Shown here piece after piece: positions 1 through 64,000 of a DNA stretch of 64,000 nt. Origin of the DNA: Rhodospirillales bacterium BBD 1991-14 (GTDB lineage Bacteria; Pseudomonadota; Alphaproteobacteria; Kiloniellales; Kiloniellaceae); the NCBI GenBank assembly GCA_001657395.1, contig LYSY01000003.1, forward strand, positions 248,001 through 312,000. The letters run 5' to 3'. The position numbers and the translations under genes are program-made. Position 1 is the first letter of the stretch; every line of letters begins with the position of its first letter. Under the pieces are notes generated by a model that ran no database searches, was not told the DNA's origin, and saw nothing but the letters and a program-made list of their open reading frames with translations.

Positions 1-424
1 TCTCCAGCTCGAAGCGCCCCTCCAGGGGCCGGGACTGGGTGCTGGCCCAGGCGCCGATCTGGCTCTGCTTAGGCCGGGAGGCGAAGTAGGCATCGGCCTC
101 TTCGTCGCTGACCTGTTCCACCTCTCCTTCGATGCGGACCTGCCGGCGCAGGCTCTTCCAGTGGAACAACATGGCCGCTTTGGGCTGAGCCAGAAGCTGC
201 TGGCCCTTGCGGCTCTCGTAGTTCGTGTAGAACACGAACCCGCGTGCGTCATAGCCCTTCAGAAGGACCATGCGCGAGGACGGCATGCCGTCTTCACCCA
301 CGGTAGAGAGCGACAGGGCATTGGGATCGTTGGGTTCCGACTCCTCGGCTTCGCTCAGCCAGGCGGCGAAGATCTCCAGCGGATCGGCCGGTGCGGTACT
401 GCGGATCTGGGTCGCTGCGCTCAT
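1..424 (-). CDS. pdxH: Pyridoxamine 5'-phosphate oxidase, C-terminus cut by window edge
   Basis: FMN enzyme that oxidises pyridoxine or pyridoxamine 5'-phosphate to pyridoxal 5'-phosphate, the last step of vitamin B6 coenzyme synthesis and salvage, in the cytosol. The 141 visible codons start at ATG 424 and show the family N-terminal half: the PNALSLSTV strand, then [26 protein letters not shown] (FMN and substrate contacts, about residues 50-75), the [14 protein letters not shown] strand and the [13 protein letters not shown] loop. The remaining third, with the final RLAP-type motif, lies outside the window. It is divergent from the 17 kDa-type lipoprotein across a 208-base spacer. Confidence 0.96.
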
Positions 425-632
425 GCGGGTCTTTGCCTGATAATTGCCATATTTGCAGCATATAGCGGCGGTATAGCCTAGAAAAAGCTCCAAAAAACGC
501 CCCGGCGCCTGCGAATTTCGCCGAAGGGATGGTTTTGGCGATTACTGCGTACAACTGCTCGATTTCAATTTTGTGGATTCTGGCCCCGAATTCGGGAAAA
601 ACGGGGCCCAATCTTCGAGAGAGGGTATTTCT

Positions 633-1097
633 ATGAAGCTCAAAGTCGTCATCGCCGCCGCGGCGATCGCTCTCACCACCGCCGCCTGTGAGAACGCCGG
701 CACCAAGCAGACCATCGGCACGCTGGCCGGCGGCGCTGCCGGCGGCCTGTTCGGCGCCCAGTTCGGCAGCGGTTCGGGCCAGCTCGCCGCAACGGCGGCC
801 GGCGCCCTGCTCGGTGCCTTTATCGGCGGCGAAATCGGCCGCACGATGGACGACGTGGACCGCCTGAAAGCGCAGCAGGCCTACGACCGCGCAACGACGG
901 CGCCCATCGGCGAGCAGATTGCCTGGAGCAATCCGGACAGCGGCAACAGCGGTACCGTAACGCCGACCCGCGAAGGCACCTCTTCCACCGGCGCCTACTG
1001 CCGGGAGTTCCAGCAGACCGTCACCATCGGCGGCAAGCAGGAAGAGGCCTACGGCGTCGCCTGCCGCCAGCCGGACGGCGCCTGGGAGATCCAGTAG
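633..1097 (+). CDS. Glycine-zipper 17 kDa surface antigen-type lipoprotein
   Basis: Predicted outer-membrane lipoprotein of 154 residues. A signal peptide (residues 1-18) ends at a lipobox-like TTAAC, so Cys19 is the lipidation candidate. Residues 25-70 are a glycine-zipper 2TM segment ([17 protein letters not shown], then [18 protein letters not shown]), the hallmark of the rickettsial 17 kDa antigen family. The C-terminal part carries [12 protein letters not shown]...[12 protein letters not shown], with two cysteines that could pair. The start at ATG 633 is chosen because GAGAGGG lies just upstream and the signal peptide begins there; an in-frame upstream start at 573 would bury it. The exact function of the family is not known; an envelope-structure role is usually assumed. 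Confidence 0.9.
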
Positions 1098-1117
1098 GCG
1101 GCCGCTGCCTCAAAGAT

Positions 1118-1137
1118 GGCGCCCTGACCCGGGCGCC
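1118..1137. terminator. Hairpin after the lipoprotein gene
   Basis: Perfect 7-bp GC stem (GGCGCCC / GGGCGCC) around a 6-base loop, 20 bases after the lipoprotein stop codon. There is no T run after it, so it is a terminator-like hairpin rather than a textbook intrinsic terminator. Confidence 0.4.
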
Positions 1138-1244
1138 TGGCCCTACGGAGACTCTTGGGTCGCTCCTTTCGAGGGGGTATGGTTGAGCCATGCTCCCTCG
1201 GATTCGTTCTCTTTCCTGTCGTCCCGTTCCTGTTGCGTGAGCCG

Positions 1245-2153
1245 ATGCAGGATCCCTACAAACTCTTGAACATCGACCGCAGCGCCTCGCAAGAGGACGT
1301 CAAGCGCGCCTACCGCAAGCTGGCCAAAGAGCTGCACCCGGACATCAACCCGGGCAACAAGGCGGTGGAACAGAAGTTCAAGGAGATCTCCCAGGCCTAT
1401 AGCATCCTGGGCGATGCGGAGAAGCGTAAGCGCTTCGACCGCGGGGAGATCGATGCCAGCGGCCAGGAAAAACCCTGGAAGGGCGGCTTCTACCGCAACC
1501 ACGCGGGCACCCAGGGCGGCGCCAAGTACAATCCCTTCGATTTCGGCGAGAACGTCAGCGCCGACGACATCTTCGCCGACCTTTTCGGCGCACGCACACG
1601 TCGGGTGCGCCGCCCCGGCGCCAACGTCTCCTACACCGTTCCGATCTCGTTTCTCGAAGCCGCCCAGGGGGCCAAGAAGCGGATCAAGCTGGCCGACGGC
1701 AAGACCCTGGACGTGCAGATCCCCGCGGGGACAGAGGACGGCCAGTCCCTGCGCCTGAAGGGCCAGGGCATGCCCGGTGTCGGCGGCGGCCCGGCGGGGG
1801 ATGCGCTGGTCGAGGTGCAGATCCAGGGACACCCCTTTTTCGAACGCAAGGGCAGCAACGTACATCTGGAACTGCCGGTGACCCTGCAGGAGGCACTGCT
1901 GGGCGCCACGGTCACGGTCCCCACGGTCCACGGCAGTGTCTCGATGAAGATCCCGTCGGGCTCAAACTCCGGCACCACGCTGCGCCTGAAGGGCAAAGGG
2001 ATCCAGGTCAAGGACAGCGCCGAGGTCGGCGACCAGTATGTCAAGCTGCGGATAATGCTGCCCGACCGCCCGGATCAGGAACTGCGGGATTTCGTGGAGA
2101 CCTGGAGCCAGACCCACGACTACGACCCGCGTCGTAAATCGGGTATGACCTAG
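1245..2153 (+). CDS. cbpA: CbpA-type DnaJ co-chaperone
   Basis: J-domain co-chaperone of 302 residues that stimulates DnaK ATPase and may bind curved DNA. The N-terminal J domain (about 1-65) has the invariant HPD (His31-Pro-Asp33). A Gly/Phe-rich linker follows, then the two DnaJ C-terminal beta-domains from about residue 128 (VSYTVPISFLEAAQGAKKRIKL; VTLQEALLGATVTVPT). The four CxxCxGxG zinc motifs of DnaJ are absent, which places it with CbpA. ATG 1245 begins directly at the conserved MQDPYKLL; an upstream in-frame start at 1155 would add 30 residues without J-domain likeness. CbpM follows 102 bases downstream, the usual partner arrangement. Confidence 0.93.
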   Translation: MQDPYKLLNIDRSASQEDVKRAYRKLAKELHPDINPGNKAVEQKFKEISQAYSILGDAEKRKRFDRGEIDASGQEKPWKGGFYRNHAGTQGGAKYNPFDFGENVSADDIFADLFGARTRRVRRPGANVSYTVPISFLEAAQGAKKRIKLADGKTLDVQIPAGTEDGQSLRLKGQGMPGVGGGPAGDALVEVQIQGHPFFERKGSNVHLELPVTLQEALLGATVTVPTVHGSVSMKIPSGSNSGTTLRLKGKGIQVKDSAEVGDQYVKLRIMLPDRPDQELRDFVETWSQTHDYDPRRKSGMT

Positions 2154-2255
2154 CGGAGAAGACGCTGCGGCAAAGCAGCCCGCGCGACGACCGCGCCGCT
2201 GGCCGCGAGAAGAACACCATGGCAAACACAGCCGGGGCACACACGGGGAGCCTGA

Positions 2256-2597
2256 GTGGTGGAATTCGAAGAAGTCTTGGTTGAACTGAACATCGGCGCC
2301 AGCGAGCTGAACGCCTGGATCGAGCAGCACTGGGTGCTGCCCGTGCAGAGCCAGGAAAGCTACTACTTCGACGAGGCGGATGTGGCGCGGGTGCGGCTGA
2401 TCGCCGAACTGCGCAGCGACATGGGCGTCAACGACGACGCCATCCCCGTTGTGCTGAGGCTGCTGGATCAGATCTACAGCCTGCGGCGCGCCCTGTCAGA
2501 CCTCAACGACGCGATCCTGGACCTGCCTGAGGACGTGCAGGATCAGCTGCGCGAAAGGCTGGGGAGCCAGAGCACGGACGACGGCGACGGGCCCTGA
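2256..2597 (+). CDS. cbpM: CbpM chaperone modulator
   Basis: 113-residue MerR-like helical protein of the CbpM family, which binds the J domain of CbpA and inhibits its co-chaperone and DNA-binding activities. The family pattern is visible: an N-terminal ELNAWIEQHWVLP segment, YYFDEADVARVRLIAELRSDMGVNDDAIPVVLRLLDQI, and a heptad-like C-terminal helix (LRRALSDLNDAIL). The start is GTG 2256, preceded by GGGGAG. It follows cbpA in the same direction and very likely forms an operon with it. The last 15 residues are acidic and look disordered. Confidence 0.88.
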   Translation: MVEFEEVLVELNIGASELNAWIEQHWVLPVQSQESYYFDEADVARVRLIAELRSDMGVNDDAIPVVLRLLDQIYSLRRALSDLNDAILDLPEDVQDQLRERLGSQSTDDGDGP

Positions 2598-2627
2598 TCA
2601 GGTCCCGGCGAAAGCCGGCGGGGAGCC

Positions 2628-3896
2628 TCAGCTTTCGTCCCGGGGCAGCGGGTGGATACGAGCAACGCCGTCGGGCGTATCCGTGGCCGAGGCTTCGTCG
2701 AGCAGCGCAGCCAGGCTCTTTCCGCGCACCTCGCCGCCCATCTGACCGGCCGCGGCGACGATGCCGTCGACACCGTCCGGCCAGCCCTCTCCCGGCGAGA
2801 GGTCCAGCTTCAGGGCCCTCAGCAGATCCTCCAGGCTGGCCGCCGTCAGATCGCGGGACAGCAGCCAGCGTCCGTTGGCGCGGCTGACGAAGCCGTGGCG
2901 CCGCAAGGCCAGCATGACGGTCGAAAGCTCGTCCAGACCCGCAGGCAGGCCGCGGGTCAGGGCCGTCTCCTTCAGCACCGTTCCCGCCCGCGCCGCAGAG
3001 CGGAGCCGCTGCAGGAGAGCGAGCGCCAAAGCCAGGCGCGGACCGGAGCCTTCGCGCGCCGAATGCAGGCGGTCGACGAGCCGCCATTCCGGTGCCGCCG
3101 CCGCGATCTCCGCACCGAACAGAACTACCGCCCAGGAGAGATACATCCAGATCAGGAAGATCGGAACTGCGGCCAAAGCGCCGTAGATGACCTCATAGGA
3201 GGGAAACTGCTGCAGGTAGATGGCAAAGCCCGACTTCAGCACTTCGAAGAGCACGGCGGCGACCAGCCCGCCGACAAGCGCATGGCGGATGGCGACATTG
3301 CGCGCCGGCACGACGGCGTAGATCACCGCAAAGGCGCTGGCGGTGAGCAGGAACGGCAGCAGGCGGGTCAGACCGAAGGCGCGGTCGCCTTCCAGCAGCA
3401 GGGTCTTTGCAAAGCCGTAGCTGGACAGCGAGAGCGAGGCACCCAGAAAGATCGGGCCGATGGTGAGGACCATCCAGTAGGACATCATCCGCACCATCAG
3501 GGGCCGCGGCTCGGTCACTCGCCAGATGGCGTTGAAGGCGCCGTTGATGGTCGACAGCAGGAACAGCACGGTGGCCGCCAGGGCGGCGAAGCCCAGGCCG
3601 GTCATGCTGCGCGCGTTCTCCACGAAGGTGGCGAGCTGATCGCTGATCTCGACGCCGGCGTTGGGCACCAGGTTTTCGAAGAGGAAACTCTGCACGTCCT
3701 GGCGCAGATGCTCGAAGCCGGGAAAGGCCGACAGCAGCCCGAAGCAGATCGCCAGAGCCGGCACAACCGCCAGCAGAGAGGCGTAGCTCAGCTGGGTTGC
3801 AATGCGCAGGCACTGGTCGCCGGTGAAGCGCTGGCCGCAGTACACAGCGAAGCGTCCGAGGTTGCGTAAGAATCCGGAAAAATCGGGGGTTTTCAT
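2628..3896 (-). CDS. YihY/BrkB (UPF0761) family inner-membrane protein
   Basis: 422-residue integral membrane protein of the YihY/BrkB family, historically mis-annotated as ribonuclease BN. About six hydrophobic helices fill residues 30-290, with the family signatures QLSYASLLAVVPALA near the N-terminus and YGALAAVPIFLIWMYLSWAVVLFGAEIAAA near residue 270. The C-terminal 130 residues are soluble and winged-helix-like (ALTRGLPAGLDELSTVMLALRRHGFV). ATG 3896 is preferred over a TTG eight codons upstream because GGAG sits 7 bases before it. It is convergent with cbpM and divergent from fabI. Transport substrate and physiological role are unknown. Confidence 0.88.
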   Translation of the reverse strand: MKTPDFSGFLRNLGRFAVYCGQRFTGDQCLRIATQLSYASLLAVVPALAICFGLLSAFPGFEHLRQDVQSFLFENLVPNAGVEISDQLATFVENARSMTGLGFAALAATVLFLLSTINGAFNAIWRVTEPRPLMVRMMSYWMVLTIGPIFLGASLSLSSYGFAKTLLLEGDRAFGLTRLLPFLLTASAFAVIYAVVPARNVAIRHALVGGLVAAVLFEVLKSGFAIYLQQFPSYEVIYGALAAVPIFLIWMYLSWAVVLFGAEIAAAAPEWRLVDRLHSAREGSGPRLALALALLQRLRSAARAGTVLKETALTRGLPAGLDELSTVMLALRRHGFVSRANGRWLLSRDLTAASLEDLLRALKLDLSPGEGWPDGVDGIVAAAGQMGGEVRGKSLAALLDEASATDTPDGVARIHPLPRDES

Positions 3897-4067
3897 GGCT
3901 GGCTCCGGCAGCGGCGACAATCGCCCCTCAGGCTGTCATTTTACAGGAAGAATCCGCAGAAATGTGGGAATAATGCGGTGTCACGTCGTTGACCCGGCAG
4001 GCCTTTGGTGTAGGATGCCGCTCTTTCTGCAAAGCCTTTGTAACCTGACCGACATTGAGGATTTATA

Positions 4068-4907
4068 ATGACCGAGCCCCAACCGTTAATGGCCGGCAAG
4101 CGCGGCCTTGTCATGGGCGTCGCCAATGACCGGTCCATTGCCTGGGGCATCGCAAAGGCAGCGCACGAACAGGGGGCGGAACTGGCTTTCACCTTTCAGG
4201 GTGAGGCCCTGGAGAAGCGGGTCCGGCCGCTGGCCCAGTCCGTCGGCTCCGACTTCGTCGCCTCCTGCGACGTGACGGACGACGCCTCCATCGATCAGGT
4301 GTTTCAGGAGATCGAGGGCCGCTGGGGCCAGCTGGACTTCCTCGTCCATGCCATTGCCTATGCCGACAAGGAGGAACTGAAGGGCAAGTACCTTCAGACC
4401 AGCCGCGACAACTTCGTGCGCACGCTGGACATCTCCTGCTACTCGCTGACGGCGGTCAGCCAGCGCGCCGTTCCGCTGATGAAAAACGGCGGCAGCATCG
4501 TCACCCTGACCTACTACGGCGCCGAGCGCGTGATGCCGCACTACAACGTGATGGGCGTCGCCAAGGCTGCGCTGGAGGCGAGCGTACGCTATCTGGCAGC
4601 CGACCTGGGCGACCAGGGCATCCGGGTGAACGCCATCTCGGCGGGTCCGATCAAAACTCTCGCGGCGTCGGGCATCGGCGACTTCCGCCACATCCTGAAG
4701 TGGAACGAGCTGAACTCGCCGCTGCGCCAGAACGTCAGCATCGGCCAGGTCGGCGGTGCCGGGCTTTACCTGCTTTCAGACCTCTCGGCCGGCGTGACCG
4801 GAGAGGTGCATCATGTCGATGCCGGCTATCACGTCGTCGGCATGATGGCCGTCGACGCGGCCCCGGCCGTTGCGCAGATGCTGCAGAACTTCACGCCGCA
4901 GTCTTAA
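4068..4907 (+). CDS. fabI: Enoyl-ACP reductase (NADH), FabI
   Basis: Reduces trans-2-enoyl-ACP to acyl-ACP, the last step of each fatty-acid elongation cycle; member of the short-chain dehydrogenase fold and the triclosan-type target. 279 residues, normal family length. Visible are the NAD-binding GxxxxxSxAxG version (GVANDRSIAWG, residues 17-27), Tyr149 in LTYYG, and the catalytic Tyr159-x6-Lys166 pair in YNVMGVAK. GAGG precedes ATG 4068. aroC starts 18 bases after the stop, so co-transcription is likely. Confidence 0.97.
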   Translation: MTEPQPLMAGKRGLVMGVANDRSIAWGIAKAAHEQGAELAFTFQGEALEKRVRPLAQSVGSDFVASCDVTDDASIDQVFQEIEGRWGQLDFLVHAIAYADKEELKGKYLQTSRDNFVRTLDISCYSLTAVSQRAVPLMKNGGSIVTLTYYGAERVMPHYNVMGVAKAALEASVRYLAADLGDQGIRVNAISAGPIKTLAASGIGDFRHILKWNELNSPLRQNVSIGQVGGAGLYLLSDLSAGVTGEVHHVDAGYHVVGMMAVDAAPAVAQMLQNFTPQS

Positions 4908-4925
4908 AACGCGCGATCCAGAGAC

Positions 4926-6020
4926 ATGGCCGGCAACAGCTTCGGCGAGGCCTTTCGCTTTACGACCTGGGGGGAAAGCCACGGGCCGGCCATCGGCTGT
5001 GTCGTGGACGGCGTGCCGCCGCGCATTCCCCTTGCCGAAGCCGAGCTGCAGACCTGGCTGGACGCGCGCAAGCCCGGCCAGTCGCGCTTCACGACCCAGC
5101 GCCGCGAACCGGATGCGGTGAAGATTCTGTCGGGCGTCTTCGAGGGTCAGACCACGGGCACGCCGGTTTCGCTGCTGATCGAGAACCAGGACCAGCGTTC
5201 CAAGGACTACGGCGACATCGCCGAAAAGTTCCGGCCCGGCCACGCCGACTTTACCTACTGGCAGAAGTACGGCATCCGCGACTACCGCGGCGGCGGCCGC
5301 TCCTCGGCCCGGGAGACCGCCATGCGGGTGGCCGCCGGCGGCATCGCCCGCAAGGTTCTCGACCATCTGCTGCCGCTGCCGGTTTCCATCCGCGGCGCGC
5401 TGGTGCAGATGGGCCCGCACGGGATCGACCGGGCGCGCTGGGACTGGGGGCAGACGCAGGACAACCCCTTCTGGTGCCCCGACCCGGTGGCCGCCAAGGA
5501 TTGGGAAGGCTTTCTCGACGGGGTGCGCAAGGCGGGCTCCTCCACCGGGGCGGTGATCGAGGTGGTGGCCAGCGGCGTGCCGGCAGGGCTGGGCGAGCCG
5601 GTCTACGACAAGCTCGATGCCGATCTTGCCAAAGCGATGATGTCGATCAACGCGGTGAAGGCGGTGGAGATCGGCGCCGGCCTGGAGGCGGCCGCCCTCA
5701 GCGGCGAGGAGAATGCCGACGAGATGCGCCGTGAAGGCAACAAGATCATTTTTACCTCCAACAAGGCCGGCGGCGTGCTGGGCGGCATCTCCAGCGGCCA
5801 GGACGTCGTGGTTCGCTTTGCCGTCAAGCCCACCTCCTCAATTCTGACGCCGCGCCAGACCGTGGACCGCCAGGGTGCGGAGACCGAGATCGTCACCAAG
5901 GGCCGCCACGACCCCTGCGTCGGCATCCGCGCGGTCCCGGTCGGCGAGGCCATGATGGCAATCGTCCTGGCCGATCATCTCTTGCGCCACCGCGCCCAGT
6001 GTGGCGACATCGCCCAGTAA
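4926..6020 (+). CDS. aroC: Chorismate synthase
   Basis: Converts 5-enolpyruvylshikimate 3-phosphate to chorismate with reduced FMN, the branch point for aromatic amino acids, folate and quinones. The 364-residue protein shows the family signatures in order: [17 protein letters not shown] (near residue 16), the [14 protein letters not shown] motif (near 105), [11 protein letters not shown], and [15 protein letters not shown] near the C-terminus. It follows fabI by 18 bases. The stop codon lies in a near-duplicated 10-base segment (AGTAACGACC / TGTAACGACC). Confidence 0.97.
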
Positions 6021-6109
6021 CGACCTGTAACGACCAGTATCGAAACGCCGCGGCGCCGCCGGCAAGGACGCCGGCAAGCAAGAAGGTTCCCCTCCTGGAA
6101 GGTTCCCCA

Positions 6110-7156
6110 ATGAGCGACAGCGCGATCACTCTCTACAGCGACACCCAGACCCGGCCCTCGCCGGCCATGCGCCAGGCCATGGCCGAAGCGCCGGTGGGCG
6201 ACGAGCAGCGCGGCGAGGACCCCAGCGTCAACCGGCTCTGCGAAATGACGGCCGAACTGCTGGGAAAGGAAGCCGCGGTCTTCATGCCGTCCGGCACCAT
6301 GTGCAACCAGATCGCCATCCATATCCACTGCCGCCCCGGCGAGGAGATCATCGCCCACAAGACCGCGCACATCCTGAACTTCGAAGGCGGCGGCACGGCC
6401 GCTTTCTCCGGCGCGCAGGTCCAGGGCCTGGACGGCGCGCGCGGCCAGTACAGCCTGGAGGATGCCCGCGCCGCGATCCGCCCGAAGGACCGCTACAGCC
6501 CGCAGACGCGGATGATCGCCGTCGAGCAGACCTCCAACCTCGGCGGCGGCAGCGTTTGGCCGCTGGAGCAGATCCAGGCCCTGGGCGAACTCGCCGCCCA
6601 CCATGACCTTGCCTATCACATGGACGGCGCCCGCCTGCTGAACGCGGTGGTGGCCTCCGGGGTTCCCGCCAAGGTCTATGCCGCCCCCTTCGACAGCCTT
6701 TGGCTCGACCTCAGCAAGGGGCTCGGCTGCCCGGTCGGCGCCGTGCTGGCCGGCTCCGCCGCCTTCATCGACGAAGCCTGGCGCCTGAAGCAGCGCACCG
6801 GCGGGGCCATGCGCCAGGCCGGCATCATCGCCGCCGCGGGAGTCTATGCCCTGGAGCACAACGTCCAGCGCCTCGCCGAGGACCATGCCAATGCGCGCCG
6901 CTTTGCCGAGGGCCTGCGCAATCTGCCGGGACTCACGCTGGACGCCGATGCGGTGGAAACCAACATCGTGTTCTTCGACATCGCGGGAACCGGCATGGAG
7001 GCCGATGCGTTCTGCGCACAGTTGCAGCAGCGCGGCATCATCCTGGGCGGGGACGGCACCAGCATCCGTGCCGTGACCCACCTGGACGTCGACGCCGCAG
7101 GCATCGACCGGGCGCTGGATGCGATCCGCGATCTGGTTGCCGAAGCCGCCGCCTAG
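6110..7156 (+). CDS. ltaE: Low-specificity L-threonine aldolase
   Basis: PLP enzyme that cleaves L-threonine and L-allo-threonine to glycine and acetaldehyde. 348 residues of fold-type I aminotransferase architecture. It opens with YSDTQTRPSPAMRQAM and continues with GEDPSVNRLCEMTAELLGKEAAVFMPSGTMCNQIA. The Schiff-base lysine is Lys203 in WLDLSKGLGCPVGAVL, and DGARLLNA (near 172) carries the PLP-N1 aspartate. ATG 6110 has GGAAGG about 6 bases upstream and starts at the conserved N-terminus; an upstream in-frame codon at 5999 would overlap aroC. The 89-base gap from aroC leaves operon membership open. Confidence 0.93.
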   Translation: MSDSAITLYSDTQTRPSPAMRQAMAEAPVGDEQRGEDPSVNRLCEMTAELLGKEAAVFMPSGTMCNQIAIHIHCRPGEEIIAHKTAHILNFEGGGTAAFSGAQVQGLDGARGQYSLEDARAAIRPKDRYSPQTRMIAVEQTSNLGGGSVWPLEQIQALGELAAHHDLAYHMDGARLLNAVVASGVPAKVYAAPFDSLWLDLSKGLGCPVGAVLAGSAAFIDEAWRLKQRTGGAMRQAGIIAAAGVYALEHNVQRLAEDHANARRFAEGLRNLPGLTLDADAVETNIVFFDIAGTGMEADAFCAQLQQRGIILGGDGTSIRAVTHLDVDAAGIDRALDAIRDLVAEAAA

Positions 7157-7199
7157 CCGGAGCTGCCTGAGGGGGAGATTCGCCGCGGGCCGGCTTGCA

Positions 7200-7502
7200 T
7201 CATGGGACCGGCTTGGTGAGGCAGACGCCGGCCCCACCGCCTGCATCGGCTTCGATGAAACGCACACCCGACGCCTCGAAGGTGAGGCGCAGCAGCCGTG
7301 CCGTGGAATGTTTTATGCCGCTGTGGCCACGTTCAAAGCTGCGAACGGTCGCCGCGCTGATGCGGGCACGCCCGGCGAGATCGCATTGGCTCCACTGCAG
7401 CAGGGCCCGCGCCGCCCGGCACTGCTCCCTGGTGAGCAATCCGCTATCGGGCGCGCTTGGGTTGAGGGACGGCGAATCCGTGCTAAGGCTGTGCTTAGCC
7501 AT
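7200..7502 (-). CDS. Small XRE-type helix-turn-helix regulator
   Basis: 100-residue cytosolic DNA-binding protein. An N-terminal tail rich in Ser and Pro (1-22) is followed by one helix-turn-helix (LLTREQCRAARALLQWSQCDLAGRARISAATVRSFERG) and a short C-terminal strand ending GVRFIEADAGGGAGVCL. This C-terminal pattern is typical of a common alphaproteobacterial mini-XRE family. AAGGAG lies about 9 bases before ATG 7502. The gene at 7655 on the other strand is a paralogue with the same layout, and the two are divergent over 152 bases. Targets are unknown; mutual or self regulation through that spacer is plausible. Confidence 0.82.
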   Translation of the reverse strand: MAKHSLSTDSPSLNPSAPDSGLLTREQCRAARALLQWSQCDLAGRARISAATVRSFERGHSGIKHSTARLLRLTFEASGVRFIEADAGGGAGVCLTKPVP

Positions 7503-7654
7503 GGCCTGACTCCTTTTCAGTCGGGGCGTGGTCAGGCGCGGGCGGGTGTTGGTAGCACCCGTACGCGCCGCTCTTGATAGCATTGCGAGTGCAGCACTCT
7601 TGTCCTATGAACCTAACATGCTGCCATCTCTGTTCATATTAAAAAGTATCATCT

Positions 7655-7903
7655 GTGGATAAAAGTACCATTACGCCAGATCAATGCCGGGCGGGGCGTG
7701 CCTTGGTTCGGATGGGCCAAGTCGAGTTGGGCGAAGCCGCCAGTGTCTCGAAGCAACTGATTTTGGAGTTCGAACGCGGCTCGCGCATCCCTCATCGCAA
7801 CAATCTCCTCGCCATCCGCAACGCGCTGGAAGCTGCCGGTGTGGTCTTCATCGACGAGAACGGGGGCGGCCCCGGCGTGCGTCTGCGCGACCGCTCCGGC
7901 TAA
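7655..7903 (+). CDS. Small XRE-type helix-turn-helix regulator, paralogue of the divergent gene
   Basis: 82-residue mini-regulator with the same construction as the gene at 7200-7502: an HTH (TPDQCRAGRALVRMGQVELGEAASVSKQLILEFERGSRIP) then GVVFIDENGGGPGVRLRDR. The GTG start at 7655 lacks a strong Shine-Dalgarno sequence, but no later in-frame start would leave the HTH intact. The upstream 50 bases are AT-rich (ATGCTGCCATC...CATATTAAAAAG), unlike the rest of this region, and fit a promoter. It ends about 25 bases before a cluster of palindromic repeats. Confidence 0.78.
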   Translation: MDKSTITPDQCRAGRALVRMGQVELGEAASVSKQLILEFERGSRIPHRNNLLAIRNALEAAGVVFIDENGGGPGVRLRDRSG

Positions 7904-7928
7904 CCTCCGGCGGTCCCGCACCTTCCCT

Positions 7929-7959
7929 GTCATACTTGGGCTTGACCCGAGTATCCATT
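7929..7959 (+). repeat. Palindromic dispersed repeat, copy 1
   Basis: About 31 bases running GTCATACTTGGGCTTGACCC and on to GAGTATCCATT. The core folds as a short stem around CTTGA. It belongs to the alphaproteobacterial family with the core GGGCTTGACCCG that is scattered between genes in many genomes. The same element occurs at 8008 (inverted) and 8107 (direct). Confidence 0.8.
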
Positions 7960-8007
7960 GCGCTCGCAGTCCCGGACATCTGCGGCAAAGGTTCCAGCGG
8001 GCGACCC

Positions 8008-8039
8008 GATGGACCCTCGGGTCAAGCCCGAGGGTGACG
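8008..8039 (-). repeat. Palindromic dispersed repeat, copy 2 (inverted)
   Basis: Inverted copy of the repeat at 7929. Its core is an 8-bp stem (CCCTCGGG / CCCGAGGG) around TCAAG. With copy 1 it forms a head-to-head pair about 50 bases apart, which could fold as one larger cruciform. Confidence 0.8.
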
Positions 8040-8106
8040 CAAGTGTGGGTGGCAGAATCGGCATGCGCCTGAAGGACTGGCGCCATCTCCTCCGTCATCC
8101 CCGGCC

Positions 8107-8137
8107 GTCATACTCGGGCTTGACCCGAGTATCCATC
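8107..8137 (+). repeat. Palindromic dispersed repeat, copy 3
   Basis: Direct copy of the repeat at 7929, differing at very few positions (ACTCGGGCTTGACCCGAGT core). A partial further copy (CCGTCATCCCCGG) abuts it at 8093-8105, which suggests repeated insertion or duplication at this spot. Confidence 0.8.
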
Positions 8138-8329
8138 GCAGGGCCAGACTCTAGCCCCGCCGAAGAAGAGTCCATCGGACCGCCGCAGAGACTCTTCGCA
8201 AACGGGCCTGCATACATCCGCATTAGTTCTTCCCCTGCCCGCGAATCCGCCTTAAGGTTGAATTGGGGTGACTACTATAGAGTGTGCTTATGCACACGAC
8301 GGGGGAATTGGGCATGCAACAGGTCGATC

Positions 8330-9412
8330 GTGCAGAACGATAACAGGGGCGGCGACAGCAAAAACATCGTTCTCAGCAGGCGTATCGTCACTCAGGAGGC
8401 CTTAATCAAGCTGGCGGAGGTCCACCGCCGCTTCGTCGAAAAGAAGCGCGACGGGCGGCGCGTGATCATGCGCAATTGCGTTCTGGTGGAACTCGACATC
8501 CGCGGGCTCTGCTTTGCCCAGGCGCACTTCATGGCCTGCCTGTTCTCCCGCGCCAACCTGACCGACGCCGACTTCAGCCGGGCGAAGCTGTTCGGCTCGA
8601 CCTTCGAGTCGGCGGACCTGACCCGGGCCAACTTCGAACGCGCCGATCTGCGTGCCGTGGTCTTCGACAAGGCCAACCTGAAGGATGCACGCTTCGACGA
8701 GGCCGACCTGCGCCGCGGCGGCATCATTGCCAATGGCGGTAGCGGCGAGCAGGAGGTATTCCGGGAAATCCGCTCCTCCTTTCGCAACGCCAATCTCAGC
8801 CACACGAATCTTCGCAACGCCGTCCTGAAAGACGTCGACTTCACCGGCGCGCTGCTGGAGGGAACCGAGCTCTATGGCGCCGACCTGCGCGGCAGCCGCT
8901 TCACCGGCGCCGAATTGAAGAGTGTGGTGCTGACCAACGCAAGACTGCAGGAGGCCGATCTGCGCGGCGCGGCCTTCGAAGACACCCGGGTGGAGCTCTC
9001 CGGCCTGCTGGCCACCCCCATGGAAGCCGTCGATCCGGTCACCCTGGTCCAGACCCTAGCCGATCATGAGCGCTGGGTGCGCAGCGACGGCAAGCACGGC
9101 AAACGCGCGGATTTCTCCGAGCAGAACCTCACCGAAGTCGATCTTTCCGGCCGCAGTCTGGCAACGATCTCTTTCGCCAATGCCAATCTCAAGAGCGTCA
9201 ACTTCGACGGTTCGGTGCTCGCCGCCTGCGACTTCTCCAACGCCAATCTGCGCAAGGCCAACTTCTCCGGCAGCGACCTGCGCGGCGCCAATTTCATAGG
9301 CGCCATGCTGGAAGAGACCCGCTTCAGCGACGCCAACATCGGTGCGCTGCCGGAAACCGGCATGGAGACGGTCTTCCCGGACGGCTTCCTGCTGGACCGC
9401 GAAGTGGTCTGA
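8330..9412 (+). CDS. Pentapeptide-repeat protein
   Basis: About 360 residues. The N-terminal 50 residues are helical and basic (LSRRIVTQEALIKLAEVHRRFVEKKRDGRRV). From about residue 55 the chain is made of A(D/N)Lxx pentapeptides in two blocks, which fold as a right-handed quadrilateral beta-helix. The blocks are separated by a non-repeat insert (about 225-265, VDPVTLVQTLADHERWVRSDGKHGKRADF). No enzymatic domain is attached. The reading frame stays open upstream through the palindromic repeats, so the start is a judgement: GTG 8330 is the first codon after the repeats that keeps the conserved-looking N-terminus; ATG 8468 is the next candidate. Biochemical role unknown. Confidence 0.82.
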   Translation: MQNDNRGGDSKNIVLSRRIVTQEALIKLAEVHRRFVEKKRDGRRVIMRNCVLVELDIRGLCFAQAHFMACLFSRANLTDADFSRAKLFGSTFESADLTRANFERADLRAVVFDKANLKDARFDEADLRRGGIIANGGSGEQEVFREIRSSFRNANLSHTNLRNAVLKDVDFTGALLEGTELYGADLRGSRFTGAELKSVVLTNARLQEADLRGAAFEDTRVELSGLLATPMEAVDPVTLVQTLADHERWVRSDGKHGKRADFSEQNLTEVDLSGRSLATISFANANLKSVNFDGSVLAACDFSNANLRKANFSGSDLRGANFIGAMLEETRFSDANIGALPETGMETVFPDGFLLDREVV

Positions 9413-9427
9413 AATCCCGGTACGCGA

Positions 9428-10720
9428 TCAGCGCGCGAAGACCGCCACCAGTTCCAGATGCCCCGACCAGGGAAACTGGTCGATGGGCGTCGCCTCCGTC
9501 AGGCGGTAGCCGCCGTCAACAAGGGTACGGGCATCGCGGGCGAAGGTGGTGGGGTTGCAGGACACGGCGACGATCACGGGAACGTCGCTTTCGGCCAACA
9601 TGCGCGCCTGTTCCCTTGCGCCGACCCGGGGCGGATCGAACACCACGACATCGCCGCCGGAAAGCTCGTCGGCCTGCACCGGAAAGCGGGCGAGGTCCCG
9701 CACCTCAGCGGTGATCCGTCTTCCTCCGTCCCTCCGGCGCGCGGCTGCCGAGAGGGCGGCAACGGCCGGTTCTACACCCTCGGCAGCGTAGACCTGCAGC
9801 CGCTCGGCCAGGGGAAAGGTGAAAGTGCCGCAGCCGGCAAAGAGGTCGGCGGCGGTCTCCGCCGTCTCCGGCACGGCGGCGAGGACGCGCTCGACGAGCG
9901 CCCGCTCCCCCTCGGCGGTCGGCTGCACGAAGCCGCCGGGTGGCGGCACCACGGCAGTACTGCCGAAGGTAAGCACCGGGTCCCGGCGCAGGGCCACCGG
10001 CTCCGGGTCTTCGCCACCGCCGCTCCAGGAAAGCCGGGCCAGATCGGCGGAGACGGCGAAGTCCGCCAGGCGCTGCCGGTCCTCCAGTCCCAGGCGGTGC
10101 CGCGAGTCGATCAGCAGGTCGAGCCCGGTTTCGCTCTCCAGCGCGGTGATCCGCGCCTCCTCCCGCGGTGCCAGCAGCGCCGCCAGGAGACCGCGCAGCG
10201 GGGCAATCAGCGCGGTCAGGCCGGGCGTCAGCAGCAGGCAGTCCCCGATGTCCACCAGGCGATGCGACTCGCGCTCGTGATAGCCCAGCAGCAGCGTCTT
10301 GCCTTGATGCTGCGCGGAGAGGACGACGCGGCGGCGCCGGCCGGGCGGCACCCGCTCCATCGGGTTCAGCCTTTCCGGCTCCAGCCCCCTGCGTGCCAGC
10401 GCCTGCGGCAGCAGGTCCGCTTTCCAGGCGGCATAGGCGGCATCCTCGAAGTGCTGCAGCGCGCAGCCGCCGCAGGGACCGAAATGCGGACAGGGCGGCT
10501 CGACCCGCGCCGGGCCCTCGGCCTGCAGTTCGACCGCCTCGCCCTTGTACCCGCCGCTGCGTTCGCCGGAGATCCGCACCAGCACGCGGTCACCGGGCAG
10601 GGTCATGGGCACGAAAAGCGGGCGCCCGTCGCAGTCCGCCAGGCCATCGCCCTTGGCCCCCAGGCTCTCGACCACGACCTCCACCTGGCGGCCGCCACCC
10701 TGGCGCGCCCTACGCCGCAT
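9428..10720 (-). CDS. RumA/TrmA-family class I SAM-dependent RNA methyltransferase
   Basis: Predicted 23S rRNA or tRNA uracil-C5 methyltransferase. An N-terminal TRAM domain (VEVVVESLGAKGDGLA...GDRV) precedes a [4Fe-4S] cysteine cluster, CPHFGPCGGC plus a later Cys in DIGDCLLL. The C-terminal Rossmann domain has ADLFAGCGTFTFPLA (SAM site), DPPR, and the catalytic nucleophile in VSCNPTTFARDA. The ATG at 10720 gives 430 residues; a GTG at 10747 would add nine and neither has a clear ribosome site. Target base not assignable from sequence (RlmD-like is the closest idea). Convergent with the pentapeptide gene with a 15-base gap. Confidence 0.88.
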   Translation of the reverse strand: MRRRARQGGGRQVEVVVESLGAKGDGLADCDGRPLFVPMTLPGDRVLVRISGERSGGYKGEAVELQAEGPARVEPPCPHFGPCGGCALQHFEDAAYAAWKADLLPQALARRGLEPERLNPMERVPPGRRRRVVLSAQHQGKTLLLGYHERESHRLVDIGDCLLLTPGLTALIAPLRGLLAALLAPREEARITALESETGLDLLIDSRHRLGLEDRQRLADFAVSADLARLSWSGGGEDPEPVALRRDPVLTFGSTAVVPPPGGFVQPTAEGERALVERVLAAVPETAETAADLFAGCGTFTFPLAERLQVYAAEGVEPAVAALSAAARRRDGGRRITAEVRDLARFPVQADELSGGDVVVFDPPRVGAREQARMLAESDVPVIVAVSCNPTTFARDARTLVDGGYRLTEATPIDQFPWSGHLELVAVFAR

Positions 10721-10957
10721 GGAGGGCTCGCAATCGGCAGGTTTCACGACCCTGGCGGACCGCAGGGCCTGATGCTTTGGAATTCATGGTTGCTCCCACT
10801 GAGCGAAAGGCGCGAGACTGCGCCCAAGCCCGCGCAGTGACAAGAGGGCGTTTCGCGTCCGGAACCGCCCGCGCATCACAGGTGCAGCGGCAATCGGTCC
10901 CATCTTGGCATCGAAATTTAACTGGCCCCGGGGCGGCCCAGCCGTTGATATAGCGCC

Positions 10958-12790
10958 ATGACACGAATCATCCTCTTCATTCTCAAGTGTTTCGTCGGCC
11001 TCTTCGCGGCCGTTGGCTTTCTCGTTGCCGCCGGAATCCTCTTTGCCGGCCTGCTGCTGCAGCGCTTCGACGGTTTCGAGCCGCAACTGGCCGAACTGCC
11101 GCAGGAGACCGTTCTGGTTCTGGACATGGCCGACGGTCTGGTCGAAACGCAGCCCGACAACCCGCTGGCGCGCGCGTCCCTGGGCTCGGCGCTGGTGCTG
11201 CGCGACGCAATCGACGGATTGCACCGCGCCGCCCGCGACGAGCGGGTGAAAGCGCTCATTCTGCGGGCCGGCTGGGGCGAGCCCGGTCTGGCCCAGGTGC
11301 AGGAACTGCGCGCCGCCATCGACGATTTCCGCGCGCAGGGCAAACCCGTCACCGCCTTTGCCGAGACCTTCGGGGAGGCGGGCAACGGCACGCTGCACTA
11401 CTACCTGGCGAGCGCCGCCGGGGAGCTCTGGGTCCAACCCTCCGGCGATGTCGACATCACCGGCTTTTCCATGCAGCAACCCTTCCTGCGCCAGATCCTG
11501 GAGGACTACGGCATCCGCGCCCAGGTCGGTCAGCGCGAGGAATACAAGGGCGCCATGGCGATCTTTACGGAGACCCGCCTGCCGGAGCCGCAACGCCAGA
11601 ACCTGCAGCAGTACCTGAACTCCAGCCTGTCGCAGATCGTCACCGCGGTCGCCAAGGACCGCAATCTTGAGACGACGGCCGTGCGCGAACTCATCGACTC
11701 CGCCCCGCACCGGGGGGCCGATGCTCTGCAGGCGGGCCTCGTCGACAAGCTCGGCTACTGGGATCAGGTGAGCGGTGCGGTGGAAACGGCGGCGGGGCCG
11801 GACTCGGAGCTGGTCTCCCTGCGCGCCTATGCCCGCGCGACGCGGGAGGACCCAGAAGACGGTCCGATCATCGCCCTTGTCCACGGCACCGGCCCCATCG
11901 TCCTGGAGCCCGGCGAGAACGATCCCGTGTTTGGCCGGGTGAGGATGGGCGCCGCCGATGTGGTGAGCGCCCTGTCCCAGGCGATCGACGACAGCGAGGT
12001 GGCGGCGATCCTCTTCCGGGTCGACAGTCCCGGCGGGTCCTATGTCGGCTCCGACGCCATCTGGCGCGAGGTGCAGCGCGCCCGCGATCTGGGCAAGCCG
12101 GTGGTGGTTTCCATGGGCAACATCGCCGGCTCCGGCGGCTACTTCGTCTCGGCCCCCGCCCACAGCATCGTGGCGCAGCCCGGCACCCTGACCGGCTCCA
12201 TCGGCGTGGTCACCGGCAAGTTCGCGTTGAACGACTTCTGGCGCGAACTCGGTGTCAACTGGGACGGAGTCCAGGCCGGCCGGCGCGCCAACCTCTGGAG
12301 CTCCAACGCCCCCTTCACGCGGGAGGAGTGGGAGTGGCTGCAGACGACCCTGGATGCCACCTACGCCGACTTCACCGACAAGGTGGCGCGCGGACGCAAC
12401 CTCTCGCCGGAAGCTGTCCAGGCGGTTGCCGGCGGGCGCATCTGGTCGGGCGAAGACGCCCTGGCCGCAGGTCTCGTCGATGACCTGGGCGGCTATCGCA
12501 AGGCGCTCAGCGTTGCCAAGGAGGCCGCCGGCATCCCCGCCGACGCCGCCGTCCGGCTGCTGCCCTATCCGGAACGGCGCGATCCTTTCTCCGCGTTTTT
12601 CGAAGACACGCTGGGCGGGGAGATCGACAACCCGGCTGCCAAAGCCCTGGTGCGCAGCCTTGCCCGTCTGGCCCAGGCCTTCGCGCCGTTGATCGAGGCG
12701 ATGGAGGCGATGAGCGGCGATCCCCGTGGGCAGACGCTGCACACCGGCCCGCTGCCGCAAAGCGTGCAGCCCGGGCAGGGTGTCTTTTAG
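10958..12790 (+). CDS. sppA: Signal peptide peptidase SppA, 67 kDa type
   Basis: Inner-membrane serine protease that degrades cleaved signal peptides. 610 residues, the long form with two tandem ClpP/crotonase-like domains. An N-terminal membrane anchor spans about 5-34. The Ser/Lys dyad is visible: Lys197 in EEYKGAM in the N-terminal domain and Ser392 in GNIAGSGGYF in the C-terminal domain, matching the arrangement of the enterobacterial enzyme. The C-terminal 40 residues are low in complexity. It is divergent from the RNA methyltransferase over about 240 bases and convergent with tlyA. Confidence 0.95.
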   Translation: MTRIILFILKCFVGLFAAVGFLVAAGILFAGLLLQRFDGFEPQLAELPQETVLVLDMADGLVETQPDNPLARASLGSALVLRDAIDGLHRAARDERVKALILRAGWGEPGLAQVQELRAAIDDFRAQGKPVTAFAETFGEAGNGTLHYYLASAAGELWVQPSGDVDITGFSMQQPFLRQILEDYGIRAQVGQREEYKGAMAIFTETRLPEPQRQNLQQYLNSSLSQIVTAVAKDRNLETTAVRELIDSAPHRGADALQAGLVDKLGYWDQVSGAVETAAGPDSELVSLRAYARATREDPEDGPIIALVHGTGPIVLEPGENDPVFGRVRMGAADVVSALSQAIDDSEVAAILFRVDSPGGSYVGSDAIWREVQRARDLGKPVVVSMGNIAGSGGYFVSAPAHSIVAQPGTLTGSIGVVTGKFALNDFWRELGVNWDGVQAGRRANLWSSNAPFTREEWEWLQTTLDATYADFTDKVARGRNLSPEAVQAVAGGRIWSGEDALAAGLVDDLGGYRKALSVAKEAAGIPADAAVRLLPYPERRDPFSAFFEDTLGGEIDNPAAKALVRSLARLAQAFAPLIEAMEAMSGDPRGQTLHTGPLPQSVQPGQGVF

Positions 12791-12830
12791 GGGCGCCTGC
12801 AAGAGAGTGGTTCCGCGCGGCAAAGCTGCG

Positions 12831-13583
12831 CTAGGTCGGCGTCTTGCGCGCCACCAGGAGAAACTCCCTGTTGCCCTCCGGGCCGGTCACCGGGCTTTCG
12901 ACGATGCCCTCGACCTGCCAGCCGGGCTGGGCGTTGACCCAGGCTCCGATGCGTTCGCAGACCTCGGCGTGCAGGGCCGGGTCGCGCACCACGCCGCCCT
13001 TGCCGACACGCGCCTTGCCCACCTCGAATTGCGGCTTGACCAGCACCGCAAGGCGGGCCTGCGCCTTGGTGAGAGCGAGGGGCGCCGGCAGGACGACCTC
13101 CAGGCCGATGAAGCTGGCATCGCAGACCAGAAGGTCGACGGGCTCCGGCACCTCGGCGGCGCCTAGGGTGCGGGCGTTGGTGCGTTCCAGCACAACCACG
13201 CGCGAATCGTTGCGCAGCTTCCAGGCCAGCTGGCCGTGGCCGACGTCGACGGCATAGACCCGCGCCGCCCCGTTTTGCAGCAGCACGTCGGTGAAGCCGC
13301 CGGTGGAAGCGCCGATATCCAGGCAGACGCTGCCCGCCGGATCGAGATCGAAGCGCTCCAGGGCGTGGGCCAGCTTCAGGCCGCCGCGGCTGACCCAGGG
13401 GTGATCCTGACCGCGCACCTCCAGTGGCTGGTCTGCCGCCACCGTCTCGCCGGCCTTGTTGATCTTGCGCTCGCCGGCAAAGACCTTGCCCGCCATGACC
13501 AGCGCCTGGGCCCGGGCGCGGCTCTCCACCAGCCCGCGGTCGACGAGCGCCACGTCGACACGGGACTTGACCGGCCGGCTCAT
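12831..13583 (-). CDS. tlyA: TlyA-family rRNA 2'-O-methyltransferase / hemolysin A
   Basis: 250 residues. An N-terminal S4 RNA-binding domain (RVDVALVDRGLVESRARAQALVMAGKVF, 8-35) is joined to an FtsJ-like Rossmann methyltransferase with SAM motif CLDIGASTGGFTDVLLQNGA (near 88). In mycobacteria the family 2'-O-methylates 16S and 23S rRNA; the hemolysin name is historical. Its ATG overlaps the stop of the MATE gene by four bases (ATGA), so translation is probably coupled. In many bacteria the gene sits next to dxs/xseB; here it is about 3 kb away. Confidence 0.93.
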   Translation of the reverse strand: MSRPVKSRVDVALVDRGLVESRARAQALVMAGKVFAGERKINKAGETVAADQPLEVRGQDHPWVSRGGLKLAHALERFDLDPAGSVCLDIGASTGGFTDVLLQNGAARVYAVDVGHGQLAWKLRNDSRVVVLERTNARTLGAAEVPEPVDLLVCDASFIGLEVVLPAPLALTKAQARLAVLVKPQFEVGKARVGKGGVVRDPALHAEVCERIGAWVNAQPGWQVEGIVESPVTGPEGNREFLLVARKTPT

Positions 13584-14998
13584 ACGACCGGCAGCCCCCC
13601 ATTGGGCAGGAGACGGGTGCGGCGATGGAAGCGCCAGACCGCAGCCAGCGCGACGAAGGACAGTCCGACCGCCAGGCCGATCCAGACCCCCTCCCCGCCC
13701 AAACCAAGCGGAAAGGCCAGCACGACGGAGGTCGTAAAACCGACCCCCCAGTAACCGCTCATCGCCAGCCACATAGGCACCTTGGTGTCCTTGAGGCCAC
13801 GCAGGGCCGAAACGCCGATCACCTGCGCTCCGTCGACAAGCTGGAACAGGGCGGCGATCACCAGAAAGGCGACCGCCAGTTCCACCACCGGCGCGTTGGC
13901 CGGCAGGTCCAGGTCGAGAAACAGGCCGACGAGCTGGCGCCCGGCGAACCAGAAAACCAGGGCGGAAGCCGTCATGAAGAGGGTACCCACCAGGAGAGAC
14001 GACCAGCCGGCACGGCCGACCGCGGCCTGATCGCGCAAGCCGGCCGCCAGGCCGACCCGGACCATGGAGGCCTGGCTGATTCCCAAAGGCACCATGAAGG
14101 CCACCGCGGCGCATTGCAGCGCAATGGCGTGGGCCGCCAGGGCCTCCGTGCTGATCAGGCCCATGAGGAAGGCCGCACCGGCGAAGAGGCTGGTTTCGGC
14201 CAGGAGCGTGAGGCCGATCGGCAGGCCGATGCGGAAGAGTTCGCGGAAGCGCGGCCAGTCCGGACGCCAGAAGCGCAGCAGGATCGCATAGCGCTTGAAG
14301 CGGCGGTCCCGCAGCACGAACACCAGCATCGCCAGCAGCATCAGCCAGGACACCACGGAACTGGTGATGCCGGCGCCCATAAGCTCCCAGCGGGGCAGGC
14401 CGAAGTTGCCGAACATCAGGCCGTAGTTGCCGACGGCATTGGCGGCAACCGCCGCCAGGGTGATGATCAGGACCGAGCGCGGGCGCGAGTGTGCCGTGGC
14501 GAAGCAGCGTAAGACGACGAACCACAGCGACGGCAGCATCGCCCAGGTGACCGCCTTCAGGTAGTCGTCGGCCCGCAGGGCGATCTCCGGCTCCTGGCCA
14601 AAGAGCAGCAGCAGCCAGCGTCCGTTCCAGATGATCAGGCTGAAGAGGGCGGCAAAGAGCAGCGTCAGCCAGAATCCCTGGCGTACCGTCCGGCGCACCC
14701 CGCGAAAATCCCGTGCGCCCAGCGCCTGGGCCGCCATCGGCGTGACGACCGTGGCGATCCCCATACCGAAGAGATAGAGCGGTATGAAGATGTTCATGCC
14801 CAGGGCGCCGGCCGCCAGATCCGCCGGGCCGAGCCAACCCATCATGACGATGTCGGTGGTGTTGATGCCGATCATCGCAAGCTGGGTGAGCGCCAGCGGC
14901 GCCGAAAGACGCAGGGTCGCCCAGATCTCGCGCCGCCAAAGCGTGAGCGGCGCGGGAGCAGTCAGAGGGGCGGTTGTCTCAGCCATTGTCTTTGACAT
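13580..14998 (-). CDS. MATE-family multidrug efflux transporter (NorM type)
   Basis: About 472 residues with 12 hydrophobic segments in two homologous halves, consistent with a cation-coupled multidrug and toxin extrusion pump in the inner membrane. Early signatures are PLALTQLAMIGINTTDIVMMGWLG and AQALGARDFRGVRRTVRQGFW; the second half repeats the pattern (LFAGAAFLMGLISTEALAAHAIALQCAA). ATG 14998 is chosen; GTG 15007 and ATG 14986 are alternatives and none has a clear ribosome site. It overlaps tlyA by four bases. Substrate not predictable. Confidence 0.93.
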   Translation of the reverse strand: MSKTMAETTAPLTAPAPLTLWRREIWATLRLSAPLALTQLAMIGINTTDIVMMGWLGPADLAAGALGMNIFIPLYLFGMGIATVVTPMAAQALGARDFRGVRRTVRQGFWLTLLFAALFSLIIWNGRWLLLLFGQEPEIALRADDYLKAVTWAMLPSLWFVVLRCFATAHSRPRSVLIITLAAVAANAVGNYGLMFGNFGLPRWELMGAGITSSVVSWLMLLAMLVFVLRDRRFKRYAILLRFWRPDWPRFRELFRIGLPIGLTLLAETSLFAGAAFLMGLISTEALAAHAIALQCAAVAFMVPLGISQASMVRVGLAAGLRDQAAVGRAGWSSLLVGTLFMTASALVFWFAGRQLVGLFLDLDLPANAPVVELAVAFLVIAALFQLVDGAQVIGVSALRGLKDTKVPMWLAMSGYWGVGFTTSVVLAFPLGLGGEGVWIGLAVGLSFVALAAVWRFHRRTRLLPNGGLPVV

Positions 14999-15235
14999 CG
15001 TTTGCACTATGAAGGTTACATATGACTACTAGAACCCGCATAAGATGCAGGTCGGTCATGCAAACGGCGACTTGAAAGCCTGGGGCCCAGGCGTCGCATC
15101 ATCTGCCACGGGCTCCCGACAAAGGCAACGGCGAACAAGGGCACCGGATTGCGTATTTGTTAACAGTTCATTAATCATGGCAAGGCTAATGACCGATAGG
15201 GCCAAGCACCAGACATCCGGGACGACCGCCGCCGC

Positions 15236-16555
15236 ATGAACCCGATTCCCTTCGACGAGGTCCAGAGACTGGCCTCCCTGCAGGCTCTGGACATTCTGGA
15301 CACGCCGCCGGAACCCGCATTCGATCGTATTACGCGCCTGGTCTCGCGGCAGTTTGACGTTCCTATCAGCCTGATTTCCCTGATCGATCCGGCCCGGCAG
15401 TGGTTCAAGTCCAAGGTCGGCCTGGACGTCGACGAGACGCCGCGCGAGTACTCCTTCTGCCAGTTTGCGATCATGGACAACCGGGTTCTGCAGGTCCCGG
15501 ACGCAACCAAGGACCGGCGTTTTGCCGACAACCCGCTGGTTCTGGGCGACCCTGAGATCCGCTTTTATGCAGGCGCCCCGCTGGTCACGCGCAACGGCTT
15601 TCGTCTCGGCACTCTCTGCCTCATCGACACCAAGCCCCGCGATGCGCTGAGTGAGGCGCAGCAGGCACAGCTGCGCGACTTCGCCGATCTGGTCATCGGG
15701 GAGATGGAACTGCGCCGCCTGCGCCGGCTCCTCGGCGCCGAGTCTCAGGGGATCAGCCAGGAAGTCGCGGGCGCATTGAACAGCCTGCGGCATGCCGAGG
15801 AGGAGCTTTCCCACCAGGCACAGATGGACGTCATCGCCCATGTGGCCCATGAGCTGAGGACGCCGCTCTCGGCGATGCTGGGCTTTGCCGAGATTATCAG
15901 GCGGGAGTTCTTCGGCCCGATCGAGGATGACCGCTACCCGGCCTACGCCTCAAAGATCGAGAACTGCGGACATCATTTGCTCAGTGTCCTCAACGGGATG
16001 ATGGATCTTGCGCGCGCTGAGAGAGGCGGGCTGCGCCTGCAGGAATCGGTAATCGACCCGCAGAGCGTGGCCCATCACGCGGTCGAACTGAGCCAGCCGG
16101 AACTGGACCGCTTCGGCGCCACGGCAACCATAAGCTCCGACCTGAAGGACCCCCGGCTGCTGGCAGACCACCACCAACTCACACAAATGCTGATCAACCT
16201 GATCGGCAATGCTGCCCGCCACGTCGCGAAGGGCAGCGAGATTGCCATTGTGACAACACAGCGCGCCGATGGCGGCATCGACATCTCGGTCGCCGACCCC
16301 GGCTGCGGCATGACGGAAGCCGAAGTGCGGCAGGCTCTGGCCCCCTTCAGCCGGGGCGATGACAGCGCGGCGCGGCACCCCTCGGGCCTTGGCGTCGGTC
16401 TGCCTCTGACCAAGCGCCTCATCGAGATGCATGGCGGGCTCCTGGCCATCGACAGCAAGCGCGGCGAGGGCACCAGGGTCACGCTCAGGTTTCCGGCTTA
16501 CCGCGTGCGCGAACCCGGGGCCCCGGCCAGTACGCAGCCGATCAATCTGCAATAG
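15236..16555 (+). CDS. GAF-domain sensor histidine kinase
   Basis: 439-residue cytosolic kinase with no membrane segment. A GAF domain occupies about 20-158 (typical FDRITRLVSRQFDVPISLISLID opening and FYAGAPLVTRNGFRLGTLCLID end). A short coiled linker leads to the HisKA dimerisation domain with phospho-acceptor His205 (AHVAHELRTPLS), then the ATPase domain with N box Asn325 (LINLIGNAARH), G1 (VADPGCGMTEAE) and G2 (GLGVGLPLTKRLIEMHGG). No response regulator or receiver domain is adjacent, so the output partner is unknown. The 237-base upstream spacer has a promoter-like AT patch (GTATTTGTTAACAGTTCATT). Confidence 0.9.
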   Translation: MNPIPFDEVQRLASLQALDILDTPPEPAFDRITRLVSRQFDVPISLISLIDPARQWFKSKVGLDVDETPREYSFCQFAIMDNRVLQVPDATKDRRFADNPLVLGDPEIRFYAGAPLVTRNGFRLGTLCLIDTKPRDALSEAQQAQLRDFADLVIGEMELRRLRRLLGAESQGISQEVAGALNSLRHAEEELSHQAQMDVIAHVAHELRTPLSAMLGFAEIIRREFFGPIEDDRYPAYASKIENCGHHLLSVLNGMMDLARAERGGLRLQESVIDPQSVAHHAVELSQPELDRFGATATISSDLKDPRLLADHHQLTQMLINLIGNAARHVAKGSEIAIVTTQRADGGIDISVADPGCGMTEAEVRQALAPFSRGDDSAARHPSGLGVGLPLTKRLIEMHGGLLAIDSKRGEGTRVTLRFPAYRVREPGAPASTQPINLQ

Positions 16556-16627
16556 ACAGCAGGTTTGCGCCGCCCCGGCGCGTCAGACCCCCACGATCTT
16601 CAGAGAAATGAAGTCTTCGACGGACGC

Positions 16628-18574
16628 TCAGGCGCGGGCCGGCGACTCGACTTCCTGCTGGCCCAGGGCCTGCAGCGCGGCAGCCAGAATCCCCTCGCGA
16701 TCGATGCCCGCCAGCGCCAACTGGCGCTCCGGCTTGTCGTGATCGATGAAGAAATCCGGCAGCGTCACCGGGCGGAACCGCAGCCCCTTGTCGAACAGTC
16801 CGTGGCGCGCGAGGAACTGCATCACCTGGGTCGCGAAGCCGCCGATCGCCCCCTCTTCCACGGTGATCAGCACCTCGTGCTCGCCGGCAAGACGCCGCAC
16901 GAGATCCTCGTCCAGCGGCTTGGCGAAACGGGCATCGGCCACCGTCGTCGACAGGCCGCGGGCGGCAAGGTCGTCGGCGGCGGCCAGGGCGTCGGCCAGG
17001 CGCGTGCCCAGCGAGAGGATGGCCACCTTGCTGCCTTCGCGCAGGATGCGGCCCTTGCCGATTTCCAGCGGGCTTCCCCGCTCCGGCATGTCGATCCCCA
17101 GCGCCTCGCCACGCGGGTAGCGCAGGGCGGAGGGACGGTCGTCGATCTGGCAGGCGGTGGCCACCATGTGCATCAACTCGGCCTCGTCGCTGGGCGCCAT
17201 GACGACAAAGTTCGGCAGACATCCCAGGTAGGTCAGGTCGTAGCTGCCCTGGTGGGTGACGCCGTCGGCCCCGACCATGCCGGCGCGGTCGATGGCAAAG
17301 CGCACCGGCAGGCTCTGGATGGCCACGTCGTGGACCACCTGGTCATAGGCGCGCTGCAGGAAGGTCGAGTAGATCGCCGCGAAGGGCCTGAAGCCTTCGC
17401 AGGCCAGACCGGCGCAGAAGGTCACCGCATGCTGCTCGGCAATTCCAACATCGAAGGTGCGCTCCGGGAAGCGCTCGGCGAACTTGTTGAGACCGGTGCC
17501 CGACGGCATGGCGGCGGTCACGGCGACGACCTTGTCGTCGTGCTCCGCCTCTGCGATGAGGCCCTGGGCGAAGACGTTCTGATAGGCCGGCGCCTTGGGG
17601 GCGGGCTTGGCCTGCTTGCCGGTGACGACATCGAACTTCGCAACACCATGGTACTTGTCGGCCGCCGCTTCCGCCGGCTCGTAGCCCTTGCCCTTCTGGG
17701 TCACGCAGTGAATCAGCACCGGACCTTCGTAGTCGGCGTCGCGCACGTTCTTCAGCACCGGCAAGAGGTGGTCGAAGTTGTGGCCGTCGATGGGCCCGAC
17801 GTAGAAGAAGCCCATCTCCTCGAACAGGGTGCCGCCGGTCAGCAGACCGCGGGCATATTCCTCGGCCCGCCGGGCCGCCATCTCGATGGGGCGCGGGAAG
17901 CGCTTGGCGACCACCCGCCCCAGGCTGCGTACGGACTGGAACGGCTTGGAGGAAATGAGCTGGGAGAGATAGGCGCTCATCGCACCGACCGGCGGCGCGA
18001 TGGACATGTCATTGTCGTTGAGAATGACGATCAGGCGGCTGTTCATGGCCCCGGCGTTGTTCATCGCCTCGTAGGCCATGCCGGCGCTCATCGCGCCGTC
18101 GCCGATGACGGCGATCACCGCATTGTCCTCGCCCCGGAAGTCGCGGGCCACCGAGAAGCCGAGGCCGGCGGAGATCGACGTGGAGCTGTGCGCCGCACCG
18201 AAGGGGTCGTAGGGACTCTCCTTGCGGCTGGTGAAGCCGGAAAGCCCGCCGCCTTGCCGCAGCGTGCGGATGCGGTCGCGCCGCCCGGTCAGGATCTTGT
18301 GCGGATAGCACTGGTGCGAGACGTCCCAGATCAGCCGGTCGTCGGGCGTATTGAAAACGTGGTGCAGGGCCGTGGTGAGTTCGACGACACCAAGACCTGC
18401 CCCCAGATGACCGCCGGTCACCGATACCGCCTCGATCATCTCCGCGCGCAGTTCGTCGGCGAACTCACGCAACTGGCTTTCATCGAGCTTGCGCAGGTCC
18501 GAAGGGTCGGAAACGCTGTCGAGCAGCGGCGTCGGGCGCCGATTATGACCGATCTCTGCCAAGGCTTCTGCCAC
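16628..18574 (-). CDS. dxs: 1-deoxy-D-xylulose-5-phosphate synthase
   Basis: Thiamine-diphosphate transketolase-like enzyme that condenses pyruvate and glyceraldehyde 3-phosphate, the first step of the MEP isoprenoid pathway. 648 residues. Seen are the [17 protein letters not shown]-terminus, the ThDP motif [16 protein letters not shown]...NDNDMSI (near 155-185), the transketolase pyrimidine domain ([17 protein letters not shown]) and the C-terminal [13 protein letters not shown] 18574 follows AAAGGA very closely; a downstream TTG at residue 5 would have better spacing. It follows ispA and xseB on the same strand: precursor supply and prenyl chain building in one operon. Confidence 0.97.
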
Positions 18575-18682
18575 TCCTTTGCTTTGCTCTTATGTCGCGG
18601 CTTTGCCGGCTAAGCCTTCCGGCCCCCACGTGTTCTCTGTCCCAGCCTGATCGCAGACGGGCAGCCGGCCTGCAGTCCGGCC

Positions 18683-19567
18683 TTACGACCGGCGCGAGAC
18701 CACGAAAGCCGCCGCCTCTTTCAGAAGGTCCGCCTTTTGGCCAAAAAGATCAAGCCGCTGGCAGGCCGATACGACAAGGGCCTCCGCCTTGTCACGGGCA
18801 CCCTCGATGCCAAGCTGGCCGACGAATGTGGCTTTTCCGAGACTTGCATCCTGGCCGGTCGGTTTGCCGAGCGCCTCCGGCGTGCTCTCGGCATCGAGTA
18901 TGTCGTCGGCGATCTGAAAGGCGAGCCCGAGATCGCGGGCATAGTCGGTCAATGCCTGGCGCTGCGGCTCCCGGGCCTGGGCAAGGATTGCGCCCGCTTC
19001 GCAGGAGAACAGGATCAGCGCCCCTGTCTTCAGGCTCTGAAGGTGGGAGATCCCGGCCAGATCGAGCTCGGCGCGGTCCGGCGACATGTCGATCATCTGG
19101 CCGCCGACCATGCCCGCAGCCCCGGCCGCCTCGGCCAGGTGGCGCAGCAACTCCACGCGCACCGCAGGAAGATCGTGGGTTTCGGGCCCGGAAAGCACCG
19201 CAAAGGCCTCTGTCAGGAGCCCGTCGCCGGCAAGAATGGCCGTCGCCTCGTCGAAGGCGACGTGAACCGTCGGCCGCCCGCGGCGCAGCTCGCTGTCGTC
19301 CATGGCCGGCAGATCGTCGTGAATCAGACTGTAGCAGTGGATCATCTCGATCGCCGCACCGACCCGGAGCGCCCGCTCCTCCGGCACATCGAAGAGGCGC
19401 GCCGATTCGCGCACCAGAAACGGCCGCAGCCGCTTGCCGCCGGAAAGCGCGGCATAGCGCATCGCCTCGATAACGCGTCCGCGGGGCCCTTCGGTCATCG
19501 GCAGCAGCCGATCGAGCAGGGCCGAAATTGTTTCGCCCTGGCTGGCCAGGGCATCCTGAAGTTTCAT
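18683..19567 (-). CDS. ispA: Farnesyl diphosphate synthase-type polyprenyl synthetase
   Basis: 294-residue all-helical prenyltransferase that condenses isopentenyl with allylic diphosphates to C15 (or C20) products. First aspartate-rich motif DDLPAMDD with the preceding EMIHCYSLIH (about 76-90); second motif DDILD near 222. The residues before the first DDxxD (CYSLIH) are of the short-chain bacterial FPPS type. KRLRPFL near 45 binds diphosphate. It lies between xseB and dxs with gaps of 24 and 108 bases, the standard alphaproteobacterial order. Confidence 0.95.
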   Translation of the reverse strand: MKLQDALASQGETISALLDRLLPMTEGPRGRVIEAMRYAALSGGKRLRPFLVRESARLFDVPEERALRVGAAIEMIHCYSLIHDDLPAMDDSELRRGRPTVHVAFDEATAILAGDGLLTEAFAVLSGPETHDLPAVRVELLRHLAEAAGAAGMVGGQMIDMSPDRAELDLAGISHLQSLKTGALILFSCEAGAILAQAREPQRQALTDYARDLGLAFQIADDILDAESTPEALGKPTGQDASLGKATFVGQLGIEGARDKAEALVVSACQRLDLFGQKADLLKEAAAFVVSRRS

Positions 19568-19591
19568 GGCTTGCGACCCGGGCCCCGCTGT

Positions 19592-19843
19592 TCAGTCGAC
19601 ATCCAGCGCGGCGGTGCCGGCCGTGCCGTCGGCCGAAAGGCTGATCTTCTCGATCTTGGCCTGCGCCTCGCGCAGTTTCTGATCGCAGTGACGCTTCAAG
19701 GCCGCGCCGCGCTCGTAGTCCTCGATCGCCGAGTCGAGGGCACCCTGCCCCTGCTCGAGCTTGGCAACGATTGTTTTCAGCGCGTCGAGCGCCTCCTCGA
19801 AGCTCATGGCCTGAATGTCTTCGGGAACCTCGTTCTTGGACAT
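19592..19843 (-). CDS. xseB: Exodeoxyribonuclease VII small subunit
   Basis: 83-residue helical subunit of exonuclease VII, which degrades single-stranded DNA together with XseA. The family core MSFEEALDALKTIVAKLEQGQGALDSAIEDYERGAALKRHCDQKLREAQAKIEKI spans residues 13-66. XseA is not in the window. It is the first gene of the xseB-ispA-dxs run and lies 111 bases after the histone-deacetylase-family gene. Confidence 0.95.
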   Translation of the reverse strand: MSKNEVPEDIQAMSFEEALDALKTIVAKLEQGQGALDSAIEDYERGAALKRHCDQKLREAQAKIEKISLSADGTAGTAALDVD

Positions 19844-19954
19844 CAGTTTTCCCCCGGGTCCTCCTGGACTTGCTGCGCCGCCTCGGCCCTTGCGCGCGGG
19901 CGCCGTCGTTCCCCGTTCAACAACCCCGCCCTTTAGCGCAGTCGGCGCCTGAGG

Positions 19955-20884
19955 TCAAAACCGCATCAGGGTGCGGACATGGGCCGCCACGCAGCGCGCC
20001 AGGGCCGCATGATCGTAGCCCCCCTCCAGGACCGAGACCAAACGCCCGCCGCAGGCGCTGCGGGCAAGTTCCATCAACTGCTGCGTCGCCCAGGCATAGT
20101 CTTCCTCGACGAAGTTCAGACTGGCCAGGGGATCGTCGGCATGGGCATCGAACCCGGCCGAGATGAAGACGAAATCCGGCTCGAAGCGGGTCAGGGCCGG
20201 AATGACGCAGTCGCGCATCGCCTGGCGGAAGTCTGCCGATCCGGCCGGCGGCGGCAGCGGCACGTTGATGATGTTGTTCCCCACGCCACGCTCCTGCGCC
20301 CGCCCGGTGCCTGGATAGAAGGGAAACTGGTGCGTCGAGGCATAGAACAGATCCGGGTCGTCCCAGAACATGGCCTGGGTTCCGTTGCCATGGTGAACAT
20401 CGAAGTCGACCACCGCGACCCGGTGACAGCGGTGCACCTCGCGCGCATGCAGCGCCCCGACGGCGACATTGTTGAACAGGCAGAAGCCCATGGCCTGACG
20501 CGGTTCGGCGTGGTGGCCCGGCGGGCGCACCGCGCAGAAGGCGTTGTCGGCCTCTCCCGCCATCACCGCATCGACGGCCGCCACCACCGCTCCTGCGGCC
20601 CGCAGCGCTGCTTCCCCGGAGCCCGGCGAGACGATGGTGTCGGCATCCAGCATGCGGTCCCCGTGGTCCGGAATGGCCGCCAGGACGTCGTGCACGAAGC
20701 TCTCCGGATGGACCCGCGCGATCTGGCTGTGCTCGGCACGCGGCGCTTCACGACGCAGCAGGCCGGAAAACTCCGGGCTGTCCAGCGTCTTCATGATGGC
20801 CTTGAGGCGTCCGGGGTTTTCCGGGTGCAGGGCCCCGGGATCGTGCTGCTCGCAGGCGGGATGGCTGAAAAGAAGCGTACTCAT
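19955..20884 (-). CDS. Histone deacetylase-superfamily (class II-like) amidohydrolase
   Basis: 309 residues of the arginase/deacetylase fold. Metal and catalytic residues are visible: PPGHHAEP (tandem catalytic His near 130), DFDVHHGNGTQAMF (zinc Asp and His near 168) and GFDAHADDP (second zinc Asp near 245). The closest bacterial relatives deacetylate polyamines or other acetylated small molecules and proteins, so the name should not imply histones. The gene precedes xseB-ispA-dxs on the same strand, a frequent pairing in this class. Confidence 0.92.
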   Translation of the reverse strand: MSTLLFSHPACEQHDPGALHPENPGRLKAIMKTLDSPEFSGLLRREAPRAEHSQIARVHPESFVHDVLAAIPDHGDRMLDADTIVSPGSGEAALRAAGAVVAAVDAVMAGEADNAFCAVRPPGHHAEPRQAMGFCLFNNVAVGALHAREVHRCHRVAVVDFDVHHGNGTQAMFWDDPDLFYASTHQFPFYPGTGRAQERGVGNNIINVPLPPPAGSADFRQAMRDCVIPALTRFEPDFVFISAGFDAHADDPLASLNFVEEDYAWATQQLMELARSACGGRLVSVLEGGYDHAALARCVAAHVRTLMRF

Positions 20885-20944
20885 AAAGCGGCCCTGACAT
20901 TGGGGGGTCGGCCCATCATAGCCCGTGACCGCCCCGCGTCATCC

Positions 20945-20967
20945 CCGCATTTTCAACTGAAATGCGG
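20945..20967. promoter_or_regulatory. Short perfect inverted repeat in the HDAC/RND divergent spacer
   Basis: 8-bp arms CCGCATTT / AAATGCGG around a 7-base loop, about 60 bases from the HDAC-family start and 190 bases before the RND adaptor. It could be an operator for either gene. No regulator gene is adjacent, so the assignment is only suggestive. Confidence 0.35.
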
Positions 20968-21155
20968 TTTCACGGAGTAAATGAATTGTCAGGAGACAGG
21001 GGCGCTGACTGGGCCTATGCTGCCGCAGATGTCGCCCTGGGCCATTGACTCCCCAGCGGCCAGACGCCAATTCAATGATCTATTTAGTTTTTTTAGTCCC
21101 CGCCAGCTTGCGCCAGAGTCGCGCCATCGGCAGGGCTTTTGGAGACAGGCGGAAC

Positions 21156-22289
21156 ATGGGGTTGAAGACAGCGCGCCGGTTTTTGGCGATTGCGGTGGTC
21201 TGTCTTGTCGGAGCGAGCCTGGGCGGCACGATGCTGCCCCAGACTGCAGAAGGACAGCAGGGCGCCTCCCTGGTCCGCGTCGATGCCGTGCGCAGCGAAC
21301 CGCTGAGTCAGACGGTGCCGGTTGTGGGGCGCCTTGTCGCCCGCCAGGCCGGATCGGTCGCAGCGCGGATCAGCGGCCCCATCCAGCAATTCAGCGTCGA
21401 GGTCGGCGACCGGGTGTCGGCCGGCGACGTCATAGCCGTGCTCGATGCCGCCTCGATGGAGGCCGAGCGCGACCTGGCCGCCGCGGGCCTCGCGGTGGCC
21501 AGGGCGGAACTGAGGACCAAGCAGGCCGAAGTGACCCTGGCGCGGCAGGAATTGCAGCGCCTTGAGGGGCTCAAGCAGTCCGCCGCCTTCAGCCAGGCCC
21601 GCTTCGACGACGCCCGCCAGGAGGTTGCCATCGCCGAAGCGGCCGCCGCCGAAGCCGAGGCGTCGGTGACCAGCGCACGCGCCACCCTGCGTCTGGCCGA
21701 GATCGACCTGGACGACACCACGGTGCGCGCACCCTACGACGGGGTCATCACCCAGCGCCTGAGCGAGGTCGGGGCCTACGCCCAGGACGGGGCCGACGTG
21801 GTGCGCATGGTCGCCGACCAGAGCCTGGAGGTGGAGGCCGACGTGCCGGCCAACCGGCTGCTCGGGCTCACCGCGGGGGCTGCGGTCGAGGTGGTGCTGG
21901 ACGACGGCACCCTGATCGGCGCGACGGTCAGGGCCGTCATCCCCGACGAGAACCCGCTGACACGAACCCGCGCCGTGCGCTTCGTGCCGCGTTTCGGGGA
22001 GATCAGCAGTCCGCTTGCCAACGAGCAGTCGGTCACCGTGATGGTGCCGGTCGGCGCGCCGCGGGATGTGGTTTCCGTGCACAAGGACGCCATCATCAAG
22101 CGTCCCAACGGCACCATCGTCTTCGTCGTCTCCGAAGGTCAGGCGCAACCGCGCCCGATCGTTCTCGGTGAGCCCGTGGGTAACCGCTACGAGGTTGTCC
22201 AGGGCCTGGCGGAGGGCGAGCAGACCGTGGTGCGCGGCAACGAGCGCCTGCGTCCGGGTGCAGAGGTACAGATTGACGGGGAGACCTGA
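21156..22289 (+). CDS. RND efflux periplasmic adaptor (membrane fusion protein)
   Basis: 377 residues. An N-terminal signal or anchor (FLAIAVVCLVGASLGGTMLP) is followed by the barrel-sandwich lipoyl domain (VGRLVARQAGSVAARISGPIQQFSVEVGDRVSAGDVIAVLD), a long alpha-helical hairpin (about 105-175, Ala/Glu-rich), and the beta-barrel with DDTTVRAPYDGVITQRLSEVGAYAQDGADV. It links the inner-membrane pump to an outer-membrane channel. ATG 21156 follows GGCGGAA and starts just before the signal; an upstream in-frame start at 21045 is less likely. Its TGA and the permease ATG share one base (TGATG), so the two are coupled. No outer-membrane factor gene is nearby. Confidence 0.93.
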   Translation: MGLKTARRFLAIAVVCLVGASLGGTMLPQTAEGQQGASLVRVDAVRSEPLSQTVPVVGRLVARQAGSVAARISGPIQQFSVEVGDRVSAGDVIAVLDAASMEAERDLAAAGLAVARAELRTKQAEVTLARQELQRLEGLKQSAAFSQARFDDARQEVAIAEAAAAEAEASVTSARATLRLAEIDLDDTTVRAPYDGVITQRLSEVGAYAQDGADVVRMVADQSLEVEADVPANRLLGLTAGAAVEVVLDDGTLIGATVRAVIPDENPLTRTRAVRFVPRFGEISSPLANEQSVTVMVPVGAPRDVVSVHKDAIIKRPNGTIVFVVSEGQAQPRPIVLGEPVGNRYEVVQGLAEGEQTVVRGNERLRPGAEVQIDGET

Positions 22290-25200
22290 TGAACCTCATC
22301 AAGCTCGCTATCGAACGTCCCATCGCGGTGATTGCCGCGGTTCTGATGGTGGTGATGTTCGGGATCGTCGCGCTGCAGACCATCCCCATCCAGCTGGCCC
22401 CCGACGTCAACCGGCCGGTCATCACCGTTTCCACCAACTGGGGCGGCGCCGCCCCGGCGGAGATCGAACGCGAGATCACCAACCGCCAGGAAGAAGAGCT
22501 GAAAGGCATCGAGGGCCTGGAGACCATCACCTCGCGCTCGGAGCAGGGCCGCGCCCGCATCACCCTGGAGTTCGCCGTCGGCACCAACATGGACCGGGCG
22601 CTGCTGCTGGTCTCCAACCGGCTTGACCGGGTGAACGGCTATCCCGACGAAGCCGACGAGCCGACGCTGGACACCGCCGGCAGCGAAGACAGCCCCATCG
22701 CCTGGTTCATCATCACCCGCGAGGACGGCAACGAGCGGCCGATCCACGAATACGGCGACTTCGCCGAAGACATCCTGCGCGAGCGCATCGAACGGGTGCC
22801 GGGCGTCAGCCGCGTCAACGTCTTCGGCGGCACGGAGCGGGAAATCCAGGTCACGGTCGAGCCCAAGGTGCTGGCACGCTACCGCATGACGGTGACCGAG
22901 GTCGTGGACGCCCTCAGGCGCGCCAATGCTTCGCTCAGCGCCGGTGACGTGGACGAGGGCAAACGGCGCTATGTTGTGCGCACCGAGGGTGAGCTCAACA
23001 CCCTGGAGGCCATCCGCGACGTGGTCGTTCGCAGCGACTCCAACGACGACAGCGGCCGCCTCGCCCGGGTGCGGATCGGCGACATCGCCGATGTGTCCTA
23101 TGGCTACAAGGAAGCCGGCGCCTCGATCCGCATGCTCGCCCAGGGCGCCATGGCGATGAACGCCCTGCGCGAGACCGGCGCCAATGTCATCGAGACCATG
23201 GAAGGCATCAAGGCGGCGGTGGAGGAACTGCGCGAAGGGCCGATCCCGGCCGCCGGCCTGAGGCTGCGGCAGGTTTACGACGAAACGGTCTACATCAACT
23301 CCGCCATCGACCTGGTGCAGCAGAACATCTGGGTCGGCGGCACGCTGGCCGCCATCATTCTGCTGGTCTTCCTGCGGTCCGTCCGCGCCACCCTTGTGGT
23401 CTCCATCGCCATTCCGGTTTCGGTGATCGGTGCCTTCGTGGCCATGGCCGCCATGGGGCGGTCGATCAACGTGATCTCACTCGCCGGCATCGCCTTTGCT
23501 GTGGGCATGGTGGTGGATGCCGCCATCGTCGTGCTGGAGAACATCTACCGCCTGCGCGAACAGGGCCGGCCGGCACGCGAGGCCGCCTATCTGGGCGCCA
23601 AGCAGGTCTGGGGTGCGGTTCTCGTTTCGGCGCTGACCACTGTCATGGTGTTCATTCCCATTCTGGTCATGCAGCTGGAAGTGGGTCAGCTCTTCCGGGA
23701 CATCGCAGTGGCCATCTCGGTGTCCGTCATGCTCTCACTGCTGGTCTCGGTCACCGTGTTGCCGGCACTGTCGAGCTGGCTGCTCAGCGGCGGCGGCAAG
23801 AAACTGGACGAAAAGAGCATCACCCGGCTGCGCCTGCCGCTGGTCGACCGGCTGGCCGAGTTCTTTATCGCCCTCATCATGGGCTTTGTGCGCCTGGTGG
23901 TCCGCAGCCGTCTGGTGGCCTTCGTGGTCGTCGCTTCGGTCACTACGGCGGCCTCGCTTGGGGCCTGGCAGTTCCTGCCCAAGCTCGAATACCTGCCGGA
24001 GGGCAACCGCAACCTCGTCTTCGGCATCATCATTCCGCCGCCGGGCTACAACCTGGGCACCACGACCGATATCGCGAAGGGCATCGAAGCCGCGACCCGG
24101 CCGCTTTGGATCACCGAAAGCGGCATGGACGCGGACAGCTACGAGGCAAAGGCGGAAGAGGGTTTCTCCCTGGACGGCATCGGCACGCGGATTACCGGCG
24201 CTTTTCGATCTCTCTGGCCGGGCGGAGCGGAGCCTGCCGATCCACAGATCGAACGCTTCTTCTTCGTCGCCACCAGGGCGACCACTTTCCTGGGCGCCAC
24301 CGCCGTCGATCCGCAGCGCGCAGCAGAGCTGATCCCCGTTCTCCAGGGGCCGGTGTTCCGCGAGCCCGGCACTTTCGGTTTCATCAATCAGCCGTCGATC
24401 TTCGGGCGCGGCATCGGTTCGGGACGCAAGATCGACCTCGATATCTCCGGACAGGAATTGGAGGTCATTCTTGGCGTCGCCCAACAGGCGGTCGGCCGCG
24501 TTTCGCAGATCATGCCCCGTAGCGAGGGACATCAGCTGCGGCCGAACCCCGGCCTGGAGCTCGGCGCACCGGAGGTGCGTCTCTTCCCCGACCGCCTGCG
24601 TCTTGCCGACAACGACGTGACCGCACGCGAGCTGGGCGAGGCGATCGACACCTTCAACGACGGTCTTCGGGTGGCTGAGGTCACCGTCGGCTCCGATCGT
24701 CTCGACCTGATGCTGAAGGGCCCGGACTACAACGTCGTCCAGACCCAGGGCATCGCAAGCCTGCCGGTGGTCACGCCCAACGGCGATATCATCCCGGCCT
24801 CCTCCCTGGCCGAGGTGGTGCTGACTTCCGGCCCGACCGAAATCCGCCACCGCGAGCGCTTCCGCACCGTCACCCTGGAAATCCGCCCGGCCCCGGGCAT
24901 TCCGCTGGAGGCTGCGCTCGATACCCTGCGCAGCGAAGTCATGCAGCCGATGGAGGCCGAGGGCCTGCCGCCCGGCGTCACGTTCAACATCTCCGGCACC
25001 GCCGACAAGCTGACCCAGACCTGGGAGGCCATGGTTCTGGACCTGCTGCTGGCGCTGGCCATCGTCTACCTGGTGATGGCCGTGCTGTTCGAGAGCTTCA
25101 TCTACCCGTTGATCATCCTGCTGTCCGTGCCGCTTGCCGCAGCCGGGGGTGTGGCGGGGCTGGCGATCCTCAACACCTCCGTCTATCAGCCGCTCGACAT

Positions 25201-25591
25201 GCTCACGCTGCTGGGCTTCGTGATCCTCATCGGCATCGTGGTGAACAACGCGATTCTGCTGGTGCACCAGACCCTCTATCACCTGCGCGAGGAGGGGCTG
25301 GCCGCCGGCGCGGCCATCGTCGAGGCGACGCGAAACCGCATCCGGCCGATCTTCATGTCCACGCTGACCTCGGTCTTCGGGATGCTGCCGCTGGTCTTTT
25401 TCCCGGGCGCCGGTTCGGAACTCTACCGCGGACTGGGGTCTGTGGTGGTTGGCGGCCTCGCCCTCTCAGCCATACTCACGCTGCTCATCATTCCGCCGAT
25501 GATGGCGCTGCTGGTCGCCACGCTGGAAGGCCGTCAGGCCGCTGCCGGGCCGAAGGTGGCCGGCCCACCACAGCCTGCAGCGGGCGAGTAG
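22289..25591 (+). CDS. RND-family efflux permease (HAE1-like)
   Basis: 1100-residue proton-driven inner-membrane pump with the expected 12 helices and two large periplasmic loops. The N-terminus (MNLIKLAIERPIAVIAAVLMVVMFGIVALQTIPIQLAPDV) and TM4 (GIAFAVGMVVDAAIVVLENIYRLREQG) are typical. In TM4 the AcrB Asp-Asp pair is Asp-Ala, and in TM10 the AcrB lysine position is Asn (GIVVNNAILLVHQ), variations seen in a divergent subgroup of the family. An extra stretch near residues 610-660 (YEAKAEEGFSLDGIGTRITGAFRSLWPGG) lengthens the second loop. Substrate unknown. Confidence 0.93.
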   Translation: MNLIKLAIERPIAVIAAVLMVVMFGIVALQTIPIQLAPDVNRPVITVSTNWGGAAPAEIEREITNRQEEELKGIEGLETITSRSEQGRARITLEFAVGTNMDRALLLVSNRLDRVNGYPDEADEPTLDTAGSEDSPIAWFIITREDGNERPIHEYGDFAEDILRERIERVPGVSRVNVFGGTEREIQVTVEPKVLARYRMTVTEVVDALRRANASLSAGDVDEGKRRYVVRTEGELNTLEAIRDVVVRSDSNDDSGRLARVRIGDIADVSYGYKEAGASIRMLAQGAMAMNALRETGANVIETMEGIKAAVEELREGPIPAAGLRLRQVYDETVYINSAIDLVQQNIWVGGTLAAIILLVFLRSVRATLVVSIAIPVSVIGAFVAMAAMGRSINVISLAGIAFAVGMVVDAAIVVLENIYRLREQGRPAREAAYLGAKQVWGAVLVSALTTVMVFIPILVMQLEVGQLFRDIAVAISVSVMLSLLVSVTVLPALSSWLLSGGGKKLDEKSITRLRLPLVDRLAEFFIALIMGFVRLVVRSRLVAFVVVASVTTAASLGAWQFLPKLEYLPEGNRNLVFGIIIPPPGYNLGTTTDIAKGIEAATRPLWITESGMDADSYEAKAEEGFSLDGIGTRITGAFRSLWPGGAEPADPQIERFFFVATRATTFLGATAVDPQRAAELIPVLQGPVFREPGTFGFINQPSIFGRGIGSGRKIDLDISGQELEVILGVAQQAVGRVSQIMPRSEGHQLRPNPGLELGAPEVRLFPDRLRLADNDVTARELGEAIDTFNDGLRVAEVTVGSDRLDLMLKGPDYNVVQTQGIASLPVVTPNGDIIPASSLAEVVLTSGPTEIRHRERFRTVTLEIRPAPGIPLEAALDTLRSEVMQPMEAEGLPPGVTFNISGTADKLTQTWEAMVLDLLLALAIVYLVMAVLFESFIYPLIILLSVPLAAAGGVAGLAILNTSVYQPLDMLTLLGFVILIGIVVNNAILLVHQTLYHLREEGLAAGAAIVEATRNRIRPIFMSTLTSVFGMLPLVFFPGAGSELYRGLGSVVVGGLALSAILTLLIIPPMMALLVATLEGRQAAAGPKVAGPPQPAAGE

Positions 25592-25618
25592 GGTCCCGCC
25601 CTTGGCAGGACCGGCCGC

Positions 25619-25855
25619 TTAGCCGGCCTTTCTGATCTGGAAGGTGAAGCGGCCGTCCGCCTCGTCCCACGCCAGCAGTTCGTCGCCGGTGGTCTGGCAA
25701 AAGGCCTGGAAGTCCGCGACCGCCCCGGGGTCGGTGGCGAGCACCTCCAGCACCGCCCCGGGTTCGACCGATTTCATCGCCTTGCGGGCCCGCAGGACCG
25801 GGAGGGGGCAGCGCAGCCCTGTCGCATCAAGCACGGTTTTTGAGATCTCAGACAT
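25619..25855 (-). CDS. tusA: TusA-family sulfurtransferase
   Basis: 78-residue sulfur carrier. The family CPxP motif is in GLRCPLPVLRARKAMKSV, with Cys16 as the persulfide-bearing residue; GAVLEVLATDPGAVADFQAFCQTTGDELLA completes the two-layer alpha/beta fold. Members pass sulfur to tRNA thiolation, molybdenum cofactor or sulfur-oxidation pathways. The stop codon lies inside a GC-rich hairpin (25611-25628) shared with the convergent RND gene. The gene is divergent from an ArsR-family regulator, which hints at sulfur-responsive control. Confidence 0.93.
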   Translation of the reverse strand: MSEISKTVLDATGLRCPLPVLRARKAMKSVEPGAVLEVLATDPGAVADFQAFCQTTGDELLAWDEADGRFTFQIRKAG

Positions 25856-26039
25856 CCGCGAATTTTAACACTCCACGTTGGTAAACTGAGGTTCGATGCC
25901 GTCGAACACCGCAGGATCGCCCGGATTCCGGGGCCTTCGGCAGTTCTTCGTAAACTACGGCGATCAACCGGAAAATCCGGGACAAAAAAAGTTCACACCA
26001 GCGCTTGACCTGTCCGACCCCCGAACAACGTTTCCTAAT

Positions 26040-26453
26040 ATGCCATACGGACCACTCCTTCTGACCGCCGGACGGGCGAGCCGCCTGCTCAAAGCCATGG
26101 GCAATGAGCGGCGCCTGGTGATCCTCTGCCATCTGTCCGAGCGCGAACACTCTGTGACCGAGCTTTGCCGCCTGGTTGGGCTTAGTCAATCCGCTCTGTC
26201 CCAGCACCTTGCAAAGCTGCGCCGGGACAACCTGGTGAAAACCCGCCGCAACGCGCAAACGGTGCTCTATTCGGTCTCAAGCCCTGAGGTCGGGAAGATG
26301 CTGAGCGCCCTGAGCGATCTCTATGTGAATTGCTGCGCGGCGCGCCAGCCGGCGCCGGTCGAAAACGGGGCTTCGCACGATACCCCGGTCAGCCGGCCGG
26401 GCGGGGCGGAGACCGCGGCAGAAGGCGCGGCGCTGCGCAAGCCCAGCACCTGA
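26040..26453 (+). CDS. ArsR/SmtB-family regulator, BigR/SqrR-like candidate persulfide sensor
   Basis: 137-residue winged-helix repressor. The recognition segment reads LVGLSQSALSQHLAKLRRDNLVKTRRNAQTVLYSV (45-79), the classic BigR/SqrR/YgaV pattern rather than a metal-sensing ArsR box (no ELCVCD). Cys30 (LVILCHLSERE) and Cys98/Cys99 (LYVNCCAAR) fall where the polysulfide-sensing cysteine pair lies in SqrR-like proteins. The last 35 residues are disordered. ATG 26040 is preferred because the N-terminal extension from 25896 has no domain likeness. Divergence from tusA supports a reactive-sulfur role, which is inferred. Confidence 0.85.
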   Translation: MPYGPLLLTAGRASRLLKAMGNERRLVILCHLSEREHSVTELCRLVGLSQSALSQHLAKLRRDNLVKTRRNAQTVLYSVSSPEVGKMLSALSDLYVNCCAARQPAPVENGASHDTPVSRPGGAETAAEGAALRKPST

Positions 26454-26783
26454 AGCGCCGCCCAACAGGAATTCTTTCTCTGAACCGGACTCAAGCCCTG
26501 GGTGCAACCGCGCCCGGCGGCTTCGTGCGGCGCGCTGCGCGCTTTGGTTTGAAAGGAAATTGGGTCCTTCAATCATGGATTTCCCCGACCCTTCGCCACG
26601 TTCCGCCGAAGGGAAATTCCCCTAATTGTTGTTCATGAACAAATGAATACGTTTGCATGAACAAATCGATCACTTGATCCTTGAGAAGCTTGCGCAGTAA
26701 GTCTGCGCGATCACTTTTTTGGACGAAACTCCGAATCACCAACCCATCGCCGCGGGGTCATTCAGAATGAGAGAAATGACAGC
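26454..26783. other. AT-richer regulatory spacer before the XRE gene
   Basis: 330 bases without a gene. From about 26600 the composition becomes AT-rich, in contrast to both flanks. It holds the TTGTTCATGAACAA palindrome and its repeated half-site (listed separately), then about 120 bases to the XRE start. No RNA gene was recognised. Confidence 0.6.
26629..26666. promoter_or_regulatory. Tandem operator: palindrome plus repeated half-site
   Basis: TTGTTCATGAACAA at 26629-26642 is a perfect 14-bp palindrome. The sequence CATGAACAAAT recurs at 26634-26644 and 26656-26666, exactly 22 bases (two helical turns) apart and on the same face of the DNA. This is the layout of a cooperative repressor site. 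It lies about 120 bases upstream of the XRE regulator gene at 26784, so autoregulation is the simplest reading. Confidence 0.6.
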
Positions 26784-27230
26784 GTGTCTGAGACTCCCAC
26801 GACTACTCCCGCAAAGCCCGACCCCGTCGATGTCTCTATAGGTTCCCGGCTGCGGCTCCGCCGCTTGGCCCTTGGCCTCAGCCAGAGCAGCCTCGCAAAC
26901 GCCCTAGGCATCACCTTCCAACAGATCCAGAAGTACGAACGCGGCACCAATCGCATCGTTGCCAGCCGTCTGTACCGCCTGTCCCAGGTTCTTCAAGTTC
27001 CGGTTCAGTATTTCTTCCAGGACCTCTCGGCGAGAGAGGCTCCGGAGCAGTCCCTCGCAAACGGTCAGTCCGATGTCGAGTCACCGGAACGTGTGTCGGA
27101 CCTGATGACGCAGCGTGATATGCTTCGCCTCGTTCAAGCCTACAGCAGGATAGACGATGCCACGGTGCGGCGGCAGATCTACGCGTTGGTCAAGACCATC
27201 GGCGAGCATCGCTGCGATCCGCCCTGCTGA
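26784..27230 (+). CDS. XRE-family regulator with C-terminal helical domain
   Basis: 148 residues. An HTH_XRE domain (IGSRLRLRRLALGLSQSSLANALGITFQQIQKYERGTNRIVASRLYRLSQVL, about 19-70) is followed by VPVQYFFQDL and a C-terminal helical part (TQRDMLRLVQAYSRIDDATVRRQIYALVKTIGE). This architecture is common in alphaproteobacteria and resembles a second gene in the window at 47534-47986. GTG 26784 has GAGA upstream and is the first start before the domain. The 3' end overlaps the nuclease-like gene by about 74 bases. Confidence 0.9.
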   Translation: MSETPTTTPAKPDPVDVSIGSRLRLRRLALGLSQSSLANALGITFQQIQKYERGTNRIVASRLYRLSQVLQVPVQYFFQDLSAREAPEQSLANGQSDVESPERVSDLMTQRDMLRLVQAYSRIDDATVRRQIYALVKTIGEHRCDPPC

Positions 27231-27819
27231 CGGGATCGCACCAGCCCCTGCGCGGAGCTTCCGGGCTCGGGCTGTCGGGGCCGCGCTTCTCGCCCTGGCG
27301 GCTCTGGCGGCGGCTTCGTCGCAGCAGAGTGCCTGGAGCGACACTGTCTCACCGGTGCGCGGCGTTGCGCAGATCGTCGATGGCGACAGCCTTGCGGTCG
27401 CGGGTCGGACCTTTGACCTTGCCGGGGTCGACGCGCCGGAACTGGCGCAGCGCTGCACCCGCGGAGAACGCCTTTATGACTGCGGCCTGCTCGCGCAGGC
27501 CGCCCTCATGGATCTGACGGCCGGCGTCCCGGTGGTGTGCCGCCGACTGGCGCAGCAGCCGGCATCAGGCGGCGTACCGCTGGCGCGCTGCACGGCAGGG
27601 GGTTACGACCTCTCGGAGGGCATGGTCTACACGGGCTGGGCGCTGATCCCGCCGGGCGGCGGGGCCGCGGACCAATACCGAGCCGCCTTCGGCCCGATCC
27701 AGGAGGGTGCCAGAGAACGCCGGCGCGGCCTTTGGAAGGGCGCGTTCGTCGAACCCTGGGCCTGGCGCCGGGGACAGCGCCTGGCCGGCGAGCCTCTGGC
27801 GGACGGGGCAAGCCGGTAA
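27157..27819 (+). CDS. Thermonuclease-like (SNase-fold) exported protein
   Basis: 220 residues. A basic N-terminus leads to a hydrophobic segment (AVGAALLALAALAAASS, 39-55), a signal or anchor, then an SNase-like domain (GVAQIVDGDSLAVAGRTFDLAGVDAPELAQRC... to RRRGLWKGAF). Family Asp and Glu of the calcium/catalytic loop are present in GVDAPE, but the arginine expected five residues earlier (RLxGxDAPE in active enzymes) is Asp here (FDLAGVDAPE), so activity is doubtful. ATG 27157 lies inside the XRE gene and is the only start that keeps the signal; true start uncertain. Confidence 0.75.
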   Translation: MPRCGGRSTRWSRPSASIAAIRPADGIAPAPARSFRARAVGAALLALAALAAASSQQSAWSDTVSPVRGVAQIVDGDSLAVAGRTFDLAGVDAPELAQRCTRGERLYDCGLLAQAALMDLTAGVPVVCRRLAQQPASGGVPLARCTAGGYDLSEGMVYTGWALIPPGGGAADQYRAAFGPIQEGARERRRGLWKGAFVEPWAWRRGQRLAGEPLADGASR

Positions 27820-27965
27820 TACAGGCGCCCGGCCGCCGCGAAATCCCAACGGCTGGAAAGAGCGGACGCGGTCCCTTTGTCGCTGGACGCCGGGGGTCGG
27901 ACGGCGCCACTATGCTCCCTGCTTCTGGGATTTTGCTTCTGGCGTTGCCTTCGGGGGAAGGAACG

Positions 27966-28529
27966 ATGGCGTTGTTGCGGTTTATGACAGTGACCGTTGC
28001 CCTCGGCAGCTTTGGTCTTTCAGCGCTTTGGGCCCTCCCCGCCCTGGCCCAGAATCGAAGCCTGCAGAGCGACGGCTACTTTTCGCCGACCTATGCCGCT
28101 TCCGCCCAGGGCTCACCCTACCGGGACGTCTATTCCCAGACCTTCGGGTCCGCCGCCGGGTCCGCCGCCGGGTCCGCCGCGCCGCCGCCGCCCGACCCGC
28201 AGGAAGCCGCCGCCACGCTTGTCCCCAGCAGGCCTGTGGAGGACCTCGTCTTCGTGATCGACAGCAAGGGCCTCGCCACCTATCGCGCGGACGACTACGG
28301 CGCCGGCCACGGCGCGGCCATCGCCCGCGGCCCGCTGCCGCTTGTGCCGGAAGCGAAGTCCATCGCCGGCGCCACCGTGCAGGTGCCCACCGTTGCCGAC
28401 AGTCTCTATCTGCAGCCGCCGCTGGAAACGGCCGGTGGCCCACAAGCCGCTACTCCTGCCGCCACTCCCATACGTCTCATTCCACCGCCCGAAGCCAAGC
28501 CCCCGGACGGGTCCACAGGCAACCAGTGA
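27966..28529 (+). CDS. Secreted proline/alanine-rich protein, unrecognised
   Basis: 187 residues. A Sec signal peptide ends at LWALPALAQ (1-29). The mature chain has a low-complexity linker, GSAAGSAAGSAAPPPPDP (about 59-76), encoded by a 12-base DNA repeat, then a segment with VEDLVFVIDSKGLATYRADDYG and a Pro-rich tail. No domain was recognised. GGAAGGA precedes ATG 27966. The stop overlaps the GTG of the 2OG oxygenase by four bases, so the two genes are probably translated together; whether the products interact cannot be seen, since one is exported and the other cytosolic. Confidence 0.68.
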   Translation: MALLRFMTVTVALGSFGLSALWALPALAQNRSLQSDGYFSPTYAASAQGSPYRDVYSQTFGSAAGSAAGSAAPPPPDPQEAAATLVPSRPVEDLVFVIDSKGLATYRADDYGAGHGAAIARGPLPLVPEAKSIAGATVQVPTVADSLYLQPPLETAGGPQAATPAATPIRLIPPPEAKPPDGSTGNQ

Positions 28530-29158
28530 CCCTCGGCGCGGTTTTCGGGGGCCTGCAGAGCGACGGTGCGGCGCTGGCGGAGGCGATCACCGCCCTGCCG
28601 GAGGCCGATGCCGTTTCCCTTCCGCTGCTGGGAGCCGAAGCGATCGATGCCTTGGTCGCGGAATCGCAAAACCTGCGTTACCGGCCGGCACGGCCCGTGA
28701 TCGGCAGCGGCGACAAGCGGGTCTGGCAGGACTGCGAGGTGAGCTGTGCGGTCCCCGGGGACGGCGCCCTGGCTGCCTGCGCCGCAGCGCTCGAAGGAGT
28801 TCTCACCGAGGCCCTGGGCCTGCTCGGCCCGCCCGCGCTCAGCGAAGGCTTTGCCGTCAACGACCTGATCGTTCAGCGCTACCCCAGGGGCTCCGGCGGG
28901 ATCACGCCGCACCGCGACCACATCGCCTATCGTGGTCTGATCTCCGTCATCACCCTGACCGGACGCTGCCGCTTTGCGGTCTGCAGCGACCGCAGCGGCA
29001 GCGACGCCCGGGCCGTGGCGGCACCGCCGGGCTGGCTGGTGCTGATGCGCGGACCGGGGCTCTATGGCCGGACGGACCGCCCCTTTCACTTCGTCGACCG
29101 CTTCGAAACCCCTCGGATCAGCGTCGGCCTGCGCTACGACCGCCGGCTTGTGTCGTGA
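28526..29158 (+). CDS. 2-oxoglutarate/Fe(II)-dependent oxygenase-like protein
   Basis: 210 residues of a double-stranded beta-helix oxygenase. The iron triad is His129-x-Asp131 in TPHRDHIAYRGLISVITL and His188 in FHFVDRF, with the 2-oxoglutarate-binding Arg197 in RISVGLRYD. The NDLIVQRYPRGSGGITPHRD region resembles the AlkB-like/2OG-FeII_Oxy_2 group, which demethylates nucleic acids or modifies proteins; substrate not assignable. The start GTG 28526 overlaps the upstream stop (GTGA). It lies upstream of queA but 146 bases away, across an 8-base repeat in three copies. Confidence 0.8.
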   Translation: MTLGAVFGGLQSDGAALAEAITALPEADAVSLPLLGAEAIDALVAESQNLRYRPARPVIGSGDKRVWQDCEVSCAVPGDGALAACAAALEGVLTEALGLLGPPALSEGFAVNDLIVQRYPRGSGGITPHRDHIAYRGLISVITLTGRCRFAVCSDRSGSDARAVAAPPGWLVLMRGPGLYGRTDRPFHFVDRFETPRISVGLRYDRRLVS

Positions 29159-29192
29159 CCTGGTCTCGTGACTGGGCGGCAGTGTCGAAGCG

Positions 29193-29215
29193 CCAGGACC
29201 CCAGGACCCAGGACC
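29193..29215. repeat. 8-bp tandem repeat, three copies
   Basis: CCAGGACC occurs at 29193 and 29201 and as CAGGACC at 29209, between the 2OG oxygenase stop and queA. It is one of several three-copy repeats in the gene spacers of this window. Confidence 0.8.
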
Positions 29216-29304
29216 ATCGTATCGGGGCCCTTGGCCTGACCCGGCGCGGGTGTTAGGACAGCCGCGCCGGCATTCCCTCAGTAGGCGTTCTCCCAGACTC
29301 TGCA

Positions 29305-32658
<3,354 letters not shown>

Positions 32659-32661
32659 GCG

Positions 32662-33216
32662 ATGATCCGGCTGCACATCACCGGCGCCTCCGGCAGCGGC
32701 ACCTCGACTCTCGGGCACGCGCTCGCAGAAAACCTGCGGATCGCCCGCTTCGATACCGACGATTTCTACTGGCAGCCGAGCGAGCCGCCTTACACCGCAA
32801 AGCGCCCCGTCGGTGAACGGCTGCACCTGTTGAACGTGGCCTTCGCCGAGGCCGGCTCCTGGGTGCTCTCAGGCTCCATCGGCCACTGGGGCGCGCCGCT
32901 GATCCCGCAGTTCGATCTGGTGATCTTTCTCTCGGTGCCCACCGAAGTGCGCCTGGAACGCCTGCGCCGGCGCGAAGCCGAACGCTACGGCAGCCGGACT
33001 GAACCCGGCGGCGACCGCCACGAAGCCAGCACCGCCTTCCTGGAATGGGCGGCGGACTACGAAACCGGGCCTTCTGAAGGCCGCAGCCGGGACATGCACG
33101 AAGCCTGGATTAAAGCGCTCCCCTGCCCGGTTCTGCGCCTGGAAGGGGATCGGCCGGTCGAAACCCAACGCGCCGACAGCCTGGCGGCCATCGCAAACCA
33201 TGGCCTGTCTGTGTGA
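32662..33216 (+). CDS. Adenylate kinase-like P-loop NTPase
   Basis: 184 residues. The Walker A variant GASGSGTST (8-16) is followed by FDTDDFYWQ, SWVLSGSIGHWG and the NMP-kinase-like LVIFLSVPTEVRLERLRRREAERYG. The fold is that of small nucleoside or shikimate kinases and of FlaR-type AAA_17/18 proteins; no specific substrate can be given. It starts three bases after queG and is probably the last gene of the queuosine operon. A 7-bp-stem hairpin follows the stop. Confidence 0.85.
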   Translation: MIRLHITGASGSGTSTLGHALAENLRIARFDTDDFYWQPSEPPYTAKRPVGERLHLLNVAFAEAGSWVLSGSIGHWGAPLIPQFDLVIFLSVPTEVRLERLRRREAERYGSRTEPGGDRHEASTAFLEWAADYETGPSEGRSRDMHEAWIKALPCPVLRLEGDRPVETQRADSLAAIANHGLSV

Positions 33217-33231
33217 CGTGGCGCCGTGACT

Positions 33232-33252
33232 CAGCGCCGTCCCAGGGCGCTG
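33232..33252. terminator. Bidirectional hairpin between convergent genes
   Basis: Perfect 7-bp stem CAGCGCC / GGCGCTG with a 7-base loop, placed between the stops of the P-loop NTPase (+) and the lipoprotein (-). No T run; probably a two-way terminator-like structure. Confidence 0.45.
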
Positions 33253-33262
33253 ATCGAAGGGA

Positions 33263-33640
33263 CTATTGAGGCTGGGCTGCGGTTGGCCGCTTCGCCTTGT
33301 CCGGTGGGAAACAGACGAAGTTGACCCGGTTGGGCTGGGTCAGCGAGCAGCCGTTCCAGAAGATGTCCTCGTTCTTGCGCTCCAGACGGCCGCCGTCGCA
33401 GACGTAGGCCGCCTCGTCATCGACCTCCGAGTCCTCGTTCACGGCCGGGCTGTAGCACAGGCCGAAGGCATAAGGCCGCAGACGCGGCAACATGTCGGCG
33501 CTTTCCGCCTCGGCCGCCTCCACCGCCTCGTCCGAACCATCGACCTGAAACGGCAAGGCGCTGCAGGCCCCCAGAAGGCCCATCGCTGCGCCGCAAACCA
33601 ACGGCGCCGCCAAACGCCTGGCAGACAACCCACGGATCAT
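33263..33640 (-). CDS. Hypothetical cysteine-containing lipoprotein
   Basis: 125 residues. A signal peptide ends at lipobox LLGAC, so Cys26 is the lipidation site. The mature part has five further cysteines (FGLCYSP, AYVCDGG, WNGCSL, FVCFPPD and one more pattern position), which could form disulfides in the periplasm. GAGGGAG lies about 8 bases before ATG 33640. No family was recognised. The upstream spacer has a 13-bp repeat in three copies. Confidence 0.75.
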   Translation of the reverse strand: MIRGLSARRLAAPLVCGAAMGLLGACSALPFQVDGSDEAVEAAEAESADMLPRLRPYAFGLCYSPAVNEDSEVDDEAAYVCDGGRLERKNEDIFWNGCSLTQPNRVNFVCFPPDKAKRPTAAQPQ

Positions 33641-33667
33641 TCAAACGCTCCCTCGAGACGGCTCAGT

Positions 33668-33706
33668 CCAGTTTTGCGGCCCAGTTATGCGGCCCAGTTA
33701 TGCGGC
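33668..33706. repeat. 13-bp tandem repeat, three copies
   Basis: Units at 33668 (CCAGTTTTGCGGC), 33681 and 33694 (both CCAGTTATGCGGC). Exactly three copies, directly upstream of the lipoprotein's ribosome site region. Confidence 0.9.
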
Positions 33707-33782
33707 CGCGATGACGGCCCCCCTGTCGCGCATTGATACGCAGGCGGAGGCGTCCTGTCATCCGGGAAGCGGCGCGACTCAT

Positions 33783-33799
33783 TATTTCCACTGTGGAAA
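33783..33799. promoter_or_regulatory. Palindromic operator candidate upstream of cysG operon
   Basis: ATTTCCACTGTGGAAAT is a perfect inverted repeat with 8-bp arms and one central base, in an AT-rich promoter-like patch about 215 bases before cysG. The length and symmetry fit a dimeric regulator. Which protein binds is unknown; a sulfur-status regulator (LysR or Rrf2 type) is the obvious guess. Confidence 0.5.
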
Positions 33800-34011
33800 T
33801 GTATAATATTGAATTTCTACATTTTCCTATGGACAATTGAAAATGATCACCCTACGTTTTTTGTGAAATTGGCCGCGGCACTCGGAAGACCGAACGCCCT
33901 TGGCCGATTGCAAACTGGGTACGGCACTCTAACGCACTGACTTATATCGGATTTTCGTTTCGCAGCGCTCCGCGGCGGCAACGAGGACCTGACCGGCACG
34001 AAAGCAGGACC

Positions 34012-35445
34012 ATGCGGTATTTTCCGGCCTTTCACGATCTTTCCAGCCGCTCCGCTCTTTTGGTGGGGGGCGGCGAACTGGCGTTGCGCAAGCTGCGCCT
34101 GCTGCTGAAGGCGCACGCCAAGGTCACCCTGGTGGCGCCACGCCTCAGCGCAGAGATGGCCGAAGAGGCCCGCGACGACCGGGTCATGTGGATGTGCCGT
34201 CCGTTTATGGCCGAAGACGTCCGGGGACGCGCGCTGGTGATCTCGGCCAGCGGCAAGCCTTCCGTCGACGAAGCGGTGGCCGCAGCGGCGGCCGAGGCCG
34301 GCGTCGCCATCAACGTGGTCGACCGGCCCGACCTTTCCAGCTTCATCATGCCGGCCGTGATCGACCGCGACCCCCTGGTGATCGGTATCTCCAGCGGCGG
34401 CGACGCGCCGATCCTAGCGCGCCAGCTCCGGGCGCGGATCGAGGCTATGCTCCCCGCCCGCCTGGGCGCCCTGGCGCGCTTTGCCGGTACCTTTCGCGCA
34501 GCGGTCGGGGCGACCATACCCCCGGCCGGCCGCCGGCGCTTCTGGGAGCGGTTCTTCACCGGCCCGATCGCCGAAGAGGTGCTGGCCGGGCGCGAAACGG
34601 CGGCGCGCGAGGCCATGCTGGGCCTGATCAACGGCCCGGCGTCGCAGGCCGCGCCGGCCGGTTCGGTGGCCATCGTCGGTGCCGGCCCGGGCGATCCGGA
34701 CCTGCTCACTTTCAAGGCTCTGCGCCGCCTGCAGGAAGCCGACGTCGTGCTCTACGACAAACTGGTCGGCCCGGAGATCGTCGACTATGCGCGCCGCGAC
34801 GCCGAGCGGATCTATGTCGGCAAGGCCAAGGCCAACCACAGCAAGAGCCAGGACGAGATCAACGCCCTGATGGCCGAGCACGCCCTGGCCGGGCGCCGGG
34901 TCGTGCGCCTGAAAGGCGGCGACCCCTTCATCTTCGGACGCGGCGGCGAGGAGATGGACTACCTCGAAGGCCGCGGCGTCACGGTGGAGGTGGTGCCGGG
35001 CGTGACGGCGGCCGCCGGCTGCGCCGCGGCAGCGGGCATTCCCCTCACCCTGCGGGGCACGGCCCTGGCCGTCACCTTCATCACCGGTCATGCGCGGGAC
35101 GGCGAGCCGGATCTGGACTGGACCAGCCTGGCCAGCGGCAAGCAGACCCTGGCGGTCTACATGGGCGTCTCCACGGCCGGCGTGGTCGCGGAGCGTCTGA
35201 TCGAACACGGGCTTGCCGCCGCCACCCCGGTCGCCGTGATCGAAAACGGCACCCGCGACGACCAACGCATCGTCACCGCACGGCTGGAGGATCTGGATCA
35301 GCGCCTGCAGCAGGCGGCGGTCACGGGCCCAGCGCTCATCATCATCGGCGAGGTCGCCCGCAAGGCCATGACCGGCGAGGACCGGACCCTGGGGGCCGAG
35401 CTGGCCGCCCTCCCCCAACGCCTGCCCGAAGCCTTGGCCGTCTGA
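34012..35445 (+). CDS. cysG: Siroheme synthase (fused CysG)
   Basis: 477-residue fusion that makes siroheme from uroporphyrinogen III. The N-terminal 210 residues are the precorrin-2 dehydrogenase/ferrochelatase (LLVGGGELALRKLRLLLKAHAKVTLVAP NAD-binding fold; INVVDRPDLSSFIMPAVIDRDPLVIGISSGGDAPILAR). From about 220 comes the SAM uroporphyrinogen methyltransferase (VAIVGAGPGDPDLLTFKALRRLQEADVVLYDKLV; RLKGGDPFIFGRGGEE; VVPGVTAAAGCAA). It heads the run cysG-DUF2849-cysI-DUF934-cysH and supplies the cofactor for cysI. Confidence 0.97.
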   Translation: MRYFPAFHDLSSRSALLVGGGELALRKLRLLLKAHAKVTLVAPRLSAEMAEEARDDRVMWMCRPFMAEDVRGRALVISASGKPSVDEAVAAAAAEAGVAINVVDRPDLSSFIMPAVIDRDPLVIGISSGGDAPILARQLRARIEAMLPARLGALARFAGTFRAAVGATIPPAGRRRFWERFFTGPIAEEVLAGRETAAREAMLGLINGPASQAAPAGSVAIVGAGPGDPDLLTFKALRRLQEADVVLYDKLVGPEIVDYARRDAERIYVGKAKANHSKSQDEINALMAEHALAGRRVVRLKGGDPFIFGRGGEEMDYLEGRGVTVEVVPGVTAAAGCAAAAGIPLTLRGTALAVTFITGHARDGEPDLDWTSLASGKQTLAVYMGVSTAGVVAERLIEHGLAAATPVAVIENGTRDDQRIVTARLEDLDQRLQQAAVTGPALIIIGEVARKAMTGEDRTLGAELAALPQRLPEALAV

Positions 35446-35459
35446 CGGAGACCTGTGTC

Positions 35460-35780
35460 ATGCCACCGAAAGCCACCCCTTTGAGAGCCGTCACCGCCAA
35501 CCGCCTGCGCGAAGGCGATGTCGTCTACCTGACCGAAAGCGGCCTGTGGACCGCCTGGCTGAACCAGGCCGTCACCAGCAATGACGCTGCGGCTCAGGAC
35601 GAGATGCTGAAGCGCGCGGAGGCGGACGTGGCCGCGCGCAAGATCGTCGGTCCCTACCTGGTCGAGGTGACCGAGGTGGACGGCATCCTTCAGCCGCTTT
35701 CGACCCGTGAAACCATCCGCGCCGCGGGGCCGACCGTGCGCGCCGACTATCGCAAGGCCCCTCTGGTGGCGGAAGCCTAG
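35460..35780 (+). CDS. DUF2849 protein of the sulfite-reduction operon
   Basis: 106 residues, small beta-rich protein (RAVTANRLREGDVVYLTESGLWTAWLNQAVT...VGPYLVEV). DUF2849 genes sit between cysG and cysI in most alphaproteobacteria, so a helper role in sulfite reduction (assembly or electron delivery) is inferred; no catalytic motif is seen. It starts 14 bases after cysG and ends 20 bases before cysI. Confidence 0.88.
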   Translation: MPPKATPLRAVTANRLREGDVVYLTESGLWTAWLNQAVTSNDAAAQDEMLKRAEADVAARKIVGPYLVEVTEVDGILQPLSTRETIRAAGPTVRADYRKAPLVAEA

Positions 35781-35800
35781 GGCGAGAGGAACCAACGACG

Positions 35801-37456
35801 ATGTACCGCTACGACGAATTCGATCTGGCCTTCGTGCGGCAGCGCACCGCCCAGTTCCGCGGACAGGTGGAACGCCGCCTCTCCGGCGAGCTGAGCGAGG
35901 AGGAGTTCCGGCCCCTGCGGCTGATGAACGGGCTCTATCTGCAGCTTCACGCCTATATGCTGCGCGTCGCCGTGCCCTACGGCACGCTGTCCTCACGCCA
36001 GATGCGCAGGCTGGCCAGCATCGCGCGCGACTACGACCGCGGCTATGGCCATTTCACCACGCGCCAGAACATCCAGTACAACTGGCCGAAGCTGGAAGAT
36101 GTGCCGAAGATCCTGGAGGAGCTGGCCGAGGTCGAGATGCACGCCATCCAGACCAGCGGCAACTGCATCCGCAACGTCACCGCCGATCACTTTGCCGGCG
36201 CCAGCGCCGACGAGATCGAGGACCCGCGTATCTACGGCGAGATCATCCGCCAGTGGTCGACCCTGCACCCTGAATTCTCGTTCCTGCCGCGCAAGTTCAA
36301 GATCGCCATCACCGGCGCACCGAACGATCGCGCCGCCGTGCGCTTCCACGACATCGGCCTGCAGGTCCGCCGCAACGCTGAGGGCGAGGTCGGCTTCGCG
36401 GTGATCGTCGGCGGCGGCCAGGGCCGCACCCCGGTGATCGGCACCACCATCCGCGAATTCCTGCCCAAGGCGCACCTGCTGAGCTACCTGGAGGCCATCC
36501 TTCGGGTCTACAATCAGCTCGGCCGGCGCGACAACCTCTACAAGGCGCGCATCAAGATCCTGGTGCAGCAGACCGGAGCCGAGGAGTTCACCCGGCTGGT
36601 CGAAGAGGAATGGGCGCATCTGAAAGACGGCGCCCTCACGCTGCCGGCCGAGGAGATCGCCCGCATCGAGAGCTACTTCGCCCCGCCGGCCTTTGAGACA
36701 CTGCCGGAGAGCGACCGCGGCTTCGAGGCTCGGCGCTTCGAGGACCGGGACTTCGCCCGCTGGGTGCGCAGCAACGTCTCCGCGCACAAGATCCCCGGCT
36801 ACGCCATCGTCTCCATCTCCCTGAAGCCCGAGGGCGAGGCGCCGGGCGATGCCAGCGCCGAGCAGATGGACGCCGTGGCCGATCTTGCCGAGGCTTTCAG
36901 CTTCGATGAGATCCGCGTCACCCACGAGCAGAACCTGGTGCTGCCGCACGTGAAGCTCAGTGACCTGGCGAAGGTCTGGGAAACGCTGGCGCAGCACGGC
37001 CTGGGCACGCCCAATATCGGCCTTGTCTCCGACATCATCGCCTGCCCAGGGCTCGACTACTGCAACCTGGCCAACGCCCGCTCCATTCCCGTCGCCCAGC
37101 GCATCACGCAGCGCTTCAGCGACCTGAACCGCCAGCACGAGATCGGCGATCTGAAGATCAAGATCTCCGGCTGCATCAATGCCTGCGGCCACCATCACGC
37201 CGGCCACATCGGCATCCTGGGCGTCGACAAGAAGGGCGAGGAGTTCTACCAGATCACCCTGGGCGGCAGCGCCGACGAAAACGCCGCGGTCGGCAAGATC
37301 GTCGGCCCTGCCTTCTCCTACGACGCGGTCGTCGATGCCGTCGACAACATCGTCGAGACCTATCTGGACCTGCGCCAGGACAACGAGAAGTTCAACGACA
37401 CCTATGCCCGCGTCGGCCTCGCGCCGTTCAAGGAGAAGCTCTATGCCGCTGCTTAA
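35801..37456 (+). CDS. cysI: Sulfite reductase hemoprotein (nitrite/sulfite reductase family)
   Basis: 551 residues. Six-electron reduction of sulfite to sulfide using siroheme and a [4Fe-4S] cluster. Cluster and siroheme-bridging cysteines are Cys415 and Cys421 (CPGLDYC) and Cys458 and Cys462 (CINAC, followed by GHHHAGHIG). Two ferredoxin-like half domains are visible (FTTRQNIQYNWPKLEDVPKIL; FDEIRVTHEQNLVLPHV). Without a flavoprotein CysJ in the operon, ferredoxin or a DUF934-linked donor is the likely electron source. Nitrite reductase cannot be excluded by sequence alone, but the operon argues for sulfite. Confidence 0.95.
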   Translation: MYRYDEFDLAFVRQRTAQFRGQVERRLSGELSEEEFRPLRLMNGLYLQLHAYMLRVAVPYGTLSSRQMRRLASIARDYDRGYGHFTTRQNIQYNWPKLEDVPKILEELAEVEMHAIQTSGNCIRNVTADHFAGASADEIEDPRIYGEIIRQWSTLHPEFSFLPRKFKIAITGAPNDRAAVRFHDIGLQVRRNAEGEVGFAVIVGGGQGRTPVIGTTIREFLPKAHLLSYLEAILRVYNQLGRRDNLYKARIKILVQQTGAEEFTRLVEEEWAHLKDGALTLPAEEIARIESYFAPPAFETLPESDRGFEARRFEDRDFARWVRSNVSAHKIPGYAIVSISLKPEGEAPGDASAEQMDAVADLAEAFSFDEIRVTHEQNLVLPHVKLSDLAKVWETLAQHGLGTPNIGLVSDIIACPGLDYCNLANARSIPVAQRITQRFSDLNRQHEIGDLKIKISGCINACGHHHAGHIGILGVDKKGEEFYQITLGGSADENAAVGKIVGPAFSYDAVVDAVDNIVETYLDLRQDNEKFNDTYARVGLAPFKEKLYAAA

Positions 37457-37997
37457 AGACGGCCGGATCAGCGACGATCCCTGGTCGGATCTGCCTGAGA
37501 CGCCGGAGCCCGCCAGCGGCGCCGACGTAGGCGCGCCGGATACCCCGTCTCTGGACGTGGACCTGATCGTCACCCTGGGCCAATGGCGCGAGCAGCGTGA
37601 GACGCTGCTGCGCCGCAACGGCCGCCTCGGCCTGCGCCTGGCCAGCGACCAGCCGCCGGAAGAGATCGCCGGCGATCTGGAGCACTTCGACCTCATTGCC
37701 CTGGAGTTCCCGAAGTTCAACGACGGCCGCGCCTACTCCTATGCGCGCCTGCTGCGTGAGCGGCACGGCTTCAGGGGCGAACTGCGCGCGGTGGGCAACG
37801 TGCTGCGCGACCAGCTCTTCTTCATGCTGCGCTGCGGCTTCGACAGCTTCGCGGTGGCGGACGAGAAAACCGCGGCGGCCTGGAAAGACGCCATCGAGGA
37901 AATCCAGGTCTGGTATCAGCCGACCGCAGATGGCCGTGCGCCCAGCGGTGCGCTGGGCGCCGGCTTCCGGTCTTCGCGCGCCGTAGCCGCCGAGTAG
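37443..37997 (+). CDS. DUF934 protein of the sulfite-reduction operon
   Basis: 184 residues. The conserved core runs LRLASDQPPEEIAGDLEHFDLIALEFPKFNDGRAYSYARLLRERHGFRGELRAVGNVLRDQLFFMLRCGFDSFAV. DUF934 proteins follow cysI across proteobacteria and are annotated as probable sulfite-reduction oxidoreductases, though no cofactor motif is visible. ATG 37443 overlaps the cysI end by 14 bases, so translation is coupled. Confidence 0.9.
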   Translation: MPLLKDGRISDDPWSDLPETPEPASGADVGAPDTPSLDVDLIVTLGQWREQRETLLRRNGRLGLRLASDQPPEEIAGDLEHFDLIALEFPKFNDGRAYSYARLLRERHGFRGELRAVGNVLRDQLFFMLRCGFDSFAVADEKTAAAWKDAIEEIQVWYQPTADGRAPSGALGAGFRSSRAVAAE

Positions 37998-38046
37998 CAC
38001 CGCCCACAGCCACCGGACAACACACTTGGACCGGGGAGTCGCAAAA

Positions 38047-38844
38047 GTGCTGGCTTCAAGGACGAGCAGATCGGCGTTGACGGTTCGCCCGGCGGCCAAC
38101 CAGGACCGCGCCCTGAGACTGCGGGAGCGCGCCCGCCTTCTGGAACTGCGCTACGGCGCCGCCGACAGCGAAACGGTGCTGGAGGCGGCGATCAAGCATG
38201 TCTTTCCCGGACGCATCGCGGTGGTGTCGTCGTTCGGTGCGGAGTCGGCGGTGCTGCTGGACCTCGTTGCCCGGATCGACCCGGCAACCCCGGTGATCTT
38301 CCTGGAGACCGGCAAGCACTTCGACGAAACCCTTGCCTACCGGGACGGCCTGGCAGAGCGGCTGGGACTGACCGACCTGCGCTCGGTGACGCCGGCGGCG
38401 GAGGACCTTGGCCGCGCCGATGCGGACGGCACGCTGTGGCAGCGCAACCCGGACCTCTGCTGCCACCTGCGCAAGGTCCTGCCGCTGCAGCGGGCGCTCA
38501 GCGGTTTCAGCGCCTGGATCAACGGCCGCAAGCGCTTCCAGGGCGGCCTGCGCGGCGCGATCCCGGTCTTTGAGGCCGAGACCGGCCGCATCAAGGTTAA
38601 CCCCCTGGCCCACTGGGACGCCGCGCAACTGCGCGAGGCTTTCGAGACCCGGGGCCTGCCGACCCACCCGCTGGCGGAGCAGGGCTATGCCTCCATCGGC
38701 TGCGTCCCCTGCACGGCCCCCTCCGAGGTCCCTGCGGAGGGCGCTGAGGCAGGCTCCCGCAGCGGGCGCTGGCAGGGCAGCGGCAAGACCGAGTGCGGCA
38801 TCCACAAGGCTCCCTGGGCCCGGCAGCAGATCCCCCGCGCCTGA
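38047..38844 (+). CDS. cysH: Assimilatory APS/PAPS reductase, iron-sulfur type
   Basis: Reduces activated sulfate to sulfite with thioredoxin. 265 residues. PP-loop signature VVSSFGAESAVLLDL (59-73). Cys138-Cys139 (CCHLRK) with Cys219 and Cys222 (CVPC) make the [4Fe-4S] set that marks the APS-using (plant/Pseudomonas-type) branch. The catalytic Cys250 is in TECGIH. GTG 38047 with GGGGAG 9 bases upstream is preferred over TTG 38026. It completes the operon; the kinases and sulfurylase are not in the window. The stop codon lies in a 12-bp triple repeat. Confidence 0.95.
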   Translation: MLASRTSRSALTVRPAANQDRALRLRERARLLELRYGAADSETVLEAAIKHVFPGRIAVVSSFGAESAVLLDLVARIDPATPVIFLETGKHFDETLAYRDGLAERLGLTDLRSVTPAAEDLGRADADGTLWQRNPDLCCHLRKVLPLQRALSGFSAWINGRKRFQGGLRGAIPVFEAETGRIKVNPLAHWDAAQLREAFETRGLPTHPLAEQGYASIGCVPCTAPSEVPAEGAEAGSRSGRWQGSGKTECGIHKAPWARQQIPRA

Positions 38845-38874
38845 CCTCCCGCCTGACCTCCCGCCTGACCTCGC
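38839..38874. repeat. 12-bp tandem repeat, three copies
   Basis: Units GCCTGACCTCCC at 38839 and 38851, and GCCTGACCTCGC at 38863. The first copy contains the cysH stop codon. Confidence 0.9.
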
Positions 38875-39475
38875 GCCGCTGGGTCGCATCCGGCGGATTA
38901 ACCACACCTGTCAACCAAGGGGCGCAGCCCTCAGGCCCCCTGCCCGACCGCCCTACAGTTGACACAGCGGGTCTCTGCGCGACCCGATGCCGGAGCGGTT
39001 GATCCCGACTCCAATATTCAATGGTTAACGCCAGCTCCGACCGAAAGATCCGGCAGGCTGCCGGCCAGTAGATTCCCCGCCGAGTCCTCTTTTGCGCCGG
39101 CGAAGAGCGATGTAATCACCATCCGTTTGCTTAATTGTCTCTTCGAAATTTCCAAAATATCGGCCTATAAATCGGAGAATAAGTTTTCTTTTACAAATAA
39201 ATGAAGTGCAGTAGCAATTTTATTTCCGATCAATACCAAGCTCTTTTCAAAGATATTCCGGATTAATAGTTAATTTTACTGGAAAATGTGGCAAATTTAG
39301 CTCAAATTTTTGGCGAAAGTTCTTGATATGCCGTATTAAGATTGTGTAAACCTTTACCAGCGGTTAAGCGTACAAGGGAAGGGAGAGGCCACAGCACCGG
39401 CCCTCGATAAACCATCGACCGTCCCGCCACGACAGAGCGCAGACCGCGCCGTGTTCACAGGGTACAGGACAGACA
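38845..39475. other. Long AT-rich spacer without a recognised gene
   Basis: 631 bases between cysH and the wall hydrolase. After the triple repeat, 38890-39100 is of normal composition. From about 39110 to 39360 it is strongly AT-rich (TTTCTTTTACAAATAAATG, TTAATAGTTAATTTTAC), the lowest GC of the first 45 kb. No protein or known RNA was recognised. A promoter candidate is listed at 39323; a small RNA or nucleoid-protein site is possible. Confidence 0.5.
39323..39350 (+). promoter_or_regulatory. Sigma-70-like promoter candidate for the wall hydrolase
   Basis: TTGATA, 16-base spacer, TGTAAA, about 125 bases upstream of ATG 39476. It is the best match in the AT-rich spacer, but the -10 is imperfect. 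Confidence 0.35.
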
Positions 39476-40273
39476 ATGAGTCGCAGTGAAGCCATATCGG
39501 CCCCTCGGTGGCCCAACCGGAAGCGCTGGCTTGCCCGTGCGCGCCGCGGCTGGGTGAAAGCCGGGGCGAAGCTGGGCCTCAACCTGCGCGGTCTTTCCGC
39601 CGGGGCGGCCTGCTCTGCGATCTCGGCACCCATCGCCTGCGTCATCGCCGGCGCGGCGCTTGCCCATGTGGCAACGAGCGACACGACCGAAAGCGCCTGG
39701 ACCCGGGTGACCGCCCAGAGCTTCATTCCGGTCGACGTCAAGGACATCGATCCCGACTTCTTCTATATCCGCCAGGTCGGTCTCCGCCAGCTGGACCTGG
39801 AAGAGCAACTCGCCAGCGTCTACACGCCCAACCCGGGCAAGCTGCGCGAGGAGCTGACCTGCCTGGCGCAGAACATCTACTTCGAGGCCCGCAGCGAGCC
39901 GCTGGAAGGCCAGCTGGCCGTCGCCCATGTGGTGATGAACCGCGTCGCCTCCCGCAATTTCCCGGAGACGGTCTGCGGCGTCGTGCGCGACGGCACGGCC
40001 GAGGTGCTGCACAAGTGCCAGTTCTCCTGGTATTGCGACGGCAAGCAGGATCTCGTCACCGACATGCCCGCCTGGGCCGAGAGTGAGCGCCTGGCCAGCA
40101 AGGTCTACTGGGGCCGTGTCAGCGACAACACTGGCGGCGCGCTTTGGTATCACGCCGACTATGTGAGCCCGTCGTGGCGCAAGGCCTTCGTGCGGGGCCC
40201 CAAGATCGGCCTTCACATCTTCTATTCGCGCAAGCCTGCGCCGACCCCGACCCAGGTCGCCCAGACCGACTGA
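39476..40273 (+). CDS. SleB-type cell-wall hydrolase
   Basis: 265 residues. A basic N-terminus leads to a membrane segment (about 45-66, ACSAISAPIACVIAGAALAHVA). The Hydrolase_2 domain from about 120 has ELTCLAQNIYFEARSEPLEGQLAVAHVVMNRVASRNFPETVCGVV, with the catalytic Glu in YFEAR, then CQFSWYCDGK and GGALWYHADYVSPSW. The family cleaves peptidoglycan (lytic transglycosylase or amidase type), and non-sporulating bacteria use it for wall remodelling. It acts in the periplasm, tethered to the membrane. Confidence 0.92.
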   Translation: MSRSEAISAPRWPNRKRWLARARRGWVKAGAKLGLNLRGLSAGAACSAISAPIACVIAGAALAHVATSDTTESAWTRVTAQSFIPVDVKDIDPDFFYIRQVGLRQLDLEEQLASVYTPNPGKLREELTCLAQNIYFEARSEPLEGQLAVAHVVMNRVASRNFPETVCGVVRDGTAEVLHKCQFSWYCDGKQDLVTDMPAWAESERLASKVYWGRVSDNTGGALWYHADYVSPSWRKAFVRGPKIGLHIFYSRKPAPTPTQVAQTD

Positions 40274-40311
40274 GCAAACGCACCGGGCCCATCGGCCGAT
40301 GCAGTCCGCCG

Positions 40312-40327
40312 GGCGGCATGAGCCGCC
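40312..40327. terminator. Hairpin after the wall hydrolase
   Basis: 6-bp stem GGCGGC / GCCGCC with loop ATGA, between the convergent wall hydrolase and PilZ genes. No T run. Confidence 0.35.
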
Positions 40328-40365
40328 GGACAGGTCCTATAGGGTTGGAAGAAGACGGCGTCGCA

Positions 40366-40716
40366 TCAGACGCGATATTCGCGGCCCATCAGGATCGCCT
40401 CGATGAGCCGGAAGTTCTCATCGGAAATGTCGAGGAAGCTGCCGCCGAACATGCCGTTGGGGCCGATCTCCCGTTCGATCGTGATATCCAGGTTGATCCG
40501 CCGGCCGTCCGGCAGCCAGACATCCAGCCGGCTGCGGTGGCCGAGCGGCAGCTTCAACGGCGCCCGGCCCGTCGCATCGATCGCCGCGCCAAAGCCGGCA
40601 ACCGAGATGTCCACCAGAGTGACCGCATGGCCTTCGATCTCTGCGGAAAGCTGGAGCTGGCGGCGCCGGTCGCGGCGGCGCTCCTTCGGTTTGACGGTAA
40701 AGCTGCGATTCACCAT
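40366..40716 (-). CDS. PilZ-domain protein, candidate c-di-GMP receptor
   Basis: 116 residues, a lone PilZ domain. The two c-di-GMP motifs are visible: an arginine-rich ERRRDRRR at about 12-19 (RxxxR) and VDISVAGFG at about 36-44 (DxSxxG). ATG 40716 keeps both; a GTG 39 bases upstream would only add a Pro/Ser tail. It is monocistronic, convergent with the wall hydrolase. Output function unknown; such proteins often affect motility or exopolysaccharide. Confidence 0.88.
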   Translation of the reverse strand: MVNRSFTVKPKERRRDRRRQLQLSAEIEGHAVTLVDISVAGFGAAIDATGRAPLKLPLGHRSRLDVWLPDGRRINLDITIEREIGPNGMFGGSFLDISDENFRLIEAILMGREYRV

Positions 40717-40836
40717 GGTATCTGCCTGGATGGCGGGTACGGACGGACTTGGCACGCGGTCCGAAGGCTAGCCAGCGATAGTATAGAATCCGTTACCATC
40801 GCCGGAGCGCCCAAACCGCCAGCGCAACAGGCGGCC

Positions 40837-40911
40837 AGAGCAGATCCGGGTTTGATGGAATCGCCCCATGTCTTTCCAGGGGCGATCCATCCAACCCGGT
40901 GAATCTGCTCT
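40837..40911. repeat. Long imperfect inverted repeat, element 1
   Basis: Arms 40837-40867 and 40879-40911, about 31 and 33 bases, pair with a few bulges around an 11-base loop. The right end read inward is AGAGCAGATTCAC. It shares its ends with element 2 directly after it, which points to one dispersed-repeat family (REP/MITE-like without a transposase). Confidence 0.75.
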
Positions 40912-40923
40912 AAATCTTAGGTG

Positions 40924-40988
40924 TAGAGCGGATTCACATAGTCAGACGCAAACACCAAAGTGTTTCCGTCTGAGCAGGATCCGCTCTA
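40924..40988. repeat. Long imperfect inverted repeat, element 2
   Basis: Both ends read TAGAGCGGAT inward, and inner arms pair at TCAGACG...AAACAC. The terminal CTA at 40986-40988 is the stop codon of the acyl-CoA ligase on the minus strand, so the element may also serve as its terminator. Thirteen bases separate it from element 1. Confidence 0.75.
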
Positions 40989-42524
40989 GCGGAGCAGGTG
41001 GCGGGCGACCTTGCCGGTCGGGGTCAGCGGCAGACTCGCCTGAAACTGAACCAGGCCGGGGCACTTGCCGTCGGGCAGCGCCCGGGCCAGCCACCCGAGC
41101 AGATCGCCGCCGCTCAGGCGGCAGCCCTCCTTCAGCACGACGAAGGTCTTCGCTTCCTGGCCCAGAATCGCGTCGGGGACGCCGACGACGGCGGCGTCGC
41201 AGACCGCGGGATGACCCTTCAGCACCGTTTCCACCTCGGCCGGGTAGATATGCTCCTCGCCGCGCAGGATCTTGTCGTCGACGCGCCCCAGGACGTCGAG
41301 CCGGCCGAAACCGTCGAAGCGGCCGATATCCCCGCTGTGCAGCCAGCCGTCTTTCAGACGTGCGTGGGTCGTGTCCGGCATGTTGAGGTAGCCCTTCATC
41401 ACGCCGGGGCCGCGCACCAGGATCTCGCCATGCTCTTCGGGTCCCAGCGCCCTGCCTGCCGCATCCGCCACGATGGCTTCGACACCGGGGACCACCTTGC
41501 CGACGGTGGTTGCCCGCGGCAGCGCCATGTCGCCGCCCCAGGCCACGATCGAGGTTGCCTCGGTAAGACCGTAGCCGGGCACGAGGGCGAGGCCGAAGCG
41601 GGCGCGGAAGGCCGCGAGGAGATCGTCCTGCAGCGGCGCGCCACCCGTTGCACAGAGACGCAATGTCCTGCGCACCGCCGCCGTGTTTACCGCGTCGGCG
41701 CGGTCCAGAAGGTAACGGTAGTAGATCGGCATGTGCACGAAGTAGGTCACGGCCTCCTCGACGATGAGGCCCCAGATCAGACCGGGGTCGAAGCGTTCCA
41801 CCAGCACCATGGTTTCGCCGTTGAGCACCGCCAGGTTCAGGCCGCAGATCTGGCCCATGACATGAAACAAGGGCGTCGATACCAGCCGCACCGCCGTCGC
41901 TTCCGGTGCGGCCAGGGCGCGGTTGATCCGCACCATGGCCGTGAGGTTCGACTGCGTAAGCTCGACGCCTTTGGGCCGGCCGGTCGAGCCGGAGGTATAG
42001 AGGATCACGGCCGTCTCGTCGGCCGCATAGCTCTGCGTTGCGCAGCGGTCAGGCTGCCCCGCCATCAGATCGGCGAGCGCCGGATAGCCTGCCACTGCCG
42101 AGGCTCCATCCGTCCGCGCCGGAATGATCCAGACCTTGCTGCAGAGCGGCGCCGCTTCGGCGGCCGGAAGGGCTTCGTCGGCATAGGCCCGGTCGCCACA
42201 GCCTTCGAAGCAGAGCAGCGCCTCTGCTCCGGAGTCCTCAAGCTGGAACAGGATGTCCCGCTGCCGGAGCGTCGTGCTGAGGACGACGGCGACCGCGCCG
42301 ATTTTGAGGATGCCGTAGTAGGCAGCCAGAAAGCCGGGCCTGTTGTTGCAGGCAAGCGCAATGCGGCTGCCGCGCCCCAGGCCCTGGGCCCGCAGACCGT
42401 TGGCGACCCGGTTGGTCTCCTTGAGGATCTGCGCGTAGCTGTAGCGCCTGCCGTCGTGGACCACTGCGCTCGCCGACGGCATGCGGCCGGCGGTGGCATC
42501 GAGAAAGGCGGCAACGTTCAACAT
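40986..42524 (-). CDS. AMP-forming acyl-CoA ligase
   Basis: 512 residues of the ANL superfamily; activates a carboxylic acid with ATP and transfers it to CoA. Seen are the P-loop YTSGSTGRPKGVELT (176-190), GYGLTEATS (318-326), the adenylate-binding HSGDIGRFDGFGRLDVLGRVDDKI (396-419) and the C-terminal catalytic Lys505 in TPTGKVARHLL. The acid (fatty or aromatic) cannot be read from sequence. It is the last gene of the minus-strand run luxR-luxI-orf-P450-MFS-ligase, 73 bases after the MFS gene across a 16-bp triple repeat. Confidence 0.92.
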   Translation of the reverse strand: MLNVAAFLDATAGRMPSASAVVHDGRRYSYAQILKETNRVANGLRAQGLGRGSRIALACNNRPGFLAAYYGILKIGAVAVVLSTTLRQRDILFQLEDSGAEALLCFEGCGDRAYADEALPAAEAAPLCSKVWIIPARTDGASAVAGYPALADLMAGQPDRCATQSYAADETAVILYTSGSTGRPKGVELTQSNLTAMVRINRALAAPEATAVRLVSTPLFHVMGQICGLNLAVLNGETMVLVERFDPGLIWGLIVEEAVTYFVHMPIYYRYLLDRADAVNTAAVRRTLRLCATGGAPLQDDLLAAFRARFGLALVPGYGLTEATSIVAWGGDMALPRATTVGKVVPGVEAIVADAAGRALGPEEHGEILVRGPGVMKGYLNMPDTTHARLKDGWLHSGDIGRFDGFGRLDVLGRVDDKILRGEEHIYPAEVETVLKGHPAVCDAAVVGVPDAILGQEAKTFVVLKEGCRLSGGDLLGWLARALPDGKCPGLVQFQASLPLTPTGKVARHLLR

Positions 42525-42561
42525 GGGCTCTCTCCCAAGACAGATCTCTGTTGAGACGGGT

Positions 42562-42608
42562 TCTCCTAAGGCGGGGCTCTCCTAAGGCAGGGCTTTCCTA
42601 AGGCAGGG
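42562..42608. repeat. 16-bp tandem repeat, three copies
   Basis: TCCTAAGGC recurs at 42564, 42580 and 42596, a period of 16 bases with GC-rich filler. The third copy contains the MFS stop codon (CTA at 42598-42600). Confidence 0.9.
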
Positions 42609-43800
42609 ATGCCTGTCCCTGACGGGCGCGCACGCGCGGCCGGTAGAGCAGGATCAGGGCCGCCAGAGCGACGAGACAGAGCGCGGCACCGGAGAGGTGC
42701 GGCCAATGGGTCCCCAGACTGCCGAGGGCGAAGCCACCCCAGATCGGGCCGACGATGCGTGCCATGCTGAGGACCGCGTGGTTGACGCCCATCACCGTCC
42801 CCTGAACAGAGGCCGGCGCCGCCTTGGACAGGAGCGCCTGCAGGCAGGACAAGCCCGTCGCGATGCCGGCGCCCAGCAGCATCATCGCAACGGCGACCGC
42901 AGCATCGCCCGGCCAGAAGACGAAAAGCAGCATGCCCGCGACCATGGCGGCGGAGGAGGCGGCGGCAACCGCCTCCTCGCCGATGCGGCGGCAGAGAAGC
43001 GGGATCAGCACCCAAAGGCTGAACAGCGCCGCCCCCCCTGCGCACATGAAGCCCAGGGCAACATCGGATGCACGCCAGGCCAGAACGCGCTCTGACCACA
43101 GCCCCAGGGTGGCTTCCATCGAGGCGTAGGCGAAGGCCAGAACCGCCATGATCACGACGGGCCCGAGCAGCAGGGGCGCGAGGAACAGGCTGACCGGCAT
43201 CCTGAGATAACCCGCCCGCGGACCCGCTGCTGTAGCGGCGGCCTCGCCCGGCACCGGCGGACGCACCTCCCGCAGCAGGACGACTGCCAGAACAACGGCC
43301 AGAACGGCAAAGCCGGCAGCACCCAGGGCACCGGCCTGATAGTCGTCGCCTTCGGGGCCGAGCAGCCAGCCGCGGCTGAGCAGCGGCCCCACAATGAAGG
43401 CGACCGCGAAGGCGGAGTTCACGTTGGCCATGCCGTTCACCCGGCGCTTCAGAGATGTACTGTCCGCCATCAGGGCCTGGATCACGGGCACCGCGGCATT
43501 GCTGACACCGGCCAGGGCGCGCGCCGCAAAGAGCATCAGCAGCGAGTCCGCATAGGCCATCATCAGGTAGGCGAAGGGTGCAGTCGCCAGCGCCAGGCAG
43601 ATTACGCCGCGCCGGCCGAAGCGGTCGCTCAGGCGCCCGAAAAAGGGCGCCAGCAACAGGATCATGGCGGTGTCGGTGACCAGGATCATCGACACCTGAA
43701 CCGGGCTGGCGCCGAGCGCCAGGGCCTGAAAGGGCAACGCCGGATAGACGATGCCAAGCCCGATCAGATAGACCAGAGTGACCACGATGGGTGCAGGCAT
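42598..43800 (-). CDS. MFS transporter, drug/metabolite-exporter type
   Basis: 400 residues with 12 predicted membrane helices. The loop 2-3 motif FFGRLSDRFGRRGVICL (near 55-70) is the MFS motif A of drug:proton antiporters, and GxxxGPLLSRG near 140 fits motif C. Its start lies four bases after the P450 stop, so the two are almost certainly co-transcribed. In this context it may export the product made by the P450 and ligase. Confidence 0.92.
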   Translation of the reverse strand: MPAPIVVTLVYLIGLGIVYPALPFQALALGASPVQVSMILVTDTAMILLLAPFFGRLSDRFGRRGVICLALATAPFAYLMMAYADSLLMLFAARALAGVSNAAVPVIQALMADSTSLKRRVNGMANVNSAFAVAFIVGPLLSRGWLLGPEGDDYQAGALGAAGFAVLAVVLAVVLLREVRPPVPGEAAATAAGPRAGYLRMPVSLFLAPLLLGPVVIMAVLAFAYASMEATLGLWSERVLAWRASDVALGFMCAGGAALFSLWVLIPLLCRRIGEEAVAAASSAAMVAGMLLFVFWPGDAAVAVAMMLLGAGIATGLSCLQALLSKAAPASVQGTVMGVNHAVLSMARIVGPIWGGFALGSLGTHWPHLSGAALCLVALAALILLYRPRVRARQGQASLP

Positions 43801-43804
43801 GGCC

Positions 43805-45217
43805 TTACGCCGCCTTTGCCACCAGCCGCATCTTGAGGCCCTGCGGCCTGAGCGTGATCATCGGCTCCGGCTTGACCTCCTGCCCCGGCAGGAGATGCAG
43901 ATCGAAACGCCGGGCCACGGCGGCGATTGCGATGAGCGATTCGAGAACGGCAAAGCGCTCGCCGAGACAGCTGCGCGGCCCGTCGCTGAAGGGGAAATAA
44001 GCGAAACGGCGGCGCGGGTCGCCGGTCTCGGGATCGAAGCGCGCCGGGTCGAAGCCTTCCGGATTGTCCCAAAGCTCCGGGCGACGGTGCACGGCGAACA
44101 TGTTCAACATGACATTCGTCCCGGCCGCGACCGGCAGACCGGCGATCTCGTCGCCGTCGACGGCCGTGCGCGAGAAGGTCCAAAGCGGCGGGTAAAGACG
44201 CAGGGCTTCGTCAAAGACGCAGCGCGTGTAGGTCAGGGCCGACAGCTCGGAGAATTCTGGCGCACGCCCCGCCGGCAGGCTCTCCGCCTCGGCCTGGACC
44301 CGCCGCAGGGATTCGGGATGAAGCGACAGCAGGTACCAGCACCACGCCAGGGCGTTGGCCGTGGTCTCGTGGCCGGCCAGGATCATCGAGAGAATCTGGT
44401 CGCGCAGCCGCCCGTCCGTGCTCTCGCCCTGCGCAGCCAGAAGCATGTCCAGCAGGTCGGCTTCGCCGCTATCTTCCCTGTCCTTCGCATCGGCAGATGC
44501 GGCGCGCCGCTCGGCAATCATGCCATAGACGAAGCGGTCGAGCGTGGCGAGCGCCTCGGCCACCGCCCGGTTGCGCCGCGTCGGCAACCAGCGCGGCATC
44601 TGGAGGGGTGACCAGATGCGCCGCTCCGCATCGCGCAGCACCAGGGTCATGGCGTGAAAGACCTCTTCGTGTTCACCGTCCAGCCGGACGGAGAACAAGG
44701 TGCGCATGAGAATGTCCAAGGTCAGCCGCATCATCTCTGGCACCACGTCCAGCACGCCGCCGCGGGCCGCCGGCACCTGCCAGCGCCGCACCATGTCGTC
44801 GACGGCATCCTGCATGGCCGCCGTCATGCGACGCAGCTGGCAGCCCTGAAAACTGCGCAAGGCGGTCTTGCGCTGCCCCAGCCAATCGTCACCCTCGGCC
44901 AGGAAGATGCCTTCGCCCAAGACTGGCCTCATCATGTCGTAGAAGCGGCTCTTGACGTAGTTCGGGCGGTTGTCCTGGAGGACATGGCGGATCATCGCCG
45001 GATCGTTGAGCATCAAAACCCGGTCTGGCCCCAGGTGCAGCCAGACGGCCCCGCCGTGATCGGCCGCAACCCGCGTGAAGAAGCGCAAGGGGTCGCGCCG
45101 CAGTGCGGGCGCGAGACCGAGCAGCGGCAAGCCCTTCAAAGCCGGCACGGCGGCCTGGCGGCCGGGCTGACGGTCGGGGCTTCCAAATCCTTCGCAACTG
45201 TCGACAGCGAGACTCAT
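43805..45217 (-). CDS. Cytochrome P450
   Basis: 470-residue soluble-type P450 monooxygenase. I-helix oxygen-activation motif AGHETTA (281-287); ExxR in K helix Glu337-x-x-Arg340; the PERF-like ARFDPE; and the heme loop FPFSDGPRSCLGERFA with Cys417 as thiolate ligand. The overall pattern is nearer the CYP4/CYP102-like fatty-acid hydroxylases than the short class I CYPs, which is an impression only. No ferredoxin or reductase gene is adjacent. It follows luxI and the 86-residue gene on the same strand. Confidence 0.95.
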   Translation of the reverse strand: MSLAVDSCEGFGSPDRQPGRQAAVPALKGLPLLGLAPALRRDPLRFFTRVAADHGGAVWLHLGPDRVLMLNDPAMIRHVLQDNRPNYVKSRFYDMMRPVLGEGIFLAEGDDWLGQRKTALRSFQGCQLRRMTAAMQDAVDDMVRRWQVPAARGGVLDVVPEMMRLTLDILMRTLFSVRLDGEHEEVFHAMTLVLRDAERRIWSPLQMPRWLPTRRNRAVAEALATLDRFVYGMIAERRAASADAKDREDSGEADLLDMLLAAQGESTDGRLRDQILSMILAGHETTANALAWCWYLLSLHPESLRRVQAEAESLPAGRAPEFSELSALTYTRCVFDEALRLYPPLWTFSRTAVDGDEIAGLPVAAGTNVMLNMFAVHRRPELWDNPEGFDPARFDPETGDPRRRFAYFPFSDGPRSCLGERFAVLESLIAIAAVARRFDLHLLPGQEVKPEPMITLRPQGLKMRLVAKAA

Positions 45218-45286
45218 GATGCTGATCTCCGTTGGGTCCGAAACGGCCTCCTCAGGCCGGCCGCAGGCGAGCGGTCGCGTTTCCGT

Positions 45287-45303
45287 GGCGTGTCGGACAC
45301 GCC
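45287..45303. promoter_or_regulatory. 17-bp perfect palindrome upstream of the P450 gene
   Basis: GGCGTGTCGGACACGCC has 8-bp arms around one base, 70-86 bases before the P450 start. It may be a regulator site or the hairpin that ends the luxI/orf transcript. It does not match the classical CTG-N10-CAG lux box. Confidence 0.4.
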
Positions 45304-45366
45304 GGATCGGAAGCGCCGCAGGCGCGACGCATTTGAAAACGATGTGCGCGGCTGGGTCTGGGCCGC

Positions 45367-45627
45367 TTAGTGGCGCTGCGTGGACGCGACGTCGGAAACG
45401 TCCGGCACTTCCTGCGCGTCCTTGCGCTCCACCTGCGCGACCGACTTCTCGGTCAGCGCAATGGAGTCTTCAACCGCTTCCGCAGCGACCCCGATCAGGT
45501 GCGCGGCAAAGGAAAGCCCGGTGCGCCTGGCTTCGATCCGCAGGTATTCCAGACAGCGTTTGATTGCCTCTGCGTCCTGAAGAGGATCGCAGAGCCTCAG
45601 CTCGATAGGCATTTCACTCTTTTTCAT
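45367..45627 (-). CDS. Unrecognised 86-residue protein between luxI and the P450
   Basis: Starts MKKSEMPIELRLCDPLQDAEAIKRCLEYL, a likely amphipathic helix, continues RIEARRTGLSFAAHLIGVAAEAVEDSIAL and ends with an acidic, disordered tail. GGAG lies 7 bases before ATG 45627, and the gene is placed 82 bases after the luxI stop, so it is probably real. No family was recognised. A small regulator or a luxI-associated helper are both possible. Confidence 0.7.
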   Translation of the reverse strand: MKKSEMPIELRLCDPLQDAEAIKRCLEYLRIEARRTGLSFAAHLIGVAAEAVEDSIALTEKSVAQVERKDAQEVPDVSDVASTQRH

Positions 45628-45709
45628 TTCATACTCCAGAAGGTCTCTGACCGGTGTTTCTCTCGTTGCGGCTGGCGCTGCCAGGGATCTGGCAGGGATC
45701 AGGCAGCGA

Positions 45710-46330
45710 TCAGGCGACCGCCGGCTGTTCCAGGGCGAAGGCATTACGGATGACCGAGCCGCGAATGCCGGCGACCGCACGCAGGCTCGCCAGCGTTGCG
45801 TGGGTCATGTCGAAGCGGCCGGCGAAGGCGATCTCCTTACCGATGCGCATGCCCTTCGATTGCCGGCGCGGCGGGCAACCGAGCCGAGGCAGGAGGCGCT
45901 CCATCCGTGCGTCGTAAACGGTAATGAGCTCGCGGATACCCATCGCCAGGCAGGTCTCGGTGACCGCACAGAGCAGTTCACTGCTTGTCCGCCCGCGGGT
46001 GCTGCGCCCCTCCACGGCAAAGCGGCTGCCCTCCCAGACCAGCGGGTGGTAGGGCGCCTTCTCGTCTTCCAGCAGCTGCGCGAAGACATCGCGCAGCATG
46101 TAGGGGCCGGTGGTCGGCAGAAACCGCCAGCTTCCGGCGAGCGCACCGCTCTGGTCTCTGGCCAGCAGGTAGGTCGGATAAAGCGCATCGAAATCGTCGC
46201 GCTCTTCTCCGTCATCAGTGGAGACTTCCCAGCCCAGCCGCTGTTTGAACACGCGGAAGCGCTGTTGAAACATCTCCCTCAGGTCGTTGGCATAGGCGCT
46301 ATAGAGATCGGGTGTCACAACGTCTATCAC
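45710..46330 (-). CDS. LuxI-family acyl-homoserine-lactone synthase
   Basis: 206 residues; makes an acyl-homoserine lactone from SAM and an acyl donor. The conserved LuxI residues are present: Arg24 and Phe28 (RFRVFKQRLGW), Trp34, Asp45 and Asp48 (DDFD), Arg69 (WRFLPTTGPYMLRDVF), and Glu100 and Arg103 (WEGSRFAVE). The acyl chain cannot be read from the sequence. It lies 211 bases downstream of the luxR gene on the same strand. An 18-bp palindrome sits 33-50 bases before its start. Confidence 0.95.
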   Translation of the reverse strand: MIDVVTPDLYSAYANDLREMFQQRFRVFKQRLGWEVSTDDGEERDDFDALYPTYLLARDQSGALAGSWRFLPTTGPYMLRDVFAQLLEDEKAPYHPLVWEGSRFAVEGRSTRGRTSSELLCAVTETCLAMGIRELITVYDARMERLLPRLGCPPRRQSKGMRIGKEIAFAGRFDMTHATLASLRAVAGIRGSVIRNAFALEQPAVA

Positions 46331-46362
46331 GGCACGGTTCCCCCCAGTTTCGGTCCCCGGCA

Positions 46363-46380
46363 GGCCCTGCTCTCAGGGCC
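46363..46380. promoter_or_regulatory. 18-bp palindrome just upstream of luxI
   Basis: GGCCCTGCTCTCAGGGCC: 7-bp perfect arms with a 4-base centre, centred about 41 bases before the luxI ATG. Length and place suit a LuxR-family operator, although the spacing inside (CTG-N4-CAG) differs from the usual lux box. A leader hairpin is the alternative. Confidence 0.4.
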
Positions 46381-46423
46381 CCGAATGCGCCGTGATTTCA
46401 GCGCGCCATGCGCCAATCCGCAG

Positions 46424-46441
46424 CCCCCCAGAAATGGGGGG
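46424..46441 (-). terminator. C6/G6 hairpin between luxR and luxI
   Basis: CCCCCC and GGGGGG around the loop AGAAAT, about 100 bases after the luxR stop on the minus strand. No T run follows. It may separate luxR and luxI transcripts. Confidence 0.35.
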
Positions 46442-46515
46442 GGAGCGAGCGGGAGGATGCCGGCGAAACGGACAGACTGGTCCCGCCGGACGCAGGTTTT
46501 ATGATTTAAATCAGC

Positions 46516-46548
46516 GGATTAGGGGGTGGATTAGGGGCGGATTAGGGG
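46516..46548. repeat. 11-12-bp tandem repeat, three copies
   Basis: GGATTAGGGG occurs at 46516, 46528 and 46539. The third copy holds the luxR stop codon (TTA at 46542-46544) and encodes its C-terminus. Confidence 0.85.
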
Positions 46549-47315
46549 AGGATGTGGCCGCCCATCACGGCTTTGACGACGGCATGGTGCTTTGAGAAGA
46601 CACCCAGCTTGCGCGTGCCGTTCTTCAGGTGGAAAAGCACCGTCTCTTCGGAGATCGAGAGGATCTGGCCGACCTCCCAGGCGGTTTTGCCCCGCGCCGT
46701 CCAGAGAAGACAGTCGCGCTCACGGTCGGTCAGGCGCACGCGCTGTTCTTCCGGCCCGTCCTGAGAGAGACGGAGAAAGGCCTCGTGGACCTGGGCGGCA
46801 ATCCACACGAGATCGTGCCGGGACTGCCGGTAGGTCGCCTCAAAGGCCCTCTCGCCCTGGCCCGCCACCGTGATATTGAGGGTGGACAGCCCGCTTTCTG
46901 GCCCGTGGATCGGCACTGTCGCACCGGGGCCGAGGCCGAAGTCCCCCGCCTCGTCCAGCAGTCTGCGCTGACCGCTGCTCAGGTCGCCGCGCCCGCTGAG
47001 GGTCGGCCAGTCAAAGGGCAGCGTGGTGCCGGTTGCGGCATGGAAGGTCGGATCGATGTCGCCATAGCCCCGCGCCAGGTAGTGCCCGATCCAGGGGTCC
47101 GGAAAGGTTGCGAGGAACTCGTGCACCACACGGCCGTTGGGCGACTCCGCGGGGACAAAGGAGCGGATGCGCTTACCCAGTGGCGGGCGCACATGCACGT
47201 AGGAATAGGCGGCGAAACCAAGCGCCTCGATCAGACTCTGAAGCAGGCAGCCGATCTCATCAGTCGTCTTGGCCCTGCTGAGGGCATCGACCTGATCGAT
47301 CGGCAGGCCTGTCAT
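46542..47315 (-). CDS. LuxR-family quorum-sensing regulator
   Basis: 257 residues. The N-terminal autoinducer-binding domain keeps the signal-pocket residues Trp75, Tyr79, Asp88-Pro89, Trp103 and Gly131 (DPWIGHYLARGYGDIDP...FDW...GPG). The C-terminal GerE helix-turn-helix is VRLTDRERDCLLWTARGKTAWEVGQILSISEETVLFHLKNGTRKLGV (193-238). ATG 47315 starts at the domain; upstream in-frame sequence is unlike the family. It precedes luxI on the same strand, so it is most likely the cognate receptor. Confidence 0.95.
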   Translation of the reverse strand: MTGLPIDQVDALSRAKTTDEIGCLLQSLIEALGFAAYSYVHVRPPLGKRIRSFVPAESPNGRVVHEFLATFPDPWIGHYLARGYGDIDPTFHAATGTTLPFDWPTLSGRGDLSSGQRRLLDEAGDFGLGPGATVPIHGPESGLSTLNITVAGQGERAFEATYRQSRHDLVWIAAQVHEAFLRLSQDGPEEQRVRLTDRERDCLLWTARGKTAWEVGQILSISEETVLFHLKNGTRKLGVFSKHHAVVKAVMGGHILP

Positions 47316-47533
47316 GACCGGTCCCGGCGGGTCGGCGCGGGACGCGGCCCCTGTGAGCCGCAATCGGGAGGCGGCCCGCCTTGGCAGGCCAGAGTGATGC
47401 CCCCGGTTGCGCGCGCAAAAGGAAGGTCGGAGGCCGCCGCCTTGCGGTGACGTGCGACCTGCATTCGCAGGAGGCAATCCGTTGCCGCTTGCCCGAGGTC
47501 CCCCATGCCCTCCCTAGGATCTGTCGAAAACGC

Positions 47534-47986
47534 TCAGCCTTCGGACGTTCTGCCCAAGGTCTTCAGCAAGGATAGCACCTCGGCACGCACCTTGGAGTCC
47601 GGAATCCGGTAGTAGGAGCTGATCAGCTGCAGAGTTTCTCTCTGATTGGTGAAGTCCGGATCAGAGGAATGGATAGCACCAGCGCCGCCGGCAGCCGCGT
47701 CGGCACCGTTTGCCGCCGCCTCGCCGTCCGATTCCACACCCTCAAAGAAATAGGTGACCGGCACGCTTAGGATGCGAGACAGCTCATAGAGCTTGCTCGC
47801 GGAGATACGGTTGGCACCGCGCTCGTACTTCTGAATCTGCTGGAACGTCAGGCCGAGCGCATTGGCCAGCTTCTCTTGTGAATACCCCAAGAAGACCCGA
47901 CGAAGCCTCACGCGGCCGCCGACATGAACGTCGACGGGATGCGCCTGCCTAGCCTTCCCGACTGTCGTTTCGTGAGCAAGCATCAT
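47534..47986 (-). CDS. XRE-family regulator, paralogue of the gene at 26784
   Basis: 150 residues: an HTH_XRE domain (VGGRVRLRRVFLGYSQEKLANALGLTFQQIQKYERGANRISASKLYELSRIL), then VPVTYFFEGV, an Ala/Gly-rich acidic linker (about 85-108) and a helical end (NQRETLQLISSYYRIPDSKVRAEVLSLLKTLG). The architecture and the FQQIQKYERGxNRI core match the 26784 gene. It has its own promoter (48025-48054) and lies 218 bases upstream of luxR on the same strand. A link to quorum control is possible but unproven. Confidence 0.9.
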   Translation of the reverse strand: MMLAHETTVGKARQAHPVDVHVGGRVRLRRVFLGYSQEKLANALGLTFQQIQKYERGANRISASKLYELSRILSVPVTYFFEGVESDGEAAANGADAAAGGAGAIHSSDPDFTNQRETLQLISSYYRIPDSKVRAEVLSLLKTLGRTSEG

Positions 47987-48553
47987 TTCACCCTACATTT
48001 CGATGATTTCATGACCCCGAAGTGATTATATTCTATAGGTCCCGCAGACGACAAAGGAAAATCTCTCGTAAAGATGGTAAAAATTCGATCCAACGCGCAG
48101 CCAATCCGTCAACCTACGATCAAATCCAAGGGCCAGCTGTAAAGCCTAAGTATTTCCGATTATTTGTACTACCGCGTCAACTCACTTCGCTGTGACAACC
48201 TAAACGTGAGCAAAGACGCTAGATTCATAATCAAAACAACTAGATTCCTCCATCCGGAGGACCAATCTTTACCACAAACGCCGGAATTGTGCGGCTTTGG
48301 TAGGTTGCAGCTTCGTAAACGCGATCACGAAGCAGCACACTTTGAACGCGCATGCACCCATAACGTGTTATCTGTAGAACATATGGGAAAATAAATTTAC
48401 CATCAGAGTTAACTTGACGTTACTTCGGCATAACTTGCCGGCAGCAAACCGATACAGGCTGCGCGCTGGAGGGCGGGGAGCGGTGAAGGTTAGGACAATG
48501 GGGAAAGGGTCATGGGCCGCCGGCGCGCCGGCGGCGGGCCGGCCGACGCCGCC
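47987..48553. other. AT-richer gene-free stretch
   Basis: 567 bases between the XRE gene and the end of the sensor kinase gene. The first 450 bases are clearly AT-richer than the neighbours. They hold the XRE promoter, but no convincing gene; a 76-codon open frame at 48164 has atypical composition and no recognisable motif. Nothing else is seen. Confidence 0.55.
48025..48054 (-). promoter_or_regulatory. Sigma-70-type promoter of the XRE gene
   Basis: On the minus strand: TTGTCG at 48054-48049, an 18-base spacer, and a perfect TATAAT at 48030-48025. This places transcription start near 48018 and gives a leader of about 30 bases before ATG 47986. Confidence 0.65.
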
Positions 48554-50167
48554 TTAGAACGGCCAGCGGAGCACGAATCGGGTTCCGCGATCCAAGCCGT
48601 CGGATTCGATGGTCAGATCGCCCCCGATCGAACGGGCCGCCGCCCGCGCGACGGAGAGCCCCAGGCCGGCACCGGAGGTCCCCAGGACACGGTCCGCCCG
48701 CCAGTAGGGTTCGAACACGGCCTCCCGGTCCTCGCGGCGAATACCCGGCCCGAAATCGCGGACCGATATCTCATAGCGGCCCTGCCCCTTGGCAAGGTCG
48801 ACCTCGACCGCCTTCCCCTCCGGCGCGTACTTCACGGCGTTCTGCAGCAGGTTGGACAAGACCGTATGCAGCATCACCTGAGCCCCGCTTTCGATCGGCG
48901 CACCGATCCTGTCCGATAGCCTTAGCTCTTGGTCCGCCTTCAGGGCCGTCGAAACCTCGCGCCAGACCGCCGAACAGAGATGGGCAAGGTCGATGGATTG
49001 GACCTTGCCCTCACCGTCGACCTTGCCGATCAGCAGGACGTCATCAACCAGCCCCGCCAAGGCGTCGACACCACGGCGAATGGTCTCGATTTCCTCGCGC
49101 ATTTCGGCCCGGTCCATGTGCTCGCCGTAGCGGTCCAGGGCATCGGCGGCGGCGCCGACCGCCTGCAACGGTGTCCGCAGTTCATGCGAAACCATCGAGA
49201 CGAAGCGCGACTTGTCTTCACGGCGCTGGCGTTCATGGTCCAGCGACACCGAGAGGCGGCCTTCGTGGGAAACCACCGCGTCGACCCGGCGCACGGCCAG
49301 AACCAGAAGAAATGCCAGGATCAGCAGGGCGCCAAAAAGCAAGGGCGCAACGCTCCAGAGCAGGTCATCGCCCGGGCGCTGGTTCCGCCAGAAGATACAG
49401 CCGATCGCTTGGCCGTCGACCCCCATGATCTCCAGATCCAGGTATCCTTCCGCCGCCGGCCCTTCGGCGAAGCCGGCATCCTCCAAGAAACTCTCCAGGC
49501 TTGGCGAGTGGAAGAAGTCCTGATCGAGCGGACGCATGAAGACCAGCAGGGAGGCTGATTCTGCACCGGGCGGGTCGCCGACCTCAGCGAAGGGTGAGAT
49601 GATGCTGGCGCCCACCATGTGCAGGCGCCCCTCGACGGCAACGAAGCTGACCGGCGGCACTGCCTCTATACTGCGGCCCTGGCGCGCTGCGGCCAGCAAG
49701 GATCGAACCGTGCCGGGCAGACGCTCGAACAGCCCGACCTCAGAGGGTGCCCCCTCGACAAAGGCGATTTTCGTCTGGTCTTCGGAGCCCAACACCCAGA
49801 TGCCGGTGACTCCAAAGGCCTCCAGCAGGTAGTGCCCCAGTTCTTCCCGCGCCCAGCGCTCGTCCAGACCGACATCGAGCACATAGATCACCTCGTCCCA
49901 CCAGGCATAGTCCACCACCAGGTCGCGAAAAGCCTCACGCCGGGCATCCAGGCTGGCCGAGACCAGCGACTCCTGGGCCCGCGCCTGGCTTTCGTTCAAC
50001 TCGCGCGCGCCCCAATAGAGAGCAAAGGCGACCGCCACCAGCGTCAGCGCCACCAGCAGCAGGATCGGCAACAGCAGCCCGCGGCGGCGCCGAGCGGCGC
50101 GGCGGCGGGTTCTGGTCAGCCGCGACGGTGACGCCCCCTGCTGGGCAATGGAAGAAAGCCCTGTCAA
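48554..50167 (-). CDS. CHASE4-type membrane sensor histidine kinase
   Basis: 537 residues. An Arg-rich N-terminus precedes TM1 (31-51). A periplasmic sensor of about 220 residues has the CHASE4 look (VVDYAWWDEVIYVLDVGLDERWAREELG). TM2 spans 272-292. HisKA has His328 in MVSHELRTPLQAV, and the ATPase has LSNLLQNAVKYAPEG, DFGPGIRREDREAVFEPYW and GAGLGLSVARAAARSIGG. There is no HAMP domain and no adjacent response regulator. The only upstream start is TTG 50167, so the exact N-terminus is uncertain. Ligand unknown. Confidence 0.92.
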   Translation of the reverse strand: MTGLSSIAQQGASPSRLTRTRRRAARRRRGLLLPILLLVALTLVAVAFALYWGARELNESQARAQESLVSASLDARREAFRDLVVDYAWWDEVIYVLDVGLDERWAREELGHYLLEAFGVTGIWVLGSEDQTKIAFVEGAPSEVGLFERLPGTVRSLLAAARQGRSIEAVPPVSFVAVEGRLHMVGASIISPFAEVGDPPGAESASLLVFMRPLDQDFFHSPSLESFLEDAGFAEGPAAEGYLDLEIMGVDGQAIGCIFWRNQRPGDDLLWSVAPLLFGALLILAFLLVLAVRRVDAVVSHEGRLSVSLDHERQRREDKSRFVSMVSHELRTPLQAVGAAADALDRYGEHMDRAEMREEIETIRRGVDALAGLVDDVLLIGKVDGEGKVQSIDLAHLCSAVWREVSTALKADQELRLSDRIGAPIESGAQVMLHTVLSNLLQNAVKYAPEGKAVEVDLAKGQGRYEISVRDFGPGIRREDREAVFEPYWRADRVLGTSGAGLGLSVARAAARSIGGDLTIESDGLDRGTRFVLRWPF

Positions 50168-50736
50168 TTCACACCCGTGATCCAGATTGCTCGAAGCCGA
50201 ACTCTGCCGGACTGCTTAGGTAAACCTTACGAATCGCAGCGTACTATAGGGCAAAGTCTCTAGGCTTTGGGTATAGCCACCACTATGAAATTCGCCAAAA
50301 AATACCCAAAAAATATCCATCGAGCCTTAACTGAGTGTAACAGAGCAAAAACTTTTGCGTTACGGATAGTTTGTTTCAACATAGTGTCTGCTTAATACGA
50401 TTAGAATTGTGATGACGTAAGTATTTCTAGCGATGCGCGCAGATCTTTGGTGCCGCGGGTGCTGGCGCCATGGCCCAGCCCCCTGCAACCCAGCTTTGCA
50501 GCATTGTTGTTGGCTTACGGGGCGAATCGGGCAGTATGGTGCCGGTCGACGTCGCCGCGTCATGGTTACACTCTGGCCGATCTCGATCCCCAAACCTGCG
50601 TTGCAGCAGACCGCCGCCGCGGAAGCCCTTGGGATGCAGTGGATATGGTGGTCGATCTCTTCGGTCCGGCCCGCCATACTTAGCGAACTGGGGCCAGGCC
50701 GCGGCCCAGAGTGGACCGCTGAATTAGGGTATATGC
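50168..50736. other. Gene-free stretch before the ECF sigma operon
   Basis: 569 bases. 50200-50430 is AT-rich and could hold promoters for the divergent kinase and for the sigma factor. 50430-50736 is GC-rich with short open frames on both strands that show no motif or coding signature I trust. No RNA gene was recognised. Confidence 0.5.
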
Positions 50737-51303
50737 ATGAAGCCGAAGGCGAGCCTCGAGTCCTCGGAACGACTGGGTCTCCTGCTCTCGCGGTGCAGCC
50801 TGGGCGACCAGTCCGCCTTTGCGGACCTCTATGATGCCACTTCTGCGAAACTCTTCGGCATCGCCTTTCGTATATTGAAACGTGAGGCCTGGGCGGAGGA
50901 GGCTCTGCAGGAGGCCTACATGAAGATCTGGCGGTATGCCGACAGCTACAATCCAGGCCGGGGGCGGCCGATGACCTGGATGATCAACGTTGTTCGCAAC
51001 CAATCGCTGGACCTTTTGCGCAAGGCTGACTATCGCGCCGCTGAAGAGGAATGGAGTCCTGAAAAGGACCAGCGAATGAGCGGCGAGAATCCAGCGGCCC
51101 AGGCCGAGACGAGCCAGGAGATGCAGCGCGTGCTGGGCTGTCTCTCCGGCCTGACGGACGAACAGCGGGACTGCATCCTGCTGTCGTACCACCAGGGCTA
51201 TACGCCCACCGAGGTGGCGAGCCGGATTGGACGCCCGGTCGGCACCGTGAAAACCTGGATCCGCCGGGGGCTGATCAAGGTCAGGGAGTGTTTGGATCAA
51301 TGA
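50737..51303 (+). CDS. ECF-family RNA polymerase sigma factor
   Basis: 188 residues. Region 2 (AFADLYDATSAKLFGIAFRILKREAWAEEALQEAYMKIWRYADSYNPGRGRPMTWMINVVRNQSLDLLRK) and region 4 (LSGLTDEQRDCILLSYHQGYTPTEVASRIGRPVGTVKTWIRRGLIKVRECL) are complete. It resembles the SigK/RpoE-like group paired with RskA-type anti-sigma factors. The stop overlaps the ATG of the anti-sigma gene (ATGA), so production is coupled. Signal and regulon unknown. Confidence 0.95.
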   Translation: MKPKASLESSERLGLLLSRCSLGDQSAFADLYDATSAKLFGIAFRILKREAWAEEALQEAYMKIWRYADSYNPGRGRPMTWMINVVRNQSLDLLRKADYRAAEEEWSPEKDQRMSGENPAAQAETSQEMQRVLGCLSGLTDEQRDCILLSYHQGYTPTEVASRIGRPVGTVKTWIRRGLIKVRECLDQ

Positions 51304-52061
51304 GGTACGACGACCCGGAGCTGCAGGAAGCGCTGGCCGGCCAGTATGTGGTCGGCGCCCTGCAAGGCCCGGCGCGACGGCGGTTTGAGACCCTGATGCG
51401 CACACGACCGGCGTTGCGCCGCAAGGTCGAGTCCTGGGAGGACCGGCTGACGCCGCTGGCCGAGGAGACCCCGTCCCGGCAACCGCCGGAGCGGGTGTTT
51501 CGCGCCCTGCGCAAGAGGATCAATCCGCAAGTCGAGACGGGGCGCTCGAGCTTCTGGGACAGCCTGGCCTTCTGGCGCCCGTTTGGTGCGGCGGCTGCCG
51601 TGCTGGTGGTGCTGGTCGGCGGCTATGCCGGCTTCATCCTCTCGCAACCCGCCCCGCAGCAGCAGATCGCCGCAACGACGCCGGAGGCGGTGCTGCCGAG
51701 CTATGTGGCCGTGCTGGAGGATGCGGGCGAGCAGCCCGCCCTCGTCGTAACCGCCTACAAAGGCCCCTGGCGGCTTTCGGTCAGGTCGTTGCGTGACCTT
51801 GAAAGACCGGATGCCGAGGTCTTCCAGATCTGGACGGTCGAACGAGGCAGCGGCACCGTCCGCCCGCTGCTTCAGCTGGCCGGCGACGATCCGGCCGCCC
51901 AGCCGTTGGACAAGGACGCCTGGAACGCCGTCAAGACGTCCGAGTCGTTGATGGTGACGCTGGAGAACAGCGGAACAGCCCCCACGGCCCCCAGCGGCCC
52001 GGTGCTCTTCTCCGGCCTCTGCATTGCGCTCTGGGACGACACCGCACCGAACGCCGGGTGA
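51300..52061 (+). CDS. Membrane anti-sigma factor (RskA-like)
   Basis: 253 residues. An N-terminal cytosolic helical domain (1-75, DDPELQEALAGQYVVGALQGPARRRFETLMRTRPALRRKVESWEDRLTPL) would bind the sigma factor. One TM helix spans about 95-114, followed by a periplasmic RskA-type domain (ALVVTAYKGPWRLSVRSL...EVFQIWTVERGSG). The zinc HxxxCxxC motif is absent. Four-base overlap with the sigma gene. Signal transmission probably needs proteolysis or a conformational signal in the periplasm. Confidence 0.9.
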   Translation: MRYDDPELQEALAGQYVVGALQGPARRRFETLMRTRPALRRKVESWEDRLTPLAEETPSRQPPERVFRALRKRINPQVETGRSSFWDSLAFWRPFGAAAAVLVVLVGGYAGFILSQPAPQQQIAATTPEAVLPSYVAVLEDAGEQPALVVTAYKGPWRLSVRSLRDLERPDAEVFQIWTVERGSGTVRPLLQLAGDDPAAQPLDKDAWNAVKTSESLMVTLENSGTAPTAPSGPVLFSGLCIALWDDTAPNAG

Positions 52062-52134
52062 AGGGCGCGGCTGGCGGCGTTGAAGCCGGCGACAGACGCC
52101 TTCTCGCACCGACACCTCTCAGCCGAAACGCCTT

Positions 52135-53244
52135 TCAAACCGCCAGCAGGTGATTGTCCCAGGCCAGTCCGCTGCGGCCACCGTCCCGCAGGGTTTCGGA
52201 TCGGCCGCTGAAGGCATCGTGGATCAGCAGGCGTCCCGCACCGCTGGAGACGGCAAAGCGGCCGGTCCCGCCCGCTGCGGCAAGACCGCAACCGTCGGGC
52301 ACCTCCAGGCTGCCCAGCCATCGGCCCTCTTGCGGGAGCCAAAAGCTCACCAGGCCGCCACGCGGTGCGGAGACCGCGAGAACGCTGCCGCCGTCATCCA
52401 GCGCCGCACCACCGGCGTAGTGCCGCATGCGGCGCAGCCCGTCGTCGGGCCCGGGCATCAGGACGATGGGCTTTTCGCCACGCTGCCGGCCGACCAGCGG
52501 AACCAGGCGGTCGCGCGGCCCCTCGTTCTGCAGCGCCAGGCACACGTTGTCATCGGCGGTAACGGCCATATGGCGGATCGACAGCCGGTGCAGATCCGCA
52601 GGCAGCGTCAAGCGCTGCAGCAGCGCGCCGCTGTCGGCATCAACGTAGGCCAGGTTGGGCCGCATGGTCTCCAGGTTCAGCTTCCGGCGTCCGCTCTCCG
52701 GATGGGTGCGGATGCCGCCGTTGGCCACCACCAGGCGCCGCCCATCCGCCAGCAGCGCCAGTTCGTGGGGGCCGACGCCGTGAGACGGCAGTTCGCGGAC
52801 CCGCCGATAGCCGGCGGCCGCATCGTACACCCCGACGACGCCGCGCCCCTCTTCGTAAGCATTCTCGGTCGCATACAGCCAGCGGCCGTCCCGGCTGAAG
52901 GCGGCATGGCCGTAGAAATGCCGCCCCGGGGCCGCTTCGACCTCCCGCGCTACAGTCCCTGCAAGGGGATCGACGGCGAGCATGAAGCGACCGGGACGCC
53001 GCGCCACGACGACAACCTCGTTGTGTCCGGGACGCCGCGTCGCGGCATGGCCGCGCCCGGGCAGGGCAAGCTCGGAGAGCAGGCGGCCGTCAGCGGCAAT
53101 GGCCCTCACCGAAAAACGGCCGGCCGCGTCGCCGCAGGCGCTGACGAATACACGCGGCGGGCCCAGGCCCCAGGCCGGGCGCAGGCCGAGAGCCAGCGGG
53201 GCAGCGACGGCCCCGGTCAGGAGGCGGCGCCTGTTAAGGGTCAT
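52135..53244 (-). CDS. DUF1513 beta-propeller-like exported protein
   Basis: 369 residues with a twin-arginine-type leader (NRRRLLTGAVAAPLALG). The rest consists of repeated WD/NHL-like strands (GRWLYATENAYEEGRGVVGVYDAAAG; GVGPHELALLADGRRLVVANGG). The family is found at the end of imelysin/di-heme operons. It begins 5 bases after the upstream imelysin-like gene stop. A binding or structural role in periplasmic iron handling is inferred from that context. Confidence 0.88.
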   Translation of the reverse strand: MTLNRRRLLTGAVAAPLALGLRPAWGLGPPRVFVSACGDAAGRFSVRAIAADGRLLSELALPGRGHAATRRPGHNEVVVVARRPGRFMLAVDPLAGTVAREVEAAPGRHFYGHAAFSRDGRWLYATENAYEEGRGVVGVYDAAAGYRRVRELPSHGVGPHELALLADGRRLVVANGGIRTHPESGRRKLNLETMRPNLAYVDADSGALLQRLTLPADLHRLSIRHMAVTADDNVCLALQNEGPRDRLVPLVGRQRGEKPIVLMPGPDDGLRRMRHYAGGAALDDGGSVLAVSAPRGGLVSFWLPQEGRWLGSLEVPDGCGLAAAGGTGRFAVSSGAGRLLIHDAFSGRSETLRDGGRSGLAWDNHLLAV

Positions 53245-53249
53245 GGGAC

Positions 53250-54350
53250 TCAATCGCCATCAAAGCTGTTGAACCCTAGAGGCAGGTCCAGGGTCTGCGA
53301 GAACGGGCCGCTCAGCAGCGCGAGCAGCCCACGCAGGTCGCCGCGCAGGTCGTCGAGACGCTGCCAACCATCGGGTTGATCCAGAGCCGCCTGCAGCGAG
53401 TCCGGCAAGGCGTCAAGCCGGGTGCGAACCTGCGCAAAGGCGGCCGTGATGTCTTGATCGACTTCTTGACCGCCGGCTTGCCGGCGCAGAAGCGCAGCGA
53501 AGCCGCCCCGCCCTTCACCCCTGTAAAGAGCTTCGGCAGTCTCAATGTTGATCCTGATGTTGCGCAGCGAGCGCGCGCTGCGCCAGGATTCCGCGCGCCG
53601 CGGCTTTATGGCCTTGGCGCTTGTGCTGAGCGGACGGTCGAGCTTGAGGTCCGTCGTTGCCACCAGGGCCGCGCGCAGCGCTTTGGCGAACTGCAGGCTC
53701 GCCTCCTTGGCATCCATGTAGGCGGCATTGCCTTCAGCCGCGCTCCTGATCACGGCCGCGTAGGGTGTTGGTCCCTCGCGCCAGTCGGCCAGCATGCCGC
53801 CGGCGATGCGCTTGAGGTTGGCCCCGATGGCGACCGCCACGTCGCAGGCGAAGGCGGGATCCGCATCCACGGGCGGCGCGAAGAACAGGCGCTCGAGCGC
53901 CGGCAGGCCCTGCACCGCCACCGAGCCCTGGGCGAAGCGCCGGGGTTCCAGCGCGGCCGGATCGGCCTCGGCCAGGAGCCTGCCAAGATGGCGCCCGGTG
54001 ATGCCGCGCTTGTCCGGCCAGAACTGGATGCGGTCGGCGCGCAGGAACAGCTCGCTGGGCCCGAAGCGCAGATGCTGAACCGCCATCCAGGCATCCGCCA
54101 TCTCGTGATAGGCGGCGATGCCTGGGTCGGCTGCAAGTCGTCCCGCGGCACAGGCCTGCCGGAGTGCCTCATCCAACCTGTCCGCCGCTCCGGCCAGGGC
54201 TTCGTAGCGCGGCAGCAGATAGTCACCGACAATCGCGCCGTTCAGCACGGCAAAGTCGTCGGCGGCAGCCGGGGCTGCAGACAAGACCGCCAGCCCAACT
54301 GTTGCAACAGCCGAAAGCCTTCGGACAGACGGCATCATTGGCAGGTTCAT
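53250..54350 (-). CDS. Imelysin-like periplasmic protein with a degenerate metal motif
   Basis: 366 residues with a signal peptide (VATVGLAVLSAAPAAA). The helical imelysin fold is recognisable (LPRYEALAGAADRLDEALRQAC; AYHEMADAWMAVQHLRFGPSELF). The GxHAIE-type metal motif of the family reads GLPALERLFF here, without the histidine, so metal binding may be lost or moved. It starts 9 bases after the di-heme gene stop. A paralogue with an intact motif begins the operon. Confidence 0.88.
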   Translation of the reverse strand: MNLPMMPSVRRLSAVATVGLAVLSAAPAAADDFAVLNGAIVGDYLLPRYEALAGAADRLDEALRQACAAGRLAADPGIAAYHEMADAWMAVQHLRFGPSELFLRADRIQFWPDKRGITGRHLGRLLAEADPAALEPRRFAQGSVAVQGLPALERLFFAPPVDADPAFACDVAVAIGANLKRIAGGMLADWREGPTPYAAVIRSAAEGNAAYMDAKEASLQFAKALRAALVATTDLKLDRPLSTSAKAIKPRRAESWRSARSLRNIRINIETAEALYRGEGRGGFAALLRRQAGGQEVDQDITAAFAQVRTRLDALPDSLQAALDQPDGWQRLDDLRGDLRGLLALLSGPFSQTLDLPLGFNSFDGD

Positions 54351-54359
54351 TCCGTCTCC

Positions 54360-55868
<1,509 letters not shown>

Positions 55869-55939
55869 GATGTGAGCTATCCGATCGCCGCCCCGGTCCC
55901 AGTCTTGTGACGGCTTTTGTTTGGAGTCTTGCCTGTGTC

Positions 55940-57211
55940 TTACTGAAACACTGCCTGTGGGTTGTCGAGGCTGTCAGACCCCTCGAAAGCGATCTGACCC
56001 AGGCCGAGTGCGGCGACCGCCCGCTCGATCGACCTGGTCTGGGTGGTCAGCGACTGCACCACGGTTTCGATCACCGCGTTGCCTTCCGCATTGCCCTCGC
56101 CGATCATCTGGTCATAGGCCTCGACGGTCTTGGCGCGGTCGACCATGGCCTGCATGGCGCTGCGGGCGGCGCCCAGCTTCTCCTTCATCTCCGTGTCGAC
56201 GGCCGAGTCCCGGCCCGCCACCAGATCCGACAGGCTGGGGCCGCTCACCACGCTGCCGTCGATCCGCTTGTAGGTGCCGAGATAGACGTTGGTGATGCCG
56301 ACCTGGTTGTAGAAGTGGGAATAGTGGGTGTTGTCGCTGAAGCAGTCATGCTCTTCTTCCGGGTCATGCAGCATGAGGCCCAGCTTGATGCGCTCCCCCG
56401 CCAGTTCGCCGTAGGAGAGCGAGCCCATGCCGGTCAGCATGGTGGTGATCCCCGCTTCCGGATTGCCGGTCACAAGGCCCTTGCGCGCCGGGCCGTTCTC
56501 ATCCCAAAGCGCCACCATCTCCTGCAGGTCGTCGATCAGCAGGTCGGTGGCGACCTTCAGGTAGGCTGCGCGGCGGTCGCAGTTGCCATTGGTGCAGTCT
56601 GCGATGCTGAAGTCGCTGGCCGGGCGGTTGCCGGCGCCGGGGCCGGAGCCGTTCAGATCCTGACCCCAGAGCAGAAACTCAATGGCGTGGTAGCCGGTCG
56701 CCACGTTGGCCTCCACCTCCTCGGCCTCGTGCAGCACGTCGGCGATCAAGGTCTTGGTGATGACCGAGGCGTCGACGGCCTCGCCGTTCACCTTCAGACT
56801 CTTGTTGGCGATGACGTTGGCCGTGAAGATCGGGTTCTCGTCGGACTCGGCGCCATAAAGACCGCCGTCCACATAGTCGATGAGGCCTTCGTCGAGGGGC
56901 CAGGCATTCACCTTGCCCTCCCAATCGTCCACGACCGCATTGCCGAAGCGGAAAACCTCGGTCTGCTGGTAGGGCACCCGCGCGGCGATCCAGGACTCCC
57001 GCGCCGCCGCCAAGCTGGCCTCGGTGGGATCGGCGACCAGAGCATCCACCGCTTGCTGAAGGGCACGCGCGGTGATCAGCGAGTCCTCGTAGCCCGCGTG
57101 CGCGATGTCCGCATAGGTCTCCAGCACCGCCATCTTCCCATGGCCGTCCGCCAGAGCCACGGCCGGCATCAGCGCCAGGCCGGCGGCCGCCAGTGTTCCG
57201 GAGAGTCTCAT
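55940..57211 (-). CDS. Imelysin-family iron-regulated protein (IrpA-like)
   Basis: 423 residues, periplasmic (signal MRLSGTLAAAGLALMPAVALA). Imelysin peptidase-M75-fold protein with the intact signature GYHAIEFLLWGQD (173-185) and the duplicated helical bundle. Members bind iron and are induced by iron starvation; proteolytic activity is doubtful. It is the first gene of the four-gene iron operon. A Fur-type box at 57273-57287 lies 62-76 bases upstream. Confidence 0.93.
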   Translation of the reverse strand: MRLSGTLAAAGLALMPAVALADGHGKMAVLETYADIAHAGYEDSLITARALQQAVDALVADPTEASLAAARESWIAARVPYQQTEVFRFGNAVVDDWEGKVNAWPLDEGLIDYVDGGLYGAESDENPIFTANVIANKSLKVNGEAVDASVITKTLIADVLHEAEEVEANVATGYHAIEFLLWGQDLNGSGPGAGNRPASDFSIADCTNGNCDRRAAYLKVATDLLIDDLQEMVALWDENGPARKGLVTGNPEAGITTMLTGMGSLSYGELAGERIKLGLMLHDPEEEHDCFSDNTHYSHFYNQVGITNVYLGTYKRIDGSVVSGPSLSDLVAGRDSAVDTEMKEKLGAARSAMQAMVDRAKTVEAYDQMIGEGNAEGNAVIETVVQSLTTQTRSIERAVAALGLGQIAFEGSDSLDNPQAVFQ

Positions 57212-57272
57212 CTGTTTTCACCCTTTCTGCTTTGATTGCCCGAGAGACCGTCACGCCATAAATGATCGCGAC

Positions 57273-57287
57273 TGATTCTCATTCTCA
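57273..57287 (-). promoter_or_regulatory. Fur/RirA-type iron box upstream of the imelysin operon
   Basis: TGATTCTCATTCTCA has the form TGA-N9-TCA and matches the Fur 7-1-7 consensus at 11 of 14 informative positions. It sits 62-76 bases before the irpA-like start in the spacer divergent from bfd. The binding protein is Fur or an IRO-box regulator; the sequence alone cannot say which. Confidence 0.6.
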
Positions 57288-57386
57288 AATACTGATGGAA
57301 AGTCAAGATGTTACGGCCGTGCCGGCTGGCCTCTGCTCCCCCTCAATCCCCTGGTAACAAAGGCATCTTACCCTCATCAACGCGAT

Positions 57387-57401
57387 TGACAATCATTATC
57401 A
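57387..57401 (+). promoter_or_regulatory. Fur box upstream of bfd
   Basis: TGACAATCATTATCA matches the Fur 7-1-7 consensus TGATAAT-N-ATTATCA at 13 of 14 positions and also the TGA-N9-TCA form. It lies 32 bases before the bfd ATG, where repression would block transcription. Confidence 0.8.
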
Positions 57402-57432
57402 TTCGCACGATATTCAGGTGTCGGAGGAGCTT

Positions 57433-57618
57433 ATGTACGTTTGCATGTGCAATGGCTATCGCGAGGCCGAGATCCGCGAGATCGCGGAAAGCGGTGTTCG
57501 CTGCGCGCATGAGGCCTATGCCGCGCTCGGCAACGGCCCCTGCTGCGGCACCTGTATCCCCTGCGCCCAGGAAATCGTCGACGAGGTGCATGGCGCGACC
57601 CTCGTGGCGGCTGAGTAG
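57433..57618 (+). CDS. bfd: Bacterioferritin-associated ferredoxin
   Basis: 61-residue [2Fe-2S] protein that reduces bacterioferritin cores to release iron. The Bfd cluster pattern is Cys4-x-Cys6 and Cys38-x-x-Cys41 (CMC...CGTC), with an additional Cys44. GGAGGAG stands just before ATG 57433, which settles the start over a GTG five codons upstream. Bfr lies about 270 bases downstream on the other strand. Confidence 0.95.
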   Translation: MYVCMCNGYREAEIREIAESGVRCAHEAYAALGNGPCCGTCIPCAQEIVDEVHGATLVAAE

Positions 57619-57887
57619 ACAAGGTGTTTCTCTGGCGCAACCTGCCGAAGGGGCAGCTGACCGCCGTCCTGGAGTGGGTTGTGAGCCGGCGGCGTCGCCG
57701 GCCGCACGGTCAAGAGACGGGGCAAGAGGCGGGGCGCTTCACCGCAGCGCCGCCGCCGACCGACGCCAAGACCCGCAGGGTGAACAGCGTGTATCCCTTG
57801 CAGAGCGCCAAAGCCGGAGCCGGACAAGGTCCGCGAAAGTAGGTCATATCCCGGCCTGACGCTCTTCAGGAATCGGAACGCCGCCGC

Positions 57888-58367
57888 TTACGAGCTCCCG
57901 TGGCCGCTCTGGTGCTGGACGAAGTTCTCCAGTCCCATCTTCTCGATGAGCCCCAGATTGGTCTCCAGCCAGTCGACGTGCTCTTCCTCGGATTCGAGGA
58001 TATCGACGAAGATCTCCCGCGACACATAGTCGCTGACGCTCTCGCAGTGGGCGATCGCCTCGCGCAGATCCGGAATGGCGTACTCTTCGAGCTTCAGGTC
58101 GCACTCCAGGATCTCTTTGACGTTTTCCCCGATCATCAGCTTGCCGAGGTCCTGAAGGTTCGGCAGGCCTTCGAGAAACAGGATGCGCTCGATCAGCTTG
58201 TCGGCATGCTTCATCTCGTCGATGGATTCTTCGTACTCATGCTCGGCCAATCGGGTGACCCCCCAGTCCTTCAGCATCCGTGCGTGCAGGAAGTACTGAT
58301 TGATCGCAGTCAGTTCGTTCTTCAGCACCTTGTTTAGGTGCGCGATGACCTGCTTGTCACCTTTCAT
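57888..58367 (-). CDS. bfr: Bacterioferritin
   Basis: 159-residue ferritin-like iron-storage subunit. The ferroxidase ligands are in place: Glu18 ([16 protein letters not shown]), Glu51 and His54 ([12 protein letters not shown]), Glu94 and Glu127/His130 ([13 protein letters not shown]). Met52 in DEMKHAD is the heme ligand. It is convergent with bfd, and together they form an iron store-and-release pair. The region between bfd and bfr (57619-57887) holds no gene I trust. Confidence 0.97.
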
Positions 58368-58480
58368 GGGCGGCGCTCTCCATTGATCCGGGTCTCGTTA
58401 TTGGTCGCGCATTCTAAGCTGCCCGCACCGGGCATGACTAGGATTCTGTGCCGCGAACCCATTGCATGCGCAGGAGAGAG

Positions 58481-59125
58481 TCAGGTCTCCGCGTCCGGCT
58501 GGCGCTCGGGCGCCGCCTCGGCAAAGGCCGGGATCGCCATGCAGGCCTCGTGGATGCGCCGGATGGTCGGATAGGGCGTCATGTCGCAGTCGAAGCGGCG
58601 TCCGTTGACGACCTGGGGCACCAGGCAGATGTCGGCAAGCCCCGGGCTGTCGCCGTGGCAGAAGCGTCCGGTGCCGGGCTCCTCCGTCAGGCGCTTCTCG
58701 AGGGCCGCGAACTCCACCGCCACCCAGTGGCGGAACCATTCGCCCTGCACGGCGGCATCGTGCCCCAGCGGGTCGACCAGGTACTGCAGGACCCGCAGGT
58801 TGTTCACGGGATGGATATCGCAGGCGACGGCGTAGGCCAGGCTGCGCACCCGCGCCCGCTCCAGGGGGGTGGCCGGCAGCAAGGGTGGGTCGGGCTGCAG
58901 TTCGTCCAGGTACTCGACGATCGCCAGCGACTGGGGCAGCAGCGCGCCGTCGTCGGTCTGCAGGGTCGGCACCAGCCCCTGGGGGTTGAGCGCGAGGTAG
59001 GCCGCCCCGCGCTGCTCGCCCTTGCGCAGATGGTAGGCGACGTAGTCGTAAGCGAGGCCCTTCAGCGCCAGCGCGATGCGCACCCGGTAGGAGGTGGAGC
59101 TTCGAAAGTAGTTGTGCAGCTTCAT
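58481..59125 (-). CDS. maiA: Zeta-class glutathione S-transferase / maleylacetoacetate isomerase
   Basis: 214 residues. The N-terminal thioredoxin-like domain has SSTSYRVRIALALKGL (9-24), the zeta signature with the catalytic Ser, followed by NPQGLVPTLQ and LAIVEYLDE. The helical C-terminal domain has CDIHPVNNLRVLQYL and GDSPGLADICLVPQV. It would isomerise maleylacetoacetate to fumarylacetoacetate in tyrosine degradation, or dehalogenate small acids. No other tyrosine-catabolic gene is adjacent. Confidence 0.92.
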   Translation of the reverse strand: MKLHNYFRSSTSYRVRIALALKGLAYDYVAYHLRKGEQRGAAYLALNPQGLVPTLQTDDGALLPQSLAIVEYLDELQPDPPLLPATPLERARVRSLAYAVACDIHPVNNLRVLQYLVDPLGHDAAVQGEWFRHWVAVEFAALEKRLTEEPGTGRFCHGDSPGLADICLVPQVVNGRRFDCDMTPYPTIRRIHEACMAIPAFAEAAPERQPDAET

Positions 59126-59246
59126 CGCCTCTCCCCATCCTTATCCTTGCCTCGCTTGGCGCCCGCCGCAGCACCGCCGGGTACCTTCAAGATGCCGCGG
59201 ACGTCGTTGCCCGGCGCCCCATTCTATGTCATTCGTCCCCGAAGTC

Positions 59247-59297
59247 ATTGTGGGCCAGGAGTTATTGTGGGCCAGGAGTTATTGTGGGCCAGCAGTC
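59247..59297. repeat. 17-bp tandem repeat, three copies
   Basis: ATTGTGGGCCAGGAGTT at 59247 and 59264, and a third copy with two changes at 59281 (ATTGTGGGCCAGCAGTC), then ATTGCGG. It lies in the spacer before the TRAP binding protein. Confidence 0.92.
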
Positions 59298-59360
59298 ATT
59301 GCGGGGCGCGCCGGTGGCGCGAAGAGAACCGGCCGGAAGGCCAGAGAGGGAGGACGTGAG

Positions 59361-60422
59361 ATGCTGACGACGACAGGGGGCCGGCGCAGGGCGCTGGCCA
59401 TCGGGCTTGCCGGGGCGATAATGGCCGGCTTGGGGTTTGCCGCAGGACCGGCGGTGGCGCAGGAGGTGACCTTGCGCCTGCACCACTTCCTGCCGCCGCC
59501 CTCGACCACCCACAAGGACTTCATCGCACCCTGGGCGGAGAAGGTGGAAGCCGAATCCGGCGGCCGCATCAAGATCGAGATCTATCCGGCCATGCAGCTC
59601 GGCGGCAAACCGCCGCAGCTTTACGACCAGGTGCGCGACGGCGTGGTGGACATCGTCTGGACCCTGCCGGGCTATACCGCCGGGCGCTTCCCCACCATCG
59701 AGGTCTTCGAACTGCCCTTCATGGCCGCCTCGGCGGAGGCCACCAGCCAGGCCGCTCAGGCTTTCTATGAGAAGCACGCCCGCGCCGAGTTCGCCGACGT
59801 GCATCCGCTGATGGTGCACGTGCATGCGCCAGGCACCCTCCACATCCGCGGCACCGAGGTGCGCAACCTTGAGGACCTGAAGGGGCTGAAGGTGCGCGCA
59901 CCGACGCGGCTGACCAACATCGCGCTGAAGGAGCTTGGGGCGACGCCGGTGGGCATGCCGGTTCCGGCCGTGCCGGAAGCCCTGTCGAAAGGCGTGGTGG
60001 AGGGCACCATGCTGCCCTACGAGGTCACCCTGCCCCTGAAGGTGCACGAGCTGACCCAGAGCCATACGGAGGTCGGGGGCGAGCGCGGGCTCTACACCGC
60101 GGTCTTCCTCTTCGCCATGAACAAGGCGCGCTACGAGGCCCTGCCGGAGGATCTGCGCAAGGTCATCGACGCCAACAGCGGCATTCCGCTGGCCAAGAAG
60201 ATCGGCCGTCTCTGGGACGAGGCCGAGGCGCCGGGGCGGGACGCCGCCGCCAAGCTGGGCGACAGCTTCCATGTGATCGAGGGCGAAGAGCTGGCGCGCT
60301 GGCAGGCCGCGACCGCCCCGGTGGTCGACACCTGGCTCGCATCCATGGCCGAGGCCGGTAAGGACGGCGAAGCTCTGCTGGCCGAAGCCCGCGCGCTGGT
60401 CGCCCGCTACGCGGCGGAGTAG
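59361..60422 (+). CDS. TRAP transporter solute-binding protein (DctP family)
   Basis: 353 residues, periplasmic. Signal peptide ALAIGLAGAIMAGLGFAAGPAVA|Q. The DctP core is visible: LRLHHFLPPPSTTHKDFIAPWAEKVEAESGGRIKIEIYPAMQLGGKPPQLYDQVRDGVVDIVWTLPGYTAGRFPTIEVFELPF, then the substrate arginine region VRNLEDLKGLKVRAPTRL. The ATG 59361 is preceded by GGGAGGACGTGAG. No DctQ or DctM membrane subunits are next to it in the window, so it is an orphan binding protein here. Ligand probably a small carboxylate. Confidence 0.92.
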   Translation: MLTTTGGRRRALAIGLAGAIMAGLGFAAGPAVAQEVTLRLHHFLPPPSTTHKDFIAPWAEKVEAESGGRIKIEIYPAMQLGGKPPQLYDQVRDGVVDIVWTLPGYTAGRFPTIEVFELPFMAASAEATSQAAQAFYEKHARAEFADVHPLMVHVHAPGTLHIRGTEVRNLEDLKGLKVRAPTRLTNIALKELGATPVGMPVPAVPEALSKGVVEGTMLPYEVTLPLKVHELTQSHTEVGGERGLYTAVFLFAMNKARYEALPEDLRKVIDANSGIPLAKKIGRLWDEAEAPGRDAAAKLGDSFHVIEGEELARWQAATAPVVDTWLASMAEAGKDGEALLAEARALVARYAAE

Positions 60423-60460
60423 GCAGAGAGAAACAGGCTTAGGCCGCGGCTGTAAGAATG

Positions 60461-60506
60461 CCCCCTCACCCTCCCCTCCGCGGGAGAGGGTCGGGGTGAG
60501 GGGGGC
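60461..60506. repeat. Long GC-rich inverted repeat after the TRAP gene
   Basis: Arms CCCCCTCACCCTC... and ...GAGGGTCGGGGTGAGGGGG pair around CCTCCGCGGG, about 46 bases in all. The sequence is of a dispersed repeat type (CCCTCACCC/GGGTGAGGG with a CGCGGGAG core) seen in many proteobacteria. It lies between convergent genes and could end both transcripts. Confidence 0.7.
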
Positions 60507-60541
60507 CTACAGGTTACCGGCTGCGCAACGAGAACGCGCCC

Positions 60542-61066
60542 TCAGGCTTCGCCGCGGGCCGGGTAGTCGTTGGCGTTGATGAAGTCGACGGCCTTCAGCA
60601 CCTCTTCCAGCTTCGGGCGCGCGAAGGGCGTGGTCTGGATGAAGGCCGAGTAAAGCGTACCATCAGGCTTCACCAGATAGAGGCCCGGCTCGTTGAACAT
60701 GGCCGGCTCCTCGATGCCGATGGAAGTCTTGCCGCGGCTGGTGGAGATGTAGAGCCCCATCCTGCGCGCATCCTCGATACCGAGGTCATAGCCGACGGTG
60801 AGATCAGGCAGTTCCCAGTCGGTCTTGGCGGCGCGGGCCCGGTCCTCGCCGTCGCTGCTGACGGCGACCACATCGACACCGCGCTCGGCGAACTCGCCGA
60901 CCCGGTCGTTCAGCTCCTTCAGGTAGCCGCGGCAGACCGGGCAATGCAGGCCGCGGTAGGCTACGACCATGGACAGGTTCTGGGGCTTGCGCTCGGACAG
61001 GGTCCAGGTTTCGCCGTCGATGGTGGGAAAGGACATCTCGGGGGCGGCTTCACGCGGCTTCAGCAT
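60542..61066 (-). CDS. AhpC/TSA-type peroxiredoxin-like protein
   Basis: 174 residues, thioredoxin fold. The active-site region is VVAYRGLHCPVCRGYLKELNDR with Cys42 and Cys45 (CPVC), so it resembles the thioredoxin-like peroxiredoxin subgroup rather than classic two-Cys AhpC. It would reduce peroxides or disulfides. Its promoter has the same GAACG-N2-CGTTC palindrome as the TetR gene directly upstream, which points to control by that repressor. Confidence 0.88.
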   Translation of the reverse strand: MLKPREAAPEMSFPTIDGETWTLSERKPQNLSMVVAYRGLHCPVCRGYLKELNDRVGEFAERGVDVVAVSSDGEDRARAAKTDWELPDLTVGYDLGIEDARRMGLYISTSRGKTSIGIEEPAMFNEPGLYLVKPDGTLYSAFIQTTPFARPKLEEVLKAVDFINANDYPARGEA

Positions 61067-61119
61067 CTTCAGGGGTCTCCTTCATTGGGGTTTGTGAACT
61101 TCACTCTGTGGGAATTCTG

Positions 61120-61131
61120 GAACGCTCGTTC
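61120..61131. promoter_or_regulatory. TetR operator copy 1 (peroxiredoxin promoter)
   Basis: GAACGCTCGTTC, a perfect 12-bp inverted repeat, followed by AATAAC. It stands 54-65 bases before the peroxiredoxin start and just after the end of the tetR gene. The same core and following ATAAC occur at 61748. Confidence 0.7.
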
Positions 61132-61149
61132 AATAACAGATCCAAAAAA

Positions 61150-61731
61150 TCAGTCGAGGGCCTGCAGCGCGATGCGCACGACGCTCTTCAAGGCCGCCCG
61201 CTCCGGCGCCACCTTGGCCATGACCCGCAGGCCGTTGGCGGTTGCGGTCAGGAAGCGTGCAAGATCGCGCGGCGATTTGTCGGTTGAAAGCTCGCCGTTC
61301 TTCTGGGCGGCGACCAGGGCGCGGCGAAAGGCGCTTTCCATGCTGCCCATGTTGGCGGCAACGGCCAGCGCCGTCTCACGGTCGTGGGGTGCCATCTCGA
61401 TGGCGGCGTTGGTCATCAGGCAGCCGAGCAGGCGGCCTTCGCCGACCGAGAACTCGACCATGTCGCCGAAGAAGGCGGCCAGCTTCGGGCGCAGCGGCCC
61501 CGGTTCTTCCAGGCGCTTCAGGCGGCGCCCGCTGAAACGCCGGCGATAGTGCTCCACCGCTTCCAGAAAAAGGCCGTGCTTGTCGCCGAAGGTATCGTAG
61601 AGGGAGCCGCGGTTGACACCGGTGGCCTCCACCAGGTCCTGCACGCTGGTGGCCTGATAGCCCTGGCGCCAGAACACGGCCAGGGCCGCCGCCACCACCT
61701 CTTCCTTGTCGAACTCGCGCGGCCGGGCCAC
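61150..61731 (-). CDS. TetR-family transcriptional repressor
   Basis: 193 residues. The HTH (FDKEEVVAAALAVFWRQGYQATSVQDLVEATGVNRGSLYDTFGDKHGLFLEAVEHY, 7-62) is of the AcrR/NemR-like type. The C-terminal ligand domain has a TetR_C-like LLGCLMTNAAIEMAPHD with a Cys that could sense electrophiles. GTG 61731 is the start. Both its own promoter (61748) and that of the downstream peroxiredoxin (61120) carry GAACG-N2-CGTTC palindromes, which suggests autoregulation. Confidence 0.93.
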   Translation of the reverse strand: MARPREFDKEEVVAAALAVFWRQGYQATSVQDLVEATGVNRGSLYDTFGDKHGLFLEAVEHYRRRFSGRRLKRLEEPGPLRPKLAAFFGDMVEFSVGEGRLLGCLMTNAAIEMAPHDRETALAVAANMGSMESAFRRALVAAQKNGELSTDKSPRDLARFLTATANGLRVMAKVAPERAALKSVVRIALQALD

Positions 61732-61747
61732 GGCAATCTCCGTTTTT

Positions 61748-61759
61748 GAACGTCCGTTC
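61748..61759. promoter_or_regulatory. TetR operator copy 2 (tetR promoter)
   Basis: GAACGTCCGTTC, a perfect 12-bp inverted repeat followed by TATAAC, 17-28 bases before the tetR GTG. Same core as the copy at 61120. Confidence 0.7.
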
Positions 61760-61950
61760 TATAACCGGAGGCAGCGGCAAAGGTCAAGTCCGGCCCGCTG
61801 CCGGCAGCCATCACGTTGCGGTGAGGGCCGCCCACATGCGCTGACGACCCACACGCCCCCAATGGCTGTGCGCCGTCTTTCAGGAAGTCCCTGCGCGGCA
61901 GATCGCGGATGTCAGCCGGGTCGGGATCGGCATGCCGGCCTTCGGGCCCC

Positions 61951-62373
61951 TCAGGGCGCTTCGATCACCGCCGGAGTCCAGCGCTCCCGCCGTCGGCGGC
62001 GGCGGGCCGCTTCGTCTTCGTGGGAGTAGTCGGCGGCAAGCGGCGGCTGGCTGAAGCGCCCGGCCTCCTCCAGCGCGTTCACGATGACGATGGCATAGTG
62101 TTGCCCTGCCTCCTCCAGGACCGCGGCCACGTAGACCCCGCAGCGCCCGCAGAGGAAGTAATCTGCAGTGGACAACCCAAAGCGGTAACGCTGGACGGCA
62201 GCGGGGTCGCGCAGCGCGATGCGGAGCTGGCCGGCAGGGTCGGAGACGGCCAGCGACGCATGCTTGCGGCAGAAGCTGCACTGGCAGGCGCGCACCTCCA
62301 TCGCCTCCGGCGCGATCGCGCTTTCGAAGGTGACCTCAATGGCCCCGCAGTGACATCCGCCCTTATGCCGCAT
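61951..62373 (-). CDS. GFA-family (Mss4-fold) zinc protein
   Basis: 140 residues of the glutathione-dependent formaldehyde-activating-enzyme-like family. Zinc ligand pattern: GGCHCGAIEV (CxC), CQCSFCRKH (CxxC), FLCGRCGVYV (CxxC). An Arg-rich stretch follows near the C-terminus (RRRRRRERW). Most members are not proven enzymes, so the formaldehyde role is only a family label. It starts 33 bases after the neighbouring permease stop, on the same strand. Confidence 0.88.
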   Translation of the reverse strand: MRHKGGCHCGAIEVTFESAIAPEAMEVRACQCSFCRKHASLAVSDPAGQLRIALRDPAAVQRYRFGLSTADYFLCGRCGVYVAAVLEEAGQHYAIVIVNALEEAGRFSQPPLAADYSHEDEAARRRRRRERWTPAVIEAP

Positions 62374-62405
62374 GGCTCCCTCTTTGACTCTTTGCTCTGC
62401 GCAGC

Positions 62406-63179
62406 CTAGCCAAAGACGCCGTTGCGCCCAAGGCTCTGCAGCACCAGCATCACCCCGGACAGCAGCAGCAGCGAAAGCACGATGCGCCGGAACAGGCTTT
62501 CGCTGGCCTTGTGATAGAGTCGCGCGCCCGTCCAGGCGCCCACCACCGTGGCCGGCACCGAGAACAGGAGCGCCGTCAGCACCGCGGTGTCGACCTGGCC
62601 GCCGAGGGCCATGCCGGCGGAGGCGGCGGCCAGCACGATGAGGTTGAAAGGCTGGTAGACAGCGCGCTGGCCGGTGGCCGGCCCGCCGCGCAGTTGCAGC
62701 CAGATCAGCGGCAGGGGTCCGGAGAGGCCGGCGAAACCGCCCATGATGCCGCCGCCGATGCCCACGGCAGCATCGGACGAGCGCCCGCCCCAGCCGCCGA
62801 TCTGCAGGCGCAGAACGCCGGAGAACTGCACCAGGGCATAGAGCACCAGAAAGAAGCCGACCGCCGTGCGCAGCAATGCGGGCGAGGCCGCCGCCAGAGC
62901 CAGCACGCCCAGCGGCACGCCGAGGATGCCGCCGATCAGATAGGGCGCCGCCTGAGGCCAGTCGAAGCGGGGCCTGAGACCGATGAGGCTGACGAGCTGC
63001 GCCGCCACCGAGGCCATCACCACCAGGGGCGGCACCGTGGCTGCCGGCAACACATGAAACCAGAAGCCCGAGGCCACCAGCCCGGTGCCGAATCCGGCAA
63101 AGCCGGTGACGAAGCCCGCGGTCAGGGCACCGAGAAGAAGGATTGCAAGGGAGGAGACATCAGGCAGGCTGGCAAGCAT
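62406..63179 (-). CDS. TauE/SafE-family permease
   Basis: 257 residues with 8 or so membrane helices. The family signature AGFVTGFAGFGTGLVASGFWFHVLP is near the N-terminus and is repeated in the second half (GIGGGIMGGFAGLSGPLPLIWLQLRGGPATGQRAVYQPFNLIV). Members export sulfite, sulfonates or related organic anions. ATG 63179 fits the first helix; an upstream in-frame frame to 63494 would overlap the methyltransferase gene. The ligand is unknown. Confidence 0.92.
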   Translation of the reverse strand: MLASLPDVSSLAILLLGALTAGFVTGFAGFGTGLVASGFWFHVLPAATVPPLVVMASVAAQLVSLIGLRPRFDWPQAAPYLIGGILGVPLGVLALAAASPALLRTAVGFFLVLYALVQFSGVLRLQIGGWGGRSSDAAVGIGGGIMGGFAGLSGPLPLIWLQLRGGPATGQRAVYQPFNLIVLAAASAGMALGGQVDTAVLTALLFSVPATVVGAWTGARLYHKASESLFRRIVLSLLLLSGVMLVLQSLGRNGVFG

Positions 63180-63284
63180 GCCCGCCGCATAGCACGCTGG
63201 CCGGTGCCCGCCAATGCTATTGTCCGACAGACAGAAGCGGGCGCGCCTCGCGATTGGGGAACGGATCGCAACCAGGAGACAGGA

Positions 63285-64000
63285 ATGACGGATGACATCG
63301 AAGCCGCGCGGCGGTGGTTCGCGGAAGACCTGCGCGCCTCCGCGCCCATTGTCCGCAACGGCCGCGTGGCCGAGGCCTTTGCGCGGGTTCCGCGCGAACG
63401 GTTCTGCGGCCCCGCACCCTGGAAGATCTATCCCCGCCGGATCGGCGCGCCGGCTTTCGAGACACCCGATGGCGACCCCCGCGCGCTCTGTCACGACGTG
63501 CTGGTGGTGATCGACGAGGCGCGGGACCTGAACAACGGGCAGCCCTCGCTCTGGGCCTACATCTTCGATCAGCTCGACCTCAAGGCCGGCGAGCGTGTTC
63601 TGCAGGTGGGCGCGGGCACCGGATACTACACCGCGGTCCTGGCCGAGATCGTCGGGGACACCGGAGGAGTCGAGGCGGTGGAACTGGATCCCGAGCTGGC
63701 CGGCCGCGCCGAAGCGGCCCTTGCCCCCTGGCCGCAGGCCTCCGTCGTTCCGGGCAACGGCGTGGAAATAACCGGCGGGCCGTCCGCCGATGTGGTCATC
63801 GTCTTCGCCGGGGCCACCTATCCGGCGCGCGCCTGGCTCGACCGGCTGGCCCCCGGCGACCGCCTGCTGCTGCCCCTGACGGCCGGAAACGGCTGGGGTT
63901 TCTTCCTGCTTGCGACGAAGACCGCCGGCGGCTTCGCGGCGCGGTCTCTCGGCCGCTGCGGCTTCTTCCCTTGCGTAGGGGCACGGCGCCCGAAGGAGGC
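63285..64000 (+). CDS. PCMT-like SAM methyltransferase, cut by window end
   Basis: At least 238 residues, open at the window end. SAM motif I VLQVGAGTGYYTAVLAEIVG (about 107-126) and GVEAVELDPELAGRA follow the protein-L-isoaspartate methyltransferase pattern. The preceding substrate-binding SQPYxV motif of PCMT is changed to GQPSLWAYIFDQL, so isoaspartyl repair is not assured; a related small-molecule or antibiotic-type methyltransferase is an alternative. AGGAGACAGGA stands before ATG 63285. It is divergent from the TauE-type permease. Confidence 0.85.
   Translation, partial: MTDDIEAARRWFAEDLRASAPIVRNGRVAEAFARVPRERFCGPAPWKIYPRRIGAPAFETPDGDPRALCHDVLVVIDEARDLNNGQPSLWAYIFDQLDLKAGERVLQVGAGTGYYTAVLAEIVGDTGGVEAVELDPELAGRAEAALAPWPQASVVPGNGVEITGGPSADVVIVFAGATYPARAWLDRLAPGDRLLLPLTAGNGWGFFLLATKTAGGFAARSLGRCGFFPCVGARRPKE

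Follow-up and report, generated by a model that had tools for sequence, protein, structure and literature searches.

The 64,000-nucleotide stretch of DNA analysed here (the window) belongs to a genome of Pelagibius (Kiloniellaceae) and contains a run of six genes, all on the minus strand. The run begins with luxR, which encodes an AHL receptor (46542..47315; PF03472, Autoind_bind, 90 bits, and PF00196, GerE, 57 bits), and luxI, which encodes an AHL synthase and has a GTG start (45710..46330; PF00765, Autoind_synth, 131 bits). These are followed by a gene for an 86-residue protein (45367..45627), a cytochrome P450 gene (43805..45217; PF00067, p450, 293 bits), an MFS transporter gene (42598..43800; PF07690, MFS_1, 157 bits), and a gene for an AMP-forming acyl/aryl-CoA ligase (40986..42524; PF00501, AMP-binding, 287 bits, and PF13193, 60 bits). 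The first-pass annotation had reported this order on one strand and a spacing of 4 bases between the P450 and MFS genes, and both are borne out, the gap from the P450 stop to the ATG of the MFS gene being bases 43801-43804. It had also called the 86-residue gene unrecognised, and Pfam and NCBIfam searches likewise returned no match. Two features were absent from it, namely a gene for an HTH_3 regulator of the PraR type directly upstream of luxR (47534..47986, minus strand; PF01381, 46 bits) and an 18-base dyad before luxI, CCCCCCATTTCTGGGGGG, in the luxR-luxI spacer (46424..46441, minus strand). A promoter scan of the run gave one promoter-like site against 0.8 in shuffles. A terminator scan gave two terminator-like sites against 5.1 in shuffles, one of them within the P450 gene and none between the genes of the run.

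The LuxR adjoining luxI combines an AHL-binding with a GerE domain and has LasR as its closest solved relative. LuxI is the only PF00765 match in the genome, and its closest solved relative is LasI. The dyad is a candidate LuxR box. Its pattern, CCCCCCA(T/G)TTCTGGGGGG, is exact in the luxR-luxI spacers of 6 of the 8 Pelagibius genomes and has one mismatch in the other two (G055 and G053), and the 5.5 Mb genome has a single mismatch-free copy of the 16-base core. A second operator was sought before the P450 gene, and no shared dyad was found there. The PraR-type HTH_3 gene adjoins luxR in 7/7 other members of the genus. It shares 53% identity with another PraR-type gene elsewhere in the genome, the PraR ortholog at C15:430136-430522, which is followed by an ORF for a MetK-like S-adenosylmethionine synthetase (MetK named by eye).

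The first-pass annotation had proposed looking for the same gene order in relatives. The order is shared by all seven other Pelagibius members and also occurs in another family, where the flanks differ. An AHL-linked module with a P450 is thus real and kept in relatives. The six-gene extent originally given to it does not hold at depth, as the deeply conserved core is luxR-luxI-small ORF-P450 and not the whole run. Within Pelagibius the flanking genes are likewise conserved, so the order in this genus proves little by itself. Such conserved flanks would suit the view that luxI and the P450 gene have no functional tie and are neighbours through inherited synteny or chance, as would the origin of the unlinked P450s in the P450 tree, which come mostly from other phyla. 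This view is barely credible, as G034, from another family, and members of other families retain luxR-luxI-P450 despite different flanks, and the 60 luxI loci of an even class sample held only four P450 matches, all directly beside luxI (six P450 queries, tblastn E 1e-6, some luxI queries weakened). Retention throughout the genus and, with differing flanks, beyond it therefore makes the arrangement more than chance.

The even class sample comprised 385 genomes, of which 59 were luxI-bearing, nine weak LuxI matches being left out of the examination. A P450 gene directly adjoins luxI in 11 of these 59 genomes, which fall under many family codes. The remaining 48 have no adjacent P450 gene (one of them, G154, is split over contigs), and the pair is therefore one variant among many. 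Of the 80 best P450 loci in a genome scan, 17 had an adjacent luxI and the other 63 had none, and all 17 were labelled Alphaproteobacteria or just Proteobacteria. At L157, luxI, the small ORF, and the P450 gene overlap by 4 bases each, and at L107 by 1 and 8 bases. The LuxI tree is congruent with the P450 tree (Spearman 0.74-0.84; 0/2000 permutations as high), which could reflect joint descent of the two genes. Isolates with the locus on record include Pelagibius marinus NBU2595 and Ferruginivarius sediminum WD2A32. A plasmid collection was also queried with the ligase and two P450s, the P450 matches being the best 25 of 111 and the best 25 of 197 records; the one match opened, on a Methylobacterium aquaticum plasmid, had no LuxI within 5 kb.

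The ligase and the MFS transporter are accessory to the luxI unit, of which the P450 is a core member. The MFS gene is kept in Pelagibius, G040, and G034, and the ligase gene in these and in L080/L103 and L101. Outside Pelagibius, the ligase lies 3' of the P450 gene in 4 of 21 linked places (3 of the 21 cannot be told) and the MFS gene in 2 of 21. By NCBIfam, the MFS protein is nearest to Tet efflux pumps, but it scores 116 bits where the cut-off is 475; the likeness is taken as superfamily kinship, and a role as a resistance gene was rejected. One reading of the run is that the P450, ligase, and MFS transporter build and export a small oxidised compound, acyl or aryl in nature and distinct from the AHL, with luxI as a mere switch. 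An enzyme, a ligase, and an exporter in one run, two of them 4 bases apart, would fit such a quorum-controlled metabolite, and the set is kept behind the switch across the whole genus and in G034, as expected of a biosynthetic cluster. P450-ligase pairs also occur without luxI in the cyanobacterial loci L117, L119, L135, L142, and L167, but their ligases share only 27-32% identity with the ones at luxI loci. Beyond Pelagibius, G040, and G034, the P450 is accompanied by a ligase at most; the low counts given above contrast with luxI, which is always present by the definition of the set. In addition, the recognised genes 3' of the P450 gene vary from locus to locus, and the nearest ones are unrelated. 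We consider a separate metabolite unlikely, though it deserves a hearing. The luxI-P450 pair is retained where the MFS and ligase genes are absent, and this, together with the varying 3' genes, points to the signal itself as the target of the P450.

Nine catalytic or pocket residues of LuxI (R24, F28, W34, D45, D48, R69, F83, E100, and R103) are kept in 30/30 P450-linked LuxIs. In the LuxI tree, all 30 lie on the LasI/BmaI1 side and outside a 26-row set (SH-aLRT 99) that holds BjaI and 6wns, so that none clusters with BjaI in the acyl-CoA-dependent group. Three of them fall together with LasI, an enzyme that makes a long-chain AHL. At the place of LasI T144, a hydroxyl residue is present in 30/30 P450-linked LuxIs, which is weak evidence because it is also present in 10/17 unlinked LuxIs on the same side of the tree. 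Judged by this placement, the donor of LuxI is most likely acyl-ACP. The first-pass annotation had suggested that the ligase makes an unusual acyl-CoA used directly by LuxI. A ligase is indeed present in the run, and acyl-CoA-dependent LuxIs exist, BjaI among others (available text of PMC10470506). However, this LuxI clusters with acyl-ACP enzymes and outside the acyl-CoA set, which leaves the idea unsupported. The ligase also comes last in the run and, outside Pelagibius, does not accompany the P450 in most linked places. We regard this route as very improbable.

The P450 carries the heme cysteine loop FSDGPRSCLG with C417, the ExxR residues E337 and R340, and the I-helix motif AGHETT. Its nearest folds are those of CYP184A1 (closest), CYP97, CYP4B1, and BM3. 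The CYP184A1 entries 7wzl and 7wzm, one of which contains oleic acid, are about 33% identical to it, and CYP102A1/BM3, with N-decanoyl-homoserine lactone in one mutant entry, about 25%; the likeness thus lies in the fold and in the fatty-acyl ligands seen in those solved entries. BM3 carries a fused reductase, and we know of no luxI link for either CYP184A1 or CYP102A1/BM3. Kinship with fatty-acid P450s suggests an action on an acyl chain, at a mere 24-33% identity and within a fold group that also oxidises terpenes and carotenoids. The placement of luxI, the small gene, and the P450 gene in one run, in these marine bacteria and in many relatives, likewise suggests oxidation by the P450 of the signal or of its fatty-acid portion. 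Such oxidation might also serve to inactivate the AHL, and thereby limit or reset the circuit. CYP102A1 oxidises AHLs (Chowdhary 2007, cited in the available text of PMC5479921), the BM3 mutant structure holds one, and a P450 inside the luxI unit would yield negative feedback. However, it would be wasteful for one unit to make and destroy a signal, and no sequence feature separates turnover from tailoring; we consider turnover quite improbable.

The 86-residue protein belongs to a family that is encoded, and conserved, downstream of luxI. AlphaFold2 predicts two helices (residues 15-35 and 39-72) with pLDDT of about 98 over residues 21-50. Foldseek returned 152 matches for this model, the best at E 1.3 and none reaching E <= 0.001, so that the fold points to no particular relative. 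Its gene lies directly 3' of luxI, as do the small genes of the cinR-cinI-cinS/PraR system in Rhizobium leguminosarum and the mmaI-mmaP/PraR system in Methylobacterium fujisawaense, whose products CinS and MmaP bind PraR (available text of PMC4149787 and PMC10790750). The genomes share a PraR-type HTH protein, which in Pelagibius is also encoded beside luxR. Unlike the Pelagibius locus, no P450 is mentioned for the cin and mma systems in those portions of the two papers. By position, the 86-residue protein is a CinS/MmaP-like candidate PraR antagonist.

An enzyme gene behind luxR-luxI on the same strand has a precedent in Mesorhizobium japonicum MAFF 303099, where a crotonase gene beside I1 is required for an unusual AHL (available text of PMC10470506). 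In that R1-I1-crotonase circuit the enzyme is a crotonase and LuxI belongs to the acyl-CoA group, whereas in Pelagibius the enzyme is a P450 and no crotonase-superfamily protein, LuxI does not belong to the acyl-CoA group, and the small gene separates luxI from the enzyme gene. AHLs with two or three hydroxyls are reported from the Rhodobacteraceae strain MOLA 401, whose authors guess at a P450; in the available text of PMC5479921, a P450 is merely noted in the genome, with no luxI link stated. A text find in the accessible part of a paper on luxR-linked BGCs (PMC5872303) gave no mention of P450, and in that of PMC4886583, P450 appears solely as a primer name. The module had been called little-described from the outset, and among the papers listed in our literature searches we found no published description of a luxI-P450 module; those listed for Pelagibius and Azospirillum supplied nothing for the present analysis.

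From gene content and order, conservation, the LuxI clade, fold classes, and the dyad, we infer a model whose functional steps are as follows. LuxI would produce an AHL, most likely from acyl-ACP, and LuxR would sense it and activate the luxI unit via the dyad at 46424-46441. By analogy with CinS and MmaP, the small two-helix protein may bind the PraR-like regulator encoded beside luxR, the one encoded before metK, or both, and this binding would relay the quorum state to a further regulon. The P450 would oxidise the acyl chain, either on the AHL or on the acyl donor, to give a hydroxylated or otherwise oxidised signal. In Pelagibius and a few of its relatives, the MFS and ligase genes would have been added later, perhaps to provide export and to activate or recycle the oxidised chain. 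Counting against the model, the MFS and ligase genes follow the P450 gene in Pelagibius, as one would expect of a pathway to a separate product. As a whole, we consider the model, in which the P450 of the luxI unit oxidises the AHL or its acyl donor alongside a PraR-linked small protein, about evenly poised between right and wrong. More tentatively, the locus may exemplify a widespread alphaproteobacterial AHL circuit, with a dedicated P450 that finishes the signal and a two-helix anti-repressor tied to a PraR-type regulon.

AHL diversity is mostly ascribed to the choice of acyl donor by LuxI. If the model is true, oxidative tailoring by a luxI-tied P450, a pair present in 11/59 luxI-bearing genomes of the even class sample, would be a second source of AHL diversity. 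It could then also explain the polyhydroxylated AHLs reported in one marine strain (available text of PMC5479921).

The six genes that the first-pass annotation placed at 40986-47315, encoding LuxR, LuxI, an 86-aa protein, a P450, an MFS exporter and an AMP-forming ligase, were confirmed on the minus strand with the expected domains, as were the 4 bases between the P450 and MFS genes. An HTH_3 gene of the PraR type (47534-47986, minus strand) lies directly upstream of luxR, and PF00765 (Autoind_synth) has a single match in the whole genome. The module is flanked by genes for a CHASE4 histidine kinase (48554-50167, minus strand) and a sigma-70 family factor (50737-51303, plus strand), which keep the same neighbourhood in all seven other members of the genus (Pelagibius, Kiloniellaceae). 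All seven also preserve the full gene order HTH-luxR-luxI-small-P450-MFS-ligase. Since the genus flanks are also conserved, order within the genus alone could be plain synteny.

Among 61 genomes of the order, our own included, the 86-aa protein was found in 15 and LuxI in 20; twenty places were fetched and their genes mapped by tblastn. In G040, a genome of the same family and another genus, the run is kept as far as both contig ends. A genome of another family (G034) retains luxR-luxI-P450-MFS-ligase at 35-53% identity between different flanks, with a 70-aa ORF between luxI and P450, and G018 retains luxR-luxI-P450 without MFS and ligase. Matches to the small protein in G041, G031-G033, G035 and G060 count against this picture; no luxI or P450 was found within the stretches fetched from these genomes, and two such places (L052, L055) contain a PraR-type gene.

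In an evenly drawn sample of 385 genomes of the class, PF00765 is present in 59 (77 hits) and the window's P450, at E <= 1e-80, in 16 (18 hits). luxI directly adjoins seven of these P450 hits (G000, G242:C33, G263, G364, G375, G194, G294) and is not beside ten; in G154 both genes stand at contig ends, where adjacency is undecidable. The remaining LuxI places were fetched as 60 loci, which with the seven cover 68 of the 77 LuxI hits, leaving out nine weak ones (G289, G039, G374, G269, two in G205, and the second hits of G388, G213 and G082); in four of the 60 (L204, L215, L227, L243) the contig runs on for no more than about 500 bases past luxI on its downstream side. These loci hold four further adjacent P450s, just 27-36% identical to the queries (G207, where the P450 is upstream of luxI, G102, G276, G328), and no other P450 hit. 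The pair is present in 11 of the 59 luxI-bearing genomes, or 12 counting G154, and was not seen in 47 or 48.

A genome_contigs scan with the P450 alignment, covering 84,980 species at one genome per species, returned 202 relatives, the closest named record being a Pelagibius MAG (P450 identity 96%). Among the best 80 of the 202, luxI lies directly upstream in 17 (L095-L105, L107, L109, L156, L157, L168, L172; gap 71-500 bases) and in none of the other 63, six of which are cut within 1.5 kb upstream. Sixteen of the 17 are labelled alphaproteobacterial and one just Proteobacteria; they include Pelagibius marinus, Ferruginivarius sediminum, Rhodospirillaceae bacterium SYSU D60014 and a record labelled Azospirillum brasilense. 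Nine (L095-L100, L103, L105, L168) repeat places already in the set and were excluded from the trees. The F. sediminum locus (L109, 6166-10427) has a tandem luxR pair before luxI, and also a second small-protein match after the P450. In L101 (7830-8723) and L102 (7945-8832), a PhyH (phytanoyl-CoA dioxygenase) gene of opposite orientation separates luxR from luxI and may encode another acyl-oxidising enzyme.

The AHL-linked module first proposed is real, with a core narrower than the six-gene run, namely luxR-luxI-small protein-P450. In Pelagibius, G040 and G034, and nowhere else, a window-like MFS gene was found after the P450. The ligase follows it in these and in L080 (= L103) and L101, where it is 42-44% identical to the window's. 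This amounts to 4 of the 21 distinct places outside Pelagibius where luxI and P450 are adjacent (hereafter linked), of which three (L081, L082, L261) are too short to judge. No ligase was found beside the P450 in L058, L084-L086, L102, L104, L107, L109, L156, L157, L172, L240, L244 or L249, as judged on just 1.2-1.7 kb downstream in L102, L156 and L172. The nearest recognised gene after the P450 encodes, in L104, a class-III aminotransferase; in L107, a DEAD-box helicase; in L109, a cation ATPase; in L157, a MacB/FtsX protein; in L172, an S9 peptidase; and in L058, an epimerase. Three further ORFs tested had no Pfam match. A similarly shaped small ORF separates luxI from P450 in 17 of 22 linked loci examined and was not found in L156, L172, L244, L249 and L261. 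It overlaps both neighbours by 4 bases in L157; in L107 the corresponding overlaps are 1 and 8 bases. A cyanobacterial gene pair, a P450 with an AMP-forming ligase immediately after it and no luxI, is shared by five records (L117, L119, L135, L142, L167).

A profile from 17 small ORFs, searched over 11,503 ORFs, gave 13 hits with E < 1 in the 60 class luxI loci. Twelve share the strand of luxI and sit no more than 250 bases downstream of it, in a zone that 292 ORFs touch, and one (L226) lies elsewhere; six of the 13 have E > 0.03 and are individually weak, position carrying the weight. No P450 was seen in the twelve loci, G154 excepted, so the family looks like a general luxI companion that is not bound to the P450. 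One clear match (L206, 7542-7751; 45 bits) directly follows luxI without an adjacent P450. The window's 86-aa protein is predicted to form a two-helix hairpin. According to passages of PMC4149787, the Rhizobium repressor PraR is inactivated by CinS, made from cinIS; passages of PMC10790750 describe Methylobacterium PraR as bound by MmaP, encoded downstream of mmaI, and place an S-adenosylmethionine synthetase gene after the PraR gene. Similarly, our genome has a PraR-type gene ahead of a MetK-like ORF, and the small gene follows luxI. The PraR-type protein beside luxR is 53% identical to that copy and has six matches in the genome, itself included; an additional HTH_3 gene of this type (26784-27230, plus strand) is 50% identical to it. 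PraR-type genes also lie near the luxI-P450 pair in L050, L107, L157, L084-L086 and L240.

The luxR-luxI spacers of eight Pelagibius genomes share an 18-base dyad (46424-46441, minus strand), a candidate LuxR box, which is exact in six and has one mismatch in two. The 16-base core of this dyad has a single mismatch-free occurrence in the 5.5 Mb genome, and two-mismatch hits show no excess over a reversed control. Within the window the pattern gave two matches, both at the dyad itself, a count reached by 12 of 100 shuffles and statistically unremarkable; the dyad is notable for its conservation rather than for window statistics. No common dyad was found ahead of the P450. On the simplest reading, luxI through the ligase would be one predicted LuxR-controlled unit.

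The suggestion that the ligase makes an acyl-CoA for LuxI was not borne out, given its scarcity at linked places outside Pelagibius and the position of the linked LuxIs outside the BjaI set. In a quick tree of 93 rows (30 linked, G154 included, 59 unlinked and 4 solved), BjaI and 6wns fall in a set of 26 (support 99) with no linked LuxI. The linked LuxIs are on the LasI/BmaI1 side with 17 unlinked ones, and those of L058, L082 and L104 (46% identical) group with LasI (support 88). At the compared sites, which we take to be catalytic or acyl-pocket-lining, nine positions are conserved in 30 of 30 linked LuxIs. The LasI T144 position is Y in 18, T in 9 and S in 3 (11, 7 and 3 of 21 with near copies removed); Y, T or S occurs in 19 of 59 unlinked LuxIs, and in 10 of the 17 on the same side, with Y in one. 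Distances in the LuxI tree are correlated with those in the P450 tree (Spearman 0.84 for 29 pairs, 0.82 for 20, one per genus, and 0.74 for 15), at levels that 0 of 2000 permutations attained; such a correlation would equally arise from joint descent.

In a quick P450 tree of 111 rows (29 linked, one contig edge, 81 unlinked), the linked label needs 2 changes vs a shuffled mean of 25.7. The window's clade of 19 rows (SH-aLRT 99) is all linked except the contig-edge row G154; most unlinked rows are from other phyla, the clade also excludes ten unlinked rows from Alphaproteobacteria, and L249 and L261 have long branches. The window's P450 retains its heme, ExxR and I-helix residues. The model (pLDDT 85) best matches the fold of CYP184A1 (33% identity; one entry with oleic acid), followed by CYP97C1/CYP97A3, CYP4B1 and BM3, of which one matched mutant entry carries N-decanoyl-homoserine lactone. 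A long acyl chain fits this model as a candidate substrate. Terpene P450s (albaflavenone and pentalenene oxygenases) also score by sequence, far under their cut-offs. The main rival, a separate quorum-controlled product, seems rather unlikely.

No description of a luxI-P450 operon was found in the full-text literature searched, which covers few subscription papers, and an earlier report may exist. The closest prior idea is the authors' suggestion in PMC5479921 that the polyhydroxylated AHLs of strain MOLA 401 owe their hydroxyls to a P450, and the closest proven analogue is the crotonase gene adjoining I1 in Mesorhizobium japonicum (PMC10470506). The best reading, to which we give about an even chance, is that the P450 tailors the AHL signal.
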